Program-made: the position numbers and the translations under genes | Shown: piece after piece, positions 1 through 64,000 of the stretch | How the letters are laid out: every line of letters starts with the position of its first letter | Position numbering within the stretch: the first letter of the stretch is position 1 | NCBI GenBank assembly: GCA_944386455.1 | Contig: CALXBC010000006.1 | Location: forward strand, 1 to 64,000 | Origin: an uncultured Clostridia bacterium | GTDB taxonomy: Bacteria; Bacillota; Clostridia; Oscillospirales; Ruminococcaceae | Reading direction: 5' to 3' | DNA: 64,000 bases | The notes under the pieces: model-generated | What the model saw: only the letters and a program-made list of their open reading frames with translations | The model's database searches: none | Told to the model about the DNA's origin: nothing

Positions 1-71
1 GATCCACAGCATCTCTTACAGTGTAGCACAGCCCTTGGAGAGGGGCTCTAATAACTACTACTCTATTATAC

Positions 72-119
72 AAGGAGACATAATTAAAACCACCCCTTTC
101 GATAGAGTTTTAATTATAC
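72..119 (+). promoter_or_regulatory. Ribosome binding site separated from its start codon by a perfect hairpin
   Basis: AAGGAG lies at 72-77. An 11-bp perfect inverted repeat follows, ATAATTAAAAC at 80-90 and GTTTTAATTAT at 107-117, just before the ATG codons at 120 and 129. In linear distance the Shine-Dalgarno is over 40 nt from the start. If the hairpin folds, it comes to about 4 nt from the ATG at 120 or about 13 nt from the ATG at 129. That the hairpin bridges the site to the start is inference. Confidence 0.4.
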
Positions 120-1199
120 ATGTATAAAATGAAAACGGTTACTAAAAAAATTACCATGACTACACTTGCGCTATTATTTCTATCTTTTTCGATAACATGT
201 ATCTCAACAGCTTATAATCCAAATGGAATTAAGACACTCGAAAACCAAAATAAGATTAATGCTTTATTAAGTATTAATGCTATAACAACATCTGATAATA
301 TAGGCAAGCAGGATATCTATAAAGAATTAGCTATAGCTTCATCACAATTAAAAGAACAAATGACTAGTTTTACAGATCAAGAATTAATTAATGTAATTAA
401 TAATAATGAATATACAATTGAAACAAAGATCATTGCAATTCAATTATCCAAAAACATCAACCACGGACAGGGAATTAATGATTCAACAAATTTTAAAGAA
501 ATAATTAATCAACCGTCTGTAAATCAGGCAATTCGTATGAATTTACTAAATGCCGTAGAAATGGATAGTGAGACAGACATTAAATTGTTAGAAAATATTA
601 TAAAAACAGACGAGGGCGATATCGTTGTTCAGGCTATGAAAAAAATAAGTCAAATAGATTTTGATAAGGCAGTAAGTATTTCTGATGGCATTATAGAGAA
701 TTATCAGAATTATAACAACGATGCAATAAGATCTGCCGTTAAGACTAAATCAAAATACTTCAAAAATATGGGGAACAACGTATCAAAAGCAACTTTAAAG
801 GTAGAGAAGCAACAGTATATCGACTTTTGTTTTAATATGTTTAAAAATATTGCTGATGAAGTATTTCAGGATACGATGATTTTTTCATTATCAGAAATGT
901 TTGATATGGATGCTATTAAATCGATAGTTTTAAATGATATGATTGACAGAGACGTTAAAATATTCTGTATAGATCAAAATTATCAAACATTAGTCAAAAT
1001 TATAACTGACAATCCATCTAAAGCTGATATGGATGTTTTAATTAAAGCCATGGATTTATTCCCAATTAAAGAAATGGCGCCCTTAATGAAAGACAAAGTT
1101 GATTCAACATCTTCCACGCAACAACAACAACTCATATCTGTCATATCAAAGATTGAAAGTCAAGGTCGTCCGGCAACGCAAAAGTGGCTTAAATATTAA
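120..1199 (+). CDS. Secreted protein of unknown function, possibly alpha-helical repeat
   Basis: A protein of 359 residues that I cannot assign to a family. The N-terminus (MKTVTKK, then about 20 hydrophobic residues ending near CISTA) is a signal peptide, so export is expected; no lipobox is clear. The mature part is rich in Asn, Ile and Lys, and short helices recur with a HEAT-like spacing (residues about 85-240), though no repeat is convincing. The ATG at 129 makes a more typical signal peptide than the ATG at 120. The gene is much more AT-rich than the housekeeping genes after 12,000, which suggests transfer. It ends 29 bp before a lectin-module copy begins. Confidence 0.6.
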   Translation: MYKMKTVTKKITMTTLALLFLSFSITCISTAYNPNGIKTLENQNKINALLSINAITTSDNIGKQDIYKELAIASSQLKEQMTSFTDQELINVINNNEYTIETKIIAIQLSKNINHGQGINDSTNFKEIINQPSVNQAIRMNLLNAVEMDSETDIKLLENIIKTDEGDIVVQAMKKISQIDFDKAVSISDGIIENYQNYNNDAIRSAVKTKSKYFKNMGNNVSKATLKVEKQQYIDFCFNMFKNIADEVFQDTMIFSLSEMFDMDAIKSIVLNDMIDRDVKIFCIDQNYQTLVKIITDNPSKADMDVLIKAMDLFPIKEMAPLMKDKVDSTSSTQQQQLISVISKIESQGRPATQKWLKY

Positions 1200-1228
1200 A
1201 TATTGTCTTTCTATGCCCACAGCATGCG

Positions 1229-1465
1229 CCGGGGATGGCAATGGATGTGGACAACAGCAAGATGGAGAACGGGACGAACATCAGGCTGTGTGCCTACAAC
1301 AACGCAAATGCGCAGCAGTTTGGCTTTGTGAAGCTGTCAAACGGTGCTTACCGGATTGTGACTAAAATAACAAGCGGCCAAAGGGGAGCATCAGTGGAAT
1401 CCAGCTCAACTGCTGACGGCGGTAATATTCACCAGTGGGCCTACAGCGGTGCTGCAAACGACCAT
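1229..1465 (+). repeat. Ricin-B-like lectin module, copy 1
   Basis: This 237-bp stretch matches 5194-5430 with about a dozen differences by eye. It encodes a beta-trefoil fragment with the usual ricin-type signs: GMAMDVDNSKMENGTN, then NNANAQQFGF, then a second subrepeat ending in GNIHQWAY. The similarity stops abruptly at the same codon (His of ANDH) in both copies, where unrelated sequence begins. Shorter related pieces lie near 3602-3700 and 6256-6387. Confidence 0.7.
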
Positions 1466-3028
1466 TGGTTTTTGGAGAGATGTGTTACAAAATTATCTTC
1501 TTACAAAACTTTCTCTGCTTTTGATGTTGGTGATAGTAGTCAGGATGAAGCTGGATTAGTTCAAACTTGGATGGAACGAATGGGTTATACCGATGTAGGC
1601 ACATTTAATAACGCCAATAAGAATGTTTCGGCTCAAATGATAAAAGAAATAGGTCAATATTCCGATATAGTTTATGTTAATGGGCATGGTGATCGTGCAG
1701 CATCATTATCAATACAGAACAGCAGTGGTTCATGGAGCGAATACCTATCAGCAGCGGCAGGTATGATTAATTATTATTCTCCCAACATTCCTAAAACTGT
1801 AATCGGAGCTAACTTTTTATCTGGAAGTTCTACTAAAACAAATTCCTTTTGGAATCAAAAAACTAAATGGGGTATTTTGGCACAATGTTCACAACTAAAC
1901 TATGGCTCACAACAGTTAGGTAATCACTGGAATGGATTAAATAATGCTCAAATTTGGGCAAGAACGATGCTGGGAGATGGTCAAAGAATGCATGGCTATC
2001 TTGGGTATTATGAAAGTGCGCCACCTGCGCAGGCACATTATGATAGATTAAATAATTTTTTTGAAGCAGCGGAGCCTAATGATAATATGCCGTTGATTTT
2101 AGCATGGAAAAATGCCAATGACGGAGCCCTTTTTGGATACGGAAGTTCAAATTGGGCAGCTATTTATCATTCTGCCAATGCTCTAGACAGATTCAGTTCA
2201 TTTACTTCAACAACACCCAGTAATACCCCATATAATATTTATTTAGTGAGCCGGGCGCGTTCAGCATCTTCAATTTTATTAAGTAGTACTAAAACAAATG
2301 ACATTAACCAAAAATTTTTCAATCCGATGTTTTCTGACACGAATAATATATCAATTACACTTCAAGATGAACCAATTGCAGATCAGTTAAAGCAGTCCAT
2401 ATCTAAAAAATTGGTGCAGGGGGTAAATACTAAATTGAAATTTCATGATAATGGATGTATTGAGTACTTTAATTATAAAACGAATTATGGATTGGAAAAT
2501 TTAAACATTGCTATGACTGACACACAAGCAATTCAGTTCGCCGAATTGGAACTTGAGCATCTGGGGTTATTGCCGAATTCTGATTATCGTGCAGTTGTAT
2601 CAAGAACTGAACGCAGGAAATTAGACTTAACAAGTCATTCTGGCTTTACCCCCCCTGAAACAATAGAAATTAAAGTTACTTTCTATAGACAAATTAATCA
2701 AATAGACTTGTTATCAGATAATAACGAAGGAATATCAATAAGCTTTAACAAAAATGGAATATGTGATTTAAGGTATAAATGGAGCAAGATACATTTTGGT
2801 TATAACTTATCTCCAGAGAATTATATAACAAGGGCACAAGCCGAAAAATCCTTTGTTAAAAACTATCATCAATTATATCCAAATCAAGGTCGAGAAACAG
2901 AGAAAAGTATATCTAATGCTTATTACATAAAAAATGGAAAAACAATCCCTGTTTGTATTTTCTCTGATGATAGCAGTTACTTGAACCCTTTCATGATTCA
3001 TGCATTAAATGGAGAGATTGTTATATGA
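1235..3028 (+). CDS. Lectin-module fusion with a caspase-like (clan CD-like) peptidase domain
   Basis: 597 residues. Residues 1-77 are a truncated ricin-B-like lectin; residues 85-330 are a separate domain; residues 370-597 are a third, possibly PepSY-like part that I cannot name. The middle domain has a hydrophobic strand ending in NGHG (His151) and a later strand WGILAQC (Cys218), the order seen in caspase-fold peptidases such as gingipain or in the DUF6345 group. The reading frame opens at 1193 with no upstream start. ATG 1235 has no good ribosome site and no signal peptide, so the gene may be a fragment or a silent cassette. The next gene overlaps its stop by 4 bp. The frame is real; the fold is inference. 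Confidence 0.55.
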   Translation: MAMDVDNSKMENGTNIRLCAYNNANAQQFGFVKLSNGAYRIVTKITSGQRGASVESSSTADGGNIHQWAYSGAANDHWFLERCVTKLSSYKTFSAFDVGDSSQDEAGLVQTWMERMGYTDVGTFNNANKNVSAQMIKEIGQYSDIVYVNGHGDRAASLSIQNSSGSWSEYLSAAAGMINYYSPNIPKTVIGANFLSGSSTKTNSFWNQKTKWGILAQCSQLNYGSQQLGNHWNGLNNAQIWARTMLGDGQRMHGYLGYYESAPPAQAHYDRLNNFFEAAEPNDNMPLILAWKNANDGALFGYGSSNWAAIYHSANALDRFSSFTSTTPSNTPYNIYLVSRARSASSILLSSTKTNDINQKFFNPMFSDTNNISITLQDEPIADQLKQSISKKLVQGVNTKLKFHDNGCIEYFNYKTNYGLENLNIAMTDTQAIQFAELELEHLGLLPNSDYRAVVSRTERRKLDLTSHSGFTPPETIEIKVTFYRQINQIDLLSDNNEGISISFNKNGICDLRYKWSKIHFGYNLSPENYITRAQAEKSFVKNYHQLYPNQGRETEKSISNAYYIKNGKTIPVCIFSDDSSYLNPFMIHALNGEIVI

Positions 3029-3540
3029 AAAAGATGCTATGTACACTGTTTGATTATTTGAAAAAATATAGAGTAATTATTATTATTTTTGTTGTACTAA
3101 CGACTGTCTTTCTATGTTCTTTCCCTTTTATATCCATTCATTTTCCCAATAACAATTTAGCTGAAAGCTGCTTTTCTGTTGTAATAGACAAGTGGAAAAT
3201 GAATACAGTAGATAAAATCATAATAAAAACGCCTCGTAAAAAAACAACTATTACTGATAAGAATCTAATCAAACAGATAGTAAAAGAAACGATGGTCGCC
3301 GAAACGGGTGGATATCAAGCATCATATGGTAAATATTATCTTTTCCTATATCATGGGGAAAAACTGATAAGGACAGTGCACTTGAGCAGCACCTACAAGG
3401 AATATGCTGTTGTATATCAAGCAGATGCTGCCCATTGGATTATTGGTTACGAAAGCGGAACTGCTATATTGTCTAATGATCTGATTTTACGAATAGAGAA
3501 AGAGTTAAAGGATAACGATGATGCATGGTTAATGGAGTAA
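3025..3540 (+). CDS. Single-pass membrane protein of unknown function
   Basis: 171 residues, starting inside the stop codon of the previous gene (ATGA overlap), so the two are translationally coupled. A short basic N-terminus (KKYR) precedes one hydrophobic segment at residues 15-36; the rest is predicted outside the membrane. I do not recognise the family. A small membrane-anchored protein coupled to a possible peptidase could be its inhibitor or immunity partner, but this rests on position alone. Confidence 0.6.
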   Translation: MKKMLCTLFDYLKKYRVIIIIFVVLTTVFLCSFPFISIHFPNNNLAESCFSVVIDKWKMNTVDKIIIKTPRKKTTITDKNLIKQIVKETMVAETGGYQASYGKYYLFLYHGEKLIRTVHLSSTYKEYAVVYQADAAHWIIGYESGTAILSNDLILRIEKELKDNDDAWLME

Positions 3541-3554
3541 ATGTTAAAAGTGTT

Positions 3555-3581
3555 CCCCGCCCCCTCTCATCGGGGGCGGGG
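3555..3581 (+). terminator. GC-rich hairpin, copy 1
   Basis: CCCCGCCCC at 3555-3563 pairs with GGGGCGGGG at 3573-3581. There is no clear T-run after it. It is one of four intact related hairpins (4248, 5084, 7269) that each follow a gene in this accessory region. Confidence 0.55.
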
Positions 3582-3601
3582 ATAATCCCCCTTCCTGCTT
3601 T

Positions 3602-3724
3602 GCCGGACAAGCCTGTCAGCAGTGGAAGATCACCCCAAAAGACGGCCGATGGTACACGCTGGAACCGTTGCATGCGCCGGGGATGGCAATGGATGTGGAC
3701 ATTTTGTTGGGTACATTAGTTTAA
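3602..3724 (+). pseudogene. Ricin-B-like lectin fragment
   Basis: Read in frame from 3602, the sequence gives a QQWKI end motif, then DGRWYTLEPLHAPGMAMDVD, the start of the next trefoil subrepeat, and then stops within eight codons at 3722. The homology to the copies at 1229 and 5194 ends sharply at the GTGGAC at 3695-3700, a different breakpoint from the one at 1465. No start codon or ribosome site precedes it. It is a remnant. Confidence 0.55.
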
Positions 3725-3870
3725 ATGGTTATGTTTCATCAGGGCTTCTCTTGGAAATACAAAATAATAGGAATGTGTTTTTAGTTGAGCCTGTAATATC
3801 AGATTCAAAAAACAACAAAGTGCTTCAAATATTGAGTCAGGCTTTCCAAAAGATTATGCCTGGGAATTAG
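3703..3870 (+). pseudogene. C-terminal gene fragment after the lectin remnant
   Basis: In a frame shifted relative to the lectin fragment, an open stretch of about 55 codons runs from FVGYISLNGY to KIMPGN and a TAG. Its composition is protein-like, but it has no start of its own. It looks like the 3' end of a gene brought in at the breakpoint near 3700. Function unknown. Confidence 0.35.
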
Positions 3871-3898
3871 AAGAAGCGCAAATGGAGATGAGAAACAA

Positions 3899-4261
3899 AT
3901 GATATTGCTTCCAAGTCTGTTTTATGCCGGTCTGATGACAGTCATTTATATCGTTGTGGCCATGCTGTTTCACTATAAAAAAATAAGTATTTCAAAAATA
4001 AGTATATTATCAGGTCTGTTATTTTTGTTTTTGTGTGTTTTAGGTGCTATGTACGGATATGATGTATATCTTCAACCCAAAGAAGACGGAAGTTATGGCA
4101 TATCTGATATCATGAGATGGCTGACGTTTGATGATGATTTTCGGAAACCTATTGAAAAAGCGGCTGGCTTTATCGTAATCGGCGTCGTGATGTTCAGTCT
4201 TTTTATTGACACTTTGATTCTGAACCTGTGGAAAGCTTTAAACACCTCCCGCTCCCGTTAA
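3899..4261 (+). CDS. Small integral membrane protein, unknown function
   Basis: 120 residues with three hydrophobic segments (about residues 5-23, 31-52 and 86-109) and a hydrophilic loop between the second and third. GGAG at about 3885 lies a suitable distance before the ATG. The family is not recognised. The stop codon falls inside the next hairpin copy, so the gene and hairpin form one unit. Confidence 0.55.
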   Translation: MILLPSLFYAGLMTVIYIVVAMLFHYKKISISKISILSGLLFLFLCVLGAMYGYDVYLQPKEDGSYGISDIMRWLTFDDDFRKPIEKAAGFIVIGVVMFSLFIDTLILNLWKALNTSRSR

Positions 4262-4283
4262 AGGGGCGGGCACCCTCTTTCTG
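4242..4283 (+). terminator. GC-rich hairpin repeat, copy 2
   Basis: CCCGCTCC at 4248-4255 pairs with GGGGCGGG at 4263-4270, followed by CACCCTCTTTCTG. The whole 42-nt unit recurs at 5079-5120 with only a few changes. Confidence 0.6.
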
Positions 4284-4464
4284 TTTCAAAAGGTAAAACT
4301 GGTTAGAATTCTCACAAGATATCGATGATTACTATTTGTTTTTGTGACTGACAGCAAGCAGCGTTATTATATGAGGAGTTGATGGTTTCCGGTTGTGCTT
4401 ATTGTAATAGTATCACAACCTATAAAATTGCGCCAAAATACTCTTATTATTGGGAGCTATGAGT

Positions 4465-5052
4465 ATGAAAAGAAAAATTGTTTTGATTTTTTTAGGTGTA
4501 ATAGTCGTTGTCTTGTTTTCGGGTGCTTTCTATTTGAGCTATGACGCAGGAAAAGCAACCCGCTCAATACCCATTGACTTAGAGCAGGTACAGCTGGCCA
4601 ATGATTTATCTTTGCTTTCTGCTGATTTTAAACCAGAAAACACGCAGGAGCTATCATACCAGGACGGCGATGATAAAGCACTGCTTGTCGTATCTGTCAG
4701 TCAGGCAACAGGAAATTTGAAAGAAACCTTTCAAGATTATATCGATATGGGAAAATATCAATATTGGACATTTGAAAGCGATCCGATGCTCAATATACTG
4801 ATTACAGATTGGCAATATATGCCGTTATATAAAGCGGTATTGAGCGCCACTGGGTTGGAACGAAAAGATTATGGGAACTGGTATGCATTTTGGTATGGTA
4901 CTGATGCAAGTGAAGGCAAGCCCAACTATCGATATCTTATACAATTCACAATCGAGAAAGGAAACGCCCGCTATTCAGCAGTCTGCTTCTGCAACGGCAC
5001 TGACTTTTTAAACGATATCATAAAAGTATTAGCGAAGCGATATACAAAATAG
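4465..5052 (+). CDS. Membrane-anchored extracytoplasmic protein, unknown function
   Basis: 195 residues from ATG 4465, which lies 8 nt after GGGAG at 4452-4456; earlier TTG and ATG codons are too close to it. A basic start (MKRK) and one hydrophobic segment (residues about 5-24, no cysteine lipobox) anchor a domain of about 170 residues. That domain is rich in Tyr and Trp, with KYQYWTFESD and NWYAFWYGTD. I cannot name the family. A hairpin repeat copy follows directly. Confidence 0.6.
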   Translation: MKRKIVLIFLGVIVVVLFSGAFYLSYDAGKATRSIPIDLEQVQLANDLSLLSADFKPENTQELSYQDGDDKALLVVSVSQATGNLKETFQDYIDMGKYQYWTFESDPMLNILITDWQYMPLYKAVLSATGLERKDYGNWYAFWYGTDASEGKPNYRYLIQFTIEKGNARYSAVCFCNGTDFLNDIIKVLAKRYTK

Positions 5053-5078
5053 AGGCTGCTGTAAATTTTTTTATTAAA

Positions 5079-5120
5079 TACCTCCCGCCCCCATTAAAGG
5101 GGCGGGCACCCTCTTTCTGC
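5079..5120 (+). terminator. GC-rich hairpin repeat, copy 3
   Basis: CCCGCCCC at 5084-5091 pairs with GGGGCGGG at 5099-5106, with the same downstream CACCCTCTTTCTG as copy 2. A lectin-module copy begins about 70 bp later. Confidence 0.6.
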
Positions 5121-5169
5121 TGAATCGGTTAGATTTATTACGCAATATTGCTAGCTTCTATTTTATTTT

Positions 5170-5433
5170 GTGACCGGCGGCAGATGGTACACGCCGGGTA
5201 TGGCGATGGATATGGACAACAGCAAGATGGCGAACGGGACGAACTTCAGGCTGTGTGCCTGCAACAACGCGAATGCGCAGCAGTTTGGCTTTGTGAAGGT
5301 GTCAAACGGTGCTTACCGGATTGTGACTAAAATAACAAGCGGCCAAAGGGGAACATCAGTGGAATCCAGCTCAACTGCTGACGGCGGTAATATTCACCAG
5401 TGGGCATACAGCGGCGTTGCAAACGACCATTAG
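5170..5433 (+). pseudogene. Ricin-B-like lectin module, copy 2, orphan
   Basis: 87 codons starting GGRWYTPGMAMDMD and ending ANDH followed by TAG. The part 5194-5430 is nearly identical to 1229-1465. After the TAG the frame stays readable for a while (WQRDPLAGHTYAG), so the stop lies at the module boundary. There is no signal peptide and no clear ribosome site. This is a lectin cassette without an intact partner domain, either a remnant or a donor for recombination. Confidence 0.6.
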
Positions 5434-5486
5434 TGGCAGCGTGATCCGCTGGCCGGACATACTTATGCAGGAATCCGGTATAATAG

Positions 5487-5831
5487 AGACACTGTAATAC
5501 CGGATTCAGATCTGTTTATGACGATCATGTTATATTTCAGTATATATCGAATAATAGCTTTGCATTTAGACGAATGGAAGGATATCAGTATCACATTGAA
5601 GGAGAGATGATGTATATTGGAATAAAAACTCTTCTGTTAATTGCAAAGGGATATGGTGATTTTTATGTTCCTGCATGTGATACAGATACTCCTGATGCTC
5701 AAATAAAAAAAATAATTTTGTGTGGCAGAGGAAAAGAAAAAGTAATTTACAATATTGCTTCTCAAACAGAGTACTTGCCTCGTCCTTTACCTGAAAGATG
5801 GGTAAATCCGAACCGTCTGATGAACGAATGA
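5487..5831 (+). pseudogene. C-terminal gene fragment after lectin copy 2
   Basis: A frame open from 5487 to 5831 encodes about 114 residues, including VYDDHVIFQYISNNSFAFRR and then MEGYQYHIEGEMM, but the first ATG is only at 5574. The residues before that ATG look as protein-like as those after it, so the ATG is probably internal and the 5' end is missing. The product is not recognised. It fits the pattern of a variable C-terminal piece behind a lectin module. Confidence 0.4.
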
Positions 5832-5869
5832 ACACGAAAACGTAATGACAAAAAGGAGGTGACCATTTA

Positions 5870-6232
5870 ATGAGAGACAAAGTTGTATTTGTCATTTTAT
5901 CTGTGCTGCTGTTATGTATCATTGTTTATATTGCTGCAAGTCTGTTATCCATTCAAACGGTTGATGCTGCTGCAATGCAGGTCGTATCCTATCAAAAAAA
6001 TGATGAACAAATAAAAATGACAGTCGGAATCGGTGTCAGTTCCCATGTTTTGGTCAGTTATGACTACCAAATTGACCATAATTATATTTACGTTAAAGTC
6101 AAACAGGCACCTGTTTGGTCGTTGTTTTTCTTTAAACACGCGCAATTGGAGATAGCAGTACCGAACGATTCAGAAAAAGATTTTAATGTTTATCTGGTGG
6201 ATGACAGGAAACAAATTGAGATTGCAGAGTAA
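5870..6232 (+). CDS. Small membrane-anchored protein, unknown function
   Basis: 120 residues. A strong AGGAGG at about 5853-5858 supports the ATG. One N-terminal hydrophobic segment (residues 5-28) is followed by a beta-rich outer part of about 90 residues with a WSLFFFKHA patch. It may be co-transcribed with the fragment before it. The family is not recognised; a role as partner of a neighbouring secreted protein is only positional inference. Confidence 0.55.
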   Translation: MRDKVVFVILSVLLLCIIVYIAASLLSIQTVDAAAMQVVSYQKNDEQIKMTVGIGVSSHVLVSYDYQIDHNYIYVKVKQAPVWSLFFFKHAQLEIAVPNDSEKDFNVYLVDDRKQIEIAE

Positions 6233-6255
6233 GTGAACATTTCCCGCCCCCCAAG

Positions 6256-6387
6256 TTGGGAATATCCAAATTATGCCAGCAACAATACACCGGCACATGG
6301 GCGGTTTTTTCAAACGGAGACGGAAGCTATCGGATTTCATTGAAGAACTATAAACAAAGTGCTGGTACATTTTTCGAGAAAGTATAA
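6256..6387 (+). pseudogene. Degenerate ricin-B-like lectin remnant
   Basis: One frame gives GNIQIM and, after a shift of frame, TWAVFSNGDGSYRISLKNY ending at a TAA at 6385-6387. This matches the end of one trefoil subrepeat (xxIQxxxCNNxxAQxW) and the start of the next (SNGDGSYRI). A damaged copy of the GC hairpin (CCCGCCCCCC at 6243) stands just before it. It is broken and not expected to be expressed. Confidence 0.45.
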
Positions 6388-6485
6388 CAGAATAGCCCCA
6401 AACACAGGGCAGTGAATCTATGGAGACCATCTTGATACAGATAGGCCAGTATATTTTGCAGTAACGATTTGGTAGGTGAAGTATC

Positions 6486-7262
6486 TTGTATTTAAAATAT
6501 GGTTGTGCAGTTATATTATTAACTATCTTTTTGACGGCATGTACAAACAAGCATCAGTTACAGTCTGAAATAATATCTTCAAATTATTCTATCACACAAG
6601 AGACAACATTTTCCCAAGAGACAATGTCACAAGAGGGATTGTTCCGTTTGGCTGATAACAGCAAAGACTGTACCAAAATGGTTCAGGAATCTTACAGCCT
6701 GAAAGACATTTTTCAAAATTCCGGTATAGGCCTTTATTTTTCGGCGCGGGCGCATTCGGGATATCATGAAACCATTGACAGTGTCAATGAAAAGTTTAAA
6801 ATTGAATGTCTGCGGTATAAAGACAACGGGGATTATTATGCAGTGTATTTACCGAAAGAAGGCGGAAGAGTCTATACCTTTTTTTCAAAAGAGGATAATT
6901 ATTTGCTGTCACATAGCTTGTATCAGTGCGAGCCATTGGATATGTCCGCATTTCAAAGATTGAAAAAAGGGGATACATTTGCAGATGTTCTCGCTGTTGA
7001 CCCTGCAATCAGAAAGTGTTTGGCACAAGGAGTTTTATGTAATTTGTTTTCAACAGGGGACTATGACTATACGGTTCATTTATTTTATGATAAAATATTA
7101 TTGATTGCATATAACAGAAATCCAGATGCTGAAATACCAAGTCAAATAACGATAGACCGGCTGCAATGGTTTGATAATGGTCAGATAAATTTGGATAAGC
7201 CGAACAGTTTGATTTGCGGAACTTATGACTACACTATTCTTCCTCAGGATTACATCCAGTAA
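6486..7262 (+). CDS. Lipoprotein of unknown function
   Basis: 258 residues. TTG start at 6486 with AGGTGA about 6 nt before it. The signal peptide ends in the lipobox LTAC (Cys near residue 19), so the protein should be lipid-anchored on the outside of the membrane. A Ser/Thr/Gln-rich stretch (residues 25-50) follows as a spacer and then a mixed alpha/beta domain. I do not recognise the family. It ends directly at a GC hairpin copy. Confidence 0.65.
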   Translation: MYLKYGCAVILLTIFLTACTNKHQLQSEIISSNYSITQETTFSQETMSQEGLFRLADNSKDCTKMVQESYSLKDIFQNSGIGLYFSARAHSGYHETIDSVNEKFKIECLRYKDNGDYYAVYLPKEGGRVYTFFSKEDNYLLSHSLYQCEPLDMSAFQRLKKGDTFADVLAVDPAIRKCLAQGVLCNLFSTGDYDYTVHLFYDKILLIAYNRNPDAEIPSQITIDRLQWFDNGQINLDKPNSLICGTYDYTILPQDYIQ

Positions 7263-7268
7263 CTGAAT

Positions 7269-7292
7269 TTCCCGCCCCTTAAGGGGCGGGAA
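7269..7292 (+). terminator. GC-rich hairpin, copy 4 (24-nt perfect palindrome)
   Basis: TTCCCGCCCCTT is followed directly by its exact complement, and a short T-rich stretch (CTCTTTTTG) comes at 7298-7305. It is the best terminator of the group. About 45 bp later CCGGGGATGGAGATGGA at 7341-7357 resembles the start of the lectin module, suggesting another worn boundary. Confidence 0.6.
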
Positions 7293-7407
7293 GCGGCTCT
7301 TTTTGTAACCAAAGCACGGAATGCGAACACTATCCGTCCGCAGCAAGTACCGGGGATGGAGATGGATCGTCAATTTCCGGTGTGAATATCCGTTATAAGG
7401 TGAAGAT

Positions 7408-8004
7408 ATGAAAAAACTGATTTCCATTCTGCTGGCAGCAGCAGTAATGCTGAGCCTGACATCCTGTTTTCCGGTTGGGCTTTTCGGCTTGATGCTGGCT
7501 GTTCAGCCATCTAATACTCCGGCAGAAGTGGTGGAACTCTATGAGGAACACAAGGAGACCTTCTGGCAGGCAGCTGAAATTTGTAAGAAGCACGATATTC
7601 GTCATCCGGTGCTCAATTGGAAGCTGCGTGATGGGAAGCGTGACAAAGAGGCCGAAAAGATCAGGAGCCTGTCGTCTGAAGAACGGGATGTTTTGAAAAA
7701 ATGCATTGATTTCGGATGTCATAGTATAGACTATATGTACTGGGAAGAAGATTATCTCGATAAGGAAGAATATGTCGATTTTTCGATTCCGTTTAATGAC
7801 TCTGGCTATCAGGGAATCTATTGCTTTACGGAAACAGCGCCTGTAGATTTCGGTGCTTTCCTGCAAGATCAAATGCGCTATGAGAGAGAGCTGGTCTATC
7901 AAAAGCTGGATGAAAACGCCTATTATTATTCCGCGTCAGGCGGGAAGCCGACAGAGGAGGCTCCTGTAACGATCAAAGACCATATTGAAGAAGACAGTGA
8001 ATAG
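7408..8004 (+). CDS. Lipoprotein of unknown function
   Basis: 198 residues with a clear signal peptide (MKKLISILLAAAVMLSLTSC; lipobox LTSC, Cys20). The mature domain is helical and rich in Glu and Lys, with a WEEDYLDKEEYVDF segment. AAGGTG at 7398-7403 serves as ribosome site. GC content is higher than in the genes before it. The family is not recognised. It is the last gene of the accessory stretch and ends at a terminator shared with the convergent ABC exporter genes. Confidence 0.65.
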   Translation: MKKLISILLAAAVMLSLTSCFPVGLFGLMLAVQPSNTPAEVVELYEEHKETFWQAAEICKKHDIRHPVLNWKLRDGKRDKEAEKIRSLSSEERDVLKKCIDFGCHSIDYMYWEEDYLDKEEYVDFSIPFNDSGYQGIYCFTETAPVDFGAFLQDQMRYERELVYQKLDENAYYYSASGGKPTEEAPVTIKDHIEEDSE

Positions 8005-8044
8005 TGTGACAGGTTTTTCTCATCAAGTTTATATCAGTATAAGA

Positions 8045-8071
8045 AAGCAGACCGATATCTTCGGTCTGCTT
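8045..8071. terminator. Bidirectional terminator
   Basis: AAGCAGACCGA at 8045-8055 and TCGGTCTGCTT at 8061-8071 form an 11-bp perfect stem with a 5-nt loop between two convergent genes. Confidence 0.75.
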
Positions 8072-8075
8072 ATTC

Positions 8076-10688
8076 TCACTCCTGTGCTTTGACGCTTTCG
8101 GCCAGATTGCCGCGGGAAACCTGCCGGGCGGGATACAGAACCGCCAAAAGCCCCAGCAGGACGCAGACGGCGGCACTGGCCGCCAGCAGCCATACGGACA
8201 GGTGCTCCGTCCAGTCTTTTAATGGAAGGAGAGAGCTGTTCAGACACAACAGCAGCCCCAGTATCCCCAGCACTGCCGAAACAGCGCCGTACAGCCCGCC
8301 TTCATATAAAAGCATCCGCAGCAGCTGTCCCCGGGTCATCCCGACTGCCCGCAGCATGGCAAATTCCCGCCGCCTGCTGTAGATCCGGCTGCTCATGGCA
8401 TTGTACAGCCCCACAATTCCTAAAACAGTGACGCAGCCTGCCAGCAGGAATACATTGGCAAAATTGACCCGGTTTTCCTGCTTCCTGGCCTCGACCTTTT
8501 CCCTGCGGCTGGAGAGCTCCATGCCGGAATAGGACAGGGCAATGGTCTCCAGTTTTTTCTCCGCTTCCGCCAGGTCGGCGTCCTCCGCAGTGTAAATCGA
8601 CAGATTAAAAAAGCTGTATGGAAATCCCCATTCTGTCAGTACCGTGTCCCCGAAAATGATGCCGGGTCCATCAAAGGGATCTGTTACATTCTTCAGAATC
8701 CCGCCGATCTTCACGGTTTTCTCCGTCCGCTTCGGCTCTTTGGTTTCGTCAGGCTGTTCCAGCAGGGTAAACAGCAGGCTGTCCCCCTCCTGAAATGCGG
8801 TGTTGGTATAGATTTTTGTCCCTTCCGGTGCATTCTTTACGTTTTCGCCAACATAATATTTATTGATTTGGGTTTTGGTACTGGCTTCAGTAAACCCATA
8901 GTCCGGCAGTACCAGCAAAATCTCGTCCCCCCGCATCACGGCGTCCACGTCAAACGCTGCATTTTGGTCTGCTTTCAGCTGCTCCAGTGCTTCCCGGTTG
9001 TAGAGCGCAGACTTCATGACGACGCTGCAGCTCCCGTCAGGGAACCCGCAGCTTTGGTTCTCGGAGTCGGTCAGCATTTCGGTAATGCTTCTGGAAAGAT
9101 CATACATCAGATATTCGTCGTATTTCTCTTTGGGGAAGGAACAGAAAAATTTTGGAGTAATGGCAGTCACAGCCTGATGGCTGCCGAGCTGCTCGCGGCA
9201 GACCTGCTGGATTCCCGCGGGATTGGGCGGGTCATCCTCTTCTCCCCGATAGAACGGAAAATCAAAGTGACGGACAAAGTAGTTGCTGTGCCTAATTGTA
9301 AAATCCGCAATTTTTTCGCTGTAGAAGCTGTCGTTCCAGCCATCAGTCAGGACAGCCAGCAGATTGACTGCAAACAGACAGAGCGCAAGACTCAGGGCTG
9401 AGATCACGATCCGCACCTTGCCGTCCTTGACGCAGCGGAGCATCAGCCGCAGCGGGGTGGACTTTGCCCGTTTGAACAGCACTGTTTTCTTTTTTCCGCC
9501 GGCTGCTTCCTGGATGAGGGAAACCCGGCCGGCGCGGAGAGCGGGAATCAGAGCAGCCACCAGAACGCAGACAAAGGCCACGGCCGGTGCAATCGCCAGA
9601 GCAGGCCACCAGAACGCATAGATCAGCTCCAGTCCGCTGGCCAGTGCAAACAGCCGGATCACGCCCACAGACAGCGGAATGCCTGCCGCGATCCCGATCG
9701 GCGTGCCGATCAGCCAGATGAGAAAGGCTTCTGCGAATATCACGCCTCTGGCCTGTGCTTTTGTGGCGCCCACTGTCCGCAGCAGGGCAAGCTGCTGCCT
9801 CCGCTTTTCGATCCCTGCCAGAAAGGCGTTGAAGATGATCCCCAGTATCACAAAGGCGACAGCGATGATACCGATGATAGTCCAGTCTGCATTGGTGGCT
9901 GCTTCGGAATAGTATGTTGCGCCTTGGACGAGGACATCCAATTCCGATTTGACCATCGTGTTGGGAGAATAACCAGCATTCAGCCGTTCCAGATGGGAGC
10001 GGATTGTGTCGATATCCTCAAGCTCAGTGCCTGCCAGCCAGATCGGGCGGAGGAGCCCGGTCATGCTTTGGGCTGTTTCCTCCGTCACCAGCCCCGACAC
10101 CGGAAGGAAGAACTCGTCCGGCAGTTCCTGGTGAACATCTCTGCCCAGTTCGTCCCAGTAGACGCTGTAATTCTCCAGCAGGCCGGTCAGGCGGAACGTT
10201 TTGGTTTGCTCCGTCCCATCCATTGCGGTAAACGGGATTTCAATGCTGTCTCCCGGGACTGCCTCGATGGCAAGACGGGTGAGGGCAGAACGCTCCAGCG
10301 CGATCTCGTCCGCTTTTTCGGGGAAGCTGCCTTCGGACAGGCGCAGGCGGGCGGTATGAATAGCGTCCTCGTCAGCTGTCCCGATCTGGACGGGAATCTC
10401 CCCGCGCTTCGGGGCGGCAGTCCCTGCGATCTGAAACGTTCCCATCAGGGACAGGTCTTCATCCTCCCGGATCCTGGATTCGATGGTGCTGTCAAGACCG
10501 GTGATGACAAACAGCTGTTCGCCGTATTTGCGGTATTTGTCCTCTGCGTTCATCCGCAGCGTGCTGCTGAAGGTGAAGCAGGAAAAGATCATGAACATGA
10601 CGGACAGGGCTACTGCCGCTGTCAGCAGAGCCGATGTCCTGCGGCGGAAGCACAAGCTCCGCCAGGCAAGGCGGAAGCTCTGTCTCAT
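8076..10688 (-). CDS. ABC transporter permease, FtsX/MacB type, two FtsX domains
   Basis: 870 residues. One membrane segment at residues about 16-38 is followed by a large outer domain, then an FtsX block of three helices at about 265-395. A second outer domain follows, and a second FtsX block at about 750-865 containing [19 protein letters not shown]. This is the layout of clostridial exporters of peptides or lipids and of bacitracin-resistance-like permeases. It starts 4 bp inside the end of the ATPase gene, so they are coupled and should form one complex in the membrane. The substrate cannot be told. GC content is high (over 55% in places), unlike the AT-rich genes to its left. Confidence 0.85.
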
Positions 10689-11371
10689 ACCGCCACCCCC
10701 GTATCAGAAGCAACCAGCCCGTCCTCGATGGTGACGATGCGGTCGGCCTGTTGTGCGATCTCGGCGTCGTGTGTGACCATGATGACGGTCTGGCCGAACT
10801 TACGGCGGGATTCGTCCAGCAGGCGCAGGACTTCCTCGCCAGATTTTTTATCAAGGTTCCCGGTGGGCTCGTCCGCAAGGATGACCGCAGGCTTGGCGGC
10901 AAGCGCGCGGGCAATGGCGACCCGCTGCTGCTGTCCGCCCGAGAGCTGGCCGGACAGGTGGGTGAGGCGGTCGGAAAGCCCCAGCGTCCCGATCACTTCG
11001 TCTATGTATGCCTTGTCCTGCTTTTGATGATCCAGATCCAGCGGCAGCATGATATTCTGCCAGGCGGTCAGCTCGGGGAGCAGGTTGAAAAACTGGAACA
11101 CAAAGCCGATCCTGCGGCGGCGCAGCAGGGTGCGCTGTTTGTCACTGATCCCGTAGAGGTTTTTCCCCTCTACCAGCACCTGTCCGTTTGTCGGCTCGTC
11201 CAGCCCGCCCAGCAGATGCAGCAGGGTGGACTTGCCTGAGCCGGAACGCCCCACCACCGCGGTGAAGCTGCCTGCCTCAAACTGCAGGCTGCAGTCCCGA
11301 AGAGCATGGACGGTGTTCTCTTTTTTTCCGTAGGTTTTAGATAGCGATACCGTTTCAATGACTGGATTCAT
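10685..11371 (-). CDS. ABC transporter ATP-binding protein, LolD/MacB family
   Basis: 228 residues, normal length. Walker [10 protein letters not shown] at about 43-51, signature LSGGQQQRV at about 143-151, Walker B VILADEP and H-loop VTHD are all present. It powers the FtsX-type permease encoded directly after it. GGAGG in the leader comes from the end of a truncated older ATPase gene whose frame overlaps this start. No two-component genes stand beside it, so its inducer is unknown. Confidence 0.9.
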
Positions 11372-11478
11372 CTGTACTTCCTCCTTGTGTATCGTTGATG
11401 ATTTTTCCGTCTTTCAGTTCGATCTGCCTGCTGCACATTTTGGCTATTTGAGGATTGTGCGTCACGATGATGATAGAT
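11355..11478 (-). pseudogene. 3' remnant of a second ABC ATPase gene
   Basis: Reading from 11478 downward, the frame encodes SSIIIVTHNPQIAKMCSRQI and then [20 protein letters not shown] with a stop at 11355. This is the H-loop and C-terminal tail typical of MacB-type ATPases. The part with the Walker motifs and signature is missing. It overlaps the start of the intact ATPase gene by 17 bp. Confidence 0.7.
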
Positions 11479-11503
11479 GAGCCTCCACATATCGGATACA
11501 AAA

Positions 11504-11535
11504 AGGCAGCCGGCTTTTAAAACAACCGGCTGCCT
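11504..11535 (-). terminator. Terminator, minus strand
   Basis: AGGCAGCCGG at 11504-11513 pairs with CCGGCTGCCT at 11526-11535. On the minus strand the stem is followed by TTTTTG. No intact minus-strand gene lies directly upstream of it, so the gene it served may be gone. Confidence 0.6.
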
Positions 11536-11881
11536 GAATGACGAAGTTTCTCCGGTTGCTGGGAACCTTTGAATGAGTTCGGTTTAGACATTTTTATAAT
11601 AATATTATATTACAAAGTACTGGCGTAATCTATTGTTAATTGGTATAATAAATTTTATGTTTTTTGTTTATATTTAATTCAGTAGCCTGTCTGGTACTTT
11701 CCGAGGCATTTGAAAAGGAGACGGATCAGTCTAGGCTGTCATTTGCGGCTTTACAGGATAAAGAATATAGTCCGGATATGACTTGTTTAGCAAAAAAGAT
11801 TGTCGGTTTTATCTGACAAATTTTTGACAAATTATCAGTACATGTCTGTGAAAATCAACATTGGACTGTCGGATATAACAT
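11536..11881. other. Intergenic stretch, no supported gene
   Basis: AT-rich DNA between the ABC remnant and the aldolase gene. The only readable frame is 11652-11816 on the plus strand (54 codons, with SEAFEKETDQ and CLAKKIVGFI). It has no start or ribosome site and may be a gene remnant. Confidence 0.4.
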
Positions 11882-11923
11882 TCCCCTCCTGATGCAAGGC
11901 TTTATGCTGTATCAGGAGGGGAT
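11882..11923 (-). terminator. Terminator of the aldolase-kinase operon
   Basis: TCCCCTCCTGAT pairs with ATCAGGAGGGGA, extended by AACAT and TGTT outside one mismatch. It lies just past the stop of the aldolase gene. Confidence 0.65.
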
Positions 11924-11941
11924 GTTTACTAAAATGACATT

Positions 11942-12589
11942 TTACTTTTTGGGCACAGTTTCCCAGTCTTTCAAAAACCGATCGATTCCACTGGCAGTCA
12001 GCGGATGATTGATCATCTGCATAATGACTTTGTATGGAATAGTTGCAATGTCGCAGCCCGCTTTTGCTGCCTCGATCACATGGATTGGATGTCGGATGCT
12101 GGCAGCAATGATTTTAGTTTCGATATCATGCACCGCAAAAATTTCTGCGATGTCATGAATCAAGATCATACCGTCGCTGCCGATATCATCCAGCCTGCCC
12201 AAAAACGGGCTGACATAGGTCGCCCCCGCTCTAGCAGCCAACAACGCCTGCGCGGCGGAAAAAATTAGGGTAACATTGGTGTGAATTCCCTTTTTGGTCA
12301 AAATATTAACTGCTTTTAATCCTTCGGCACACATTGGGATTTTGATCACAATATTCTCGTTGATTTTTGCCAGTTCCAATGCTTCCTTTACCATTTTTTC
12401 ATGTTCCAGAGAGACAACTTCTGCTGAAATCGGGCCGTTGACGATCGTTGTAATTTCTTTGACAACTTCGGCAAAAACCCGTCCTTCTTTTGCAATCAAG
12501 GAAGGGTTTGTGGTGACGCCGCAAATCACCCCCAGTTCATTGGCTTCCCTGATTTCGTTTACATTTGCGGTGTCGATGAACAGCTTCAT
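11942..12589 (-). CDS. fsa: Fructose-6-phosphate aldolase / transaldolase-like protein
   Basis: 215 residues, the size of the short transaldolase (TalC/FSA) family. MKLFIDTAN at the start, [14 protein letters not shown] (residues 23-36) and the Schiff-base lysine in IVIKIP (Lys83) fit the active site. Transaldolases and FSA cannot be separated by eye; either would act on fructose 6-phosphate or sedoheptulose 7-phosphate in the cytoplasm. It is cotranscribed with the ROK kinase gene 15 bp upstream and stands opposite a ROK regulator and a SIS isomerase, so it probably serves a dedicated sugar-phosphate route. Confidence 0.85.
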
Positions 12590-12604
12590 ATATGATTCCT
12601 CCAG

Positions 12605-13579
12605 TTAAATATTGGAAATACCGAGCGATACGGACAGCGCGGCAATATCGCCGACCTGTTCTCCAAGTGCGCTTGGCAATATCTGACAATTTTGAAACGG
12701 CACCGGCAGACATTCTCGCCGCATAACCATTTCCATGCTCTCTGCAAGGAGATGCCGGCTTCTGGCATAAATACTGCCAATCACAATAACTTCTAAATTT
12801 AATATATCAACCAAGATGCTGAGCGCTTGTCCGAGTTTTTCACCGCTGATGTGGTAAATTTCCCGGCAAAGTGTATCCCCTTCATCCGCCAGATCCCCGA
12901 TTTTTTTGGCTGTAATTGCTTCAAGAGAACCGCACCGCTCCAGCAATGCGGGCTTTTCACCCTTTCCGAGGGATTCCAGCACTTTTGTGCGGCCGAGCTG
13001 TGCGATTCCTCCACCGCTGCAGTATCCTTCCACAGAGCCGATTTTACCATACCCTGCCGGCCCCTGCTGCGTTAGACGAACGTGACCGATCTCTCCCGCC
13101 ATGTCGTTTGTGCCGACATAAAGCTGATTATTCAGGATCAGTCCGGCACCCAGTCCGGTGCCAAACGTCAGATACGCCATATTATGAGATCCTTTGCCGG
13201 CGCCGTATTTCCATTCTGCAACGGCACAAGCGTTGGCGTCATTCTGCAGATAGCAAGGCAGATGATATCGCTTCCTGAAAAAGTCCGCCACGGGAACATC
13301 GTCCCACCCCGGCAGGTTAGGGGGGGACAGAATACGTCCTTCTTTGGAGTTAAGCGGTCCGCCGCAGGAAATGCCGATCCCCTTCAAATCCTCCGGTTTT
13401 AGATGAAGGGATGTCATTTGTGTTTCCAGAGAGGAACCATAAAGGGAAAGCATTTTATCCGGCTGCATAGGAATGGTGGCGAACTGTTCTTTGGAAAGAA
13501 TTTCCCAATGGTCTCCTGAAAGACGGCCGATCACCACAGCACTTTTGGTTCCTCCGATATCGATTCCGGCTGTAATCAA
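12605..13579 (-). CDS. ROK family sugar kinase
   Basis: 324 residues. The ATP-binding DIGGTK is at residues 7-12, the catalytic Asp is in NDANACAV (Asp114), and AGEIGHVRL follows near residue 160. The cysteine-rich zinc motif usual in ROK proteins (CxCGxxGCxE) is absent; the same place reads GKIGSVEGYCSGGG. This fits the zinc-less group of ROK kinases. The sugar is unknown. The gene is divergent from the ROK regulator gene, with 130 bp between them. Confidence 0.85.
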   Translation of the reverse strand: MITAGIDIGGTKSAVVIGRLSGDHWEILSKEQFATIPMQPDKMLSLYGSSLETQMTSLHLKPEDLKGIGISCGGPLNSKEGRILSPPNLPGWDDVPVADFFRKRYHLPCYLQNDANACAVAEWKYGAGKGSHNMAYLTFGTGLGAGLILNNQLYVGTNDMAGEIGHVRLTQQGPAGYGKIGSVEGYCSGGGIAQLGRTKVLESLGKGEKPALLERCGSLEAITAKKIGDLADEGDTLCREIYHISGEKLGQALSILVDILNLEVIVIGSIYARSRHLLAESMEMVMRRECLPVPFQNCQILPSALGEQVGDIAALSVSLGISNI

Positions 13580-13671
13580 GTGCTCACATCCTTTTATTAG
13601 TTTAATTAAGAAAATACGTTATTATCATAATGCATTTTTATCTTTTTGTCAATGGTTTGGGGAAAAAGGTA

Positions 13672-13700
13672 TTGCAAAAAAAACTCAAAAATGTTAGACT
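13672..13700 (+). promoter_or_regulatory. Promoter of the ROK regulator gene
   Basis: TTGCAA at 13672-13677, 17 bp, then TAGACT at 13695-13700 preceded by TG. Transcription would begin near 13707, which argues against the ATG at 13710 as the start codon. Confidence 0.5.
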
Positions 13701-13751
13701 ATAAAAGCAATGATGAAGTTGGCAAAAAATACAGAGGTGAGAGGGTGCGTT

Positions 13752-14960
13752 TTGGAGATAAATCATCGTTCCGGAATGAAAGCGGAAAATCAACGGCACA
13801 TTCTTAATTTAATCAATAAACATCCCAGCTTTCGCGCGGCGCTGGCTACAGAGCTGGGACTGACGCAGGCGGCAGTCAGTCTGTTGACGGAGGAACTGAT
13901 CCAGGATGAAATCATTGGCCCGGCCGAAATCGGCGCAGCGGGACCAATGGTCGGAAGACGACCGGAAATATTGGATATCCGCGCGGACTGGGGTGCGATT
14001 GTGGGAATCAGTATCGACCGCAGTCAAGTGACGATCGGGATCGTGGATCTTAAGGGAAATGCCATAACAGAAAATACTCTTTTGCCTGTGAAAGAAGATT
14101 ATGAGGATACGATCAGACAGATCGGTTCAGCTGTCAAAAAAATGCTGGCACAGATGAAGGGACAGATCCATTTTGTCATAGGAGCCGGCGTTGCGATTCC
14201 GGGCCCTATGGATTTAAAAAGCGGAAGCATTTTGGAACCGCCGGGCTTTCCTGCCAGTTGGTATCATCTCCCGATTGCGGTACTGCTGGAAAAACAGCTG
14301 GGATTTCCCGTCTATGCGGAGCACAATTCCCGTGCGTTGGCTCAGGCCGAGATCTGCTTAGGTGCTGGAGAACGATATTCCCATTTTATGATTCTCAATG
14401 TCAATGCAGGGATTGGATCTGGATTGGTACTGAATGGTAAGGTCTATACCGGTGCACATGGCATTGGCTGTGAGATCGGTCATATGTCGGTGGAACGCGG
14501 CGGCCGGATTTGTTTCTGTGGCCGTCGGGGCTGCTTGGAACAGTATGCGTCGGCTGCGGCCGTACTCCATGAGGTGAATCGAATCTGCCCGGATATCCAT
14601 ACTTGGACCGAACTGATTGATCGTGCCTATAACGGCAATCAGATTTGCTGCGACTTTTTAGAACAGGCGGCCTCTTATTTTGGCGAGGTGATTCGAAATG
14701 TGATGAGCTTATGTGATCTTGAAGCGGTTTTCTTTACCGGACAGATTGCATATAGAGGAGAACTGATCCTTAAGCTGATTCGGGAGAAAGCACAAAAAAA
14801 CGCTGTGGCTCAGATGGGAAAACTGCCTGAAATTGCGTTGTCGTCGATTCCAGGAAATCCTTATTTAGTATCAAGTGCGTCAATTTTAATTTACAAATTA
14901 TACAATCAGCCCCTGTTTTTTTATGAAAAAAATATCGAGCGAAAAAAAGGAAAGGAATGA
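13752..14960 (+). CDS. ROK family transcriptional regulator (NagC/Mlc/XylR type)
   Basis: About 402 residues from TTG 13752, chosen because GAGGG lies 6 nt before it and the promoter would place ATG 13710 at the very 5' end of the mRNA; ATG 13776 is another option. An N-terminal winged helix-turn-helix (LTQAAVSLLTEELI) is followed by a ROK domain with the complete zinc motif CFCGRRGCLEQ and an EIGHMSVE ligand site. It probably represses or activates the divergent kinase-aldolase genes and the SIS gene after it in response to a sugar or its phosphate. The isomerase starts 6 bp after its stop codon. Confidence 0.85.
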   Translation: MEINHRSGMKAENQRHILNLINKHPSFRAALATELGLTQAAVSLLTEELIQDEIIGPAEIGAAGPMVGRRPEILDIRADWGAIVGISIDRSQVTIGIVDLKGNAITENTLLPVKEDYEDTIRQIGSAVKKMLAQMKGQIHFVIGAGVAIPGPMDLKSGSILEPPGFPASWYHLPIAVLLEKQLGFPVYAEHNSRALAQAEICLGAGERYSHFMILNVNAGIGSGLVLNGKVYTGAHGIGCEIGHMSVERGGRICFCGRRGCLEQYASAAAVLHEVNRICPDIHTWTELIDRAYNGNQICCDFLEQAASYFGEVIRNVMSLCDLEAVFFTGQIAYRGELILKLIREKAQKNAVAQMGKLPEIALSSIPGNPYLVSSASILIYKLYNQPLFFYEKNIERKKGKE

Positions 14961-14966
14961 TACGAA

Positions 14967-15566
14967 ATGGAATATTTTCCCGATGATCTGTCTTTAGAGG
15001 CTGTGTACCCGGAATGGGAAAAAGCAGTTGAAGCGGCAGTGATCTGTTATCAAAACGGCGGCAAGATTTTGACTTGTGGAAATGGTGGCAGTGCGTCGGA
15101 CAGCGAACACATCGTCGGAGAACTGATGAAGGGTTTTTTGAAGAAGAGGCCGGTTGACAATGAACTTGCGCAAAAGTTAGGACCCAAGTTGGCCGGTTCG
15201 CTGCAAATGGGACTGCCGGCAATTTCGCTGGTTTCTCAAAGCGCTATCATGACTGCAGTGATGAACGATTTGGGCGCCGATGCCGTATATGCACAGCAAG
15301 TGATGAGTCTTGGCAAAACAGGAGATATTCTGATCGGCATCAGTACCTCCGGAAATGCGGAGAATGTTTGCCAAGCATTCCAGACGGCAAAAGCAAAGGA
15401 TATGGTGTGTATCGCACTGACAGGGCAATCGGACAGCAGAATGAGCGGTCTGGCGGACATCACGCTACGGGCGCCCGCACAGTCTACACCGAAAGTACAG
15501 GAATACCATATCAGGTTGTATCACGCATTTTGTGCGGCTGTGGAAGCCCGTTTTTTTCCGGTTTGA
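14967..15566 (+). CDS. SIS domain sugar-phosphate isomerase, GmhA-like
   Basis: 199 residues, the length of phosphoheptose isomerases (GmhA). CGNGGSASDSEHIVGEL at residues about 31-47 and GISTSGNAENV at about 119-129 are the two sugar-phosphate binding motifs, and a GmhA-like insertion (residues 55-80) is present. No heptose pathway genes lie nearby, so the substrate may be another phosphosugar; the adjacent kinase and transaldolase-like genes suggest a ketose or heptulose phosphate. AAAGGAA precedes the ATG. Confidence 0.8.
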   Translation: MEYFPDDLSLEAVYPEWEKAVEAAVICYQNGGKILTCGNGGSASDSEHIVGELMKGFLKKRPVDNELAQKLGPKLAGSLQMGLPAISLVSQSAIMTAVMNDLGADAVYAQQVMSLGKTGDILIGISTSGNAENVCQAFQTAKAKDMVCIALTGQSDSRMSGLADITLRAPAQSTPKVQEYHIRLYHAFCAAVEARFFPV

Positions 15567-15671
15567 CTGAACCTGAAAGATTGGCACTGCCAGTTTCAGA
15601 AAATTTTTCCGTCTGGCCGGAAATTGTTCCTTGCGTCTATGTAATTGGTACATTTTGACTGAAAATAGCAA

Positions 15672-15712
15672 AACAGGAGCCACGGGTGTCTAAGATACCT
15701 GCGGCTCCTGTT
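15672..15712 (+). terminator. Terminator-like hairpin after the SIS gene
   Basis: AACAGGAGCC at 15672-15681 pairs with GGCTCCTGTT at 15703-15712. The T-run is weak. Confidence 0.5.
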
Positions 15713-15786
15713 AATATTGTTTGGGATTTTGCTTCATTAGAAGAAGTTTTCTTTCAAACTTCCGGCTGTTTGAGTAGCAGTCGCTT

Positions 15787-15819
15787 CTCGAAAAATGCAG
15801 TAATCTGCGTTTTTTCGAG
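15787..15819. terminator. Hairpin between the SIS and YitT genes
   Basis: CTCGAAAAATGCAG and CTGCGTTTTTTCGAG form a nearly perfect stem with a TAAT loop. It may end minus-strand transcription of the YitT gene. Apart from this and the previous hairpin, 15567-15896 shows nothing. Confidence 0.45.
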
Positions 15820-15896
15820 GATAAGATCATTTTTTAGGACAAAATGCTTATCATAGATTTAAAAAAATACTTTTGTAAAGAATCGATGATCATGAA

Positions 15897-16799
15897 TCAA
15901 TCATTGGGGCGCTGATAAAAGTTGCCGTTGATCCGCTGCGTTTTGATGACATTGATAAAAGCGTGCGGATCAATTTTCTTTATGATCTTGATCATTTTTT
16001 TCACCTGATTGGACGCAATAACGGTATAGAGCATGGTGCGGGGATTCCCGTTGTACAAGCCGGTCCCGTGGAACAATGTGGCGCTGTGATGCGTCAGTTC
16101 TTTCAAGTCCTCATAAATCTGTTCAGATTTATCTGAAATGATAAACAGTGTCGATCTTTTATACCGAACGTCCAACATTTTGACGACCTGAGTGGATGCA
16201 AACTGAAAAATAATAGAATAAAGAGCCTTGTCCCATCCAAACAGCAATCCTGCGATCACAAGCATTGCAGCATTACCGATCAGAATATAATTCCAGGCAT
16301 CGATATTGAGCTTTTCTGATAAGGCAACTGCTATAAAGTCGGTTCCGCCGCTGGTTGCACGGGCAAACAGGCAAAGCCCGATAGAAACGCCGTTTATGAT
16401 ACCGCCGAATATACATATGAGAAGTATATCGTCTGTTATTGGCATGGAAGGAATCAGGTCGGTGAGAATACTTGTCAGTACGATCATCAAGCAAGAGTAA
16501 ATAGTAAAGCGCTTTCCGATGAAACGATAACTAATCACAGCGGGGATGAGATTCAGAAGAAAGTTGATGACAGAAAATGGCAAATAAAGATGGAAATAAG
16601 ACTGCATGGTACGCTGGAGCAACAGTGTCAGACCATTAAATCCGCCCGGGAACAGACTCCCGGCGTCAACGAAGCTTTTGATATTGATCGCCATGATAAC
16701 AGAAGCAACTGTAATCAGCAAAAGACGGAAAATATGCTCCCGGATTGTAAGAGGGATCAGATCCTCAAGATCCAGCCGGTTGGTGTTTGAATTTTTCAT
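15897..16799 (-). CDS. YitT family membrane protein
   Basis: 300 residues. Five or six hydrophobic segments between residues 20 and 190, including the FPGGFNGLTLLLQR loop and SIGLCLFARATSGGTDF typical of the DUF161 part, are followed by a cytoplasmic DUF2179 domain with the LFHGTGLYNG motif at about 240. Most Firmicutes have several paralogs. The role is unclear; transport or small-ligand sensing has been proposed for the family. A TATAAT on the minus strand lies about 100 bp upstream of the start. Confidence 0.85.
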   Translation of the reverse strand: MKNSNTNRLDLEDLIPLTIREHIFRLLLITVASVIMAINIKSFVDAGSLFPGGFNGLTLLLQRTMQSYFHLYLPFSVINFLLNLIPAVISYRFIGKRFTIYSCLMIVLTSILTDLIPSMPITDDILLICIFGGIINGVSIGLCLFARATSGGTDFIAVALSEKLNIDAWNYILIGNAAMLVIAGLLFGWDKALYSIIFQFASTQVVKMLDVRYKRSTLFIISDKSEQIYEDLKELTHHSATLFHGTGLYNGNPRTMLYTVIASNQVKKMIKIIKKIDPHAFINVIKTQRINGNFYQRPND

Positions 16800-17186
16800 G
16801 ACACTTTTCCTCTTTATTTAAAATATTTTGAGTTTGCCAAGAAGTTCCGGCAGAGGCAGCAATCATATTGACTGCCGATGAAAGCTTTACAGTTTATTTT
16901 ATTATACCATAAAACGAACAAATAGAACATATCTTTATCAAAGGTGATTTCGATTATAACAGGATGCTCATATTCGGATTTCCGCCATTAAATAAACAGG
17001 TGCTTTTTGTGATATCTGCATTGATGGAGCATATGTTATGCAGGAAGGCATCTTGTATTCACCATACAAGTACGTCGCACTGCTATTGATCTCGACACAG
17101 TGCTTACAAATCCGGCAAAACGGATGCGTATTCGACAAAAGTGAAAATAACTATAAGATTTTACCAGGAACAATGAAAAATTTTTA
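16800..17186. other. Intergenic stretch without a supported gene
   Basis: AT-rich DNA between the divergent YitT gene and the B12 operon. It holds a minus-strand -10 sequence (TATAAT, near 16905) that could serve the YitT gene. A short open frame at 17038-17298 runs into the riboswitch and is not credible as a gene. Confidence 0.5.
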
Positions 17187-17214
17187 TTGCATTATGGAAT
17201 CACTGTGTTATAAT
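17187..17214 (+). promoter_or_regulatory. Promoter of the B12 operon
   Basis: TTGCAT at 17187-17192, 16 bp, TATAAT at 17209-17214. Transcription would start near 17221, directly before the riboswitch. Confidence 0.6.
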
Positions 17215-17220
17215 AAAACT

Positions 17221-17450
17221 ATAAAAATGAATAACCGCAATATGGATCTACAATTGGGAAGAAACGGTGAAAAGCCGTCGCAACAGCCATTACTGTGATT
17301 GATGATGAAAAGGACACAGGCCATTGGGGCAGCATGCTCTGAGAAGGCGTCCTTTTTCGGTATATCCGTAAGTCATAAGCCAGGAAACCAGTCATATTGC
17401 TCAGGACAAAGCAGTTACCTTTGGGCAATGGAAGGGTAGGGCTAAAAATC
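17221..17450 (+). promoter_or_regulatory. Cobalamin riboswitch
   Basis: The conserved parts occur in order: TTGGGAAGAAACGGTGAAAAG near 17254, GCCGTCGCAACAGCC, TTACTGTGA near 17290, and a B12-box-like AAGCCAGGAAACCAGTC at about 17377-17393, then a pairing region to about 17440. The following genes encode vitamin uptake and corrinoid enzymes, as expected. The usual effect of this class is to shut the operon down when adenosylcobalamin is plentiful. The exact ends are approximate. Confidence 0.85.
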
Positions 17451-17559
17451 AAGTGATTCCTTTCACCTCATAAAATTGTTGAGTAAATGCTTTCTCCTGT
17501 ATGGGAGCGGGCATTTTTTCTTTATCCTGAAAAAAGTTTGATTAAGGATGTGACGTCTT

Positions 17560-18447
17560 TTGCGGGATGTATTTTCTTCTTTTCATCCGATCGTCAATTT
17601 TATTTATTTTGTATTGGTTATCATGTGCAGTATGTTTTTTATGCATCCTGTGTTTTTGGGGATTTCCCTCTGCTCCGCCATTCTATATTCTATATATTTG
17701 AATGGGATCAGGGCAATAAAGTTTAACTTTTTATTTATGCTCCCTGTTTTGCTGCTGTTTGCGGCACTGAATCCGCTGTTTAATCATGAGGGCGCAACAG
17801 TGTTGTTCCACATTCAAAATAATCCGATAACAGCAGAAGCGCTGATATATGGATTGGCAGCCGCGGCGATGTTTGTATCAGTTATTATTTGGTTTTCCTG
17901 TTATAATGTTGTCATGACATCCGATAAATTTATTTTTTTGTTTGGCCGTGTAATACCCGCCCTATCATTGGTACTTTCTATGGTGCTGCGATTGATCCCC
18001 AGGCTGAAGGCGCAAATTCACATGATTTCAAATGCACAAAAGTGTGTTGGTCAGGATGCCACAAACGGTAATATGCTGCAGCGAGTAAAAAATGGATTAA
18101 AAATTCTGTCGGTTTTGGTGACCTGGGCATTCGAAAATGCAATTGATACAGCTGATTCGATGAAATCTCGCGGCTACGGTCTGAAAGGACGTACCAGCTT
18201 TTCTAACTATCGTTTTGACAGAAGGGACGGCCTGGCGATGGGATTCATACTGTTTTTCTTTTTGCCGGTCATTTTTGGCGCTTTAACAGGAGAAAATAAT
18301 ATTATATATTTCCCGTCTGTTTTGGTAAAACCGCTTTCGGCAGTCAGCCTGATAGTTTATATTGCATACGGCGGACTGTGCTTGCTGCCATTGATCTTTA
18401 ACATACTGGAGGATATAAAATGGGCTCGTTTGAGATCAAGAGTTTAA
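17560..18447 (+). CDS. ecfT: ECF transporter transmembrane component EcfT
   Basis: 295 residues starting from TTG 17560. It has five to six hydrophobic segments, and the EcfT coupling motifs are recognisable: AFENAIDTADSMKSRGYG at about residues 190-207 carries the A-R-G-like signature that contacts the ATPases. It joins the substrate-binding S protein to the ATPases in the membrane. The ATPase gene starts 28 bp before its end. The cobalamin riboswitch upstream points to a corrinoid or a corrinoid precursor as cargo. Confidence 0.85.
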   Translation: MRDVFSSFHPIVNFIYFVLVIMCSMFFMHPVFLGISLCSAILYSIYLNGIRAIKFNFLFMLPVLLLFAALNPLFNHEGATVLFHIQNNPITAEALIYGLAAAAMFVSVIIWFSCYNVVMTSDKFIFLFGRVIPALSLVLSMVLRLIPRLKAQIHMISNAQKCVGQDATNGNMLQRVKNGLKILSVLVTWAFENAIDTADSMKSRGYGLKGRTSFSNYRFDRRDGLAMGFILFFFLPVIFGALTGENNIIYFPSVLVKPLSAVSLIVYIAYGGLCLLPLIFNILEDIKWARLRSRV

Positions 18448-20090
18448 CATTTTCTTATCCCGAAAGTGAACGGCCGGCTTTGGATCATATAGATATGACG
18501 GTGAGGGATGGAGAATTTGTCCTGATTTGCGGCTGTTCCGGCTGTGGGAAAAGCACACTTCTTCGCCATTTGAAAACTGTGCTGACACCCCATGGGAAGA
18601 GGGAAGGAGAAATTCTGTTTGACGGAAAGCCGCTGGAAAAAGCTGATCTATATACACAGTCATCTAAAATCGGTTATGTGCTGCAAAACCCGGAAAATCA
18701 AATTGTGACGGATAAGGTTTGGCACGAGTTGGCGTTTGGACTGGAAAGTCTGGGGTGGCCGAGCGAGACGATACGTCTGCGGGTTGCGGAGATGGCAAGC
18801 TTCTTTGGCATCCAGAACTGGTTTCTGAAAAATGTAACAGAATTGTCCGGCGGACAAAAGCAGCTTTTGAATCTTGCATCTGTCATGGCAATGCAGCCCA
18901 GTGTTTTGATTCTGGATGAACCGACGTCTCAGCTGGACCCGATCGCTGCGTCTGAATTCCTTGAAACGGTCAAAAAAATCAACCGGGAACTGGGAACGAC
19001 GGTGCTGCTCTCTGAACATCGTCTGGATGAGATTTTGCCGGTTGCTGACAGGGTGGCTGTTTTGGATCAGGGAAAGCTGGTCTGTTATGATACGCCAAAA
19101 AAAGTTGGGAATTTCCTGAAAAATCAGGCGCATGAAATGTTTTCCGCCATGCCGGCTCCGGTTCAGATCTATGCGGGAGTTCCAAATGATCTGGAGTGTC
19201 CGCTGACCGTTCGCGATGGAAGAAACTGGCTTAACAGATTATTTTCGGGGAAAAAAGTTTCCAATACGGAGCCGGAACAGAAATCTGTCTGTTTTTCAGA
19301 GGAAACAGTGATCCAGATGAAGGATGTCTGGTTCAAATATGAAAAGAATGGCGCCGATGTTGTCAGCGATTTATCGCTTTGCGTCAGAAAGGGAGAATGG
19401 TACAGTATTGTCGGCGGAAACGGGACCGGAAAGACCACAACCCTTAACTTGCTCAGTCGGATCATCCTCCCTTATCGGGGCAAGATTCTGCTGAACGGGC
19501 GTGACTTGGCAAAATACACGGATAAAGAGCTGTTTACGAAAAATCTTGGTGTGCTTCCGCAAAATCCTCAGGCGCTGTTTGTAAAAAAGACAGTGGAGAT
19601 GGATTTTCTGGAGATGCTCTCAGGTACAAAACTTTCTGAAGCGGAAAAACTGCAAAAGGTCCGTGAAGCGGCAAAGCTGGTTGATATGACGCCGTTTATG
19701 CAGATGCATCCGTATGATTTAAGCGGCGGAGAGCAACAGCGTGCCGCTTTGGGAAAGGTGCTGCTGTTGGAACCGAAAATCCTGCTGCTGGACGAGCCCA
19801 CCAAAGGAATCGACGGCCATTTTAAAACGAAGCTGGCCGCTGTTTTGAAAAAACTCCAGCAAACCGGCGTTACCATTGTCATGGTGTCTCATGACATTGA
19901 GTTCTGTGCAAAATATGCGGACACCTGTGCAATGTTTTTTAATGGCAATATCGTTGCATCCGGTCCTACCGGCAGTTTCTTTTCAGGCAACAGCTTTTAT
20001 ACGACGGCGGCCAACCGGATGTCCCGGCATTTGTTCCCACATGCAGTAACAAATGAGGATGTGATACTGTTATGTCAGAAAAACCGATAG
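18420..20090 (+). CDS. ecfA: ECF transporter ATPase, fused A and A' subunits
   Basis: 556 residues with two ABC cassettes in one chain. The first has Walker A GCSGCGKST at about 35-43 and signature LSGGQKQLL near 142. The second begins near residue 297, with Walker A GGNGTGKTT near 337, LSGGEQQRA near 435 and KILLLDEPTKGID. Most Firmicutes encode EcfA and EcfA' as separate genes, so the fusion is a family variant. It powers transport together with the EcfT and S proteins on either side. The next gene overlaps its end by 19 bp. Confidence 0.9.
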   Translation: MGSFEIKSLTFSYPESERPALDHIDMTVRDGEFVLICGCSGCGKSTLLRHLKTVLTPHGKREGEILFDGKPLEKADLYTQSSKIGYVLQNPENQIVTDKVWHELAFGLESLGWPSETIRLRVAEMASFFGIQNWFLKNVTELSGGQKQLLNLASVMAMQPSVLILDEPTSQLDPIAASEFLETVKKINRELGTTVLLSEHRLDEILPVADRVAVLDQGKLVCYDTPKKVGNFLKNQAHEMFSAMPAPVQIYAGVPNDLECPLTVRDGRNWLNRLFSGKKVSNTEPEQKSVCFSEETVIQMKDVWFKYEKNGADVVSDLSLCVRKGEWYSIVGGNGTGKTTTLNLLSRIILPYRGKILLNGRDLAKYTDKELFTKNLGVLPQNPQALFVKKTVEMDFLEMLSGTKLSEAEKLQKVREAAKLVDMTPFMQMHPYDLSGGEQQRAALGKVLLLEPKILLLDEPTKGIDGHFKTKLAAVLKKLQQTGVTIVMVSHDIEFCAKYADTCAMFFNGNIVASGPTGSFFSGNSFYTTAANRMSRHLFPHAVTNEDVILLCQKNR

Positions 20091-20842
20091 TCAAGCATCG
20101 TCTGAAAAAAAGAATTTTTGTTTCAGCTGCCCTGATTGTGCTCATTATTCCTGCTGTTTTAATTCTTTGCAGCAGGCTGATGCGGACAATGAAATGGAGT
20201 CTTTCACTCTTTGGTCATCCGGTCGTAATACGGCTGCATTATGCGGTGTCCTTGCTGATTATTATTTGTACCATGATTCCCTTTTTTATGATCTTTGAAA
20301 AGCGTAAGCCTCAGGCAAGGGAACTGGTGACGATCGCAACCCTTTCTGCGATAGCAGTTATCAGCCGCGCCGCATTTTTTATGCTGCCGCAATTCAAGCC
20401 GATGAGTGCAGTCATCATCATTGCAGGAGTCTGTTTCGGACCGGAATCGGGCTTTTTAGTCGGGGCTGTATCCTGTTTTGTTTCCAATATGTTTTTTGGT
20501 CAGGGCTCGCATACGCCATGGCAGATGTTTTGCTTTGGAATTATCGGTTTTATAGCCGGCCTGCTGTTCCATAAAGGATTAATAAAACGGAATACTATTA
20601 CGCTTTGTATATATGGTGGTTTATCCGTATTTTTTATTTATGGCGGAATCGTCAATTTTGGTTCTTTGCTGAACATGGGCGTGAAGCTCAATTGGAAAAC
20701 GATTGTTGCATATTATGCTTCAGGATTTCTGTTTGACCTGATCCACGCGGGAGCAACAGTGGTTTTTCTGTTCCTTTTTTCCCGGCCTATGATCGAGATT
20801 TTGGAACGGATCAGAAAAAAATATGGATTGATTGAGACATAG
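20072..20842 (+). CDS. ECF transporter substrate-binding (S) component, likely corrinoid
   Basis: 256 residues with six or seven hydrophobic segments. ARELVTIATLSAIAVISRA at residues about 88-106 and the following FKPMSAVIIIAGVCFGPESGF match ECF S proteins, whose first helix carries the AxxxA contact with EcfT. The riboswitch and the neighbours make a cobalamin or cobinamide substrate likely; this is inference. The N-terminal extension of about 60 residues, with one extra helix, is longer than in a minimal S protein. Confidence 0.8.
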   Translation: MSEKPIVKHRLKKRIFVSAALIVLIIPAVLILCSRLMRTMKWSLSLFGHPVVIRLHYAVSLLIIICTMIPFFMIFEKRKPQARELVTIATLSAIAVISRAAFFMLPQFKPMSAVIIIAGVCFGPESGFLVGAVSCFVSNMFFGQGSHTPWQMFCFGIIGFIAGLLFHKGLIKRNTITLCIYGGLSVFFIYGGIVNFGSLLNMGVKLNWKTIVAYYASGFLFDLIHAGATVVFLFLFSRPMIEILERIRKKYGLIET

Positions 20843-20859
20843 TTGAAGGGAAAGAGTAC

Positions 20860-21696
20860 ATGTCAGCTAAAACGATCATGCTTCAAGGGACGATGTCCCA
20901 TGTGGGAAAAACGATTTTGACCGCAGGACTTTGCCGTCTGTTTTCAGAATTGGGATATCGGACAGCACCGTTTAAGGCGCAGAATCTGTCTTCCAAAGGA
21001 ACTGTCCTGGCAGACGGTTCGGAAATTGGGACAGGGCAGGCTATTCAAGCAAGAGCAGCCGGAATAATACCAGTCGCAGCCATGAATCCGTTGCTGCTGA
21101 AAGCAAATATGGATGGAACATTGGACGTGTTTCTGCATGGGAAAAAGCAATCCCGGGATCGTGCCGACTATTATTTTTTCCATCGGAATGAGTTAATGCG
21201 GGAGATTCTCAGTGATTTTAACGAACTGCGGGAAAAGTATGATATCATTTGTATAGAAGGTGCCGGAAGTCCGGCAGAGCCGAATTTGCAGCAACGGGAC
21301 ATTGCCAATATGGGACTCGCGCGGGAAATTGATGCGCCGGTTTTGTTAGTAGGTGATATTGAGCGCGGCGGAGTGTTTGCTTCCTTGTATGGAACTCTAA
21401 TGCTTTTGCCGGAAACGGATCGGAAGCTTGTGAAAGGCTTGATCATCAATAAATTTACAGGAGAAGAACAGTATTTACAGCCTGCGCCGAGAATACTGGA
21501 AGAAAACACGGGATTGCCGGTGCTTGGAATAATACCGTATCTCTCGATCTGCCTGGAGGAAGAAGATGTTTCTTTTAGCAGAAAAACAGCAAAAAATTCA
21601 CAGGACGAGGATGATTGCTTTCGTCAAATTTCATCTGCACTACGTGCTCACCTAAAACTGGAGGAAATCATGAATATTATTTGGAATAATAAATAA
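20860..21696 (+). CDS. CobQ-like cobyric acid synthase lacking the glutaminase domain
   Basis: 278 residues against about 500 for CobQ. The ATP-binding domain is complete: MLQGTMSHVGKT (P-loop variant, residues 7-18), FKAQNLSS, CIEGAGSPAEPNL near 130, GDIERGGVFASL near 164 and LGIIPYL near 225, then EEEDVSF. At the point where the GATase domain (with its Cys and His) would begin, the sequence passes directly into a tail, FRQISSALRAHLKLEEIMNII, that resembles the usual CobQ C-terminus. CobQ amidates four side chains of adenosyl-cobyrinic acid a,c-diamide with glutamine as nitrogen donor; without GATase it would need free ammonia or a partner. It lies between the transporter and DUF2284/DUF71 genes under a cobalamin riboswitch. 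The tail match is by eye. Confidence 0.8.
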   Translation: MSAKTIMLQGTMSHVGKTILTAGLCRLFSELGYRTAPFKAQNLSSKGTVLADGSEIGTGQAIQARAAGIIPVAAMNPLLLKANMDGTLDVFLHGKKQSRDRADYYFFHRNELMREILSDFNELREKYDIICIEGAGSPAEPNLQQRDIANMGLAREIDAPVLLVGDIERGGVFASLYGTLMLLPETDRKLVKGLIINKFTGEEQYLQPAPRILEENTGLPVLGIIPYLSICLEEEDVSFSRKTAKNSQDEDDCFRQISSALRAHLKLEEIMNIIWNNK

Positions 21697-21718
21697 TGAG
21701 AAGGGAGCTGGAAAACAA

Positions 21719-22285
21719 ATGAATCTAAAGCAGATGTTCAAGGATGTCGGAATATTTCAATATGGTGTAACGGATACTGCTGAAATTCGGTTTGCTCAGG
21801 AAGTGCGGGCTATGTGTGAGGTCAATACCTGCCGGCAGTATGGAAAAACATGGGCATGCCCTCCGGCACTTGGCAGTGTAGAGGAATGTCGGGAACGTAT
21901 ACAGCGGTTCCAGAAAATGCTGGTTTTCAGCATGAAAATCGATCTGGAGGATTCCTTTGATTACGAGGGCATGATGGCCGGTATGAAGCAATTCAAAAAG
22001 TCATGCAGGGCGATCGGCGCGGCGATCCGTCCGTATATCCGCGACTGTCTGATGTTGTCCAATGAAGGATGCGACTTGTGCGAAAAGTGCACTTATCCGG
22101 ATGCCGCCTGCCGTTTTCCGGAACAGTCGCAAGGCTCATTGGAAGGCTATGGGGTTTTTGTGAGCGAGCTTGCTAAACAGGCGGGGATCAACTACATAAA
22201 CGGGCCGAATATCGTTACCTATTTTGGAGCGTTGGTATGTCAGGCCTCTGATTTGGAGCAGCTCCTTGGACAAACGATCGAATAA
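21719..22285 (+). CDS. DUF2284 metal-binding protein
   Basis: 188 residues, rich in cysteine: CEVNTCRQYGKTWACPP near residues 32-48 and GCDLCEKCTYPDAACRFPE near 118-136. The second cluster is ferredoxin-like and should hold an iron-sulfur cluster or another metal. The family (DUF2284) has no settled function, though it is often found near corrinoid or methyltransfer genes. Here it lies inside the B12 operon, between the CobQ-like and DUF71 genes, with GGGAGC 10 nt before its ATG. Confidence 0.8.
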   Translation: MNLKQMFKDVGIFQYGVTDTAEIRFAQEVRAMCEVNTCRQYGKTWACPPALGSVEECRERIQRFQKMLVFSMKIDLEDSFDYEGMMAGMKQFKKSCRAIGAAIRPYIRDCLMLSNEGCDLCEKCTYPDAACRFPEQSQGSLEGYGVFVSELAKQAGINYINGPNIVTYFGALVCQASDLEQLLGQTIE

Positions 22286-22304
22286 AAAGAAAAGAGTATG
22301 AAAA

Positions 22305-22958
22305 ATGAAATTTATAGTTTCTTACAGCTGCGGAAAAGACAGCGCCTTGTCTTTGCATAAAATGCTGGAAGCGGGACACACACCTGTCGGCCTTTTAGTT
22401 ATGGTGAACCGAGACATGCAGCGTTCCTGGTTCCATGGTGTAGACCCTGAATTGCTGCAATGTATTTCTGATGCATTGCATATTCCGCTGATTTTGTGTG
22501 AATCTGACGGCAACGATTATCATACCAGAATGGAAATCGGACTGAAAAAAGGAAAGGAAATGGGAGCGGATGCCTGTGTTTTTGGAGATATCGATATAGA
22601 AGAACATTTGACCTGGTGCAGAGAAAGATGTGAAGCGGCAGGACTGAAATGTATTCATCCCTTGTGGCACCGGGACAGAGAAGAAAATACCAATGAGATT
22701 CTCTCACTGGGATATCGGTGCGTAATCAAATGTGTCCGTAATCAGATGTTGCCCCAGGAATATTTGGGACGAGTGCTGGATTTTGATTTGATTGAGGATA
22801 TGAAAAAGCGCGGAATTGACATCTGCGGTGAAAACGGGGAATATCACACTGTTGTATTGGGAGGACCGATTTTTCGTTATCCTGTTTTATATGAATGCAG
22901 AAAAGTTTATGATTTTGGAACGATATCTGCGATTGATATCGGTGCGGCAGTCGTTTAA
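22305..22958 (+). CDS. DUF71/COG2102 PP-loop ATPase, diphthine-ammonia-ligase-like, probable B12 type
   Basis: 217 residues. The PP-loop SCGKDSALS at residues 8-16 and the C-terminal ENGEYHTVVLGGPIF near 183-197 are the marks of the ATP_bind_4 (DUF71) family. The eukaryotic relative Dph6 amidates diphthine with ATP and ammonium. Bacteria have no diphthamide, and published comparative genomics placed a DUF71 subgroup with B12 salvage. Its position here as the last gene of a cobalamin-riboswitch operon fits that subgroup. A role in amidating or re-amidating corrinoids together with the glutaminase-less CobQ is my inference. Confidence 0.8.
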   Translation: MKFIVSYSCGKDSALSLHKMLEAGHTPVGLLVMVNRDMQRSWFHGVDPELLQCISDALHIPLILCESDGNDYHTRMEIGLKKGKEMGADACVFGDIDIEEHLTWCRERCEAAGLKCIHPLWHRDREENTNEILSLGYRCVIKCVRNQMLPQEYLGRVLDFDLIEDMKKRGIDICGENGEYHTVVLGGPIFRYPVLYECRKVYDFGTISAIDIGAAVV

Positions 22959-23052
22959 GTGCATGGTAAGGCAATTATATATTTCACTGCTGTACATAGA
23001 GCATATATAGAAAATATATGGTCAGGATATGAAGGAATGTATGAAATGCCGC

Positions 23053-23081
23053 TTTACAAGAATTTTATTTCATGATATAAT
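23053..23081 (+). promoter_or_regulatory. Promoter of the DUF1835 gene
   Basis: TTTACA at 23053-23058, 17 bp, TATAAT at 23076-23081. It marks a separate transcript after the B12 operon. Confidence 0.6.
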
Positions 23082-23140
23082 AATAACAATTTACGGCTAA
23101 ACTACATATGTATTTAATATTTGTTTTTTGAGGGATCAGA

Positions 23141-23971
23141 ATGCTGAATATCTGTTTTTCAGAAAGTGCCAACGGGATTTTAGAGCAGGCTGTACATGAA
23201 GGATACTTGATTGAATCAAAAACCGTTTGTATTCCAGATGATTTATCATTGGGAGATATATCCAATCCTAAAAATTGGGATATCAGAAGAAAAACAATGT
23301 TGGAGCTTTATTTAGATCAGGACTATGTTGAGCATAACTGTAAACGCTGCTATCAGGAATTTTTTGATCAGATTTATAATCACGAAAAGATACTGATCTG
23401 GTATGCAAATACTCCTTCAGAATTCTGCGGATTGCTGTATACACTTTGGCTGCTGAAGGAAACCCCTGTTGCGATTGGGGCGGTTTGCTGCTCCAGGACA
23501 CTGAAACGGGGTGATAATCAGTTCTCCTCTTATTACTCGGTGAGTGACTTGAGGCCGGAAGAAGTGATTCGTTTTTTACCATTTGAAGTATCCTTTTCTG
23601 AAGCAGAAAAGGAAGAATATATATCTGAATGGGAAAAATTATCTGATGAAAATGGAGAACTGCGGGTTTATTGGAATGAAACTGTGCAGACGGCGGATCC
23701 TTCTTATTATGATGATGTGATTTTAAAGTATATCAGTACAAAACCGCAGACTGTGGCAGATGCTGTAGGGAAATTTATGATGACAGAGCATCTGGGTGTG
23801 AATGATCAGTTTGTGGTTTCCAGAATCAATGTCTTGATCCAAAAGGGCGTTTTGTATTCTGACGGAGACGGTGTCAGTTATCGGGATAAGATTAAACTGC
23901 TTCGTCCACAGATGGAAAGACGGATTCTAAGTATTGCCACACAGATCGATAGACGGCAGGCAAACATGTAA
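23141..23971 (+). CDS. DUF1835/DUF3658 domain protein
   Basis: 276 residues. The start MLNICFSESANGILEQA and the DDLSLGDI segment near residue 36 match DUF1835, and the C-terminal third (from about residue 165) matches the DUF3658 companion domain. Function unknown. It is expressed from its own promoter and ended by its own terminator. The ribosome site is GAGGGA about 6 nt before the ATG. Confidence 0.75.
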   Translation: MLNICFSESANGILEQAVHEGYLIESKTVCIPDDLSLGDISNPKNWDIRRKTMLELYLDQDYVEHNCKRCYQEFFDQIYNHEKILIWYANTPSEFCGLLYTLWLLKETPVAIGAVCCSRTLKRGDNQFSSYYSVSDLRPEEVIRFLPFEVSFSEAEKEEYISEWEKLSDENGELRVYWNETVQTADPSYYDDVILKYISTKPQTVADAVGKFMMTEHLGVNDQFVVSRINVLIQKGVLYSDGDGVSYRDKIKLLRPQMERRILSIATQIDRRQANM

Positions 23972-23981
23972 GCTTTTATAA

Positions 23982-24025
23982 AAAATAAACAGAGTCATTC
24001 CTATAAAAATGGCTCTGTTTATTTT
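23982..24025 (+). terminator. Terminator of the DUF1835 gene
   Basis: AAAATAAACAGAG at 23982-23994 pairs with CTCTGTTTATTTT at 24013-24025, followed by more T. Confidence 0.8.
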
Positions 24026-24165
24026 TTATAAATTATGATTCTGATATTACAGGCAGACGAAAAGAGAAGACCGACATCTCAAGAACAGGTTCGATTTTAA
24101 ATGGAGTATTGGGACTTTATTTACGAATTTAATCTGTCTGACAACAGGCAGTATGATTTACAATC

Positions 24166-24348
24166 TTACAATCTGGGATCGATCGTATGCATCAGACTGA
24201 CAGCTGTATTGGTCCTTACACAGCAGGAGCATAACGCTTTTGGTGCCTCTTCTTCACAGGAAATGTTTTGTAGATCCTTGAGGTTCTGATCCAGTGTTTT
24301 CTCGACGTTTTTAAGAACGGCATTAATTTTTTCAATATCCGGTTTCAC
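24166..24348 (-). CDS. Possible small cysteine-containing protein
   Basis: About 60 residues: VKPDIEKINAVLKNVEKTL, then LKDLQNISCEEEAPKALCSC. AAAGGA lies 9 nt before GTG 24348; the TTG and ATG starts upstream overlap it. The N-terminal half is a plausible amphipathic helix and three cysteines are clustered. No family is recognised; it may not be a gene. 24349-24596 shows nothing else. Confidence 0.35.
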   Translation of the reverse strand: MKPDIEKINAVLKNVEKTLDQNLKDLQNISCEEEAPKALCSCCVRTNTAVSLMHTIDPRL

Positions 24349-24596
24349 ATTTGACATTCCTTTCAATACAAAGACTGCAGTTTCCCGATCATGTCGACAT
24401 AGATGTTGCTGTAAAAATATTGCAAGTTATAATTCTGTCAGTATACAGCTGTCGGCTTGAGAATTCCTTTCGCTTGTATTATAAATGATAAACAGAAAAA
24501 ATGCAATAAAAATTATGCATATCCTGAAAAATTATCTTGTTTGCTTGTAAAAACTAGAAGTCTGTATCAAATCAAAAATCTGAAAATTACAAAAAA

Positions 24597-24645
24597 GCAA
24601 AAGCACCGACAAACAGCGTAGAATCGCTATTTTTCGATGCTTTTT
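24597..24645 (-). terminator. Terminator of tRNA-Pro
   Basis: On the minus strand AAAGCATCGA pairs with TCGGTGCTTT (two G-T type pairs), with an inner AGCG/CGCT stem, directly after the tRNA. Confidence 0.65.
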
Positions 24646-24647
24646 TG

Positions 24648-24724
24648 TGGTCGAGGTGACGGGATTCGAACACGCGACCTCTGCGTCCCGAACGCAGCGC
24701 TCTACCAAACTGAGCCACACCTCG
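24648..24724 (-). tRNA. tRNA-Pro (anticodon CGG)
   Basis: 77 nt including an encoded CCA end. Acceptor CGAGGTG pairs with CACCTCG. The anticodon arm is CTGCG-TTCGGGA-CGCAG with CGG at positions 34-36, and the T arm is present with GTTCGAATC. Pro codon CCG is read. Confidence 0.95.
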
Positions 24725-24797
24725 AACTACCTTATATATTATACACGATTTTACTATATTGTCAATACTATTTTCCTATTTTTTTCTTTTTGTTTGG

Positions 24798-24826
24798 TTG
24801 ACGAAAAATGCGATTTAGGATATAAT
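24798..24826 (+). promoter_or_regulatory. Promoter of pyrE
   Basis: TTGACG at 24798-24803, 17 bp, TATAAT at 24821-24826. The start of transcription, near 24833, leaves no leader for an ATG at 24835 and favours ATG 24859. Confidence 0.8.
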
Positions 24827-24858
24827 AAAATAAAATGTTTGGGAAAGCGGTGGATTTT

Positions 24859-25521
24859 ATGCTGACACAGGCCAAGAGGGATTTTATTGAATTTATGATG
24901 TCTGCGAATGTGCTGCGCTTCGGGGATTTTGTAACGAAGAGCGGGCGGAACACCCCTTATTTCGTCAATACAGGAAATTATAAGACCGGACTGCAAAGCT
25001 CCAGACTTGGTGAATTTTATGCCGGATGTATAAAGGAAACGGTAGGAAATGAATTTGACGCTATGTTCGGCCCTGCCTATAAAGGGATTCCTCTGGTGAC
25101 AACAACGGCCGGTGCCTTGGCAAGAAATTATGGGATAGACAAGCCGTTCTTTTTTAATCGGAAAGAAGAAAAGGATCATGGCGAGGGCGGCTCTCTGGTT
25201 GGCTATCAACCTTCAGACGGGGACAGGGTCATCATCATTGAAGATGTGATCACCGCAGGAACTGCGATCAGAGAGACGATGCCGGTTCTGCTCAAGGCGG
25301 CTGAAGTTTCTGTCCCTCACATGTTCATATCCGTCAATCGCTGCGAGGTCGGTCAGACTGCCGGAAAAACCGCAGTAATGGAAGTTAAGGAAGCATTTGG
25401 CATTGATATCCATGCTCTGATTGATGTAACAGATATCCATGCTTATCTAAAGCAGTCAGGCTGTTACGAGGAAATCCTTCCCAAAATGGAAGCATATATG
25501 GAACAATATTGCGTACTGTAA
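24859..25521 (+). CDS. pyrE: Orotate phosphoribosyltransferase
   Basis: 220 residues from ATG 24859, which has GGTGG in front and fits the promoter; ATG 24835 is in frame but too close to the transcription start. The PRPP-binding motif RVIIIEDVITAGTAIRE is at about residues 124-140, and FVTKSGRNTPYFVNTG near the N-terminus fits the family. It converts orotate and PRPP to OMP in pyrimidine synthesis. The gene stands alone, away from other pyr genes. Its terminator has been split by a 221-bp repeat element. Confidence 0.92.
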   Translation: MLTQAKRDFIEFMMSANVLRFGDFVTKSGRNTPYFVNTGNYKTGLQSSRLGEFYAGCIKETVGNEFDAMFGPAYKGIPLVTTTAGALARNYGIDKPFFFNRKEEKDHGEGGSLVGYQPSDGDRVIIIEDVITAGTAIRETMPVLLKAAEVSVPHMFISVNRCEVGQTAGKTAVMEVKEAFGIDIHALIDVTDIHAYLKQSGCYEEILPKMEAYMEQYCVL

Positions 25522-25527
25522 AATTAG

Positions 25528-25783
25528 AAAATCCTGCCAATATTTGAGCGTGTCGACTTTTTCGACACGCTCTCGAGGGATAAATACAATCACTGCGGCA
25601 AAGCCTTGTTCTGTGTTTTTTCCCGACTCCCCCCTTTTTCGTCAAAAACCGGCTCTGCAAAAGGCTTTGCCTTTGCTCACCGCCGGTTTTCTCTCAAAGA
25701 GTCACACAGGCGGCGCATGTCCGCCTGTGTGACGATTTTTTATATTACCGTTTTTCGACAGACTGAATATTCCGCAGGATTTT
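25528..25783 (+). terminator. pyrE terminator split by an inserted element
   Basis: AAAATCCTGC at 25528-25537 and GCAGGATTTTTT at 25774-25785 are the two arms of one rho-independent terminator. Without the 221-bp element and one AATATT, the loop would be about 9 nt. AATATT is present on both sides (25539-25544 and 25766-25771), as in a target-site duplication. Confidence 0.75.
25545..25765 (+). repeat. Structured 221-bp repeat element, copy A
   Basis: Begins with the hairpin GAGCGTGTCGA-TCGACACGCTC. A conserved middle contains a stem AAACCGGC/GCCGGTTT enclosing a smaller hairpin, followed by a 13-bp terminator-like stem GTCACACAGGCGG/CCGCCTGTGTGAC with a T-run, and the element ends TTTTTCGACAGACTG. 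Two further copies occur at 46995 and 61590 in the opposite orientation. Stem changes between copies are compensated. Confidence 0.85.
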
Positions 25784-25818
25784 TTATGCAAATCCGATTT
25801 ATTTTTGTTGATTTCTAT

Positions 25819-25847
25819 TTGACGAATGTTGTCATATCGTTTATAAT
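25819..25847 (+). promoter_or_regulatory. Promoter of the zapA-mreB region
   Basis: TTGACG at 25819-25824, 17 bp, TATAAT at 25842-25847. Confidence 0.8.
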
Positions 25848-25927
25848 AAAAACAGGATAATTACAGAGGAATTTACATAATTTTTCACTGGATAGAGCGG
25901 CTAAGATATCGGAAGGGAGAAACCGAA

Positions 25928-26296
25928 ATGGAATACAATAAGGTTCGGATTACGGTCTGTGGGAAAGAATTTGCACTCCAGACAGAGGAAAGCGCAGGTT
26001 ATATGAAAGAACTTGCGAAAATACTGGATACAAAGATCAAGGATTTTATGGCGAAAAATAATGGGGTCGATCTGACTTCGGCGGCGATCCTGGTGGGGCT
26101 TGGCGTACTGGACGACAGCTTCAAAACCAATTCTGACATTGATAATATCCGTGCCCAGATTACAGGTTATGCGGCGGAGACTGCACAGGCAAAAGATAAA
26201 ATTGACGAGCTGCAGGAAGTGATCGAATCTTTGAAACGGGAAAAAGAAAATCTGCAGCGGGATCTGGAACTGCATGCGCTGCGGGACAAGCTTTGA
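25928..26296 (+). CDS. zapA: Cell division protein ZapA
   Basis: 122 residues: a globular head (NKVRITVCGKEFALQTEES, residues 4-22) and a long C-terminal coiled coil (about 70-120). ZapA binds FtsZ and helps bundle the Z-ring. GGGAG precedes the ATG. The stop codon overlaps the U32 peptidase start (TGATG), and the operon appears to continue through dut and maf. Confidence 0.85.
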   Translation: MEYNKVRITVCGKEFALQTEESAGYMKELAKILDTKIKDFMAKNNGVDLTSAAILVGLGVLDDSFKTNSDIDNIRAQITGYAAETAQAKDKIDELQEVIESLKREKENLQRDLELHALRDKL

Positions 26297-28362
26297 TGGG
26301 ACAGAAGACGGACAAACAGCCTGAGATACTGGCTCCCTGCGGCAGTGAAGAGAGCGTACATGCAGCAGTGTGCTGCGGCGCCGATGCCGTTTATCTGGGA
26401 CAGCGGGCATTTAACGCCCGGCAGAATGCGGATAATTTTGATGCCCTGTCCTTAAAGAAAATCGTTTCCTATTGTCATCTGTATGGAGTTAAGGTCTATC
26501 AGACCCTGAATACACTTGTTTTTGACAGCGAAATTCAGCCGTTGCTTCAGTGTATTCGGACAGGCTGTCAGGCCGGAGTGGATGCGTTTATAATACAGGA
26601 TATGGGAGTGCTGTCTCTCGTCAGGCACTATGCGCCCGACATGCCGATTCATGCTTCTACTCAAATGACAATCCACACGCCGGCGGGAGCGCAGCTTCTG
26701 GAAAAGCTCGGCGTGAAACGGGTAGTGCTTGCAAGGGAACTGTCTTTGAAGGAAATTGAAGAAATCCGTTCTTCTGCGGGAATAGAGCTGGAAGTATTCG
26801 TCCACGGTGCGTTATGTGTCTGTGTATCCGGACAATGCTATATGAGCGGTATGCTGGGCGGCAGGAGCGGGAACCGAGGCTGTTGTGCCCAGCCCTGCCG
26901 TCTTCCCTTTTCGGTCAGAGGGGACGGCTCTCCTGATCTGTCGCTGAAGGATCTGTCCGCAATCGGAATTTTGGACAGACTTGCTGCAGCAGGTGTAGAC
27001 TCCTTTAAAATTGAAGGCCGAATGAAGCGGCCCGAGTATGTGGCAGCTTCGGTTACGGCATGTGCACAGAAGCTGCGCGGGAAATCTCCCGATATGGACA
27101 CCCTGCGGGCTGTTTTTTCGCGCTCTGGCTTTACCAATGCTTATTTGCTGGATCAGCGGGGAGCCGAACTTTTTGGAAGCCGCCGGAAAGAGGATGTGAC
27201 TGCGGCGGCGGAAGTCCTGAAACCATTGCGACAGCTTTATCATAAGCCTGTACAGCGGGTGGCCTGCCGCGGCACCCTGACAGTGAAGGCGGGAAAACCG
27301 GTTATCTATTGTATGACCGATGCCGACGGGAACAACGCAACTGTCTGCGGTTCGCTGCCGGAACCAGCTCAACAGATCGCGCTGACGCTGGAAAAGGCAG
27401 GCGGATATTTGTCTAAACTGGGCGGGACGCCTTTTTATTTATCGTTGCTGGACGGATCGGTGGAGAACGGTTTGATGGTTCCGGCCAGTGAACTGAACGC
27501 ACTGCGGAGAGAGTGCGTCGGACAGTTGTCAGCACTGCGTGAAGCTGTGCCCGAAAAGCGATTTGAAGCATCTGACATCAAGTTGCCGCGGACATTGCTG
27601 CCGAGTGAAAACCGGAAAGGAAGCCTGCGGCTGCGCGTCAGCAGTGTTAAGCAATTGGAAAAGCTCAGGCCGCAGGATTGCGAAGCAGTAATCATGCCGC
27701 TTCAAGAGGCTCTGGCTCAAAAAGAGCAGCTTGCAGACTTTCCTTTGATTTTAGAATTGCCGCGGGTTTATTTCGGCAAAGAAGCACTGCTCCGGCAGAA
27801 GCTTCAAGCGGCGAAGAAGGATGGATATCATCATGTGCTGGTGCAGAATCCGGCGCAGATTTTGCTGTGCAAAGAGCTTGGTTTTACGATGTCGGGCGGA
27901 TTTGGCCTGAACATCACCAATTCTTATGCAGCCGCGTTTTATCTCAATGCTGGTCTTGCGGACACAGTGGTGTCGTTTGAAACGAATCTGGAAGAGGCGC
28001 GCAGGGTTATGCACTGTATGCCTCTGGGCGCAGTTGTTTACGGGCATCTGCCTTTGATGATTACCCGCAGCTGCCCGCTGAGAAAATACCAAAGCTGTGA
28101 AACATGCGGGAAAGAGGGAACACTGACTGACCGACAAGGAAAAAGATTTTTGATGCGCTGTCATGACGGGGTGCGGGAGATTTACAATCCCGATCTGCTC
28201 TATCTGGCAGATCGTATGAAGGATCTTTCCTGTTTTGATTACCTCATGCTGTATTTCACCGCGGAAACACCGGAGGAAGCCGCAAAAGTCGTACAGGAAT
28301 ATCGTCAGGGCACGGGAAAACGTGATCGGCTGACACGAGGTCTTTATTATCGCAGAATATAA
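26296..28362 (+). CDS. U32 family peptidase (RlhA/YdcP-like)
   Basis: 688 residues from ATG 26296. The family signature is clear near residues 170-205: EVFVHGALCVCVSGQCYMSG, then GGRSGNRGCCAQPCR, with the conserved cysteines; DSFKIEGRMK follows near 240. Long members with a C-terminal extension include E. coli RlhA, needed for hydroxylation of a 23S rRNA cytidine. Whether this protein modifies RNA or cleaves peptide is unknown. An extra cysteine set in RSCPLRKYQSCETCG near residue 590 may bind a metal cluster. Confidence 0.85.
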   Translation: MGQKTDKQPEILAPCGSEESVHAAVCCGADAVYLGQRAFNARQNADNFDALSLKKIVSYCHLYGVKVYQTLNTLVFDSEIQPLLQCIRTGCQAGVDAFIIQDMGVLSLVRHYAPDMPIHASTQMTIHTPAGAQLLEKLGVKRVVLARELSLKEIEEIRSSAGIELEVFVHGALCVCVSGQCYMSGMLGGRSGNRGCCAQPCRLPFSVRGDGSPDLSLKDLSAIGILDRLAAAGVDSFKIEGRMKRPEYVAASVTACAQKLRGKSPDMDTLRAVFSRSGFTNAYLLDQRGAELFGSRRKEDVTAAAEVLKPLRQLYHKPVQRVACRGTLTVKAGKPVIYCMTDADGNNATVCGSLPEPAQQIALTLEKAGGYLSKLGGTPFYLSLLDGSVENGLMVPASELNALRRECVGQLSALREAVPEKRFEASDIKLPRTLLPSENRKGSLRLRVSSVKQLEKLRPQDCEAVIMPLQEALAQKEQLADFPLILELPRVYFGKEALLRQKLQAAKKDGYHHVLVQNPAQILLCKELGFTMSGGFGLNITNSYAAAFYLNAGLADTVVSFETNLEEARRVMHCMPLGAVVYGHLPLMITRSCPLRKYQSCETCGKEGTLTDRQGKRFLMRCHDGVREIYNPDLLYLADRMKDLSCFDYLMLYFTAETPEEAAKVVQEYRQGTGKRDRLTRGLYYRRI

Positions 28363-28387
28363 TGAACGGCGGAAAGGGGAAAACGAA

Positions 28388-28825
28388 ATGACGGTGCAAA
28401 TCAAAAAAGTGGATGAAAGAGCCAAGCTTCCGGTCCGTGCGACCGAAGGCAGTGCGGGTTATGACCTGTTTGCTCTTCTGGATGAGGAACGGCTGATTTA
28501 CCCCGGCCAGCCTATCAGGATTCATACGGGGATCGCAATCTCCATGCCAAAGCAGGAAATGGTTGGTTTGGTGTATCCCAGAAGCGGGCTGGCGAGCAAA
28601 TTCGGACTGATTCCGTCCAATTGCGTCGGGGTGATCGACAGTGACTACCGCGGAGAAATCATGGTCTCGATCACCAATCTGTCCCAGTCTGTTTATTGTA
28701 TGAAGCCGTTTGAACGGATCGCACAACTGGTGTTTGCACCTGTATTTTTGCCCGATTTGGAAGAGACGGACACCCTGTCGGAGACAGAACGCGGTATGGG
28801 CGGCTTTGGCTCGACCGGACATTGA
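28388..28825 (+). CDS. dut: dUTP diphosphatase
   Basis: 145 residues, normal for the trimeric family. All five motifs are visible: AGYDLFA (residues 23-29), PRSGLASK (near 64), GVIDSDYRGEI (near 80), RIAQLVF (near 113) and the C-terminal RGMGGFGSTG. It turns dUTP into dUMP, keeping uracil out of DNA. GGGG lies 10 nt before the ATG. Confidence 0.93.
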   Translation: MTVQIKKVDERAKLPVRATEGSAGYDLFALLDEERLIYPGQPIRIHTGIAISMPKQEMVGLVYPRSGLASKFGLIPSNCVGVIDSDYRGEIMVSITNLSQSVYCMKPFERIAQLVFAPVFLPDLEETDTLSETERGMGGFGSTGH

Positions 28826-28871
28826 CGGAAAAGATGCAGTTTGATATAGAAACAGAAAAGGAAATTTTGTC

Positions 28872-29141
28872 ATGAAATTAAAAAAGACCCTGATTTTCAT
28901 TTTATTTTTGCTTGCAGGAATTCTGCTTGGGGCAGTGATTGCATTGGCCTGTAAAAATATCAGCTTTCTGAGTTGGCTGAGTTACACAGCCTCACTTGGC
29001 TTCGGAATGCCAAACGGCGTTTCGGTGGATTTGATTATTATGAAGTTTGCATTTGGTTTTTCCTTTGAAATCAGCGTTGCCCAGATCATCTGTATTCTTA
29101 TAAGCCTTGCAATCTATAAGGGCTTCAGCAAGGGGTTCTGA
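28872..29141 (+). CDS. DUF4321 small membrane protein
   Basis: 89 residues with two hydrophobic segments (6-27 and 66-84) and the middle motif SFLSWLSYTASLGFG. This matches the DUF4321 group, commonly found next to maf and mreB in clostridia. Function unknown; a part in cell-envelope growth is suggested only by its place. Confidence 0.75.
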   Translation: MKLKKTLIFILFLLAGILLGAVIALACKNISFLSWLSYTASLGFGMPNGVSVDLIIMKFAFGFSFEISVAQIICILISLAIYKGFSKGF

Positions 29142-29145
29142 GAGG

Positions 29146-29724
29146 ATGGGCGAAAAAATTCTTCTGGCGTCCTGTTCGCCGCGCAGGCGAGAGCTGATGG
29201 CTTTGATTACCGATGCGTTTGCCGTTTGTTCTCCTGATTTTGATGAAAGCAGCATCAGGGAAAAGAATCCCGAGAAACTGGCACAGCTGTTGTCCGGTCA
29301 TAAGGCGAAGTCGATTTCATGTAAATCGGAGACGCTGGTGATTGCGGCCGATACGGTGGTGGCGGCACCGGACGGCAGCATATTCGGAAAGCCCAGGGAT
29401 GCGCATGAAGCATCGGCAATGCTGCATGCCCTGTCTGGAAAGAAACACCGCGTTATCACCGGCGTGACGCTTTTGGACGGCAAATATGAAGATACCTTCT
29501 GTGTCGTGACTGACGTATATTTTCGTTTGCTTGAAGAAACTGAGATCGCCGCCTATATTTCATCCGGTGAGCCGTTTGACAAGGCAGGCGGCTATGGAAT
29601 CCAGGGAAAGGCGGCGCTGTTTGTTGAGCGGATCGACGGGGATTACTTCAATGTGGTAGGGTTCCCTGTTTCGTCCGTATATCTTGCAGTGCAAAAATGG
29701 AAGGCCCAGGCCGAACAGCGCTGA
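29146..29724 (+). CDS. maf: Maf-like nucleotide pyrophosphatase
   Basis: 193 residues from ATG 29146; an in-frame start at 29107 would overlap the previous gene. LLASCSPRRREL at residues 6-17 and the conserved VIAADTVV near 63 are family motifs, and FDKAGGYGIQGKAA follows near 147. Maf proteins hydrolyse modified or non-standard nucleoside triphosphates and are linked to septum formation. It sits directly before mreB, as in many Firmicutes. Confidence 0.88.
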   Translation: MGEKILLASCSPRRRELMALITDAFAVCSPDFDESSIREKNPEKLAQLLSGHKAKSISCKSETLVIAADTVVAAPDGSIFGKPRDAHEASAMLHALSGKKHRVITGVTLLDGKYEDTFCVVTDVYFRLLEETEIAAYISSGEPFDKAGGYGIQGKAALFVERIDGDYFNVVGFPVSSVYLAVQKWKAQAEQR

Positions 29725-29800
29725 GAGGCCGCGTCATGCAGAATGCCTGAAATATTACAAAACAGAAAAAATTCATAATTTATTGTTGTGTTTCTGATAA

Positions 29801-30874
<1,074 letters not shown>

Positions 30875-30885
30875 GGACTGATTTC

Positions 30886-30916
30886 ACTCTACAAGGCGGC
30901 AGACGTCTTGTAGAGT
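30886..30916 (+). terminator. Hairpin between mreB and mreC
   Basis: ACTCTACAAG at 30886-30895 pairs with CTTGTAGAGT at 30907-30916. It has a weak T-rich tail and may lower transcription from mreB into mreC. Confidence 0.5.
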
Positions 30917-30958
30917 CCTTTCATTTATTTGAAGATCAGGAAGAAAGGAGCCGGTGTT

Positions 30959-31831
30959 ATGCGGGATTTTTTGCGAAGCAGGCGGTTTAAAGTGCTGCTG
31001 GCTGTATTAGCCGTTTTGCTTGGCTTTATGATATATGCGGCCGCAAGCGGAGATATGGCGACCATACCTTCTAAAATCGTCAGTGCGGTCGTGACGCCGT
31101 TTCAAAAGCTCTCCTCTGCAATCTCAACTTCTGTTTCGGGATTTTTGGGACAGTTCGCCAATTCCAGTAAAAACTATGAGGAAAACATTGCGCTGAAGGA
31201 TCGGATCGCAGAGCTGGAGAACAAGCTCGTGGATTATGAGGAATTGAAGGATGAAGTAGAACAGCTGCGGGAACTGGCAGGGGTTCAGGCGCTTTCTGAG
31301 GATTATGACGGAGTAGGAGCGACAGTCATTGCGCGGGATGCGACGGATCAGTATTATTCCTTTATTCTCGACAAAGGCTCCAAGCATGGCATCAAAGAAC
31401 ACGACCCGGTCGTGACGCAGCGGGGGCTGGTTGGCACCGTGACAAAGGTGTATCCGACCTCCTGTCAGGTGGTGACGATTCTAAGCCCCGATTTGTATGT
31501 TGGGGCACTGGAAACGCGAACAGGAGAGACAGGGTCTGTCTCCGGCAGCGTGGAGCTGGTAGAAGACGGAAAGTGCGTGCTCAACTATTTGCAGCGGGAG
31601 ACCAATATTACAAACGGAGATGTGATCTCCACATCCGGCTCCAGCGGCCGCTATCCGCAGGGCTTTGTGATCGGAATTGTAGAAGATGTCCAGCAGAAGC
31701 CGGACGGCAAGACCGCTTATGCTGTAATCCAGCCGAGCGAGGACATCAAATCTGTCAGCAACGTGTGCATCCTGACTGAGTTTGAGGGAAAGGGCATACA
31801 GGCGGGCGATGAAGGTGCAGAAGCAGAATAG
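30959..31831 (+). CDS. mreC: Cell shape protein MreC
   Basis: 290 residues from ATG 30959, placed 8 nt after AAGGAG; an in-frame ATG at 30929 lacks a site. One membrane segment at residues 10-28 is followed by a coiled coil with heptad leucines (about 70-105) and the two beta-barrels typical of MreC, with VVTQRGLVGTVTKV near 143. It links MreB filaments to PBP2 and RodA from the outside. Confidence 0.92.
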   Translation: MRDFLRSRRFKVLLAVLAVLLGFMIYAAASGDMATIPSKIVSAVVTPFQKLSSAISTSVSGFLGQFANSSKNYEENIALKDRIAELENKLVDYEELKDEVEQLRELAGVQALSEDYDGVGATVIARDATDQYYSFILDKGSKHGIKEHDPVVTQRGLVGTVTKVYPTSCQVVTILSPDLYVGALETRTGETGSVSGSVELVEDGKCVLNYLQRETNITNGDVISTSGSSGRYPQGFVIGIVEDVQQKPDGKTAYAVIQPSEDIKSVSNVCILTEFEGKGIQAGDEGAEAE

Positions 31832-31859
31832 TGCTTTGTGAAAGAAATCCGCGAAAGGA

Positions 31860-32390
31860 ATGGTCGTGGCTGTGGCTGAGATGAGTCAGCGCAAAAGGAA
31901 TGCGGTCAAGTGGATCCTGTATTCGATTTTGCTTTTTGTTGCGTTTATTTTCCAGACAACGGTCGATCTGTTCCAGATATTCGGTGTAAAGCCTATATGG
32001 ATCCTGCCGGTCATCATGTATATTGCTGTTTTTGAAGGAGAATGGGCCGGGGCGATTTTCGGCGTGGTCGGCGGCTTGTTCTGGGACACTGCAGCGAATA
32101 AGCTACTGGGTTTCAATGCCATTATTCTGCTGGTTTTGACGGTATGCGCTGCTTTGCTGTCCATGTATCTGATCAAGGCAAACTTCTGGAACAGTCTCCT
32201 GATTGTTTTGGCAGCCGCTTTGATACAGGGGCTTGCGGATTATGTGTTTTGCTATCTGATCTGGGGACATAGCAGCACCCATTTGATTTTGATCAAAAAA
32301 ATACTGCCGACAGTCGCTTATACAACAATTGCTGCGGTTCCGCTTTTTTTTCTGGTGCGAAAGATTTCACGGGCATTTCGCCCGGAATGA
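31860..32390 (+). CDS. mreD: Rod shape-determining protein MreD
   Basis: 176 residues with about five hydrophobic segments and the WAGAIFGVVGGLFWD motif near 60-74 seen in MreD. AAAGGA lies right against ATG 31860, so GTG 31866 or ATG 31881 may be the actual start. It is part of the elongasome with MreB, MreC and PBP2. Confidence 0.88.
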   Translation: MVVAVAEMSQRKRNAVKWILYSILLFVAFIFQTTVDLFQIFGVKPIWILPVIMYIAVFEGEWAGAIFGVVGGLFWDTAANKLLGFNAIILLVLTVCAALLSMYLIKANFWNSLLIVLAAALIQGLADYVFCYLIWGHSSTHLILIKKILPTVAYTTIAAVPLFFLVRKISRAFRPE

Positions 32391-32439
32391 TGAAGAACGA
32401 AATTTGAATTTTGAATATGTTTGAAAGGAGCTGTGACAG

Positions 32440-34434
32440 ATGGAAAAATGCAAGGAAAGAATACGGCTGATCATACTGGTTTTGTTGGTTGTTGCCATTT
32501 TTTTGACAGGCGGATTCCGTCTGATGCAGTTTCAAGTGGTAAACGGAGCCGAATACGCAGCCCAGGCCAACCGTCTGACCACCAGCAGAACGGAGATCAA
32601 GGCTGCCCGCGGGGAAATCGTAGACCGTTACGGCCGCCCTCTTGTCACAAACAAGGTCGGTTTTAACATCATTTTTTATCGTTCGTTTATGCCCAAGGGG
32701 GAAGAAAACGAGATTATTTCCGGTTTGATCGATCTGTTGGAAAAATCAGGTGTGGAGTGGATCGATGAATGTCCGATTACCAAAACGACTCCTTATCAGT
32801 TCATCGAGGGAATGGATGATGAAGTAGCCAAAATGAAAAAGCTGCTGCGTCTGAATACCTATGCGACAGCCCAGAACTGCATGGATGAGCTGATCAAGCA
32901 GGCGGAAATAGAAGGCTATGATGAGGAATGGACCCGCTTGATTGCAGGCGTCCGGTATCAGATGCTTCGGACGGAGTTTTCGCTGTACAACAACTATACC
33001 TTTGCTGAGGATGTTCCGGCTTCACTGGTTGCAGCGGTCAAGGAGCTGAGCGATCAGTTCCCCGGCGTGGATGTGTCTGAGGAGACGATGCGAAGCTACG
33101 TCAGCGGGACAATCGCACCGCATATCATCGGCACGATCGGCCCGATCTATGCAGAAGAGTATGATGAACTCAAGGACAAAGGCTACAAGATGAACGACGT
33201 CATTGGCAAGTCAGGGATCGAATCTGCGATGGAAAGCTATCTGCGCGGGACGGACGGCGTCCGCGAAATTTCGCAGAATAAAAACGGACAGGTCATCAGC
33301 GATACCGTAACGACTGAGGCAGTGCCGGGCAATACGGTGATGCTGACCATTGACAAATATTTTCAGCAAGAAGTGCAAAACATACTGGAGGATCACATTC
33401 TGAATGTGGAGCATAATACCGAGGACGGCAAAGATGCTTTTGCCGGCGCGGTGGTTGTGCTGGATGTCAAAACAGGAGAAGTCCAGGCCTGTGCCACCTA
33501 TCCCAGCTATGACATCAACGATTATCGGACCAAGTACAGTGAGCTGAGCTCTGACAAAGTGGGACTCCCGCTGTTCAACAGGGCTCTGCAGGGCGCTTAC
33601 CGTCCCGGATCGACCTTTAAAACGGCGGTTGCGGTCGGTGCTTTAAGTGAAGGAACCATCAATAAAAGCACGACTTTTCGCTGTACAAGAAAATATGAGC
33701 GATATCCCGGAATGAACTGTACAGGTTATCATGGCACGCTCAGTGTTGTCAGGGCAATCCGGGACTCCTGCAACATCTTTTTTTATGAAACAGGGCAAAA
33801 GCTGGGAATCGAAAATATCGACAAATACGCGAATGCCCTTGGACTTGGCGTAGACACCGGACTTGAAATTTATGCAGAAACCGGTGCTGTGTCCAGCCCG
33901 GAACGGGCAAAAGCACTGGGAAGAGAATGGCAGTATGGCGGCGACGAGGCGCAGACCTCAATTGGACAGCTGGATACGGTAGTGACGCCGCTCCAGATGG
34001 CGACACAGGCCATGACCCTTGCCAATAACGGAACACGTTACGAAACGCACATTGTGAAGTCCATTCAAAGCTATAATTTTGATAAAACCATAACGGAGAC
34101 CCAACCTGTAGTGGTATCCCAGCTGGAAAACAAAAACGGCGCTTTTGATATCGTGCGGGAAGGAATGATGGCGGCGGCCGATAAATATGCATCGTTTCAA
34201 CGGCTTCCGGTTGATGCGGCTTTGAAAACAGGTACGCCCCAGACAACCAAAACGACGTTCCATTCGGCAGCGATTGCATATGCGCCTGCGGAAGATGCAG
34301 AAATTTCGATCGGCGTTTATATTGAAAAGGGCTGCCGTGCCAGAGAAGTGGTCCCCAGAGTCATTGAAGCGTATTTGAAAACCAAGGAAACGCAGAAACA
34401 GTATCCGCAAGCTTCACAAACATTACTACCATAA
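32440..34434 (+). CDS. mrdA: Penicillin-binding protein 2
   Basis: 664 residues. One membrane segment at 9-27, a dimerisation domain with ARGEIVDRYGRPL near 56-68, then a transpeptidase domain with GSTFKTA (active-site SxxK near 390), SCN near 442 and KTG near 590. It cross-links peptidoglycan during elongation. GGAG lies 10 nt before the ATG. It follows mreD directly, as in typical rod-shape operons. Confidence 0.92.
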   Translation: MEKCKERIRLIILVLLVVAIFLTGGFRLMQFQVVNGAEYAAQANRLTTSRTEIKAARGEIVDRYGRPLVTNKVGFNIIFYRSFMPKGEENEIISGLIDLLEKSGVEWIDECPITKTTPYQFIEGMDDEVAKMKKLLRLNTYATAQNCMDELIKQAEIEGYDEEWTRLIAGVRYQMLRTEFSLYNNYTFAEDVPASLVAAVKELSDQFPGVDVSEETMRSYVSGTIAPHIIGTIGPIYAEEYDELKDKGYKMNDVIGKSGIESAMESYLRGTDGVREISQNKNGQVISDTVTTEAVPGNTVMLTIDKYFQQEVQNILEDHILNVEHNTEDGKDAFAGAVVVLDVKTGEVQACATYPSYDINDYRTKYSELSSDKVGLPLFNRALQGAYRPGSTFKTAVAVGALSEGTINKSTTFRCTRKYERYPGMNCTGYHGTLSVVRAIRDSCNIFFYETGQKLGIENIDKYANALGLGVDTGLEIYAETGAVSSPERAKALGREWQYGGDEAQTSIGQLDTVVTPLQMATQAMTLANNGTRYETHIVKSIQSYNFDKTITETQPVVVSQLENKNGAFDIVREGMMAAADKYASFQRLPVDAALKTGTPQTTKTTFHSAAIAYAPAEDAEISIGVYIEKGCRAREVVPRVIEAYLKTKETQKQYPQASQTLLP

Positions 34435-34498
34435 TTTATAACAGTATACAAAAATTGTAAAGTATGTATAAAATATTTTTCTTTTCGTAAAAAACACT

Positions 34499-34526
34499 TT
34501 GACAAAAGCATTTTTCGTGGTAGAAT
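34499..34526 (+). promoter_or_regulatory. Promoter of minD-mgsA
   Basis: TTGACA at 34499-34504, 16 bp, TAGAAT at 34521-34526. Confidence 0.65.
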
Positions 34527-34541
34527 AAAAAGAAAGGGTTT

Positions 34542-34607
34542 CTTTGCTGTCTGGCAGAGAGGTATTCTGATATACTGCTTTGCAGTAAAAAAGTGCCGGA
34601 CAGAAAG
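34542..34607 (+). promoter_or_regulatory. Structured leader before minD
   Basis: CTGTCTGGCA at 34547-34556 pairs with TGCCGGACAG at 34594-34603, and an inner hairpin TACTGC/GCAGTA lies at 34573-34587. It lies between the promoter and the minD start, about 130 nt of leader in all. I recognise no known riboswitch class and no T-run follows. Confidence 0.4.
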
Positions 34608-34659
34608 TTTTGTTATTCAGGCGTTTTTTGAAATCGGATCAAAGATCGGAAAGTGGATT

Positions 34660-35394
34660 ATGTCGAATATCATTGCAATCACATCCGGGAAAGGCGGGGC
34701 CGGAAAATCGACGGTTTCTGCCGGCATCGGACAGGCGCTTGCAAAACGGGGAAAAAAGACGGTTGTAATTGAGCTGGATGCCGGACTGCGCGGACTGGAT
34801 ATTATGCTGGGAGTGGAAAACCAGGTCGTTTATGATCTGGGCGACCTTGTATCCGGTGCCTGCAGCCTGGATGATGCTGCGGTTTCCATTGACGGTTGTC
34901 CCAATCTGTTTTTGATCGCGGCACCGACCATGCTGCCGGAAGGAATGGACAAACCGGAACTGCCGCAGGTTGTGCAGGCGCTTTCATCCTGGTTTGATTA
35001 TGTGATATTGGATCTGCCGGCCGGGATCCGTTTCAGTCTTCAGCTGATTCCCCGGCTTGCCGATATGACGGTTATTGTCGCAACGCCGGACTATGTTTCT
35101 GTCCGGGACTCCAACAGAGTGGCTTCTGCGCTCACAGAGCTTGGGGTCACAAACTGCCGTCTGCTGATTAACAAGGTCAATACAAAATACCGTAAAATGA
35201 ACATCATCAAGGATTTGGATGAGGTTCTGGACGGTGTCGGTGTTCCGCTGTTAGGCGTGTTGCCGGAAGATCTGCAGATCAAGTCGGTTTTTTCCTGCGG
35301 CGGACAATTGGAAAAAGAAACTGCGCCCGCTGTTATTTTTGAACGAATTGCAGCAAGAATAGAGGGTGAATATACCCCTTTATATATTATATAA
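34660..35394 (+). CDS. minD: MinD-like septum-site ATPase
   Basis: 244 residues. The deviant Walker A KGGAGKST at residues 11-18, [14 protein letters not shown] near 38-51 and LDLPAG near 116 are MinD marks. MinD places the inhibitor MinC at the poles. Two things are unusual: no minC or minE is adjacent, and the C-terminus ([13 protein letters not shown]) lacks the usual basic amphipathic membrane helix, so membrane binding may be weak or different. It is the first gene of a short transcript with mgsA. Confidence 0.85.
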
Positions 35395-35417
35395 AATTTT
35401 TCAAGGAGGACTTAAAA

Positions 35418-35822
35418 ATGAACATAGCATTGATTGCGCATGATTCCAAAAAAGAACTGATGGTACAATTCTGCATTGCTTATTGCGGTATTTTAAGTCG
35501 TCATAATATATGTGCGACCGGAACGACAGGAAAGCTCGTTTCGGAAGCAACCGGACTGAATATCCAGCGTTTTTTGAGCGGCAGCCAGGGGGGCGATCAG
35601 CAGATCGGCGCACGGATTGCCTGCAATGAGATCGATGTGCTTTTGTTTTTCCGTGATCCGCTGACTGCCAAGGATTCGGAGCCAAATGAAATGAATTTGC
35701 TGCGTCTTTGTGATGTACATAATATTCCGGTGGCGACGAATATCGCTACGGCCGAGGTGCTGATCCACGGACTGGAGCGCGGCGATCTTGACTGGCGGAA
35801 TATTATTAACGCGAGAATCTGA
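35418..35822 (+). CDS. mgsA: Methylglyoxal synthase
   Basis: 134 residues. ALIAHDSKK at the start, the phosphate-binding ATGTTGKL near 33-40, [14 protein letters not shown] with the catalytic Asp near 61, and FFRDPLT near 77-83 define the family. It converts dihydroxyacetone phosphate to methylglyoxal, relieving sugar-phosphate build-up. GGAGG lies 9 nt before the ATG. The pairing with minD is recurrent in some clostridia. Confidence 0.93.
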
Positions 35823-35859
35823 CAGCTTTTCATAGATACGGCAGTATTTATCTGTCGTG

Positions 35860-36097
35860 TATCCCGGCGGTGATGGGAAAGAGTAACTGCTGAAGACATG
35901 CACAGCGAAGGGGATAACGGTGCGAGCCCCGGCAGAATCTTTGCAGCGAAGGACATTTCCGGAGCCGGGCGTAAGCCTGCGTTAAAGGCCGAGCGAGCGG
36001 GAGGCAGTTTGGTTTTACTGTTTCCAACAAGGGTGGCACCGCGTAGATGATACGTCCCTTAACAGCGTCGGCGGACGGCGCTGCTAGGGGATTTTTT
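35860..36097 (+). promoter_or_regulatory. T-box leader of hisS-aspS
   Basis: The T-box core AAGGGTGGCACCGCG is at 36029-36043 and is followed by a terminator (arms GTCCCT and AGGGGA, inner AGCG/CGCT, T-run at 36092-36097). Stem I shows AGTA at its 5' side (near 35882) and the AGCGA and GCGAGC loop parts. The specifier side reads GAAGGACATTTCC at about 35945; GAC (Asp) followed by A fits best. Uncharged tRNA would stop termination and raise expression of the synthetases. Confidence 0.9.
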
Positions 36098-36125
36098 ATT
36101 TTAAACAGGGAAAGGAAAGAACAAC

Positions 36126-37457
36126 ATGGGAGAAACCATAAAATCGCTGAAGGGATTTCAGGATGTTCTGCCGTCAGAAAGCTATAAATGGCAGTTTGTG
36201 GAAAAACTGGCGTTGGAAACCGCAGAGCTGTTTGGATTTCGGGAGATTCGTTTTCCCACTGTGGAATATACGGGACTGTTCAACCGGTCGGTAGGGGATA
36301 CTACCGATGTCGTGCAAAAGGAAATGTATACCTTTTTGGATAAGGGAAATCGTTCCGTCACCCTGCGGCCGGAGGGAACAGCCGGGACTGTACGTGCGGT
36401 GATACAAAACGGACTGCTGAATGAGGCGCTACCCCTGCGGCTGAGTTATATTACATCCTGTTTTCGCAATGAGAATCCGCAGGCCGGACGTTTGCGGGAA
36501 TTTCACCAGTTCGGTGTGGAGATGTTTGGGGCGCAGTCTCCCAGTGCGGACGCTGAAGTGATCGGCGTTGCACACGAGATTTTTGAACGGCTGGGACTGA
36601 AAAATATTACCCTGGAAATCAATTCGATTGGCTGCCCGAAATGCCGCAAAGAATATCACAGGGCGCTGAAGGAATATTTTGAAGCATATCGTGACAGACT
36701 CTGCCCGACCTGTCTGGAACGGATGGAAAAGAATCCGCTTCGGATTTTGGACTGCAAAAGCCCTGTTTGCAAGGAAATTGCAAAGGACGCGCCGATCGGG
36801 CTGGACTATCTGTGCGAAGAATGCAGGGAGCACTTTGAAGGGGTCAAAAAACGTCTGGAACTGATGGGACTTGCTTATCGGGTCAATTCCCGTATTGTAC
36901 GCGGGCTGGACTATTATACGAAAACCGTTTTTGAGTTTGTCTCCAACGATCTTGGCGCGCAGTCAACTGTCTGCGGCGGCGGACGGTATGATGGACTGAT
37001 CGAGACCATGGGAGGCAGTCCGACGCCTGGTCTTGGCTTTGGAATGGGATTGGAGCGGCTGCTGCTGGTAATGGCGGCACAGCAGATCGAGGTGCCGAAG
37101 CCATCCGCCTGTCAGCTGTATCTTGGCTCGGTGGGAGAAGCCGCAGCGCTGAAGGCATTGGAAATCGTTACTCAGCTGCGGCGGGACGGGTATTATGTGG
37201 AATGCGATACCATGAACCGCAGCGTCAAGGCACAGATGAAATACGCCAACAAGCTGGATGCACGGTTGTCTGCAATTTTGGGCGACAGCGAGCTGGAAAG
37301 CGGCAAACTGAATCTCAAGGATATGGCAACCGGTGAAAGTATTGAGGTCAGCTTTGATGAGTTGTCTGAAAAGATCTACGAGCATTGGAAAAAAAGCGAA
37401 TTTGAGGCAATGGCAGAGGAATTCGGCGATTTATTCGCACAGAATGGACTGGATTGA
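36126..37457 (+). CDS. hisS: Histidyl-tRNA synthetase
   Basis: 443 residues, a class II synthetase. Motif 2 is SCFRNENPQAGRLREFHQFG near residue 111, and the histidine motifs RGLDYYTKTVFEF (near 260) and GGGRYDGL (near 285) are present. An anticodon-binding domain takes up the last 110 residues. It is the first gene after the T-box, with aspS 23 bp behind. Confidence 0.95.
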   Translation: MGETIKSLKGFQDVLPSESYKWQFVEKLALETAELFGFREIRFPTVEYTGLFNRSVGDTTDVVQKEMYTFLDKGNRSVTLRPEGTAGTVRAVIQNGLLNEALPLRLSYITSCFRNENPQAGRLREFHQFGVEMFGAQSPSADAEVIGVAHEIFERLGLKNITLEINSIGCPKCRKEYHRALKEYFEAYRDRLCPTCLERMEKNPLRILDCKSPVCKEIAKDAPIGLDYLCEECREHFEGVKKRLELMGLAYRVNSRIVRGLDYYTKTVFEFVSNDLGAQSTVCGGGRYDGLIETMGGSPTPGLGFGMGLERLLLVMAAQQIEVPKPSACQLYLGSVGEAAALKALEIVTQLRRDGYYVECDTMNRSVKAQMKYANKLDARLSAILGDSELESGKLNLKDMATGESIEVSFDELSEKIYEHWKKSEFEAMAEEFGDLFAQNGLD

Positions 37458-37480
37458 TGGGATAGAAAGGAAGACAGAAA

Positions 37481-39265
37481 ATGGATACCATGAAGGGCTT
37501 GAAACGGACGAATTATTGCGGAGAGCTTTCTCGTGCGGATGCGGGAAAGGAAGTCGTGGTCTGCGGCTTTGTACAAAAACAGCGGGATAAGGGGCCGCTG
37601 GTGTTTATTGATCTGCGCGACCGGACAGGAATCGTGCAGCTGACCTTTGACGACAAATCGGCGCCTGAACAGCGGGAAAAGGCGAAAGCTGTCCGGGCGG
37701 AGTATGTTCTGATGGCAAAAGGAATGGTCAGAGTACGGGAAAGTATCAATCCTGAGCTTAAGACTGGGGAAATCGAAGTTGCAGTGAATGATCTGCGGAT
37801 TTTGTCCAAGTCGGAAACACCGCCGTTTCATATTACGGATGAAACCAATGTAAACGAGGAACTGCGGCTGAAATACCGCTATCTGGATCTGCGCAGAAGC
37901 CCGATGCAGCAGACCATGATGCTGCGGCATAAAATCGTAAAGGCTGCCCGGGACTACTATGATGAAAACGGCTTTATTGAAATCGAGACCCCGGTTCTGA
38001 TTAAATCCACACCGGAAGGAGCAAGAGACTATCTGGTTCCGTCACGGGTCCATCCGGGCAGTTTTTATGCACTGCCCCAGTCGCCGCAGCTGTATAAGCA
38101 GCTGCTGATGCTCGCAGGGTATGATCGCTATATGCAGGTTGCCCGCTGCTTCCGTGACGAAGACCTGCGGGCAGACCGCCAGCCCGAGTTTACTCAGATT
38201 GACCTGGAGATGAGCTTTGTTGATCAGGATGATGTTATGGCGGTCAATGAGGGCTTTATGAAATATGTGTTCAAAAAAATATTGAACATTGACATCCAGA
38301 CTCCGTTCAAACGTCTGCCGTATGAGGAAGCCATGCATCGTTACGGTTCTGATAAACCGGACACCAGATTTGGTATGGAATTGTGCGATCTATCTGATCT
38401 GCTCACGGAAACTGAATTTAAAGTATTCCGCGGCGCACTGGACAACGGCGGCAGCGTGCGTGCATTGATTGCAAAGAATGCAGCAGGGGTATTGAGCCGC
38501 AAGGAAATCGACAAGCTGGTTGAACTGGTGAAAACCTACCGTGCCAAAGGACTTGCCTATACCCGCCTGACTGCCGAAGCGGAAAGCTCCAGCTATGAGA
38601 AGTTTTTGAGCGAACAGGAGAAAAATGCCATTCGTAAGCGGCTCGGCGCAGAAACAGGCGATGTGATTTTAATTGTGGCGGATGCATCTGATGATATCGT
38701 ATGCGAAAGTCTCGGACAGCTGCGCTGCGAATTGGGCAAGCGCCTTGAACTGATTGATGAAACCAAATATGAATTTTTGTGGGTGACCCATTTTCCGCTG
38801 TTTGAGTATGATGAAGAAGCCGGGCGTTATGCGGCGAAGCATCATCCCTTTACCGCGGTTGCAGATGAGGATATCGACAAGCTGGAATCTGATCCGGCGC
38901 ACTGCCATGCGAAAGCATATGATATGGTGCTCAACGGCTGTGAGGTAGGCGGCGGCTCTATCCGAATCAATGATCCGCAGCTTCAGCAGCGGATGTTCCG
39001 GGCGCTGGGCTTTTCGGAAGAGGACGCTTATGCGCGGTTCGGGTTCCTGATCGATGCGTTCAAGTTTGGCGCCCCGCCGCACGGCGGAATGGCATACGGA
39101 CTCGATCGGCTGGTGATGCTGATGCTCCATAAGGAATCGATCCGTGATGTGATTGCATTCCCGAAGGTACAGAATGCCAGTGAGCTGATGACACAGTGTC
39201 CGTCGGAAGTAGATGAAAGTCAGCTTAACGAGCTTGGCATTCAGGTTGTAAAAAGAGAAGAATAA
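37481..39265 (+). CDS. aspS: Aspartyl-tRNA synthetase
   Basis: 594 residues, the bacterial long type. An N-terminal OB-fold anticodon domain (residues 15-105) is followed by the class II core with YLDLRRSPMQQ near 131, motif 2 ARCFRDEDLRADRQPEFTQI near 217, an inserted GAD domain (about 300-420) and motif 3 GLDRLVMLM near 546. Shares the Asp-type T-box leader with hisS. Confidence 0.95.
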   Translation: MDTMKGLKRTNYCGELSRADAGKEVVVCGFVQKQRDKGPLVFIDLRDRTGIVQLTFDDKSAPEQREKAKAVRAEYVLMAKGMVRVRESINPELKTGEIEVAVNDLRILSKSETPPFHITDETNVNEELRLKYRYLDLRRSPMQQTMMLRHKIVKAARDYYDENGFIEIETPVLIKSTPEGARDYLVPSRVHPGSFYALPQSPQLYKQLLMLAGYDRYMQVARCFRDEDLRADRQPEFTQIDLEMSFVDQDDVMAVNEGFMKYVFKKILNIDIQTPFKRLPYEEAMHRYGSDKPDTRFGMELCDLSDLLTETEFKVFRGALDNGGSVRALIAKNAAGVLSRKEIDKLVELVKTYRAKGLAYTRLTAEAESSSYEKFLSEQEKNAIRKRLGAETGDVILIVADASDDIVCESLGQLRCELGKRLELIDETKYEFLWVTHFPLFEYDEEAGRYAAKHHPFTAVADEDIDKLESDPAHCHAKAYDMVLNGCEVGGGSIRINDPQLQQRMFRALGFSEEDAYARFGFLIDAFKFGAPPHGGMAYGLDRLVMLMLHKESIRDVIAFPKVQNASELMTQCPSEVDESQLNELGIQVVKREE

Positions 39266-39269
39266 AGCG

Positions 39270-39303
39270 AAACCCCGGCGCGGAATTTTCCGCGCCGGGG
39301 TTT
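39270..39303 (+). terminator. Terminator of hisS-aspS
   Basis: AAACCCCGGCGCGG at 39270-39283 and its exact complement at 39290-39303, with a 6-nt loop. 39304-39513 holds nothing else that I can support. Confidence 0.85.
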
Positions 39304-39513
39304 GACATTTTGTAAAAAGCTGACAGCAGCATTTTATTTTTCCCAATTCGATAATGTGTTGCCGGTACATATTCCAGCGAATAATTACTTGAAAACTTCA
39401 GTTTGGTACCTTTACCAGCAGCGCGAAAATGGTCACACTAATTTGAATAGATTAAAACTCCTCTATTTGCTCTAGTGAACAGGTGGAGAGGTTGTCAAAA
39501 TTTTATTGTTTTC

Positions 39514-40161
39514 TTACTTCAGAACAGCATCAAAGTTCGTGCAATCCTGTATCTGGTCGTTGTTTACAGGGATAGTAAATAGCCATCCTGCCATTGCACA
39601 GTTGCCAACTTCGGGGTTATAAGTGTATTTGACATAGACAGAGAGTGTGCCGTTCTCTATCGAAACAGAATCTACCCCAAATCGAGGCGTGCGACTACCT
39701 GCCTCCACATAGACCAAAAGCAAGGTGTTTTCAAGAAAGAAATCCTCCGTATAATCAGCAGTCACTTTCTCAAAAGAGGGTACCTCGTCCAAAGTTTCAT
39801 CCATAGTAAAGGTGCCTGAAAATGTTGTTTTGAACTCGTTTAGTTCTTCTAATGTGTCGCACTTGTAGACGGGAATATGTCGAGCCGAACTAAGTTCAAA
39901 TGTGTCCTTGTTAAGTGCCAATTCTCTGATTTTGGGGTCATCCGACCAGTTCGCCCAAGAAACAGAAGCATCAAAATCGATTGCTTCTGTTATGTCAATT
40001 TTGCTCATGGACGATTGGTCTGTATTGCTCGGCGGCGGTGTCTGATCCTGTTGCTGACTGTCCTGTGTATTGTTTTTGAGTGAATTATCGTTCTGTTCAC
40101 CGCAAGCCACAAGAGAACATACCATAGCGAAAGCAAGTAACAGTGTTAAAAATTTCTTCAT
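39514..40161 (-). CDS. Lipoprotein of unknown function
   Basis: 215 residues from ATG 40161, which has GGAGG 8 nt before it. The signal peptide ends in the lipobox LVAC, then a Gln/Pro/Ser-rich linker (about 25-50) leads to a C-terminal domain of about 155 residues with LENTLLLVYVEAGSRTP. The domain may be a small beta-sandwich, but I do not recognise it. It is a single-gene transcript, convergent with hisS-aspS. Confidence 0.65.
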   Translation of the reverse strand: MKKFLTLLLAFAMVCSLVACGEQNDNSLKNNTQDSQQQDQTPPPSNTDQSSMSKIDITEAIDFDASVSWANWSDDPKIRELALNKDTFELSSARHIPVYKCDTLEELNEFKTTFSGTFTMDETLDEVPSFEKVTADYTEDFFLENTLLLVYVEAGSRTPRFGVDSVSIENGTLSVYVKYTYNPEVGNCAMAGWLFTIPVNNDQIQDCTNFDAVLK

Positions 40162-40482
40162 CGTATGTACCTCCAATCTGCAATATGTCTTTATTATTTT
40201 AGACGAAAAATTTCTCGAAAAGTTCCATACTATAATCTATTCTACAATGTTTCACTTCTTAATACAAAGGGGCTATCGCTTATCCTCCTCCAAATAAACC
40301 GTTTTATTTTCCTTTTATTCGGAGGTAGAAAAGGAAGTCTCCAACGGAGTATCGAGGACTTCCACATGTTTGGAAACAAAGGGTGTTCACACAGGATGAG
40401 CACTTGAAACTTAACTTTATTCAACTGAATGTAGATTTATACATAGCGTTCTAACCAGCAACACAATGCCGAATTGGGAGTT
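40162..40482. other. Intergenic stretch with one hairpin
   Basis: GGAAGTCTCC and a later GACTTCC, with GGAG inside, form a hairpin at about 40332-40361. No gene, promoter of good quality or known motif was seen. Confidence 0.4.
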
Positions 40483-41262
40483 TTATTTTTTGATCAGGCT
40501 GTTTCCTTCCCATTCGGCAGAGGGCGGCATATCCATACACGCAAGTATGGTGGGAGCAATGTCCAGAAGTGAAATTTTCCCCAGATCTTTGCCGCCTTCA
40601 AAACCGTCACCCCAAAAAAACATGGGAATCGTCATATCTTCCGGGCAGTCAGTTCCATGCATCCGTTCATGGCCGCCGTGGTCAGCTGTGACGATGATAT
40701 TATATTTTTGTGCCGCCGTATTGAAAATCTTTTCCACGCAAGAGATAGCATTAAATACACGATTAAGATATGCGTTGCTCATCCAACCGTTATCATGGCC
40801 ACCTTTTTCATCAGTCTCTACCATATAAAGATATACAAAATCCGGTTCTTTATTCTGTAAAAATTCAATTGTACGCTCCGTTAGAATCAGATCTGTATTT
40901 TCTTCAGCATAAGCGTGGATAAATACTGTATATGCCATTGTGTCTGATGACCAGACATGTCTCATTGGCTCCCAATTATAGAAAGCAGCGTTCATTTTTC
41001 CCGCGTCTGCAAGGCGTTCTGCAATGCCCTTGATTGGTCTGACAGGCGGAACATAGGCATTGGTTACGATTCCATGCCTGGCAGGAGGAACGCCGTAAAA
41101 GATAGATGTATGGCATGGCAGTGTAACGGAAGGCTTCATCGAGCAGCCGGTTAACGTGTAGCTGAACTCTTTCAGCATGCGTTTTGTGAAAGGATGTTCA
41201 CAGCCTAAAAATCCGTCCGGCCGCATACCGTCAACTGAGATCAGGATTACTTTGTTTTTCAT
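40483..41262 (-). CDS. Alkaline phosphatase superfamily phosphodiesterase
   Basis: 259 residues. Metal ligands are visible: SVDG (Asp10), the nucleophile Thr in PSVTLPCHTS near 47, VETDEKGGHD near 150 and TADHGGHERMHG near 197. This is the nucleotide pyrophosphatase/phosphodiesterase layout in a short form. There is no signal peptide, so it is cytoplasmic. The substrate is unknown. It is monocistronic. Confidence 0.82.
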   Translation of the reverse strand: MKNKVILISVDGMRPDGFLGCEHPFTKRMLKEFSYTLTGCSMKPSVTLPCHTSIFYGVPPARHGIVTNAYVPPVRPIKGIAERLADAGKMNAAFYNWEPMRHVWSSDTMAYTVFIHAYAEENTDLILTERTIEFLQNKEPDFVYLYMVETDEKGGHDNGWMSNAYLNRVFNAISCVEKIFNTAAQKYNIIVTADHGGHERMHGTDCPEDMTIPMFFWGDGFEGGKDLGKISLLDIAPTILACMDMPPSAEWEGNSLIKK

Positions 41263-41423
41263 ATCAGTATCCCTCTTTTCAATACTGCTTAAAAGTCAGC
41301 CCTTTATTCTCCAGAGTTAAAACCACAAAAAATTTAACTTATTTTAATAGTCTAATTATATTTTACTTTTATCTATATGTCAAGTATATTTTCTGCTATA
41401 AACTATGGTTAGCATAATGAAAA

Positions 41424-41456
41424 AGGGTGAGCCGGAGTTTTAATCCGGTTCACCCT
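41424..41456 (-). terminator. Terminator of purL
   Basis: AGGGTGAGCCGGA pairs with TCCGGTTCACCCT, with a TTTTT run on the minus strand. It lies 30 bp past the purL stop. Confidence 0.8.
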
Positions 41457-41485
41457 GCAAGTATTTCTGCCTGTCTCAGTTCGCT

Positions 41486-44400
41486 TTACTTTGTGAAGTA
41501 CTCTACACCGGAGCGGAACAGCATCTGATCCTTGATTCCCGGGACGTTCTTGGTGATGTTTTCTCCGATTCGCTCGCTGTGAGCCATTTTGCCCAGAACA
41601 CGGCCGTCCGGTGAGGTGATGCCCTCAATTGCGTCTGCCGAAGTGTTGGGATTGAATCGAATGTCATAGGTTGGATTCCCGTTAAGATCAACATACTGTG
41701 TCGCGATCTGTCCGTTTTCCGCCATCTGGGCAATCAGCTCCGGTGCAGCGATGAAACGGCCTTCCCCATGGGAAATCGCAATATTATGAATATCGCCGAC
41801 CCGACAGTTTTGCAGCCAGGGAGACTTGTTGGAGGCAATCCTTGTGTTTACCATCATGGACTGATGACGGCCGATGGTGTTGAAGGTCAATGTCGGGGAA
41901 TCGTCTGTCATCTCTCTGATCTCGCCGAACGGAACCAGTCCCAGCTTGATCAGCGCCTGAAATCCGTTGCAGATTCCAAGCATCAGCCCGTCACGATTTT
42001 GGAGCAGGTCGTGAACGGCGTCCTTGATTTTGGGATTACGGAAGAATGCGGTGATAAACTTTCCGGAACCGTCAGGCTCGTCTCCGCCGGAGAACCCGCC
42101 GGGGATCATGATGATCTGAGACTGCGCGATTTTATCAGCAAAAGCGTTAACGGATTCCTCAATGAGCGAGCTGCTGAGATTGCGGATCACGAAAACCTCC
42201 GGACGTGCTCCAGCCTTCTCAAAGACTCTTGCAGTATCGTATTCACAGTTGGTGCCCGGGAATACGGGGATCAGTACACGCGGCTCTGCTGTGCGCAGCG
42301 CCGGAGCCTTCCGCTCCTTCCAATCGTAATGATAGACCGGAACGCTGCCGGACGGCGTTTGACCGATGCCGACGGGAAATATGGGTTCCAGCTTATTTTC
42401 ATATTGTTCCTGCAATGCTTCCATGTCAATTACAGTACCGTCGGCAAGCGTGATGGTGTAGTCCGGGGATGTGATGCCGATGATTTGGAAGCCCTCCGGT
42501 AGTTCGGCAGCACCATCCAATTCTGCCAGAAAGCCGCCGTACACAGGATTGAACAGCAGCTCATCATCTACATCCGCGGTAAATTTGAAGCCGATGCGGT
42601 TGCCAAAGCACATTTTGGCGATTCCCTCCGAGACGCCGCCATAAGTGAGCGTCCAGACTGCTTTTGCACTTCCTGCAGCGATCAGAGCTTCCATCTTATC
42701 AAATACATTTTTGACGGTATCAAAATCCGGCAGCTTGTTTTCATCATACTGCGGCAGGATCAGGGCGACCCGGTTTCCATCCTGTTTGAATTCCTGAGAA
42801 ACAGCTTTATCTGCGCCTGTTAATGATACTGCAAAGGATACCAGGGTCGGAGGCACATCGATCTGTTCAAAGGTGCCGGACATGGAGTCCTTTCCGCCAA
42901 TCGATGCGATGCCGAGCGCAAGCTGTGCTTTGAATGCGCCCAGCAGTGCGGCAAACGGTTTGCCCCAACGCAGCGGATTGTTCTGGGTACGCTCAAAATA
43001 CTCCTGGAACGAAGCCCAGCACTTGTGGTAGCTGCCGCCGGCCGCAACGACCTTGGCCACTGACTCTACAACCGCATAGACCGCACCGTGGTAGGGACTT
43101 TGCTCGCTGATATAGGGATTGAAGCCCCAGCCCATAACCGAAGCAGTGTTTGTGCTGCCGTTCAGCACCGGGATTTTGGCCACCATTGCCTGGGTAGGGG
43201 TCATTTGATAGGCACCGCCGAACGGCATCAGCACGGTACCTGCGCCGATTGTAGAGTCAAACCGTTCTACAAGTCCTTTTTGAGAACAGACATTCAGGCT
43301 GGACAGATGGTCTTTCCAGTCCTGTATGGTATTTTTATGGTGATTGACAGCTTGTAATTTTACAGAAGGCACCTTTATGTCAGTGTATTTTCTGGCTCCG
43401 TTAGAACTGAGAAATTCACGGGAGAGATCGACGATCTGATGCCCGCGCCAGTTCATTTGCAGCCGTGGCTGCTGTGTCACTTCAGCCACGACGGTGGATT
43501 CCAGATTTTCCTCAAGAGCAAGCGCCTGGAATGCAGCGGCATCCTTTTGACGTACAACGACTGCCATCCGTTCCTGAGATTCAGATATGGCAAGCTCCGT
43601 TCCATCCAGTCCTTCGTATTTTTTCGGGACTGCATCAAGATTGATCCGCAGTCCATCTGCAAGTTCACCGATCGCTACCGAAACGCCGCCGGCGCCGAAG
43701 TCGTTGCAGCGTTTGATCAGCCGCGTAGCTTTCGGATTGCGGAACAGCCGCTGAAGCTTGCGCTCCTCGGGGGCGTTGCCCTTCTGAACTTCTGCTCCGC
43801 AGGACTCCAGAGACTCCAGCGTGTGGGATTTGGACGAACCGGTCGCACCGCCGCAGCCGTCCCGCCCCGTCTTTCCGCCCAGCAGAATCACCACATCTCC
43901 GGGAGCAGGAATCTCCCGGATGACGTTTTCAGCAGGAGCGGCGCCCAGAACGGCACCGATTTCCAGTCGTTTGGCTACATAGCCTTTGTGATAGACCTCT
44001 GCAACATGTCCTGTTGCCAGGCCGATCTGGTTGCCATAGGAGCTGTAGCCGTTTGCAGCGCCGACAGTGATTTTACGCTGCGGAAGTTTTCCGGGGATGG
44101 TATCTTCCAGCGAAACAAGCGGATCGGCAGCGCCGGTCACACGCATTGCCTGATAGACATAGGAACGGCCGGAAAGCGGATCGCGGATCGCACCGCCAAG
44201 ACAGGTGGCGGCACCGCCGAACGGTTCGATCTCAGTCGGATGGTTGTGGGTCTCGTTTTTGAACATCAAAAGCCAGTCTTCCTGGCTGCCGTCGACATCA
44301 ACTTTGATTTTGACAGAACAGGCATTGATCTCTTCAGACTCGTCAAGATCAGGCAGAAGGCCGTCTTTTTTCAGCTTTTTAGCGCCGATGACCGCCAGAT

Positions 44401-45208
44401 CCATCAGGGTAATGGGCTTATCTTTCCCCTTGTAGAGCTCGTCACGGGTCACAAGATATTCCCGGTAGGTGTCTTTTATGTATTCGGGTTCAATCTCCAC
44501 GTTTTGGATAACAGTGGAAAAGGTGGTGTGCCGGCAGTGGTCAGACCAATAGGTGTCGATCATCCGAATCTCTGTGATGGTTGGATCGCGGCGCTCCGTG
44601 TTCTTAAAATAATTCTGGCAGAACAGGATATCGCCGAGGTCCATGGCTAATCCCTTTTCCTGAATAAAAGCGGCGAGTCCGGCTTCGTCCAGCCCGGTAA
44701 AGCCATGAAGGGTTTCGACCCCGGCAGGCAGCTCGTATTTGACATCAAGCGTCTCAAAACGCTCCAGGCTCGCTTCACGGCTTTCAACAGGGTTGATCAA
44801 ATATTTTTTGACTGCCTGAAATTCTTCATCCGTCAACCTACCGTCCAGCAGAAACACCTGGGCAGACCGGACAGCCGGACGATCTCCCTGAGTGGAAAGC
44901 TGAATGCACTGGGAACAGGAATCTGCCCGCTGGTCAAACTGCCCCGGGAGATATTCTTTGGCGAAAATCCGCATCCCATCATGCTCTGGCAGCTTGGAAC
45001 GGATCACATCCACTGCGGGCTCTGAAAAGATCGTAACGGATGCTTTTTGAAACACGTCTTCGGTGATTCCCTCTACATCATAACGGTTCAGCACCCGGAC
45101 ATTTTTCAGCCCGTCCAGATGAAGCGAGCTTTTCAGATCCTTGCAGATGCTGTTGGCTTCCACAGCAAAAGCCTCTTTTTTTTCTACATAGATACGAAAT
45201 ACTGGCAT
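41486..45208 (-). CDS. purL: Phosphoribosylformylglycinamidine synthase, single-chain
   Basis: 1240 residues: a PurS-like and linker N-terminus, two AIRS-type halves with DTYWSDHCRHTTF near 228 and FKNETHNHPTEIEPFGG near 319, and a C-terminal glutaminase with GICNGFQ (Cys near 1105) and ISHGEGRF. It makes FGAM from FGAR, glutamine and ATP in purine synthesis. The one-chain form differs from the PurS/PurQ/PurL set of Bacillus. It lies 36 bp after mtaB and probably shares its transcript. Confidence 0.95.
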   Translation of the reverse strand: MPVFRIYVEKKEAFAVEANSICKDLKSSLHLDGLKNVRVLNRYDVEGITEDVFQKASVTIFSEPAVDVIRSKLPEHDGMRIFAKEYLPGQFDQRADSCSQCIQLSTQGDRPAVRSAQVFLLDGRLTDEEFQAVKKYLINPVESREASLERFETLDVKYELPAGVETLHGFTGLDEAGLAAFIQEKGLAMDLGDILFCQNYFKNTERRDPTITEIRMIDTYWSDHCRHTTFSTVIQNVEIEPEYIKDTYREYLVTRDELYKGKDKPITLMDLAVIGAKKLKKDGLLPDLDESEEINACSVKIKVDVDGSQEDWLLMFKNETHNHPTEIEPFGGAATCLGGAIRDPLSGRSYVYQAMRVTGAADPLVSLEDTIPGKLPQRKITVGAANGYSSYGNQIGLATGHVAEVYHKGYVAKRLEIGAVLGAAPAENVIREIPAPGDVVILLGGKTGRDGCGGATGSSKSHTLESLESCGAEVQKGNAPEERKLQRLFRNPKATRLIKRCNDFGAGGVSVAIGELADGLRINLDAVPKKYEGLDGTELAISESQERMAVVVRQKDAAAFQALALEENLESTVVAEVTQQPRLQMNWRGHQIVDLSREFLSSNGARKYTDIKVPSVKLQAVNHHKNTIQDWKDHLSSLNVCSQKGLVERFDSTIGAGTVLMPFGGAYQMTPTQAMVAKIPVLNGSTNTASVMGWGFNPYISEQSPYHGAVYAVVESVAKVVAAGGSYHKCWASFQEYFERTQNNPLRWGKPFAALLGAFKAQLALGIASIGGKDSMSGTFEQIDVPPTLVSFAVSLTGADKAVSQEFKQDGNRVALILPQYDENKLPDFDTVKNVFDKMEALIAAGSAKAVWTLTYGGVSEGIAKMCFGNRIGFKFTADVDDELLFNPVYGGFLAELDGAAELPEGFQIIGITSPDYTITLADGTVIDMEALQEQYENKLEPIFPVGIGQTPSGSVPVYHYDWKERKAPALRTAEPRVLIPVFPGTNCEYDTARVFEKAGARPEVFVIRNLSSSLIEESVNAFADKIAQSQIIMIPGGFSGGDEPDGSGKFITAFFRNPKIKDAVHDLLQNRDGLMLGICNGFQALIKLGLVPFGEIREMTDDSPTLTFNTIGRHQSMMVNTRIASNKSPWLQNCRVGDIHNIAISHGEGRFIAAPELIAQMAENGQIATQYVDLNGNPTYDIRFNPNTSADAIEGITSPDGRVLGKMAHSERIGENITKNVPGIKDQMLFRSGVEYFTK

Positions 45209-45244
45209 AATACAGCCTCCATATAAAAATAGTCTGATAAACGG

Positions 45245-46543
45245 TTACGGCTCCTGCACCAGCTGCCCGGTGCAATATTCCGCTTCGGCGCCTGTTATCA
45301 AAACCGGAAAAATCTTTCCGGAAAGCGGTTTGTCATATTTGACCCGTACCAGGGAATAGTTGGGGGTATAACCCTCATAGCAGCCGTCTGCGGTGCAGGT
45401 CTCAAACAGAACGGGTTCCACAAGTCCGGTTTGAGTGCGTAAAAAGGCGGCGCGGGCTTCATTTGTCGCAGCGATCATTGCTGCACTGCGGCACTCCTTT
45501 TCCCTGCGGGTCAGCTGGCACGGCATCCGGTCGGCGCGGGTCCCGGTTCGCCTGGAATAGGCAAACACATGCGCTCTTGCAAATCCGACGGCTTTGACAA
45601 AGGCAAGGGATTCGCCAAATTCCTCCTCTGTTTCTCCGGGGAAACCGACCATGATGTCGGTGGTAATTGCGGAGTTTTCAAAGGTACGCCGAATTTTCTG
45701 AACAAGCGTCAGATACTCGGCAGATGTATAGCGGCGGTTCATTCGCCTGAGCGTCTCGTCGCAGCCGCTTTGGAGTGAAAGATGAAACTGCGGACAAAAC
45801 TTCGGTAACTTTGCCAGCCGCATCAGATCGCCGTCCGACAACAGTTCCGGCTCCAGAGAGCCCAAACGTACCCGCTCGATCCCGGGAACCGAACAGGCAA
45901 GCTCGACAGCATCGGTTAAACCACAGCCAAGTTCCCTTCCGTAGGAAGAAAGGTTGATCCCAACCAGCACGATCTCCCGGTATCCGTTGGCCGACAGAGT
46001 GTGAAGCTCCGATTCCAGCTCCTTGAGCGGCTTGGAGCGAATGGGGCCGCGTGCCTTAGGAATGATGCAGTATGAGCAGTACTTGTCGCAGCCATCCTCG
46101 ATTTTGACAAAGGCTCGGGTGCGTTCATGAAAGCGGCCGATCGCCATTGATTCAAAGGCTTCGCCGCGTTCATGCGGAAAAAGCGCATGAATACGTCCGC
46201 CGGAGGACAACACAGCTTGTACATCGTCAAGCAGCTTCAGTCTGTCCCGCGCCCCGCGGATGATGTCCGCTTCTTCCATCTGAAGCGCCCGTTCGGGAAA
46301 GGCCTGCGGAAAACAGCCTGTAAGGGCAATGACGGCATCAGGATTTTGCCGCCGCAGACGATGCAAAAGCTGCCGCGTCTTTTGATCGCTGGCAGAAGTA
46401 ACCGTACAGGAATTAATGATGTATACATCTGCGGGCTGATCTGCCGGAACGGTCTCAAAGCCTATTTGAGCAAATGCGGCGGAAAGCGCCTCACTTTCAT
46501 ATTGGTTGACCTTGCAGCCCAGTGTATAAAAAGCAACCCGCAT
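45245..46543 (-). CDS. mtaB: tRNA t6A methylthiotransferase MtaB
   Basis: 432 residues. The N-terminal MTTase domain has Cys in TLGCKVNQYES (residue 10), NSCTVTS (46) and LTGCFPQ (80). The radical SAM motif CDKYCSYC is near 153-160, and a TRAM domain ends the protein. It adds a methylthio group to t6A37 in tRNAs reading ANN codons. First gene of the mtaB-purL unit. Confidence 0.92.
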   Translation of the reverse strand: MRVAFYTLGCKVNQYESEALSAAFAQIGFETVPADQPADVYIINSCTVTSASDQKTRQLLHRLRRQNPDAVIALTGCFPQAFPERALQMEEADIIRGARDRLKLLDDVQAVLSSGGRIHALFPHERGEAFESMAIGRFHERTRAFVKIEDGCDKYCSYCIIPKARGPIRSKPLKELESELHTLSANGYREIVLVGINLSSYGRELGCGLTDAVELACSVPGIERVRLGSLEPELLSDGDLMRLAKLPKFCPQFHLSLQSGCDETLRRMNRRYTSAEYLTLVQKIRRTFENSAITTDIMVGFPGETEEEFGESLAFVKAVGFARAHVFAYSRRTGTRADRMPCQLTRREKECRSAAMIAATNEARAAFLRTQTGLVEPVLFETCTADGCYEGYTPNYSLVRVKYDKPLSGKIFPVLITGAEAEYCTGQLVQEP

Positions 46544-46639
46544 GACAACATCCTTTCTAAAACGACCATTTGACTGTTGCTTTTGTGATTTTTTACAATT
46601 TCCATTATAATAGATTTACGAAAAATTTGCAATTAACAG

Positions 46640-46668
46640 TTGACTAAAAACTCAACTGCTGTTATATT
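46640..46668 (+). promoter_or_regulatory. Promoter of the HPr-like gene
   Basis: TTGACT at 46640-46645, 17 bp, TATATT at 46663-46668. Confidence 0.7.
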
Positions 46669-46716
46669 ATATTTATAGTCAATATCTTCAATAAACATTT
46701 TAGGAGGAGATAAATT

Positions 46717-46950
46717 ATGAAAACCACGACTATCATGCTCAACACGATCAATGATGTGAAACAGTTTGTCAACACCGTTGCAAAATATGAATTTGATGTA
46801 GACCTGGTTTCCGGCCGGTATGCAATCGATGCGAAGTCTATCATGGGTATTTTCAGTCTTGATCTTTCCAAGCCGATCAAGCTGGAGGCACATACCGATG
46901 ATGTTGGCAGCTTTTTTGATGAAATCAAGCCTTTTATTGTTGAAAAGTAA
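46717..46950 (+). CDS. HPr-like protein without the active-site histidine
   Basis: 77 residues with the HPr fold pattern: DLVSGRYAIDAKSIMGIFSL at residues 28-47 equals the HPr segment around Ser46. The usual loop with the phosphorylated His15 (xxHARPA) is replaced by LNTINDVKQFV, so it cannot take part in PTS phosphotransfer in the normal way. Ser39, Ser45 or nearby may still matter for regulation. AGGAGG lies 9 nt before the ATG. Confidence 0.8.
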   Translation: MKTTTIMLNTINDVKQFVNTVAKYEFDVDLVSGRYAIDAKSIMGIFSLDLSKPIKLEAHTDDVGSFFDEIKPFIVEK

Positions 46951-46963
46951 AATCTCAACTGCC

Positions 46964-46994
46964 AAAACCGCCCGGCTTCTGCCGGGCGGTTTTA
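46964..46994. terminator. Terminator, first copy of a 31-bp direct repeat
   Basis: AAAACCGCCCGGC and GCCGGGCGGTTTT form a 13-bp stem with a TTCT loop. The identical 31 bp stand again at 47215-47245, on the other side of repeat element B. Confidence 0.85.
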
Positions 46995-47214
46995 GTCTGT
47001 CGAAAAACGATAAAAAATAAAAAATCTTCACGCAGGCGGACATGCGCCGCCGGAGTGACACCTTGAGAAAAAGCCGGCGGTGAGCAGAGACAAAGTCTCC
47101 TGCGGAGCCGGCTTTTGACTGAAAAGGGGGAGTCGGGGGAAAAACGCAGAACAAGGCTTTGCCGCAGTGATTGTGTTTGTCCCTCGAGAGCGTATCGAAA
47201 AAGTCGATACGCTC
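46995..47214 (-). repeat. Structured 220-bp repeat element, copy B
   Basis: Reads on the minus strand in the same order as copy A. The end hairpin is GAGCGTATCGA/TCGATACGCTC, where GTGTCGA of copy A has changed with its partner. The middle stem AGCCGGC/GCCGGCT differs from copy A (AACCGGC/GCCGGTT) by a compensated pair. It is flanked exactly by the 31-bp terminator repeats. Confidence 0.85.
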
Positions 47215-47245
47215 AAAACCGCCCGGCTTCTGCCGGGCGGTTTTA
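47215..47245. terminator. Terminator, second copy of the 31-bp direct repeat
   Basis: Identical to 46964-46994. The -35 region of the addB promoter begins 2 bp after it. Confidence 0.8.
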
Positions 47246-47246
47246 T

Positions 47247-47275
47247 TTGTATATCCGGTTCTGATATGATATAAT
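47247..47275 (+). promoter_or_regulatory. Promoter of addBA
   Basis: TTGTAT at 47247-47252, 17 bp, TATAAT at 47270-47275. Confidence 0.65.
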
Positions 47276-47310
47276 GAAAAAAACAGTCGAAAGCGGAGGT
47301 CGTGGGCATA

Positions 47311-50300
47311 ATGCTGAATTTTATTTTGGGCCGTGCAGGCAGCGGAAAATCTACCTTTATGATGCAGCAGATGAAGGCGCTGCTGGAACAGACAGAGCTT
47401 GAGATTATGTTATTGGTCCCGGAACAGTTTTCCTTTGAAACGGAGCGGAACATCTACCGCAGTTTTCGCGGACGGGATGTCCGCCGTATTGAGGTCGTCA
47501 GTTTTATGCGGCTTGCCAACAGCATATTCCGTCGATATGGAGGTCTGGCAGGCGAATATGCAGATGCATCGGACAAAACGATTCTCATGAGTCTGGCATT
47601 AGACCAGCTCAAAGATGCTCTGAAGGTTTACGGAAAAACATCAAATATATCGCTCACACGCAGCATGCTGGAAGCTGTGGACGAGTTCAAGACCTGGGGG
47701 GTTGTGCCGCAGCAGCTGGAGCAGGCGGCCGGACAGCTCTCCGACGGACTGCTTAAGGACAAGCTGTCGGAGCTGTCCATGATCTATTCTGCTTATGAAG
47801 GCATCTTGGGCAGGCTTTATCTGGACCCGCTGGACGATATTGCGCGGGCCGGCCGCATCTTGGAAACCCATCCTTATTTTGCAGGAAAAGCGCTCTTTAT
47901 TGATGAGTTTGACGGCTTCACCGCCAATGAAGCAGGGATTCTGCGTGCGGCGCTCCGTCAGGCAGAAAACGTGACGGTTTCTCTTTGCATGCCATCCGCA
48001 GGAGTGGGAGCGGCAGAACTGTTTGCTCCCGTTGCCGGGACTTATCACAAGCTGATCAGGCTTGCCAAAGAGAACGGCGCCGCTGTGTCAGTCCCCGTTA
48101 CGATGGAGCCCGGCAAACGGTTCGTCTGTGCAGAACTTGCGCATCTGGAGCAGAACATTCTGTCTTCCCACATCGAGCAATATCAGGGAGAATGCAGAGC
48201 AGTTCGCTTATTTGCTGCTCCCAATGAATTTGAAGAAGCAGAATTTGTGCTGGCGACTGTGAAAAAGCTGGTTCAGGAAGACGGCTACCGCTATCGGGAC
48301 ATTGTTGTTACCGCGCGGGATTTGGAGCCTTATCAGGAAACCCTGAAAAACGGATTTGCGCACTACGACATTCCGTTTTATATGGACATGCTGTCTCCGG
48401 TGACGGAAAAAGCACTGATCCGCTTTGTCGAAAGTCTGCTGAAAACTGCGGCAGGAGGCTGTACCATTGCGGATGTCCTGTCGCTGCTCAAATGCGGTCT
48501 GCTGGATTATTCAGCCGAGGATGTTGCACGATTTGAAAATTATGTTTATACCTGGGACATCAAGGGGAGCGCGCTGCATAAGGAATTTACCGCCCATCCA
48601 CGCGGATATGAGGTGAATTTTACTCAAGCGGACGGAGAAGAGCTTGCTTTTGTCAACCACATCCGCGCGACGCTGGCGGATGCGGCCGAACGGCTGAAAA
48701 AGCTGGATGATCAAGCAAACGGAAAGGAAATCAGTACCGCTGTTTACACATTGCTGGAAGAACTGCATGTAAAGGAAAATGTCCGAAAGGCGGCAGGAAT
48801 TTTGTCTCAGGCAGGGCAGGAGATGCTTGCGGACGAAACTGTCCAGATATGGGATGTCCTGATGGAGATTCTGGATTCTCTTGCAAAAGCACTGGATGGA
48901 GCAGTCCCGCTGAAACGGTATCTGGAGCTGTACCAGCTGGTAGCTGCCAACTATCAGGTGGGCGCCATTCCGCAGCAGCTTGACGCAGTGACGGTCGGCT
49001 CTTCCGAACGGATCCGCACTGCGAATCCGCGCGCGGTTTTCGTACTGGGTGCCAATGATGGGATTTTTCCCTATGTTCCAACCGCGCAGGGGCTGCTGAC
49101 CGACCAGGAAAAGACAGAATTATCCCGGCTTGAAATCGAGCTGTCCCGCAATACGGAAGATATGATTTTACAGGAGCGCTTTCTGGCATATAAGGCTTTG
49201 ACAGGCGCATCTGAACGGTTATATCTTTCCTGGCGTCGGGCGGATGTGTCGGGAAAGCCGGTGTCTGCTTCTTTTTTGACTGACCAGATAGAGTCAATGT
49301 TTACCAGGCAGTGCCGGATTTCTTCTGAGGAGTTGGACGGCCTTTACTACTGCCGTTCTGGACAAACGGCGTTTTCCCAGTTTGCTGCAAGCTTTGGCAC
49401 GGACACGCCGCTGCGCAGTACGCTGGAGCAGTTCCTGAGGGAGCGCGGATACGGTGACAGAATCCAAAAGCTATATCAAATGCTATACCGCAGGGGGTAT
49501 CATCTGGAAAACAAAGAGGCGGCCATGCAGCTGTTCGGCAGGGAGATGCAATTGTCTGCCACGCGGTTTGAGGATTATCACAAATGCCGGTTTTTGTATT
49601 TCTGCAAAAACGGACTTCGGGCTTATCCCAGAAAAAAGGCGGAACTGAACCGTCTGGAGACCGGGACGCTGATCCATGACGTGCTTTATGAGGTGATGTC
49701 GGATCCGATGCATCCGTTGTCTGAACTGTCAGACCCGGCGCTGAAAAAAGTGATCAGGAGACTGCTTGACGCCTACATCGAAGAGAAAATGGGCGGAGCG
49801 GCAGATAAAACAAAACGTTTTTTATATCTTTATCATCGGCTGAATCAAACCTTGTTTCAGATCCTTTCCCACTTGCGGGAGGAGGCGCGGCAGAGCAGCT
49901 TTATTCCCACTGACTTTGAGCTGCCGGTCGGACACGGAAAAGCGGTGGACGCCCTGGAAGTGACGGCACCTGACGGAACCAGACTGTGGGTTGAGGGAAA
50001 AATTGATCGTGTGGATACCTACGAAAAAAACGGTGTGAAATATGTTCGGATCATCGACTATAAGTCGGGTGGAAAAGAATTTGCTCTGGATGATGTGGTT
50101 TATGGGCTCAATATGCAGATGCTGATTTATCTGTTTGCGGTCTGGAACACCCGCACCGGCAAGTATAAGGGGAGCATGCCTGCGGGTATCCTGTACATGC
50201 CTGCCAACCGCGCGGACGGAGCGCTGCCGCGGGACGCCGATGCCGACAGCATCGCAGCCGAAACCAGAAAAGTATACCGGATGAACGGGCTGGTGCTGGA

Positions 50301-50727
50301 CGATGAAGAGATCCTGGATGCGATGGATCATGGGATCAGCGGCGTTTTTATTCCTGTCAGGCGGCTGACAAACGAAAAAAAGCTCATGGATGATAACGGG
50401 GAAGAACAGATTGTGAAATATCGTGCCGGCTCGTCTATTGCCTCGTTGTCTCAGCTGGGCGAGCTGAAGCGGTACACCGAAAAGCTGCTGGGCGACATGG
50501 CGGCCGAGCTGCATAACGGGGAGATCGCCGCGCTGCCGCTGGCAAACGGAAATAAGCTGCCATGCGATTACTGTGATTACCGGGCGGTCTGCGGGCGGCA
50601 GGAGGACGATCCTGCACGGGAAAAGCAAAGCTTTGACAAGCCGGCCGATATTTATCGTAAAATAGAGGAGTCGTTTGAGGATGGAAAAAAGACAATGGAC
50701 CAGGGAACAGGCGCTTGCGATCTGTGA
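47311..50727 (+). CDS. addB: ATP-dependent helicase/nuclease subunit B
   Basis: 1138 residues from ATG 47311 (GGAGG 11 nt before; a GTG at 47302 is too close). Walker A GRAGSGKST is at residues 7-15. The C-terminal nuclease has the IDYKSGGKEF motif near 905, and the iron-sulfur cysteines appear as YHKCRFLYFC (about 755-765) and CDYCDYRAVC near 1088. With AddA it resects double-strand breaks for RecA. The addA start lies inside its last 47 bp. Confidence 0.95.
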   Translation: MLNFILGRAGSGKSTFMMQQMKALLEQTELEIMLLVPEQFSFETERNIYRSFRGRDVRRIEVVSFMRLANSIFRRYGGLAGEYADASDKTILMSLALDQLKDALKVYGKTSNISLTRSMLEAVDEFKTWGVVPQQLEQAAGQLSDGLLKDKLSELSMIYSAYEGILGRLYLDPLDDIARAGRILETHPYFAGKALFIDEFDGFTANEAGILRAALRQAENVTVSLCMPSAGVGAAELFAPVAGTYHKLIRLAKENGAAVSVPVTMEPGKRFVCAELAHLEQNILSSHIEQYQGECRAVRLFAAPNEFEEAEFVLATVKKLVQEDGYRYRDIVVTARDLEPYQETLKNGFAHYDIPFYMDMLSPVTEKALIRFVESLLKTAAGGCTIADVLSLLKCGLLDYSAEDVARFENYVYTWDIKGSALHKEFTAHPRGYEVNFTQADGEELAFVNHIRATLADAAERLKKLDDQANGKEISTAVYTLLEELHVKENVRKAAGILSQAGQEMLADETVQIWDVLMEILDSLAKALDGAVPLKRYLELYQLVAANYQVGAIPQQLDAVTVGSSERIRTANPRAVFVLGANDGIFPYVPTAQGLLTDQEKTELSRLEIELSRNTEDMILQERFLAYKALTGASERLYLSWRRADVSGKPVSASFLTDQIESMFTRQCRISSEELDGLYYCRSGQTAFSQFAASFGTDTPLRSTLEQFLRERGYGDRIQKLYQMLYRRGYHLENKEAAMQLFGREMQLSATRFEDYHKCRFLYFCKNGLRAYPRKKAELNRLETGTLIHDVLYEVMSDPMHPLSELSDPALKKVIRRLLDAYIEEKMGGAADKTKRFLYLYHRLNQTLFQILSHLREEARQSSFIPTDFELPVGHGKAVDALEVTAPDGTRLWVEGKIDRVDTYEKNGVKYVRIIDYKSGGKEFALDDVVYGLNMQMLIYLFAVWNTRTGKYKGSMPAGILYMPANRADGALPRDADADSIAAETRKVYRMNGLVLDDEEILDAMDHGISGVFIPVRRLTNEKKLMDDNGEEQIVKYRAGSSIASLSQLGELKRYTEKLLGDMAAELHNGEIAALPLANGNKLPCDYCDYRAVCGRQEDDPAREKQSFDKPADIYRKIEESFEDGKKTMDQGTGACDL

Positions 50728-53700
50728 CACCCGCGGGACACTGCTGCTTTCTGCGGCGGCAGGAAGCGGCAAAACCGCTGTTTTAGTGGAGCGGGTGCTG
50801 CGGATGCTTACCAGAAAAAAGAATCCGGTTCCGGCAGACCGCCTGCTGATTGCCACTTTTTCTCTGGAAGCTGCCAAGGAACTTCGTCGCAGGCTGGACA
50901 AGGGGCTTGGCGCATTGCTTCAGAACGATCCCGGGAACGGGCTTTACCGCCGTCAGCAGCTTTTGCTCCAAAAGGCGGATATTTCCACCATCAGCGCTTT
51001 TTGCGGGCGTCTCGCCAGAGAGCATTTTCAGGAGCTTGAACTGTCGTCGGACTTTCGCATTGCAGAAAATGAAGAGCTGTCGGATCTTCGGACAGATGTG
51101 ATGGATGAAGTGCTGGAGGAACAGTATCAGAACGAAGCGGATTTTGCGCATCTGGTAGAATTTCTGTGTGGTAAAGACGATGAAAAACTGGGACAGGTCA
51201 TTTCTGAAATTTATGAGTTCATCCGTTCGCTGCCGTTTGGCTTCCGCTGGCTGGACGAACGGCTGGCAGATTATCAAACCGATGCTCCGGTGCTGCAAAC
51301 GGCATGGGGACAGGTGCTTGCAGAGAATGCCAAAGAGACGCTGGAATATGCCGGAAAACTCCTGCGGGACGCGGTGTGCTTGATGGAAAAAGACGAAAAG
51401 ATCGCAGCGGCGTATCAGGATGGCTATCTGGCCGCCGTGCAGCTGCTTTCGGACATCCGCCGCATATTGGATAACGGTGACTGGGATGCATTTTATTTTG
51501 CGGTGCGGGATTTCAAGCTTCCGCCCGTCAGGCAGCTGCGCGGCTATAAGGGGCATCCGCTGAAGGAACGGGTCAGCGGGATGCGGGATGATGTCAAAAA
51601 GAAGATGGAAAAGCTCGCCGGACAGTTGGCAGGGACAGAGTCGGATTTTGCGGAAGACAGGAAAACGCTTTATCCGATGATTCGGATATTGTTTGATACT
51701 GTCAAGCTGTTTGAACTGCGGTTTTCTGCTGCAAAGCGGGAGAAAAACATTGCGGATTTTTCCGATTTGGAGCATTTCGCCCTGCGGCTTTTGGTTGAGG
51801 AAACGCCGGATGGATTTGTGCGAACGCCGCTGGCAAAACAGCTTTCTGAGGAATATGACGCGTTGCTGATCGATGAGTATCAGGACACAAACGGTGTCCA
51901 GGACGCGATGTTCATGGCCCTTTCAAGAGATGAGAACAATCTGTTTCTGGTCGGAGATGTCAAGCAGAGTATCTATCGTTTCCGGCAGGCAATGCCCGAA
52001 ATCTTTTTAAAAAAGCGGGAAGAATATGCGCGGTATGACCGAAAGCACTATCCCGCTGCGCTGATTCTGGGACGGAATTTCCGCAGCCGCAGATCGGTGA
52101 CCGATACTGTCAATTATCTGTTTGGCCAGCTGATGAGCAGAGAGCTTGGCGAGATCGATTATAACGCTGACGAAGAGCTGGTGCCCGGCGCGGATTATGC
52201 AGAGACCGGCGGTGCAGATGCGGCGGAGTTTCATGTGATCGACAAAGCAGGGGAAAAATATCCCGAAAAGGATGCTGTTTATGAAGCGCGGTATATCGCC
52301 GGACTGGTCCGGCGAATGCTGGATGAGGGATATCGGGTAAAGGATGGAGACGAAATGCGTCCCTGCCGGCCGGGTGACTTTTGCATTTTGCTGCGTGCCC
52401 AAAAAAATAAGGCATCCGTTTATGCACAGGCACTCAATCTTGCGGGTATCATGACATGGGCGGATACCGACGGTGCATTTCTGGGCTCGCGGGAGGTCTC
52501 GGCGCTGCTGAGTCTGCTGCAGGCAATCGACAATCCGCTTGCAGATATTCCGCTGCTTGCGGCAATGCTGTCGCCGATGTTTTCTTTTACTGCAGACGAT
52601 TTGGCTGCCATTCGTCTGGAAAGCCCTGATGGCTCTTTTTATCTGGCGCTGAATGACTGTGCCAGAAATGGAAATCAAAAATGTACGGCTTTTTTGGAAA
52701 AGCTGTCGGATTACCGACAGCTGGCGGCAGTGCTGCAAACTGACCGTCTGATTGATTATCTGCTGGACGACACCGATTTCATGGATATTTTGCAGGTCAT
52801 GCCGGATGCGTCCCAACGCCGTTCCAATATCCGTCTGTTTCGCAGCTATGCGGTGCAGTATGGCAAAGCCGGCTTTTCGGGGCTGTCGGGCTTTCTGCGG
52901 CTGATTGCACGGATGCAGGAAAAAAATATGGATATGAAAAGTGCAAGCCGACCGCCGGACGGCGAAGACACGGTACGGATCATGAGCATTCACGCATCCA
53001 AGGGCTTGGAATTTCCGATCTGTATTGTTGCAGACTGCGGAAAAGGCTTCAATCTGCAGGATTTATACACCAACGGACTGAATTCGCGTCTGGGTTTTTC
53101 TATGAGGGTGCGAAAGCCCGAGCAACTCAAGCAGTATACCAATGTTCCGTTTGAAGCAGTCAAGCTGGAAAATGAGCGGCTGATGAAATCAGAAGAAATG
53201 CGGATTTTGTATGTTGCGCTGACCCGTGCAAAGGAAAAGCTGATCATGACCATGACGACAGATGATTTGAAAAGCAGGATCGGATCGCTGCTTCCGGCTC
53301 TGGGAGAAAAGCAGAAGCTGCCGCACTATGCGGTGCGCAGCGTACGTTCCTTTGGTGATTGGCTGATGATGGCGATGCTGCGCAATCCTGATGCAGAGCC
53401 GCTTTGGCAAACCGCAGGACAGAGCAGGGAATATACCCTGCGCTGCGACAGTCCTATTCGTGTGTCTGTTGTCCCCCCTCCGAAAGAAGCAATTGCTTCA
53501 GAGCAGGAAGAACGTCATTTTGTACAGTCCGCGGACGCCATGCTTTATGATAGGCTGAAGCAGCAGGCGGACTACTGTTATCCCTATGAAGAAGAAGCGA
53601 GACTGCCTTCCAAGCTGTCGGTTACCCAGATCACATCGCTGCAAACCGGAGAATCGCGCATCAGCCTGTCTGCTCCCCGCTTTTTGCAGGAGGAAGTCAT

Positions 53701-54202
53701 GACCGGAGCAGAAAAAGGAACGGCAGTCCATACCTTCCTCCAGTTTGCAGATTTTGACCAGTGCCGCACAGACTTGGCAGCAGAAGTCAAGCGGATGGTG
53801 GACAAGCAGTTTATTACACCGATGCAGGGAGAAGCCCTCAGAATGGACAAGCTGGAAGCATTTTTTCGTTCTCCGGTCTGTGATTTGATTTTGGGGGCGC
53901 AGCATGCCTATCGGGAATATAAGTTTATGTATGAGATCCCTGCAAAGGAGTTGTACGAGGATGCTGCAGGCGAGGAAACCATTCTGGTACAGGGAATTGC
54001 GGACTGTGTTGTGGAAAACACGGATGGAATCGTCATTGTAGATTATAAGACCGACCAGGTGTCCTCGCCCGAAATCCTGATTCAGCGGTATGCACCTCAG
54101 CTTTCTCTGTACCGCCGTGCCATTTCTCAGCAGTTTCAAAAGCCGGTCGAGCGGTGCGTGATCTATTCGGTCGAGCTGGAGCAGGAGATCGAGGTGTTGT
54201 AA
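50681..54202 (+). CDS. addA: ATP-dependent helicase/nuclease subunit A
   Basis: 1173 residues from ATG 50681, with GAGGAG before it. UvrD-type helicase motifs: LLSAAAGSGKTAVLVER (about 23-39), LLIDEYQDTN near 397, and MSIHASKGLEFPI near 767. The C-terminal RecB-type nuclease has the VDYKTDQVSS motif near 1120. Partner of AddB, overlapping its gene; both should be made in equal amounts. Confidence 0.95.
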   Translation: MEKRQWTREQALAICDTRGTLLLSAAAGSGKTAVLVERVLRMLTRKKNPVPADRLLIATFSLEAAKELRRRLDKGLGALLQNDPGNGLYRRQQLLLQKADISTISAFCGRLAREHFQELELSSDFRIAENEELSDLRTDVMDEVLEEQYQNEADFAHLVEFLCGKDDEKLGQVISEIYEFIRSLPFGFRWLDERLADYQTDAPVLQTAWGQVLAENAKETLEYAGKLLRDAVCLMEKDEKIAAAYQDGYLAAVQLLSDIRRILDNGDWDAFYFAVRDFKLPPVRQLRGYKGHPLKERVSGMRDDVKKKMEKLAGQLAGTESDFAEDRKTLYPMIRILFDTVKLFELRFSAAKREKNIADFSDLEHFALRLLVEETPDGFVRTPLAKQLSEEYDALLIDEYQDTNGVQDAMFMALSRDENNLFLVGDVKQSIYRFRQAMPEIFLKKREEYARYDRKHYPAALILGRNFRSRRSVTDTVNYLFGQLMSRELGEIDYNADEELVPGADYAETGGADAAEFHVIDKAGEKYPEKDAVYEARYIAGLVRRMLDEGYRVKDGDEMRPCRPGDFCILLRAQKNKASVYAQALNLAGIMTWADTDGAFLGSREVSALLSLLQAIDNPLADIPLLAAMLSPMFSFTADDLAAIRLESPDGSFYLALNDCARNGNQKCTAFLEKLSDYRQLAAVLQTDRLIDYLLDDTDFMDILQVMPDASQRRSNIRLFRSYAVQYGKAGFSGLSGFLRLIARMQEKNMDMKSASRPPDGEDTVRIMSIHASKGLEFPICIVADCGKGFNLQDLYTNGLNSRLGFSMRVRKPEQLKQYTNVPFEAVKLENERLMKSEEMRILYVALTRAKEKLIMTMTTDDLKSRIGSLLPALGEKQKLPHYAVRSVRSFGDWLMMAMLRNPDAEPLWQTAGQSREYTLRCDSPIRVSVVPPPKEAIASEQEERHFVQSADAMLYDRLKQQADYCYPYEEEARLPSKLSVTQITSLQTGESRISLSAPRFLQEEVMTGAEKGTAVHTFLQFADFDQCRTDLAAEVKRMVDKQFITPMQGEALRMDKLEAFFRSPVCDLILGAQHAYREYKFMYEIPAKELYEDAAGEETILVQGIADCVVENTDGIVIVDYKTDQVSSPEILIQRYAPQLSLYRRAISQQFQKPVERCVIYSVELEQEIEVL

Positions 54203-54546
54203 AAACGGAATAGTTTTGGGGTGATATGTATGGATGTCTCCGACATTGTCTTATATACTGCTATTGTTTTATCAAGACGTCATGGGAGTATATAAGAATG
54301 ATACACCATGCAAATCAAAAGCTGCTTTTGATCAAAGGATATGGCCTCCTCTCGTACAGTTGTTGTGTCGTAACTTAACTATAACCGATGAGGGCATATC
54401 CTTCATCCTTTTTTTACCCTACCTGTCCAACATCTATTGTACTCCTACAAATGCCATATGGGAAATTTTGTCTGATGGCTTGAGCAGTGATGGTTTCTGT
54501 GATATACTGAATACAATACTGCAGTTTATTTTTGGGGGTGGTTTTT
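54203..54546 (+). other. Intergenic region with a large terminator-like structure
   Basis: AAGGATATGGCCTC at 54335-54348 pairs with GAGGGCATATCCTT at 54390-54403, followed by CATCCTTTTTTT, so addBA transcription probably ends here. A smaller hairpin ATCAAAAGC/GCTTTTGAT lies just before it. An open frame at 54234-54560 passes through the structure and is not a convincing gene. Confidence 0.5.
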
Positions 54547-55095
54547 CTGGCAGACTCTAATATCACCAAACGGGCGTTGTCCACTGCACTGAAAGAATTG
54601 ATGGAAAACGAGCCGTTTTCCAAAATCAGCGTCGGCGATATCTGCGAGAAATGCGAGATGAACCGCAAAAGCTTTTATTATCACTTCAGGGACAAATATG
54701 ATCTGGTCAGCTGGATTTATGATACAGAATGTATCGCGGCGCTGCGGCAAAAGGAATGCAGCTCCGGCTGGGAAATGCTGGAAGAGTTAAGTGCATATTT
54801 TTATGAGAACCGCAGCTTTTACCGCAAAATTTTAGATATAGATGGTCAAAACTCCTTTTCGGAATATTTTCGGGAGATGATGGCTTCTGTCATTTCCGAG
54901 GATATGGAAGAGTCCTTTGGACAGGGTGAGACGTCTGCCTTTTATGTAAATTTTTATGCCGACGCGTTTCTCTGTGCGGTCAAACGGTGGCTGCTCGACA
55001 AAGATTGCATCCCGGCTGAACGGTTTTCCGCTTTGCTCAAAAGCTGCCTGCTCGATGCTTCGGATGCCATTGTGCGGCGGTTTTCGGAGCAGTAA
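54547..55095 (+). CDS. TetR family regulator, DhaS-like
   Basis: About 182 residues. ADSNITKRALSTALKELM starts the helix-turn-helix domain, with ISVGDICEKCEMNRKSFYYHF at residues about 22-42 as its core; the C-terminal part matches the DhaS-type sensor domain. The family usually begins M-ADSNITKRAL, and here that position is a CTG at 54547, 6 nt after GGGGGTGG. TTG 54532 and GTG 54538 are in frame but lie within that ribosome site. The target and ligand are unknown. Confidence 0.8.
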   Translation: MADSNITKRALSTALKELMENEPFSKISVGDICEKCEMNRKSFYYHFRDKYDLVSWIYDTECIAALRQKECSSGWEMLEELSAYFYENRSFYRKILDIDGQNSFSEYFREMMASVISEDMEESFGQGETSAFYVNFYADAFLCAVKRWLLDKDCIPAERFSALLKSCLLDASDAIVRRFSEQ

Positions 55096-55130
55096 CATGA
55101 TCATGTTTTGAAGGGCAGGGGGAATGTGTG

Positions 55131-55799
55131 ATGAAATTTGATGTGAAACAAATGCAGAACTGGAATTGCTACGCTTATTATGCGGAGGATGTTCCGGCTG
55201 AGTATTGGGATTATTTCAGGGACGATCTATGGTGGCAGCTTGGAAACGGATTTATCAAAACCTTTGATAATGTTGAGGATTTTTCCTATTGCGCTGCGAA
55301 TTTTTCCAAATACGGGGAAATTTCCATGAAGCAGCAGCTGAAAATTCTTCCTGCCCCCTGGAGGAAGGCACTGGAACGATTGATCCCCGAAATGAAGGCA
55401 TGCGGCGTCAGCTGGTATCTTCATGGCAGCACAGCGATGGCTTTATGGGGGATCGCCGTCCAGCCAAAGGACATCAACGTCGTTATCCCAAATTATTCTG
55501 ACTATGAGACTGTGAGAACGCATTTTTACAAGATGGCAGTCAAACCGTTTCAGCGCTGTGACAACTGGGTAGCCAGCGGCCTCGGAACCATTTTTCTGGA
55601 AGCGAATATAGGCTTTTCTTTTGGAAACTGGGAACTAGAGCCTTATCAAATCGAAAAGCACCCTACAGTTATTTTTCAGGGAGAACGGCTTTTTGTTTCC
55701 TCATTGCCGATGCTGAAGGAGGACAACGAGCGGTTTGGACGGCCTGAGCGAGTGAAACTGATCCAAAAACGAATGGAAGAGCTTTCACATGGGAAGTAG
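55131..55799 (+). CDS. Nucleotidyltransferase-like protein
   Basis: 222 residues from ATG 55131, 9 nt after GGGGG. Residues about 88-115 (CGVSWYLHGSTAMALWGIAV, then PKDINVVIP) look like the G-S strand and Asp motif of the MNT or aminoglycoside-nucleotidyltransferase fold. SKYGEISMKQQLKIL comes before it. The second catalytic acidic residue is not obvious. Function unknown. It lies 35 bp after the TetR gene and may be its target. Confidence 0.6.
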   Translation: MKFDVKQMQNWNCYAYYAEDVPAEYWDYFRDDLWWQLGNGFIKTFDNVEDFSYCAANFSKYGEISMKQQLKILPAPWRKALERLIPEMKACGVSWYLHGSTAMALWGIAVQPKDINVVIPNYSDYETVRTHFYKMAVKPFQRCDNWVASGLGTIFLEANIGFSFGNWELEPYQIEKHPTVIFQGERLFVSSLPMLKEDNERFGRPERVKLIQKRMEELSHGK

Positions 55800-55830
55800 G
55801 ATTCCTCTGCTCAAGCATTGTGTATCAACA

Positions 55831-55877
55831 AAAAAATCACTCGAAGGAGCGTAGTGCTTTCCTTCGAGTGATTTTTT
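55831..55877. terminator. Bidirectional terminator
   Basis: AAAAAATCACTCGAAGG at 55831-55847 and its exact complement at 55861-55877 lie between the convergent nucleotidyltransferase-like and groEL genes. Confidence 0.9.
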
Positions 55878-55889
55878 GTAAGGGCAGGA

Positions 55890-57560
<1,671 letters not shown>

Positions 57561-57566
57561 TTATAT

Positions 57567-57863
<297 letters not shown>

Positions 57864-57887
57864 CTAAAATAAATTTCGTGTCAATCG

Positions 57888-57914
57888 TTAGCACTCTTTT
57901 TGTCTGAGTGCTAA
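57888..57914 (-). promoter_or_regulatory. CIRCE operator (HrcA)
   Basis: TTAGCACTC, 9 nt, GAGTGCTAA: a perfect CIRCE inverted repeat just downstream of the promoter. HrcA should repress groES-groEL when unfolded protein is low. Confidence 0.97.
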
Positions 57915-57922
57915 CGATTATT

Positions 57923-57951
57923 ATTGTATCTGTTTTTTTGTTAAAAATCAA
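57923..57951 (-). promoter_or_regulatory. Promoter of groES-groEL
   Basis: On the minus strand TTGATT (57951-57946), 17 bp, TACAAT (57928-57923), followed by CIRCE near the transcription start. Confidence 0.8.
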
Positions 57952-58135
57952 GGATATAAATGTTAATAAACTGTTATCGTTGAAAGAGACAGGCAAAATG
58001 CTGAAAAAAGTCATGTTTTATGATGGTTTTCATGTATTTTGCGGCGGTTGTCACTGAACGAAAAATGTGGTAACATATAATTGAACATATTTGTAAATTC
58101 AATGATGCCATGGGACATTTGTGTGATGACTTTGG

Positions 58136-58165
58136 ATTGATATTCTGAAAGCAAACAGGATATAA
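58136..58165 (+). promoter_or_regulatory. Promoter of degV
   Basis: TTGATA, 18 bp, TATAAT within this interval, about 40 bp before the degV ATG. Confidence 0.55.
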
Positions 58166-58202
58166 TAGAAACATAGCATCCGAAAGAAAGGAAAACGTAA
58201 AG

Positions 58203-59087
58203 ATGAACGATTTTATCATTTCAACCGATGCCACCTGTGATCTGCCGCGCGATTTTGCAGAGCAGAATCGTATTCAGGTGATTCCTATGAAATACACACT
58301 CGGCGATACGGAATATTCTTCTGAGGGAGAAAATTCCCTCAGCTCCAAGGAGTTCTATGACAGAATGCGAAACGGTGCGATGCCTAAAACCGTACAGATC
58401 ACCCAGGAAGAAGCGTATGCTCATTTTGAACGGTTTTTAAAGGAAGGACGGGACGTTCTTCATATTGCGTTTTCCTCGGCGCTCAGCGGCAGCTGTGACA
58501 GCGCGCTTCTTGCCGCCAAGCGGGCAAAAGAGCAATTTCCGGAACGGAAGGTCGTTGTGATTGACTCTTTGTGTGCATCTTTGGGAGAAGGATTGTATGT
58601 TTATTACGCTGTCCAGTATCAAAAAAGCGGGATGACGCTGGAAGAAACGGCGCAAAAGCTGGAAAAGATCAAGCAGCAGCTATGCCATTATTTTACTGTC
58701 GACGATCTGCACCATCTGCATCGCGGCGGAAGGGTGTCCAAAACCGCAGCAATCGTCGGGTCCGTGCTGGGAATCAAGCCGGTGCTCCATGTGGACGAAG
58801 CTGGGCGGCTGATCCCGATTGGGAAGGTACGCGGACGTAAGCAGTCTTTAAATCAGCTTGTTGCCAGGATGAAGGAAAAGACGGCGGGAGTCAAAAACGA
58901 AATCTTTTTTGTCAGTCATGGGGACTGTTTGGAAGACGCAGAATATGTGGCGGATTTGGTCAAAAAGGAATGCGGTGTCAAAAAATATATCATCGGGGAT
59001 ATTGGTCCGGTAATCGGAACTCATTCGGGACCGGGAACCGTCGCACTTTTCTTTTTGGGAGAGAGCCGCACGGAAAAACAGAAATGA
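58203..59087 (+). CDS. DegV family fatty-acid-binding protein
   Basis: 294 residues. ISTDATCDLPRDFAEQ near residues 6-21, AFSSALSGSCDSA near 88-100 and the C-terminal GPVIGTHSGPGTVALFF near 264-280 are family marks. DegV/FakB proteins bind a fatty acid for phosphorylation by FakA. No kinase gene is near. AAAGGAAA precedes the ATG. Confidence 0.9.
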   Translation: MNDFIISTDATCDLPRDFAEQNRIQVIPMKYTLGDTEYSSEGENSLSSKEFYDRMRNGAMPKTVQITQEEAYAHFERFLKEGRDVLHIAFSSALSGSCDSALLAAKRAKEQFPERKVVVIDSLCASLGEGLYVYYAVQYQKSGMTLEETAQKLEKIKQQLCHYFTVDDLHHLHRGGRVSKTAAIVGSVLGIKPVLHVDEAGRLIPIGKVRGRKQSLNQLVARMKEKTAGVKNEIFFVSHGDCLEDAEYVADLVKKECGVKKYIIGDIGPVIGTHSGPGTVALFFLGESRTEKQK

Positions 59088-59561
59088 TAAAACAGGCTTC
59101 GGCAATTTACTGCCGGAGCCTGTTTTAGTCTGACGGTACAAAATAAACGATATATTCTTCGGAAGAAACAGCGTTCCTTCCGTGTAGCTTTCAACGCCGT
59201 CATAATATTTTGTGGTGCCGCAGACCGCATAAGTGTTTTTACCATCTCCAAAGTCCAAATCATACATCGAGGCTTCCGGGCCGCGATTGGTCAGACGATA
59301 GCTTCCGTTCCAGCTCTTATCGCCGTTGGAGATTATAATACTGTCCTTGGTAAACGAACAGGACAGCTCCAAAAGTACTGCGCCGGGATAACTGTTCTGA
59401 TATTCGGCGGAGCAGGCAACAATCTCACCGGAACCGCTGTTTTGCTGAACAGACCGCAGCTTCCAATGCTGGCCGTCCAGCGAAGCGGAGGGGGATGTCA
59501 TGCATGCGGGCAGTATCAGAAGCAAAAACAGAGCGCAAAACAACCATGCAGCTTTTTTCAT
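58848..59561 (-). CDS. Lipoprotein whose frame runs through a terminator into degV antisense
   Basis: 237 codons. The signal peptide ends in LPAC (Cys20), so it is a lipoprotein. Residues 25-145 look like a compact extracellular domain (LDGQHWKLRS, TNRGPEASMYDLDFGDGKN). After SFILYRQTK there is no stop: the frame continues through the shared terminator at 59089-59126 and 240 bp antisense to the degV 3' end. The last 90 residues are therefore probably not original, and the natural stop seems to be lost. Confidence 0.6.
   Translation of the reverse strand: MKKAAWLFCALFLLLILPACMTSPSASLDGQHWKLRSVQQNSGSGEIVACSAEYQNSYPGAVLLELSCSFTKDSIIISNGDKSWNGSYRLTNRGPEASMYDLDFGDGKNTYAVCGTTKYYDGVESYTEGTLFLPKNISFILYRQTKTGSGSKLPKPVLSFLFFRAALSQKEKCDGSRSRMSSDYRTNIPDDIFFDTAFLFDQIRHIFCVFQTVPMTDKKDFVFDSRRLFLHPGNKLI
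59089..59126. terminator. Bidirectional terminator after degV
   Basis: AAAACAGGCTTCGGCA at 59089-59104 pairs with TGCCGGAGCCTGTTTT at 59111-59126 (one G-T type pair), with a 6-nt loop. Confidence 0.85.
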
Positions 59562-59614
59562 ATGTCACCTTTGGCACAAGCCGCAGCCGTGGCTTGTGCT
59601 GCTCCTTTCTCAAC

Positions 59615-60055
59615 TTATATTTTCTTGCTGCGGATAAACCGAATTCCCAGAATCATTGCTGCGATCAGGCAGACCGTGCCGCAGAACAGCAGCAGCCAAA
59701 GCGGTTCAAAGCCGGAAATGACCGTGATGGAAGTGACGGCATCCTTGTGACCGATTGCGTTTGAAGGATAGAAGGGAAGATGGGAGAAAAAGAAAGCGCC
59801 GAAACAAAATATTGCTGTCAGCAGGAGCAGGATCGCACCGATGAACGTCCCTATCCCTGTACGGTGCGGAGCACTGAGATTTTTGGCAAGGTCTGCAGCC
59901 GCGCCTAACCGTTCGATCACATCATCTGCCGTTTCTCCATGCTCCCGTGCATCGTCAAACAGTTCCTTAACGTCCCGCAGGACGTCTTTCTTTTTGCGGG
60001 AAGGAAGAGACAGCTCTCGTTTTAGTTGTCTGATATAGGCCTTTTCACTGTTCAT
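59615..60055 (-). CDS. DUF1700-like membrane protein
   Basis: 146 residues. The N-terminal cytoplasmic helices (YIRQLKRELSLPSRKKKDVL, and VIERLGAAADLAKNL near 48-62) match the DUF1700/HAAS type often paired with PadR regulators. Two hydrophobic segments (about 68-90 and 112-140) follow. It overlaps the end of the PadR gene by 11 bp, so the two are coupled. In such pairs it probably modifies the activity of a membrane or regulatory partner. Confidence 0.75.
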   Translation of the reverse strand: MNSEKAYIRQLKRELSLPSRKKKDVLRDVKELFDDAREHGETADDVIERLGAAADLAKNLSAPHRTGIGTFIGAILLLLTAIFCFGAFFFSHLPFYPSNAIGHKDAVTSITVISGFEPLWLLLFCGTVCLIAAMILGIRFIRSKKI

Positions 60056-60410
60056 TTGGCTCCCCCTCTGTCAAAGCATCGACAAATCCATTTACACAGG
60101 CTGCATAGCTGTGCCAGAAGGCAATCAGCTCCTGAAGGACAGCCTGTCCCTGTTCGGTCAGAGCATAATATTTTTTGGAGCCGCCATTAGCTCTGGCAGG
60201 GGCAAGACGGAATTGGAGCAGCCCTGCCTCCTGGAGCCGGTAGAGTATCGGATAGACGGTTCCTTCCCGGGCGTAGCCCAGAACATCGGCGCCGCTCTGG
60301 TTGAGCTTTGTGATAATTTCATAGCCGTAAGTTTCGCCGCGGGCGATCAGGCAAAGGAGGATCATCTCCAACGCTCCTTTTTTGAATTGCTGGATATATC
60401 TGCCGTCCAT
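60045..60410 (-). CDS. PadR family transcriptional regulator
   Basis: 121 residues: FKKGALEMILLCLIARGETY then GYEI (helix 1-2), REGTVYPILYRLQEAGLL (recognition helix) and SKKYYALTEQGQ (wing), all as in PadR, with a dimerising C-terminal helix. A strong promoter and a palindrome lie just upstream, so self-repression is likely. The inducer is unknown. Confidence 0.9.
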   Translation of the reverse strand: MDGRYIQQFKKGALEMILLCLIARGETYGYEIITKLNQSGADVLGYAREGTVYPILYRLQEAGLLQFRLAPARANGGSKKYYALTEQGQAVLQELIAFWHSYAACVNGFVDALTEGEPNEQ

Positions 60411-60441
60411 ATCTCAGCGCCTTCCTTCTTAATATCACTAA

Positions 60442-60495
60442 TTAGCATTGCTAAATACACACTTTCATTATAGCTGCTGTTTTTATATTTGTCAA
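60442..60495 (-). promoter_or_regulatory. Consensus promoter and operator palindrome of the PadR gene
   Basis: On the minus strand TTGACA (60495-60490), 17 bp, TATAAT (60472-60467), both perfect consensus. A 13-nt palindrome TTAGCA-N-TGCTAA at 60442-60454 lies just past the expected transcription start and is the likely operator. Confidence 0.8.
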
Positions 60496-60498
60496 GCG

Positions 60499-60528
60499 AC
60501 AGCCTGCCTGGGATTTCACAGGCAGGCT
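60499..60528. terminator. Hairpin between the PadR promoter and yunB
   Basis: CAGCCTGCCTG and CAGGCAGGCTG form a perfect stem next to the -35 of the PadR promoter. It probably ends the yunB transcript on the minus strand. Confidence 0.6.
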
Positions 60529-60537
60529 GCGGCTTTG

Positions 60538-61251
60538 TTATTCTCCGTCTGGGAAATTGGGAGTATAGTCATTGAGGTCGCCAACCAGGTTTTTGTCTTC
60601 GGTGACGACATTGGTATAATATTCGGGAATGCTGCCCACGATGATGGTATCGGCCAGAACAAAATCGATTTCAACTGTCGCCTGCGTGCTGTAACCTGTA
60701 ATGGCACCCGCCATCGGGGCGGATATACGGAACAAAATTTTATGCTGTGTCTGATTGATGCCTGCCTCTGAAAAGCTGCTGACAATCTTGGTGGTCACAT
60801 AACCATTGGGACGGAGCAAAAAATGCAGCCCAGGTCCCCGGCCGGAAAAGTATTCAGGCTGCAGCAGCGTGCCTAAATGTACCTGGATATCGCTGCTTTC
60901 GAGTCCGCTGAGACAGGTCATGACCGCTTTGGTCAGGGTGGACTGGATTTTCCCGATGGAAGCAGCATCGGTCTGAACGGACGTTACCCTTCCGTCCCCG
61001 TCCTTTTCCAGCAGAATCAGGCTGTCATAGCTGTTTTCTGTTTTTTCGAGCGTTTGGATTACTGCCTCGTTGAGTGCGGTTGTAGTGAGTGCTTTGATCT
61101 GGATTGCGGCATTGCTTTGAATAATGGGGCGGACGGCACGGTCGACCAAAAAAAGAAGCAGAAAAATCAGCAGTCCCAAGACAAGAAAGCGGATGCCGAT
61201 CATTCGTTTTCTGCGTCTGCCCGATATTTTTCGGTAATAAATGCCGACCAC
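60538..61251 (-). CDS. yunB: Sporulation protein YunB
   Basis: About 238 residues. An arginine-rich start (SGRRRKRMIGIRF) leads to one membrane segment and then an outer domain with LTTTALNEAVIQTL and the C-terminal DFVLADTIIVGSIPEYYTN typical of YunB. The exact start is unclear: GTG 61251 is used because it keeps the basic N-terminus, but AAAGGA stands directly against it; ATG 61203 is also possible. In Bacillus it is expressed in the mother cell during sporulation. Confidence 0.8.
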   Translation of the reverse strand: MVGIYYRKISGRRRKRMIGIRFLVLGLLIFLLLFLVDRAVRPIIQSNAAIQIKALTTTALNEAVIQTLEKTENSYDSLILLEKDGDGRVTSVQTDAASIGKIQSTLTKAVMTCLSGLESSDIQVHLGTLLQPEYFSGRGPGLHFLLRPNGYVTTKIVSSFSEAGINQTQHKILFRISAPMAGAITGYSTQATVEIDFVLADTIIVGSIPEYYTNVVTEDKNLVGDLNDYTPNFPDGE

Positions 61252-61341
61252 TCCTTTCTTTTGTCGAAAAGTGAGCAATGACGGACAAATGTCCATTTAT
61301 TATTATATGCAGGAAAGGCCATTTTCGTGAGTGGTTTGGGC

Positions 61342-61370
61342 TTGACAAATACGGCGGACTGTGCTAAAAT
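61342..61370 (+). promoter_or_regulatory. Promoter of tRNA-Leu
   Basis: TTGACA at 61342-61347, 17 bp, TAAAAT at 61365-61370. Confidence 0.8.
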
Positions 61371-61386
61371 AGACAAGCACAAAATT

Positions 61387-61475
61387 GCTGGTGTGGCGGA
61401 ACTGGCAGACGCCCAGGACTTAAAATCCTGTGAGGTTTACCCCTCGTACCGGTTCGATCCCGGTTACCAGCACCA
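61387..61475 (+). tRNA. tRNA-Leu (anticodon UAA)
   Basis: 89 nt including CCA. Acceptor GCTGGTG pairs with TACCAGC. Anticodon arm CAGGA-CTTAAAA-TCCTG has TAA at 34-36, a long variable arm follows as in class II tRNAs, and the T arm has GGTTCGATCCC. Confidence 0.95.
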
Positions 61476-61513
61476 AGTCGCCGCAGACTGTTTTCGTTTG
61501 CGGCGACTTTTTT
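61475..61513 (+). terminator. Terminator of tRNA-Leu
   Basis: AAGTCGCCGCA at 61475-61485 pairs with TGCGGCGACTT at 61499-61509, followed by T. Confidence 0.85.
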
Positions 61514-61562
61514 GCAGATGAAAACACCCGGCTGTGCCGGATGGGGACATCCACAATAAAAC

Positions 61563-61589
61563 AAGCCCCGAGCAAATAGCTCGGGGCTT
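61563..61589. terminator. Terminator beside repeat element C
   Basis: AAGCCCCGAGC at 61563-61573 pairs with GCTCGGGGCTT at 61579-61589. Its first arm is repeated at 61811-61821 on the other side of the element. Confidence 0.8.
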
Positions 61590-61810
61590 CAGCCTGTAGA
61601 AAAACTACAAATTAAAAAAATCGTCACGCAGGCGGACATGTGCCGCCGAAGTGACACCACAAGAGAAAACCGGCGGTGAGCAGAAGCGAAGCCTCTTGCG
61701 GAGCCGGTTTTTGACTGAAAAGGGGGAGTCGGGGGAAAAACGCAGAACAAGGCTTTGCCGCAGTGATTGTGTTTGTCCCCCGAGAGCGTGTCGACTTTTT
61801 CGACACGCTC
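61590..61810 (-). repeat. Structured 221-bp repeat element, copy C
   Basis: Same order and orientation as copy B. The end hairpin is GAGCGTGTCGA/TCGACACGCTC with its loop changed to AAAAAG-type sequence. The middle stem AACCGGC/GCCGGTT and the terminator-like stem GTCACTTCGGCGG/CCGCCTGCGTGAC are kept. Flanked by copies of the terminator arm AAGCCCCGAGC. Confidence 0.85.
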
Positions 61811-61881
61811 AAGCCCCGAGCGAAATGCCCAGGTCTTGTCTGCTTAAGCGCACACCAATCATCTACTGTCTGACCATCTTT

Positions 61882-62544
61882 TTATTTGTTCTTGTTTAAT
61901 TCCTTATTCACCATATAAGTCAGCGTCATTAAGCTGTCGCCCAGATGAACATTTTCAACAACAATTCCCTCATGATTGAGAGACAGATCATAGTGGCTGA
62001 AATTCCAGAATCCGTGGATTCCGAGCTCAATCAACTGTTCGGCCAGCGCTTTTGCCGCTTCTTTTGGAATACACAGGACAGCAACGTCCGGCTTATGTTT
62101 CCGGCAAAAGCTGTCCAAAATGGAAATATCCTCGACAGTGTGCTGGTTAACCATAGTGCCAATGACATCGGGACTGTTGTCAAACAATGCCAGCAGATTA
62201 TAGCCTCTGGCTTCGAAATCCATATGGGTGGCAATGGCTCTTCCGAGGTTGCCGACACCGATCAAAATCGCGTTCAGCTTTTGATCCAGACCAAGAATTT
62301 TTCCGATCTCGTCCTGCAGGGCAGGGACATTGTAACCATAGCCCTGCTGACCAAAGCCGCCGAAGCAGTTAAGATCCTGACGGATTTGAGATGCAGTCAG
62401 CCCCATTTTTTCCGACAGTTCCCGAGAGGAAATCCGGGTACACCCCATCTTAGCAAGCTCTCCCAGAAAACGGTAATACCGCGGCATCCTTCGGATGACA
62501 GAAAGGGATACCGTGCTTTCTTTTCCATCATATCCTTTGGGCAT
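61882..62544 (-). CDS. rex: Redox-sensing repressor Rex
   Basis: 220 residues. A winged helix at about 12-75 (MGLTASQIRQDLNCFGGFGQ) is followed by a Rossmann domain with GVGNLGRAIA near 95-104 and a C-terminal swap helix (NVHLGDSLMTLTYMVNKEL). It releases DNA when NADH is high relative to NAD+. The gene is 28 bp after icd on the same strand, so it is cotranscribed with the acn-icd pair. Confidence 0.95.
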   Translation of the reverse strand: MPKGYDGKESTVSLSVIRRMPRYYRFLGELAKMGCTRISSRELSEKMGLTASQIRQDLNCFGGFGQQGYGYNVPALQDEIGKILGLDQKLNAILIGVGNLGRAIATHMDFEARGYNLLALFDNSPDVIGTMVNQHTVEDISILDSFCRKHKPDVAVLCIPKEAAKALAEQLIELGIHGFWNFSHYDLSLNHEGIVVENVHLGDSLMTLTYMVNKELNKNK

Positions 62545-62572
62545 TGATTTTGCTCCTTTTACTTGCTTGAGA

Positions 62573-63790
62573 TTATTTGGACAGCAAATCAGTCAGTGTT
62601 TTGTTGATCTCGCTGAGGAACGTCTCGGTGTCAACAGCCTGCTTGTTTTCAAGCGTAGAAATCAGCGCCAGATTTTTGTCCATGATTCCCGCCTCCATGG
62701 TGGCGACGGAAGCCTGCTCCAGCTTTTGTGCAAATACAGTCAGCTCAGGGATATTGTCAAGTTCGCCGCGCTTTTTGAGAGCACCCGTCCAGGCAAAAAT
62801 CGTAGCGATCGGGTTGGTGGAAGTTTTTTCCCCTTTCAGATAGTTGTAGTAATGTCGGGTGACAGTGCCGTGGGCGGCTTCATATTCATAAACGCCGTCC
62901 GGCGAGACCAGTACAGAGGTCATCAGTCCCAGACTGCCAAACGCAGTAGCCAACATATCAGACATTACATCGCCGTCATAGTTTTTGCATGCCCAGATAA
63001 ATCCTCCGCTGGAACGGACGACGCGGGCGATCACATCATCAATGAGGGTGTAAAAATATTCAATGCCGTTTTCTTTGAATTTATCCTGATATTCGCCTTC
63101 ATAGATTTCTGCAAAAATATCCTTGAAACGGTGATCATAGGTTTTGGAAATTGTATCCTTGGTGGCAAACCATAAATCTTCCTTGGCATCCAACGCATAG
63201 TTGAAACAGGATCTTGCAAAGGATGCAATCGAGGCGTCGGTGTTGTGAATGCCCTGGATAATTCCGTCGGAACCTTTAAATTCATGAATGAGCGAACGAG
63301 TCTCTTTTCCGTCTCTGTCTGTCACGACAAGCTCCGCCTTGCTGCCATCTGTTACTCGAAGCTCGGTGTTTTTGTAAATGTCCCCATAGGCATGACGAGC
63401 GATGGTAATTGGCTTGGTCCAGGTTGGAATATAAGGTGTGATGCCCTTGACCAGAATTGGCTTGCGGAATACAGTGCCGTCCAGCAGTGCACGGATGGTA
63501 CCGTTTGGGCTTTTCCACATTTCCTTGAGATGATACTCCTTGACACGGGCAGCGTTTGGAGTGATGGTTGCACATTTGACTGCTACACCATACTTTTTGG
63601 TGGCCATTGCGGAATCGACTGTAACCTGGTCGTTTGTCTCGTTGCGGTGCTCCAGACCAAGATCATAATATTCGGTTTTCAGGTCGATATAAGGAGTCAG
63701 CAAGATGTCCTTGATCATCTTCCAGATGATTCTGGTCATCTCGTCTCCGTCCATCTCCACAAGTGGGGTTGTCATTCTGATTTTTTCCAT
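62573..63790 (-). CDS. icd: NADP-dependent isocitrate dehydrogenase
   Basis: 405 residues, of the eukaryote-like homodimeric type (class II IDH) rather than the E. coli type. [13 protein letters not shown] near residues 11-23, the substrate loop [16 protein letters not shown] near 93-108 and [18 protein letters not shown] near 269-286 are present. It makes 2-oxoglutarate for glutamate in the oxidative half-cycle. AGGAAG precedes the ATG; the aconitase gene lies 35 bp upstream. Confidence 0.95.
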
Positions 63791-63825
63791 TTATGGCAGC
63801 TTCCTTTCATCATTGAATGGCTTTG

Positions 63826-64000
63826 TTATTTTGCCTGTTCGCGCGTATAGTTGAGCAGGCCGCCGGCCAGCAGAATGTCCTTGGAACGACCGGACAGGTC
63901 ACATTCGACGGGAATCTCAATTCCTTTGGTGACATCCTTTAACATGATCGGGCGGTCGTTCACAATACAGTCACGGATGTTGGCAAGCTCCAGCTCATCA
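63826..64000 (-). CDS. acn: Aconitate hydratase, C-terminal end (cut by the window edge)
   Basis: The last 57 codons. DELELANIRDCIVNDRPIML, then DLSGRSKDILLAGGLLNYTR and a TAA at 63826-63828 match the C-terminus of the clostridial aconitase type, in which LLAGGLLNYTRE is conserved. It provides isocitrate for the icd product. The rest lies outside the window. Confidence 0.85.
   Translation of the reverse strand, partial: DELELANIRDCIVNDRPIMLKDVTKGIEIPVECDLSGRSKDILLAGGLLNYTREQAK

Follow-up and report, generated by a model that had tools for sequence, protein, structure and literature searches.

What is inserted at the end of pyrE, and why does it lie between the two arms of a hairpin? In the window (the whole stretch of 64,000 nucleotides analyzed here), the sequence downstream of pyrE reads ...TTAG AAAATCCTGC C AATATT T GAGCGTGTCGA ... 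TTTTTCGACAGACTG AATATT CC GCAGGATTTT TT..., in which the arms AAAATCCTGC (25528-25537) and GCAGGATTTT (25774-25783) pair perfectly over 10 bp. We asked where the borders of the insert lie, whether it belongs to a repeat family, what kind of enzyme could have moved it, and what its presence means for the termination of pyrE transcripts.

Borders of the insert at the pyrE terminator

We refer to the insert as copy A. The left half of the split pyrE terminator (25528-25544, plus strand) consists of the left arm, a C and a first AATATT (25539-25544). It is followed by the element (25545-25765, 221 bp, plus strand) and then by a second AATATT (25766-25771), CC, the right arm and TT, the second AATATT through the right arm spanning 25766-25783 on the plus strand. 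A perfect inverted repeat of at least 10 bp at the spacing of these arms was found at 13 of 20000 random window positions. When the arms were joined (AAAATCCTGC-CAATATTCC-GCAGGATTTTTT), the sequence folded into a stem of 10 bp closed by a loop of 9 nt (z = -5.1). Re-reading the coordinates confirmed what a sequence-only reading of this DNA had described, a perfect 10-bp stem split by an insert with AATATT on each side, and gave an element of 220-221 bp. The same reading took the borders to be known to the base. The positions are right within a base; the border common to the family is GAGCG...CTG (25546-25765 in its strict form), and in copy A the left AATATT and GAGCG are separated by an additional T, so the borders of this copy are set to within 1 base rather than exactly.

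Copies, structure and spread of the element

Using blastn, we detected two further copies in the window: copy B (about 46991-47217) and copy C (about 61588-61812), both on the minus strand. This gut-type Clostridia genome as a whole (G000; 2.1 Mb in 59 contigs) contained about 40 matching places, mostly with 77-89% identity to copy A. The main type of element is 220-224 bp long and non-coding, with terminal repeats GAGCGTGTCGA and CAGTCTGTCGA. A search of G000 for the terminal motif revealed extra sub-families, one with a length near 100 bp and the others of about 300 bp, and several sub-families together make at least 43 element copies. Loci L068, L080, L082 and L075 represent sub-families with the same ends and different interiors, and L075 includes the mini version of about 100 bp. 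No transposase gene was found in any element copy or sub-family. Like a MITE, the element is short, non-coding and multi-copy and has terminal inverted repeats.

The left end, GAGCGTGTCGA-CTTTT-TCGACACGCTC (25546-25572, plus strand), places the left terminal repeat within a perfect 11-bp hairpin. In this hairpin 95-100% of cells are paired across 43 copies, and copy B has a compensated change from G-C to A-T. An inner hairpin at approximately 25650-25697, with arms AAAAACCGGC...GCCGGTTTT, is flanked by A/T on both strands in the manner of a bidirectional terminator, and its between-copy changes are paired in both arms. It is followed by a terminator-like hairpin, GTCACACAGGCGG-CGCATGT-CCGCCTGTGTGAC plus GATTTTTT (25701-25740, plus strand), and by the right terminal repeat, which reads CAGTCTGTCGAAA on the minus strand (25753-25765). 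In the RNAalifold consensus, long-range pairs join nearly invariant columns and are uninformative; paired changes occur in the local hairpins only.

In the sister species (G001) this element family is present at about 80% identity. DNA matches to the element were present in 13 of 198 genomes of the bacterial family, and G001, G034 and G140 contain similar element families. A scan with one genome per species detected the end hairpin in many Clostridia, among them Acetanaerobacterium elongatum and Angelakisella massiliensis, and relatives of the element occur across Oscillospirales. Elements of other genera differ in their interiors; the end hairpin, the hairpin with the GCATGTC loop (25701-25740 in copy A) and the ...ACAGnCTG end are conserved. 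The loop GGCGCATGTCC of the 3' hairpin (window 25708-25722; also L084, L087 and L092-L095) is kept across genera despite the differing elements.

We compared pyrE-zapA spacers and post-pyrE regions of relatives and found no literal base-level empty site among them, a consequence of the lack of terminator-sequence conservation across species. In G001, pyrE does not adjoin zapA. In G183 and G060 the terminator after pyrE is uninterrupted, and its arms are unrelated in sequence to those at copy A. For the sites of copies B and C, gene order is partly conserved in G001 and the terminators are not alignable. A viral contig (IMGVR_UViG_3300012983_000053, 557-587) considered as a joined site was rejected as a chance pattern match to a phage terminator, which lies in unrelated DNA, has a different loop and does not match the window.

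Duplication of whole hairpins at insertion sites

We laid out 66 flanks and found a complete hairpin, usually with terminator-like A and T runs, on each side of most copies. Copy B (222 bp; 46993-47214, minus strand) lies between a full 29-bp terminator hairpin at 46964-46992 and an identical one (0 mismatches) at 47215-47243, both given on the plus strand. Copy C (221 bp; 61590-61810, minus strand) has an intact 27-bp terminator hairpin at 61563-61589 and a decayed second one, with 6 of 27 mismatches, at 61811-61837 (both plus strand). Abutting direct repeats were present at 36 of 43 copies in G000, 8 of 13 in G001, all four in G034 and both in G140. For the four genomes combined this amounts to 50 of 62 distinct copies, the repeat being a hairpin in almost every case, as compared to 7 of 3217 shifted controls; the distinct-copy counts (50/62 and 36/43) were de-duplicated by hand from test rows. 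The element thus has target-site duplications, as expected of a MITE. The direct repeat was 6-38 bp long (median 26) among 46 automatically paired copies, and because its length follows that of the palindrome, there is no fixed stagger. The element was found in either orientation to the T-tract about equally often (21 vs 19, with 6 ties), and inspection by eye suggested no tendency for one hairpin copy to be more decayed than the other. Hairpin duplications were also carried by 20 loci from the genome scan in other Clostridia genomes, and by none of the non-Clostridia pattern matches of that scan.

The exceptions in G000 were of several kinds. At copy A only 6 bp of the loop (AATATT) are doubled; L009 has GCCGGC, L080 a 10-bp repeat that is not a hairpin, and L014 two hairpins that have diverged. 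L018 and L021 have a whole hairpin on one side and a remnant on the other. The two sides of L042 (G000:C11:58931-59714) carry different hairpins, perhaps a rearrangement left by recombination of one copy with another. Since most copies double the whole hairpin and not a 6-bp piece of its loop, copy A is an exception and not a template for the borders of the family. That copy A is a mobile repeat inserted into the pyrE terminator loop, as the sequence-only reading had it, is still the best reading of this copy and is partly supported, but it does not describe the family, of which copy A is atypical.

A link to IS1182-family elements

Searches with PF13751 and PF05598 identified elements of the IS1182 family within the same bacterial family. 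Three are complete ISs: L209 (1562 bp, with a 39-bp duplication), L211 (1510 bp, 31-bp duplication) and L214 (1583 bp, 29-bp duplication). Each duplication is a perfect or near-perfect hairpin, and the transposases match NCBIfam NF033551 with 389-397 bits (cut-off 270) as well as Pfam PF05598 and PF13751. L211 starts with CAGTCTGTCGAAAAA, 15 bases identical to the right end of several copies of the element. The left terminal repeat is also similar to IS1182 ends, less so than the right end. In A. elongatum, left ends L168, L172, L173 and L175 match right ends L109, L105, L100 and L103 hairpin for hairpin, and the hairpin shared by each pair of contig ends indicates four IS1182 insertions with whole-hairpin duplications. 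Counting these insertions and the complete ISs together, whole-hairpin duplications were present at IS1182 copies in G009, G026, G094 and G034.

Because these ISs share both ends and target duplications with the element, the element can be tied to IS1182, and an IS1182-family transposase is the most likely enzyme to cut and join it. G000, which is 97.8% complete, yielded no IS1182-type transposase (PF13751 or PF05598), and G001 had no PF13751 match above the cut-off. We therefore infer the mobilizer from relatives of G000. A MITE can outlive its mobilizer, and repeated ISs often drop out of draft assemblies. We read the element as an IS1182-mobilized MITE that recognizes hairpin structure and would be mobilized in trans.

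Several other systems were considered. A repeated IS5-type transposase in G140 was rejected as the mobilizer; its ends, GGCAATACCGCA, are unrelated. The IS1202 family, considered for its long duplications, was dropped once IS1182 elements had been found whose ends match, and IS1634 was considered and dropped as well. In the sister species, L099 (G001:C37, 11-994) has an IS5-type transposase (NF033581) at the contig start, followed by AAACTTTCCACAGTCTG, which is right-end-like.

Proposed joining at hairpin feet or loop

Our main reading, to which we give a probability of roughly 0.8, is that copy A belongs to a short non-coding MITE family moved in trans by IS1182-family DDE transposases, with joining at the feet or the loop of a hairpin. 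A scheme for such events was drawn in 2017 (PMC5678879): in the sections of that paper used here, a cruciform is attacked by the IS; if the joint forms at the 5' feet, the whole stem-loop is duplicated (pathway b), and if it forms in the loop, the loop is duplicated (pathway c), both being hypothetical branches. These sections give no example of pathway b or c. If the element moves in this way, the target hairpin would be extruded as a cruciform, with the extrusion and the strand chemistry both presumed, and gap filling after joining would leave the element flanked by a complete stem-loop on each side. Most copies would then correspond to pathway b, with the 5' feet joined, and copy A to pathway c, with the loop joined. 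At copy A the joints would fall inside the pyrE terminator loop, so that AATATT alone is doubled and the stem is split. The dependence of duplication length on the palindrome is the reason to propose that structure is recognized. We lean slightly toward the broader proposal that one system reads DNA secondary structure and joins at hairpin feet or loop, that the fold and not a stagger sets the duplication length, and that this system spread terminator-homing MITEs through Oscillospirales.

Copy A could also have reached its present state indirectly, if the full hairpin was first doubled and the inner half of each hairpin copy was later lost. Full duplication is the rule among the copies, one-sided hairpin remnants exist at L018 and L021, and L009 has its GCCGGC on one side only, a pattern that would follow from a deletion running from one GCCGGC repeat of its own hairpin to the other. 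Such a history is nevertheless unlikely for copy A; two deletions, independent of each other, would have had to stop precisely at AATATT, where a single insertion in the loop yields the same result.

The identity of the enzyme and the origin of the flanking hairpins also allow other accounts. The element might be moved by a different transposase, for example the IS5-type enzyme (NF033581) of the sister species, with contig end CAGACTGTGGAAAG, which is present in the genome that had no PF13751 match over the cut-off and whose element has an end resembling the right end of ours. However, only one end of that element is readable and no whole-hairpin duplication is demonstrable there, the transposase is not in G000, and the IS1182 elements show ends and duplications both; we regard its involvement as doubtful, to about the same degree as later loss at copy A. 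Far less probable is that the flanking hairpins have nothing to do with transposition and are either pre-existing tandem hairpins or part of a structural RNA gene near terminators. The element is indeed strongly structured, with some pairs changing in both arms, but the flanking hairpins differ from locus to locus, match fully or almost fully between the two sides, and abut the element ends, and such pairs are also found at IS1182 elements. An Rfam search of the element gave no match near a gathering score.

Comparison with known systems

The IS1182 family (NF033551; PF05598 and PF13751) and the element have in common terminal repeats CAGnCTGT(C/A)GAAAAA, palindromic, terminator-like targets, and whole-hairpin duplications, which were seen at the three complete ISs and at the four pairs of contig ends. 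Unlike these ISs, the element has no coding sequence, measures about 220 bp rather than about 1.5 kb, and has a left repeat that folds into a hairpin with its own inverted copy. IS1272, an IS1182-family member, inserts at terminator hairpins with loss of the target hairpin and no duplication, according to the sections of PMC4923244 and PMC5678879 used here, so the IS1182 family behaves in more than one way. The same sections describe hairpin targets chosen by structure for IS1272 and TnSha1 of staphylococci, with no sequence consensus and in either orientation, as for the element, and several of these target hairpins are proven terminators (PMC4923244, PMC5678879). With IS1272 and TnSha1 part or all of the target hairpin is reportedly deleted, whereas with the element the hairpin or its loop is doubled. 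The measured case, IS1272, is a deletion, and the dozens of copies in G000 and relatives look like products of the other branches of the cruciform-attack model. Because of this resemblance to the products of pathways b and c, the model could be tested with the transposase of A. elongatum or another IS1182 transposase.

Long target duplications are known from two other families. Some IS1202-family members have duplications over 15 bp, like the element, but the family has a TnsB-like transposase and other ends, and its short-duplication members target dif sites (PMC10132070). In IS1634 and IS1549 the direct repeats are likewise long and variable in length, with no proposed mechanism; unlike those of the element, they range from 8 to 514 bp, are not described as palindromes, and belong to another transposase family (PMC2266710).

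Termination at pyrE and other features of the window

The pyrE terminator stem is broken in copy A. The element carries a 13-pair hairpin followed by GATTTTTT, plus a second, A/T-flanked hairpin, and given these hairpins pyrE transcripts probably still end at copy A. Judging from its sequence, the terminator-like hairpin of the element is the probable means by which termination is kept. At whole-hairpin copies, the downstream hairpin with its T-tract would also keep termination. The element shows a route to occupying terminators while probably leaving termination working.

The window contains other repeats and structured sequences. Positions 23975-24032 form a near-perfect palindrome of 58 bp (89.7%), and a cobalamin riboswitch (Rfam RF00174, 65.6 bits) lies at 17211-17410. 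A direct repeat of 243 bp is present at 1227-1469 and 5192-5434 with 94.7% identity; its first copy overlaps the start of the ORF at 1235-3028, the beginning of which by eye resembles a ricin-type lectin repeat.
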